Shown piece after piece: positions 1 to 6,005 of a DNA stretch of 6,005 nucleotides. The DNA is from Candidatus Pacearchaeota archaeon (lineage in GTDB: Archaea; Nanoarchaeota; Nanoarchaeia; Pacearchaeales; GW2011-AR1), in the NCBI GenBank assembly GCA_002690445.1, contig NZER01000122.1, positions 1 through 6,005 on the forward strand. The letters are read 5' to 3'. Under the pieces are notes generated by a model. That model searched no databases. It saw only the letters and a program-made list of their open reading frames with translations, and was not told where the DNA came from. A program made the translations under genes and the position numbers. Positions within the stretch are counted from its first letter, which is position 1. Each line of letters starts with the position of its first letter.

Positions 1-1
1 A

Positions 2-169
2 AAAAAAACAGCTTTGAAATGGCGACAGAAAATGGAAGAAGCTCCAAGGCATTTATGTCCAAATGATCTGTCAGATGAGGCTTTCATGGAGGTCCTAGGA
101 AGAGCCCTGTGGAAAAGAGGAAAAAGCCTTGACGTGGAGGGGGATTCCTATATAATAACAGAAGAGTGA
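2..169 (+). CDS. 3' end of an unknown protein (partial, cut by window edge)
   Basis: An open frame runs in from the left edge for 55 codons and ends at TGA 167-169. The visible tail is charged (KKTALKWRQKMEEAPRHL, then a stretch with CPNDLSDEAF, ending SYIITEE) and has no membrane segment or motif that I recognise. The stop lies 1 nt before the ATG of the pilin-like gene (TGAGATG), which is the spacing expected of translationally coupled genes, so this is probably the upstream member of the same transcript. It could be an ordinary phage protein of any kind. The reality of the frame is supported by the junction and by the other two frames having stops; the function is unknown. Confidence 0.6.
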   Translation, partial: KKTALKWRQKMEEAPRHLCPNDLSDEAFMEVLGRALWKRGKSLDVEGDSYIITEE

Positions 170-170
170 G

Positions 171-464
171 ATGAAAGCTTTTACGCTCATTGAGCTTTTA
201 GTTGTACTTGTTATTATAGGAATTTTAACAAGTATGCTACTATCCTCTGTATCCAAAGCTAAGAAAGCAGCGACGATGGCTCAATGCCATAATTTTCGCA
301 GGCAATTAACTATTTACTACTATGCTGGTGAATACGATGCACAAGAAGGACCATCACCTTCTGATCATGATATAGAAAAATGGAATATCAGACATGAATT
401 GATGCTTGATCATAGAATCATACAAAGCAAGTGTTATGATTGTCATGCTACTGTACCAAGATGA
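171..464 (+). CDS. Type IV pilin-like / pseudopilin-like protein with C-terminal CxxCH
   Basis: The protein has 97 residues. Residues 1-35 are a class III prepilin leader: a three-residue leader MKA, a predicted prepilin-peptidase cut before Phe4, Thr5-Leu-Ile-Glu8 giving the conserved Glu at mature position 5, and a hydrophobic helix to about residue 27 followed by SKAKKAA. Known relatives are inserted in the inner membrane, cleaved and N-methylated, then assembled into pili or type II secretion pseudopili. The pattern helix-SKAKKAA-C-N-RQL-Y resembles prepilin-like proteins abundant in Verrucomicrobia, Lentisphaerae and Planctomycetes, but those are usually much longer, so this one is short. 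Position -1 is Ala rather than the usual Gly. The C-terminus has C88-Y-D-C91-H92, a c-type heme attachment pattern or a disulfide pair. The desaturase gene follows after 10 nt. The leader call is firm; the cellular role is unknown. Confidence 0.85.
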   Translation: MKAFTLIELLVVLVIIGILTSMLLSSVSKAKKAATMAQCHNFRRQLTIYYYAGEYDAQEGPSPSDHDIEKWNIRHELMLDHRIIQSKCYDCHATVPR

Positions 465-474
465 AAACTAGAAT

Positions 475-1347
475 ATGAAGAATATACGGTGGCTTAATAG
501 TATATTTTTAATAAGCACCCTTCTGGTGACCCTTATAGGCCTTCCCATCTTTTGTTATTATTTTGGAGGGCAAATTAATTGGTGGTTACATGGGACCATG
601 TTTGTGTTGATGTTTATCGCATCAGGCCTTAGTATTACTTTGGGCTATCATCGTCTTTTTGCTCATTTATCTTTTAAGGCTAAATGGCCTATTAAATTTT
701 TAACCGCCGTGTTTGGGGCAACGGCCCTGGAAAACTCGATACTTGAATGGTGCTCAGATCATCGGCGACACCATAAGCACACAGACCAAGAGGATGATCC
801 CTATAATATTCAACGAGGATTTCTCCATGCACATATGGGGTGGATTATGCTTCGTCCATTAAACGGAGAATCTCCGCTAACAAACGTTAACGATTTGAAA
901 CAAGATCCACTAATCCTTTGGCAGCACAAATGGTGGGCGGTTATAGGGATTTTAGTTGGTTTTGGCCTACCCGCACTCATTGGTTTTCTTGCTGGGGGTG
1001 TGATGGGCGGGGTAGCGGGCCTACTCATGGGCGGGGTTACCCGACTAGTTGCAGTGCACCATATGACCTTTTTCATTAATAGCCTATGCCATACATTAGG
1101 CACACAACCATACTCAAATAAATGCTCCGCAAAAGACAGTTGGCTCATGGCCCTGTTTACATTCGGCGAGGGCTATCACAACTTTCACCACGAGTTTCAG
1201 CACGACTACCGTAACGGGGTTAAACCTTGGCAGTTTGATCCAACGAAATGGACTATTCTACTGCTTGAGAAAGTTGGCTTGGTTTTTGATCTTCGAAAAG
1301 CTAGCGCAAAGGCAATTGCTGCGGCCCAAAAAAATGAGTATAAATGA
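475..1347 (+). CDS. Membrane acyl-CoA/acyl-lipid delta-9-type fatty acid desaturase
   Basis: This is a 290-residue di-iron membrane desaturase of the stearoyl-CoA desaturase/DesC/OLE1 family, which puts a cis double bond (usually delta-9) in a fatty acyl chain using O2 and an electron donor. All three histidine boxes are present: HRLFAH (59-64), HRRHH (96-100) and HNFHH (235-239). The additional metal-site residues Asn202 and His206 in INSLCHTLG are also present. Hydrophobic segments lie near 9-31, 38-56, 72-90 and 153-190. The length is normal for bacterial members and no residue of the iron site is missing, so it is probably active. The tail PWQFDPTKW is typical of bacterial homologues. A Gly-rich stretch at 174-188 contains MGGV twice. 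It lacks a strong ribosome-binding site and probably depends on coupling to the pilin-like gene 10 nt upstream. The electron donor and exact regiospecificity cannot be read from the sequence. Confidence 0.95.
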   Translation: MKNIRWLNSIFLISTLLVTLIGLPIFCYYFGGQINWWLHGTMFVLMFIASGLSITLGYHRLFAHLSFKAKWPIKFLTAVFGATALENSILEWCSDHRRHHKHTDQEDDPYNIQRGFLHAHMGWIMLRPLNGESPLTNVNDLKQDPLILWQHKWWAVIGILVGFGLPALIGFLAGGVMGGVAGLLMGGVTRLVAVHHMTFFINSLCHTLGTQPYSNKCSAKDSWLMALFTFGEGYHNFHHEFQHDYRNGVKPWQFDPTKWTILLLEKVGLVFDLRKASAKAIAAAQKNEYK

Positions 1348-1712
1348 ATTTTCATGAATACCTAAAAGAACTTAGAGCTCGCAAGTTTCCCGACACCAAT
1401 AAGTTAAGCAAACTTTTGAAGGTAAACAGAAATATGTGGCAAAAAATAGAATCTGGCATTAATCCCCCTCCGAGAAAATCTCTTCTGGTGGATTTTTGCA
1501 GACTTGTCCTTTGTAGGGAATATGAAAAAAATCAATTATTTGCTTTAGCGAGGAGATGGAAGCCTAGTAAGCTCACAAACACAACTACTCACGTAATAAC
1601 GCCAGCAGTCGAACTAATGAAACACTATAGGCCCGAAGAGTATAGACGTTGGTATGACGCGGCAATAGAGGTCAATACCCCTGATTACGAACATAAATAC
1701 TGGGGTAGATAA
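1344..1712 (+). CDS. Small XRE-type helix-turn-helix protein
   Basis: The protein has 122 residues. The N-terminal part looks like a Cro/C1 (XRE) DNA-binding domain: helix 1 about 4-12, helix 2 about 18-26 (NKLSKLLKV), and the recognition helix about 28-38 (RNMWQKIESG) followed by the usual turn and a third helix pair to about residue 72. The C-terminal 50 residues are rich in Arg, Tyr and Trp and match no domain I recognise. Its ATG overlaps the desaturase stop (ATGA at 1344-1347), so translation is coupled. XRE proteins usually repress promoters, often their own, so control of the pilin-desaturase unit is a reasonable inference, but the upstream promoter lies outside the window. It converges with the minus-strand gene, with 2 nt between the stop codons. 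A role as an antitoxin-like or structural protein cannot be excluded. Confidence 0.75.
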   Translation: MNFHEYLKELRARKFPDTNKLSKLLKVNRNMWQKIESGINPPPRKSLLVDFCRLVLCREYEKNQLFALARRWKPSKLTNTTTHVITPAVELMKHYRPEEYRRWYDAAIEVNTPDYEHKYWGR

Positions 1713-1737
1713 GATTATCCTCCGCCTTTTTTACCCC
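1702..1737. terminator. Possible bidirectional hairpin at the convergent junction
   Basis: GGGGTA at 1702-1707 can pair with TACCCC at 1732-1737, and just inside it GATAA (1708-1712) can pair with TTATC (1715-1719). A T-run precedes the right arm. The site lies exactly where the XRE gene and the minus-strand gene converge. The large interrupted loop makes it a weak terminator candidate. Confidence 0.25.
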
Positions 1738-2035
1738 TTTGATCGTTCACCCTTAAGGACTGGGCACTATGCTTAGCCAATTCAACTTCCATGATCCGCA
1801 TTCTATCTTCCATGCGATTAATGTCTGAAGTATTACTTGTTATGGCTTTTTGCAGTACTGTCATTTCAGTTATTTTTTTATCCATCTGAATTATCTGATT
1901 CGAGATTTTTTCGAATTCAACTTTACTGGGAAACAGGGACTGCAAATATCCCAAAATGAAAAGGCCTATAATGGGAGCTATTTTTAGAAATGTGTCGAGG
2001 TCCGCGAATTTAACTTTATCAGATTTTATTGTCAT
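1715..2035 (-). CDS. Small single-span membrane protein with coiled coil, unknown function
   Basis: The protein has 106 residues. A short polar N-terminus with several lysines is followed by one hydrophobic segment at about 17-35 (FLKIAPIIGLFILGYLQSLF), then a charged, heptad-like helix from about 38 to 90 suggesting a coiled coil, and a basic glycine-ended tail (GKKGGG). This layout of an N-terminal anchor plus a coiled coil is common in short phage membrane proteins, including inner-membrane spanins and proteins of unknown role, but there is no diagnostic motif. The ATG start is 2033-2035; no clear Shine-Dalgarno is visible. It is the only minus-strand gene among plus-strand genes here. It is transcribed away from the lipoprotein gene and ends 2 nt from the XRE gene. 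A link to lysis is a guess from topology and position only. Confidence 0.7.
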   Translation of the reverse strand: MTIKSDKVKFADLDTFLKIAPIIGLFILGYLQSLFPSKVEFEKISNQIIQMDKKITEMTVLQKAITSNTSDINRMEDRMRIMEVELAKHSAQSLRVNDQRGKKGGG

Positions 2036-2141
2036 GTATATTATCTATTCTAATGAACTGGACCCCCATATAAATTATACACGCACTTTGCTTATATTTT
2101 TAGAAAAAAATGTTGCTTGGTGTAAAATATTACTGCATAAG
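2036..2141 (-). promoter_or_regulatory. Divergent intergenic region with a TATAAT box on the minus strand
   Basis: This AT-rich 106-nt stretch separates two genes transcribed away from each other and should hold both promoters. The clearest signal is a perfect TATAAT -10 hexamer on the minus strand at 2079-2074, about 39 nt before the minus-strand ATG. No good -35 hexamer lies 16-18 nt further upstream. For the lipoprotein gene, TAAAAT at 2123-2128 is a possible -10 box but has no convincing -35 and would leave almost no leader. Confidence 0.3.
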
Positions 2142-2906
2142 ATGAAGATTTTTATTATTATTCTGTGTGCTAGTGTTTTTTTAACAGCATGCTCTACTCC
2201 TCTCGGGAGATTTAACAAGCAGCAGGCTGTTGTTGCTGGAATCACCAAAAATGTAGACGAAAACAAGGAAAAGCAAATTGAAAGCGGTAGAACCTTTGTT
2301 TATGCGGCGGACCAAGCGCTACAAAAAGACCCAGCGCCATCCAAGCATGCAACGGTTGCAAAACAAATGACTACGCGCAGCATAACTGCGCTCGGGCCTC
2401 CAAACGCAGCAAATGCCCTTAGGTCAGACGAGATGGTTGGCAATTTGCTGTCGGAGGACTCCCAGGACACCGAAAAGGGGCAGGAAATTCTTTCGGGCTT
2501 TGATAGGCAACTGGTAGAGGCTCAAAACCAAAATCGCCTTCTTCAGGGCAAGCTTAGCGCCGCAGAAACAAAACTTGAAAAGACAAACCAGGAAAATGCG
2601 CTCATGGCCACAAAGTATCAAAGTTTAATGCATAAAGTTTATTGGATAATGGGTGGTGTAATTTTTCTTGCAGTACTGGGCGTCGGCTTGAAGGTGGCGG
2701 GAACAATCGCCCCGTTCGCCCTTCCTGCGCGCGGCGCTTCATCTACGCTACTAAAATTAGTCAAGGGTATACAGAATATCCGAAGTGACCATGGAGCCGA
2801 CAAGGCGCCCGCCTTGGCACAGATAGACAATCATTTAAAAAATAATCTTGATGAGAAGGATCGATGGATGATCACGCAAGCTAAAAAGAAATTAAACATG
2901 ATATAA
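2142..2906 (+). CDS. Lipoprotein with second C-terminal membrane segment (u-spanin-like topology)
   Basis: The protein has 254 residues. The signal peptide MKIFIIILCASVFLTAC ends in the lipobox L14-T-A-C17, so Cys17 should be lipidated; Ser18 favours outer-membrane sorting in Gram-negatives. A polar region follows, then a predicted coiled coil about 118-163, a strong hydrophobic segment about 167-190 (VYWIMGGVIFLAVLGVGLKV), and a 60-residue charged tail. I chose ATG 2142 because it places the signal peptide at the N-terminus. The frame is open back to ATG 1956, but that extension overlaps the opposite-strand gene and would bury the lipobox. A lipid anchor plus a C-terminal membrane helix is the layout of unimolecular spanins, which fuse inner and outer membranes at lysis. 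The long tail after the helix is unlike the short known examples. The following gene starts 2 nt after the stop. Function is inferred from topology only. Confidence 0.8.
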   Translation: MKIFIIILCASVFLTACSTPLGRFNKQQAVVAGITKNVDENKEKQIESGRTFVYAADQALQKDPAPSKHATVAKQMTTRSITALGPPNAANALRSDEMVGNLLSEDSQDTEKGQEILSGFDRQLVEAQNQNRLLQGKLSAAETKLEKTNQENALMATKYQSLMHKVYWIMGGVIFLAVLGVGLKVAGTIAPFALPARGASSTLLKLVKGIQNIRSDHGADKAPALAQIDNHLKNNLDEKDRWMITQAKKKLNMI

Positions 2907-2908
2907 CT

Positions 2909-3388
2909 ATGAATATAATAACATATACAAAAATAAGATTACAAAATCTTCTTAAAAAGCAAATAGCAAATAAGGATTGTAATTTTTATTTAAACGATAA
3001 GTCATATGCCGTGATGGACTCATCCTGGCTTAAGGGTGATTGTTATCAAGCATATCGCCGATGGCTAAACTTGGCAGGGATAAGCAAATGGAAGACGAAT
3101 TGGGACTGCGATAATTTCGCGCAGAGCTTCAAAACTTACGTAAACATACTTCATGCCCGCGAGAACCCAGAAACGTTCACCACGAAGCACGCGGGCGCCA
3201 AAAACACCACTGACGCACATGCCGCGGCTGTGGGAGTAATGTTTTTCAAGAATTCTGATCGATCTGCGCATGCAGTCAATATGGTGATCGCGGAAAATGA
3301 TGAAATTTTGTTCTTTGAACCCGATGGAGGTGCATTTTTAAATTTAAACAATAAACATAAGGAGAGTATATGGTACGTCAACTTTTAA
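2909..3388 (+). CDS. Papain-like/MOA-related cysteine peptidase candidate
   Basis: The protein has 159 residues. Three blocks suggest a papain-like (transglutaminase/NlpC-like) fold: WDCDNFAQSF with Cys67, SAHAVNMVI with His121, and ILFFEPDGG with Glu137/Asp139. The spacing and the wording Cys-Asp-x-Phe-Ala, His-Ala-x-Asn, Glu-Pro-x-x-Gly match, from memory, phage proteins annotated as related to the C-terminal domain of the Marasmius oreades agglutinin, which is a cysteine protease domain. No signal peptide or membrane segment is visible, so it would act in the cytoplasm, in the virion, or after release through a holin. It could cut peptide bonds, including those in cell-wall stem peptides, but the substrate is unknown. 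It starts 2 nt after the lipoprotein stop and its last 19 nt overlap the next small gene, so it belongs to this operon. The family match is moderately sure; activity is inference. Confidence 0.75.
   Translation: MNIITYTKIRLQNLLKKQIANKDCNFYLNDKSYAVMDSSWLKGDCYQAYRRWLNLAGISKWKTNWDCDNFAQSFKTYVNILHARENPETFTTKHAGAKNTTDAHAAAVGVMFFKNSDRSAHAVNMVIAENDEILFFEPDGGAFLNLNNKHKESIWYVNF
3359..3364 (+). promoter_or_regulatory. Strong Shine-Dalgarno for the 43-aa gene
   Basis: AAGGAG lies 5 nt before ATG 3370, inside the end of the peptidase gene. It is the best ribosome-binding site on the plus strand of this window and decides that the short following frame is translated. Confidence 0.7.
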
Positions 3389-3501
3389 AATCAATATTTG
3401 GAATTAAGGATCTTGAGGATATTCAAGCAGAATGTTTGATCAAGCCCGAATACGCGTATTCATTCGCGAAGAAAACAACAAAAAAAAACAAAAAAACCTA
3501 A
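3370..3501 (+). CDS. 43-aa basic peptide, unknown
   Basis: This short frame (MVRQLLKSIFGIKDLEDIQA at its start) begins inside the last 19 nt of the peptidase gene, behind a strong AAGGAG site with a 5-nt spacer, and ends at TAA 3499-3501. The N-terminal half could form an amphipathic helix; the tail is lysine/threonine rich (KKTTKKNKKT) and is encoded by long A-runs, including nine As at 3480-3488 and seven at 3490-3496. It has no signal peptide, no cysteine pair and no recognised domain. The next gene starts in the same frame just one codon after this stop (TAA AAA GTG). The ribosome-binding site makes translation likely; the function is unknown. Confidence 0.6.
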   Translation: MVRQLLKSIFGIKDLEDIQAECLIKPEYAYSFAKKTTKKNKKT

Positions 3502-3504
3502 AAA

Positions 3505-3666
3505 GTGAAAAATTCAGACAGTGAAAAGGATAAATGTGTCTCATGTGGAGAAGAGACTCGATACGACAAGCTCGAACATATTGATTTTAGAGATTTTTAC
3601 ATCGAGGGCGTAGGTCAACTGTGCGCAAGGTGCTTTGACGACTCCCTGTCTCCATATGTTGACTAA
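3505..3666 (+). CDS. 53-aa zinc-knuckle protein with GTG start
   Basis: The frame begins at GTG 3505, three nucleotides after the stop of the 43-aa gene and in the same reading frame, and ends at TAA 3664-3666. It encodes CVSCGEE (Cys11, Cys14) and LCARCFDD (Cys40, Cys43), a four-cysteine CxxC-x25-CxxC arrangement typical of small zinc ribbons. Such small phage proteins may bind nucleic acid or a host protein, but nothing here shows which. There is no Shine-Dalgarno before the GTG, so it probably depends on re-initiation after the upstream TAA, or on readthrough to make a 97-residue fusion. The next gene starts 1 nt after its stop. The paired cysteines make it a likely real gene despite its size. 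Confidence 0.6.
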   Translation: MKNSDSEKDKCVSCGEETRYDKLEHIDFRDFYIEGVGQLCARCFDDSLSPYVD

Positions 3667-3667
3667 T

Positions 3668-3958
3668 ATGTGCGGCCTTTGCGAGTTAAAAACAATACTT
3701 CATACTTATGACGATTCAGATGATCGCTGGATTATCATGGACTGCATGAGTTGTATACTGCCGATGATTGTGTGGAGGGGTAATCCGCTGCATACCATGA
3801 ATATTTCCGATAAAGATGCCGCGGAGATGGAAAATGCCCTAAGAAAGGTAGGAAACAATAAATTCGGGGAGGGTAAATTCCGCATTGATAAGGTGCAGAA
3901 TGAAATTCCCGACCATATTCACTGGCATGCGCGACCTCATGGGTGGAAAAAAGCTTAG
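3668..3958 (+). CDS. HIT-like small protein with two CxxC pairs
   Basis: The protein has 96 residues from ATG 3668, the start I prefer because it sits 1 nt after the previous stop (TAATATG) and puts MCGLCEL at the N-terminus; ATG 3656 would add four residues and overlap that gene. It has CxxC pairs at Cys2/Cys5 and Cys26/Cys29, and a histidine cluster H83-I-H85-W-H87-A-R in IPDHIHWHARP. HIT-family nucleotide hydrolases/transferases often begin with a CxxC element, have a central region like PMIVWRGNPLHTMNISDKDA, and use a His-x-His-x-His motif in which the middle His attacks a nucleotide alpha-phosphate. The order of elements here agrees, so a compact zinc-binding HIT-like protein is plausible. 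The post-motif Arg-Pro and the small size are unusual for canonical HIT. Similar short proteins with a HWHARP tail recur in phages, as I recall, without a defined function. Confidence 0.7.
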   Translation: MCGLCELKTILHTYDDSDDRWIIMDCMSCILPMIVWRGNPLHTMNISDKDAAEMENALRKVGNNKFGEGKFRIDKVQNEIPDHIHWHARPHGWKKA

Positions 3959-3971
3959 TATTTAATTTTTA

Positions 3972-4088
3972 ATGCATAATCTTGTTACTTTTTTAATTTT
4001 TTTGTTTATGGCTTGGTTTAGCTATATGAGCATCGTCTTAGTGAACGAAAAAAAAGAAAGAAAAAAGCACAGTAAAGATGAACAGTGA
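3972..4088 (+). CDS. 38-aa single-span membrane peptide
   Basis: The frame starts at ATG 3972, 13 nt after the HIT-like gene, and ends at TGA 4086-4088. The N-terminal 25 residues are hydrophobic (MHNLVTFLIFLFMAWFSYMS, then IVLVN), followed by a highly charged lysine-rich tail (EKKERKKHSKDEQ). This is the layout of a small N-out, C-in single-span peptide; phages carry many such peptides, some acting as holins, antiholins or host inhibitors. No Shine-Dalgarno is visible (AT-rich TTTAATTTTTA before the ATG). It ends 6 nt before the convergent oxygenase gene. The clean split into a membrane helix and a basic tail supports a real gene; the role is unknown. Confidence 0.55.
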   Translation: MHNLVTFLIFLFMAWFSYMSIVLVNEKKERKKHSKDEQ

Positions 4089-4096
4089 TCTTTTTT
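4061..4096. terminator. A/T-rich hairpin at the convergent junction
   Basis: AAAAAAG at 4061-4067 can pair with CTTTTTT at 4090-4096, extended by CAC (4068-4070) with GTG (4085-4087) after a 2-nt bulge. It lies at the junction of plus- and minus-strand genes and is followed by more Ts on the plus strand. The stem has few G-C pairs, so it is only a possible terminator. Confidence 0.3.
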
Positions 4097-4625
4097 AATT
4101 TTTTTCATAATTAACCTTCCATTCTCGAAGTTTTGCGTAAGTTAACTCGTGCTTGGACTGTTGAAACTCGCAAGTAAAAAGATACCTGGGCTCCTTAAAA
4201 TTATAAACGGCATGGGGTTGTTGGGTATTAAACAAATAAAAAGTGTCAGGTTTGTATTTTAACTCCAAAACAGGACCGATATAGGGGTCTTCCAGGGAAA
4301 AGCGGTCCATCTCTTCGTTAATGGGCGAAAAAAAGGTGTGGCTCGGACTATTGGACAGTAACATATTAATCCCGCACCCCCTCAGGTCGTCCCTATGCCA
4401 ATTATAAACATAATAAGGAGATATTTTTATTATTCCGATTTTTTTTAACTTAAAAACCTCATCCACTTCTCGAAGCAATTTTTCCTGTCGCCATAGGGAG
4501 TCGGGTATCTGTAACCCTTCCCAGCCATAATATTTTACCCATTCTTGTTCTATTATTTTTTTCCACCCAGTGGAAATGGCCGCGGATTTAATTTTAAACT
4601 CATCGTAATAATTTTGGGTTTGCAT
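4095..4625 (-). CDS. Fe(II)/2-oxoglutarate-dependent oxygenase-like protein
   Basis: The protein has 176 residues. The double-stranded beta-helix signature is visible: NWHRDD with His77 and Asp79 as the first two iron ligands, PHAVYNF with His138 as the distal ligand, and Arg147 in EPRYLF as the likely 2-oxoglutarate carboxylate binder. Between them are the strands GINMLLSN and HTFFSP. These enzymes couple 2-oxoglutarate decarboxylation to hydroxylation of protein, nucleic acid or small-molecule substrates, and short members are common in aquatic phages. The ATG is at 4623-4625, 6 nt after the stop of the sulfotransferase-like gene, so the two form one minus-strand operon. No clear ribosome-binding site is visible; the upstream sequence is A/T only. 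All catalytic residues seem present. The substrate is unknown; the neighbour suggests modification of a glycan or surface protein. Confidence 0.82.
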   Translation of the reverse strand: MQTQNYYDEFKIKSAAISTGWKKIIEQEWVKYYGWEGLQIPDSLWRQEKLLREVDEVFKLKKIGIIKISPYYVYNWHRDDLRGCGINMLLSNSPSHTFFSPINEEMDRFSLEDPYIGPVLELKYKPDTFYLFNTQQPHAVYNFKEPRYLFTCEFQQSKHELTYAKLREWKVNYEKN

Positions 4626-4631
4626 ATTTTT

Positions 4632-5453
4632 TTATTTATATTTTTTAATTATCGAGTCCAACTCATCTTTTTTATAGTAAAATTGCATCCAATCCATGTT
4701 TGACATGAGATCTATATCATCTTTTGAATATTTATAGTCTTTTTTGAACTGTCTGTACATATCGGAGTACCATTTTTCAGAAGACCTGTTTTTTTCTTCT
4801 AAAATCGGGCTTTGAATAAATATTTTATCAAAAACAGACTGCCAATATTGAATATCTTCAAATCTGAGCGTCAATATTGTGACATTGCCCGCGGTATGTA
4901 TTGAATATTTCTCTTTAAAATCAAAAGGTTTGTCAAATACGTTCGTATTTAAGACGCTATTTAAGTTGTCGAACCAATTTGCCAATTTTTTATTGTGAAT
5001 TTTGTTGAAGATCGAGAAATGTTTGCGTAATTCTTGTTGATCTTGAGTAGATTTTCCATCTTCTGCGAGTTGTATGTAATGTTGTTTATGCTGATCGTCT
5101 TCTTTGTCTAGATAATGCCATTTTATTGTTGAAATCTGAGCGTCAATATTGTAATTTTGTCTTAAATGGGATTTAGCCCATTGCATTACTTGATGAAGAT
5201 TTTCCCCTGCGGCACGATATGGCGTATATTTATAAAATTGCTGAAAAAATCGTGAAATATTTTTATCAAACAGATTTCTGGTCAAGCTTATTAATAGTAC
5301 TTTTTCATTTTTTTTGATTTGTTTTATTGGCTCATCTATATGCGTATGCACCGCGTTTTTATGCATAAGTTCCATTGCTTTATGCAGTGATGTGCTTCCG
5401 ACGCTTCCATAAGAATAAACAAGCACTTTGTCTAAATTATTTAAATAAATCAC
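4632..5453 (-). CDS. Sulfotransferase-like (capsular polysaccharide synthesis family) protein
   Basis: The protein has 273 residues. The N-terminus has a strand and P-loop-like turn, LVYSYGSVGSTSL at about 11-23, as used for the 5'-phosphosulfate of PAPS. LISLTRNLFDKNISRFF at about 54-70 matches the 3'-phosphate binding element with Arg59 and Ser67. The C-terminal half has LANWFDNL (158-165), NVFDKPFDFKEKYSI (171-185) and ILTLRFEDI (193-201), which I recognise from proteins annotated as putative capsular polysaccharide synthesis/sulfotransferases. Members are expected to move sulfate from PAPS to a glycan or similar acceptor. The start is GTG 5453, backed by AGGAAG 6 nt upstream. The region at about 75-150 looks lineage-specific and hydrophilic. 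A 21-bp sequence occurs twice in the gene in different frames. It is the first gene of an operon with the oxygenase. Confidence 0.78.
   Translation of the reverse strand: MIYLNNLDKVLVYSYGSVGSTSLHKAMELMHKNAVHTHIDEPIKQIKKNEKVLLISLTRNLFDKNISRFFQQFYKYTPYRAAGENLHQVMQWAKSHLRQNYNIDAQISTIKWHYLDKEDDQHKQHYIQLAEDGKSTQDQQELRKHFSIFNKIHNKKLANWFDNLNSVLNTNVFDKPFDFKEKYSIHTAGNVTILTLRFEDIQYWQSVFDKIFIQSPILEEKNRSSEKWYSDMYRQFKKDYKYSKDDIDLMSNMDWMQFYYKKDELDSIIKKYK
4860..4880. repeat. 21-bp exact direct repeat, copy 1
   Basis: The sequence beginning AAATCTGAGCGTCAATATTG is identical over 21 bp to 5132-5152, 272 bp away in the same gene. On the coding strand this copy encodes TILTLRF, within the family-conserved LRFEDI strand. 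Its right end contains the palindrome CAATATTG, which also occurs at 4843-4850. Confidence 0.9.
5132..5152. repeat. 21-bp exact direct repeat, copy 2
   Basis: This copy is identical over 21 bp to 4860-4880 but is read in a different frame, giving NIDAQIS within YNIDAQISTIKW, in the variable middle part of the sulfotransferase-like protein. Bases flanking the two copies differ on both sides, so the repeat has sharp ends. Confidence 0.9.
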
Positions 5454-5459
5454 GTTTCG

Positions 5460-5465
5460 CTTCCT
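5460..5465 (-). promoter_or_regulatory. Shine-Dalgarno deciding the GTG start of the sulfotransferase-like gene
   Basis: On the minus strand AGGAAG lies 6 nt before GTG 5453. It selects this non-ATG start over possible internal codons and fits the protein, whose first strand (KVLVYSYG) begins a few residues later. Confidence 0.65.
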
Positions 5466-5476
5466 GATACTGGTTT

Positions 5477-5504
5477 ATTTTATTTGTGGGCGATAATTAT
5501 TCAA
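5477..5504 (-). promoter_or_regulatory. Candidate sigma70-type promoter for the minus-strand operon
   Basis: Read on the minus strand, TTGAAT (5504-5499) is followed after 16 nt by TAAAAT (5482-5477), four and five matches to TTGACA and TATAAT. Transcription would begin near 5470, a few bases before the Shine-Dalgarno at 5465-5460. Position and spacing fit, but AT-rich sequence yields such matches by chance. Confidence 0.45.
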
Positions 5505-5527
5505 AATAAAACAAAAATGATTGGAGA

Positions 5528-5597
5528 TTGAAAAAACGGCCCCCCCGCGGCCCTTCGCGATATCAAGAGTGATTTTTTTTTGAAAAAACGGGGGGCC
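5528..5597 (-). terminator. GC-stem/T-run element flanked by a 12-bp direct repeat
   Basis: The left arm at 5538-5547 (GGCCCCCCCG) pairs with CGGGGGGCC at 5589-5597, nine pairs with one bulged C. The 41-nt loop itself contains an A-run/T-run. Read on the minus strand, the closed stem is followed at once by GTTTTTTC, the form of an intrinsic terminator. It would stop minus-strand transcripts coming from the right just before the operon promoter. TTGAAAAAACGG occurs as an exact direct repeat at 5528-5539 and 5580-5591, so the A-run/GC-run boundary is duplicated. Confidence 0.4.
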
Positions 5598-5663
5598 TTC
5601 TGGGGGGTAGGGGGTGCCCGCTAGCTGGCAGGATGCGTGCCAACTGCACTGGCTTGGGCCAGA
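5548..5663. other. GC-rich structured intergenic island
   Basis: No credible gene covers this part of the 5454-5772 gap. It stands out from the AT-rich surroundings through G-runs at 5590-5595, 5602-5607 and 5610-5614 and several short inverted repeats: TGCC 5615-5618, TGGCA 5626-5630, TGCCA 5638-5642, and CTGGC-TTGG-GCCAG at 5649-5662. GGCCC at 5549-5553 can pair with GGGCC at 5656-5660, closing the whole island. It could be a structured RNA, a replication or packaging site, or a protein-binding region; the sequence alone does not decide. Confidence 0.45.
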
Positions 5664-5681
5664 TAATCACACAAAAAAAAG

Positions 5682-5701
5682 TGAAAATAAATGAAAATAA
5701 A
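5682..5701. repeat. Two perfect 10-bp tandem repeats upstream of a promoter
   Basis: TGAAAATAAA is repeated exactly at 5682-5691 and 5692-5701. The one-helical-turn period and A/T composition, directly before a -35 candidate at 5704, fit an UP element or a two-copy regulator site. Confidence 0.6.
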
Positions 5702-5703
5702 GC

Positions 5704-5732
5704 TTGCAATCCACGGGATTTTCTGTTAAGCT
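5704..5732 (+). promoter_or_regulatory. Candidate promoter for the zinc-ribbon gene
   Basis: TTGCAA (5704-5709), a 17-nt spacer ending in TGT (extended -10 TG at 5724-5725), and TAAGCT (5727-5732). Only three of six -10 positions match TATAAT, but spacing, the TG extension and the A/T tandem repeat just upstream support it. The leader to ATG 5773 would be about 34 nt. Confidence 0.35.
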
Positions 5733-5772
5733 ATCTTCAGTGAGTGAGAGAAAGAACAACGAAATAAATAAG

Positions 5773-5946
5773 ATGAATAACGAAATAAGAATAGAGAGAA
5801 TGTACGGGCTGGAGAACCACGCGCCCAAGACTGAGGACACCGTGATAGTATCCTGCTGCGGATGCAACCATGAGCAGCACATCACCCGTGATGAGGCTGA
5901 CCAATGGACTGACACCGATTGGTTCATGTGCCAAGAGTGCGAATAA
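5773..5946 (+). CDS. 57-aa zinc-ribbon-like protein
   Basis: The protein has 57 residues. It carries Cys28-Cys-Gly-Cys31 and, at the C-terminus, Cys53-Gln-Glu-Cys56 (FMCQECE), a four-cysteine zinc-ribbon pattern with an acidic middle (RDEADQWTDTDW). I chose ATG 5773 as the start; the frame extends to a TTG at 5704, but that codon overlaps the candidate -35 box and the extra residues look unstructured. No strong Shine-Dalgarno precedes the ATG (AAATAAATAAG). Its base composition is more GC-rich than its neighbours. It resembles the many short zinc-knuckle proteins of phages whose roles are unknown; binding to DNA, RNA or a host protein is possible. It is probably real because of the paired cysteines at both ends of the ribbon. 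Confidence 0.65.
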   Translation: MNNEIRIERMYGLENHAPKTEDTVIVSCCGCNHEQHITRDEADQWTDTDWFMCQECE

Positions 5947-5950
5947 ACGC

Positions 5951-5979
5951 TTGACTTGTATCCGATTTTATGAGACAAT
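5951..5979 (+). promoter_or_regulatory. Candidate sigma70 promoter reading out of the window
   Basis: TTGACT (5951-5956), a 17-nt spacer ending in TGA (extended -10), and GACAAT (5974-5979): five and four matches to consensus with ideal spacing. It lies 4 nt after the zinc-ribbon stop. GAGAG at 5992-5996 precedes ATG 6002, so a new gene may start at the right edge, but only its first codon would be inside the window. Confidence 0.5.
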
Positions 5980-6005
5980 TTTTGAAGTTATGAGAGATGA
6001 AATGA

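Follow-up and report, generated by a model that had tools for sequence, protein, structure and literature searches.

How does one gene come to hold the same 21 bp twice, in two codon phases and with unrelated sequence around each copy? The question is raised by an open reading frame (ORF) of the window, as the whole 6005-bp stretch of DNA analysed is called here. This ORF (4632..5453, minus strand) starts, as listed, with GTG and encodes a sulfotransferase-like protein of 273 amino acids. The 21-mer AAATCTGAGCGTCAATATTGT lies inside it at 4860-4880 and again at 5132-5152, both positions being given on the plus strand. The likeliest answer is that a brief copying event on the same strand left the repeat behind as a scar, a reading that can be held with moderate confidence and that has to be weighed against coincidence, a false assembly join and a selected DNA motif.

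The two copies and their frames

The copies are identical at 21/21 positions. No other exact direct repeat in the window is as long, and no further copy is found there with up to three mismatches allowed. Their starts are 272 bp apart on the same strand, a distance not divisible by three. Copy 1 (4860..4880, minus strand) is read in phase 0 and encodes residues 192-198, TILTLRF, a conserved strand just before E-D. Copy 2 (5132..5152, minus strand) is read in phase 1 across codons 101-108; it runs from the second base of codon 101 to the first base of codon 108, and these partial codons flank NIDAQI (residues 102-107). Read in the phase of the putative source, this part of the middle would give KITILTLRFQQ. 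The initial annotation had described two identical copies with different flanks, one giving TILTLRF in a conserved strand and the other read in a different frame within a variable middle region, and it had excluded duplication at the protein level on account of the differing frames. All of this is borne out, the second copy being the one that contains NIDAQI.

Outside the 21 bp the copies show no significant similarity, the 60-bp flanks scoring at chance level (p 0.36 and 0.51). When the program picks the alignment edges, 27/31 bases match, and a loosely scored alignment around the copies reaches 25 against a null mean of 21. A longer degenerate duplication was also considered, as a gapped alignment can be drawn from TGCC to TTG, yet it was rejected on the same flank scores. 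Full identity with chance-level flanks fits the copying of a short patch. The unrelated flanks are equally what a coincidence would leave, and it counts against copying that the match does not noticeably continue past the edges of the copies.

The conserved strand and the lineage-specific middle

The window protein is assigned as sulfotransferase-like by its predicted fold, a Pfam match and known motifs. It matches the Pfam family NKWYS with 49.4 bits against a curated cut-off of 25.1, and the same family matches 10/11 members of the homologue set at E 0.01. The core of the structural model matched the solved sulfotransferases Teg12 and SULT1C3 in a second structural comparison; no PDB entry was matched by Foldseek with an E of 0.001 or lower, and a sequence search for a solved structure with the profile of A2 gave none at E 1. 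The 3'-phosphate-binding motif of sulfotransferases is R-x7-S, and R59 and S67, which have this spacing, are invariant in 11/11 rows of the alignment. Active PAPS-dependent sulfotransferases typically carry a lysine in the 5'-phosphosulfate loop, where the window protein reads GSVGS (5394-5408, minus strand). This first-loop lysine is present in 7/7 distant relatives (P0005-P0011), while P0002 and P0004 read GGVGS and P0003 has a gap. As the first loop has no lysine, the protein is called sulfotransferase-like and no activity is claimed for it. It has in common with PAPS-dependent sulfotransferases such as Teg12 and SULT1C3, and with NKWYS, the predicted fold, the R59...S67 spacing and the LRFED strand, and it differs from these enzymes in about 65 unmatched middle residues and in the missing lysine.

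The two copies lie in very different parts of this protein. Copy 1 falls on strand 191-197 of the model; TILTLRF is identical in P0001-P0004 and has recognisable counterparts in the remaining seven homologue rows, and R197, E199 and D200 at this place do not vary in any of the 11 rows. Copy 2 sits in a lineage-specific middle (5022..5219, minus strand; approximately residues 79-144, the edges being approximate), for which no relatives were detected. Identity between the window protein and P0002, P0003 and P0004 is, respectively, 8, 15 and 8% over this middle (49-60 aligned columns), whereas over residues 145-273 the values are 84, 95 and 84%; among themselves, P0002-P0004 are 38-58% identical over the middle. 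Sliding identity also marks residues ~79-144 as divergent, and pLDDT is under 50 at residues 77-135, a stretch that takes in copy 2. A protein search with residues 74-146 returned only the protein itself, among 2 candidates. The G+C content of residues 77-135 is 37%, compared with 29 and 30% elsewhere in the gene, a value that comes from 59 codons only. If the 21-mer is set aside, matches between the middle and the rest of the window reach only 11-12 bases, a point against copying.

It was also considered that the middle might be the homologue middle read in another frame. This was discarded, as no six-frame piece rose above the shuffled 95% level; one P0003 piece equalled that level, in the normal frame, by way of its TLDQEEL edge. 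The homology of the protein is mosaic: the 95% identity of P0003 over residues 145-273 is accompanied by 40% over the aligned residues 1-78, where its N-terminus is possibly cut short, and P0003 and P0004 each have additional segments peculiar to them, so that the N-terminal part and the middle look as if they turned over fast or recombined.

Aligning homologous genes had been proposed in the initial annotation as the way to see whether copy 2 is an insertion specific to this genome. Copy 2 does lie in sequence that the homologues found do not share, although the specific part is about 65 residues and not just the 21 bp. At the level of the protein, the comparison of the recipient site finds the entire middle different from that of P0002-P0004, so that the 21 bp cannot be set apart as an insertion. 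For a comparison at the DNA level, no close homologue was confirmed in viral_contigs (A1 or A2; two peptide patterns per scan) or in genome_contigs (A1; two peptide patterns), and tblastn at E 0.001 found none in the phage collection. Of the observations at this locus, only the divergence of the whole middle from that of the relatives found is of wider note.

Coincidence, assembly and a possible DNA motif

The repeat had been called very unlikely to arise by chance, and for a single window this stands: from base composition, about 1e-5 direct pairs of 21 bp are expected in 6005 bp. In simulated Markov sequences no repeat exceeded 15 bp (150 sequences of order 1) or 16 bp (150 of order 2), and 1/150 sequences of order 3 held a repeat of 25 bp. 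Codon-order shuffling of the gene gave an out-of-phase repeat of at least 21 bp in 57 of 1,779,871 shuffles (~3e-5 per gene); in a smaller run that accepted any phase, 1/3,000 reached 21 bp. The claim does not extend to a scan of very many windows, which would meet such an arrangement by chance. Coincidence is the leading alternative, and a serious one, though we consider it less probable than copying. It would mean that two unrelated stretches, one encoding TILTLRF in phase 0 and the other NIDAQI in phase 1, contain the same 21 bp by accident, and that a search over many windows picked out the pair. Against it stand the low expectations per window and per gene, together with the fact that the repeat joins a conserved element to a lineage-specific part of the same gene.

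The control loci bear on both sides of this question. No out-of-phase exact repeat of at least 19 bp was found inside any one of 1225 control ORFs (open frames of at least 100 codons; 126 IMG/VR loci, 1.10 Mb), which again speaks against coincidence. Six out-of-phase pairs were found at 17-18 bp, 2 of them reaching 18, and all 6 come from a single ribosome-site-like element of L030 and L110. These two loci have sequence in common, as have L024 and L093, the control set not being de-replicated. The controls are not a random sample, since 120/126 were chosen by a ribosome-site-like 15-mer, among the matches listed. These counts leave out repeats whose dinucleotide entropy is low, pairs whose copies overlap, almost touch or lie over 6 kb apart, and k-mers that occur more than 6 times (within-ORF count) or more than 4 times (ORF-independent count). 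When ORFs were disregarded, isolated exact direct repeats of at least 21 bp within 6 kb, isolated meaning a flank identity under 0.42, amounted to 14 pairs in 8/126 loci, and these favour coincidence; inverted repeats of the same kind gave 0 pairs in the 126 loci. Short direct dispersed repeats thus arise there somehow, coding constraint included, which is in keeping with copying; by eye, several of them resemble repeated ribosome sites or peptide motifs. One such locus, L024, holds at 11623-12028 an exact direct repeat of 38 bp, whose copies lie 368 bp apart between unrelated flanks; each copy is read as HMIKEFADTFAV in its own frame, and the same element is present in L093.

A further point for coincidence comes from the 21-mer itself. 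It has 0 exact matches in genome_contigs and 2 in viral_contigs, at L001:6031-6051 and L002:3511-3531, within unrelated ORFs of 657 and 812 amino acids, whose products we take to be fibre-like and tail-sheath-like, respectively. Both ORFs read it as NIDAQI, in the phase of copy 2, and the two loci share just one further base, at the left edge (22 bp in all). The 21-mer can therefore arise without copying from a sulfotransferase-like strand. Its 16-mer core occurs in 6 stretches of viral_contigs, two of which (L003 and L004) are relatives, and the reversed core has no match there; the phage collection has no match to the whole 21-mer among the matches listed. If the bases were independent, fewer than 2/6 of the core matches would be expected to reach 21 bp. 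This excess speaks more for coincidence, with NIDAQI spelled by the same codons, than for a mobile motif.

It had also been suggested that the 21-mer could be a recombination site or a selected nucleotide motif, perhaps centred on the palindrome CAATATTG. This is hardly credible. The palindrome occurs at 4843, 4872 and 5144, three times against 0.20 expected, and the two further viral copies of the 21-mer, above what the core matches suggest, would point the same way. Two of the three palindromes belong to the repeat itself, however, and the third (4843..4850), whose position had been given correctly, falls on the Q-Y-W codons that directly follow the conserved LRFED, so that it is explained by coding and needs no motif. 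The 21-mer does not recur in genome_contigs as a regulatory or recombination motif would, its two viral occurrences are inside unrelated ORFs with one further base in common, and no recombinase was recognised among the ORFs scanned.

An assembly artefact, in which a false join or loop of k-mer size was made on a short metagenomic contig, is improbable, if less so than a motif. The repeat is exactly 21 bp long, 21 is a common assembler word size, and the protein is known from one contig of 6005 bp. On the other hand, the reading frame is uninterrupted, and the relatives have homologous sequence, in the correct order, on either side of the middle. A false join would presumably still need a real molecule in which the 21-mer stands beside the middle sequence, and therefore it would not remove the coincidence.

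Probable short same-strand copying and related events

The copied-segment insertion raised in the initial annotation remains the best explanation; we infer it from the repeat, as no homologue DNA showing the insertion was found. Full identity, a source only 272 bp away and a shared strand are what a short direct templated copy would leave. The proposed event would have taken place while the middle of the gene was being rebuilt. Approximately 21 bp of the conserved strand, with copy 1 as the native sequence, would have been copied to a site 272 bp upstream in the coding sense, in a loop that probably tolerates very different sequences; there the derived copy 2 would have arrived in another codon phase and been read as NIDAQI. 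The direction from copy 1 to copy 2 is suggested by the conservation of copy 1. As 21 bp correspond to seven codons, an insertion of exactly that length would have kept the frame. The repeat would then have arisen incidentally as a loop of a sulfotransferase-like protein turned over, and no function is proposed for it. A broader version, in which the sulfotransferase-like genes of this group renew a surface loop with short out-of-frame copies of their own coding DNA and without a dedicated retroelement, is very unlikely.

Direct templated insertions at broken DNA ends are short direct copies of nearby sequence placed at an unrelated site, and the relevant papers found are on eukaryotes. The window repeat resembles them in being a short direct copy of nearby sequence at an unrelated site, and it differs in that neither a repair gene nor a telling junction accompanies it. 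The four-point model of short-range template switch mutations, in the part of its source available, describes inverted copies (PMC7954356). As in that model, a short stretch from tens to hundreds of bases away would have been placed at another site in one event; unlike the model's reverse-complement copy, the copy of the window is direct, both copies being on the same strand, and it comes without an ancestor-descendant pair. It is not placed in that family. No directly comparable case in bacteria or phages was found in the titles and abstract openings of the papers listed, although one may still exist in print; PMC12619124, by the part of it available, concerns an RNA virus.

If the copying is real, the locus offers a clean small example of a tolerated loop that gains sequence from its own gene in another frame, and if the match is a coincidence, the repeat does not matter. 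In either case it does not point to a new system, being a true and locally rare feature with an ordinary explanation.

Elsewhere in the window, the ORF at 475-1347 (plus strand) encodes a fatty acid desaturase (Pfam) that shares 44.5% identity with a desaturase of Acinetobacter phage MD-2021a (254 kb), and the ORF at 2142-2906 has no relatives in viral_contigs. The ORF at 2909-3388 (plus strand) matches Agglutinin_C exactly at the cut-off (26.8 bits), and it also has a weak papain-like match that is below the cut-off (E 0.026). The region 5512-5620 contains runs of G and of C adjoining AT-rich sequence, and within it lies an imperfect direct repeat of 28 bp (5512-5539/5564-5591).
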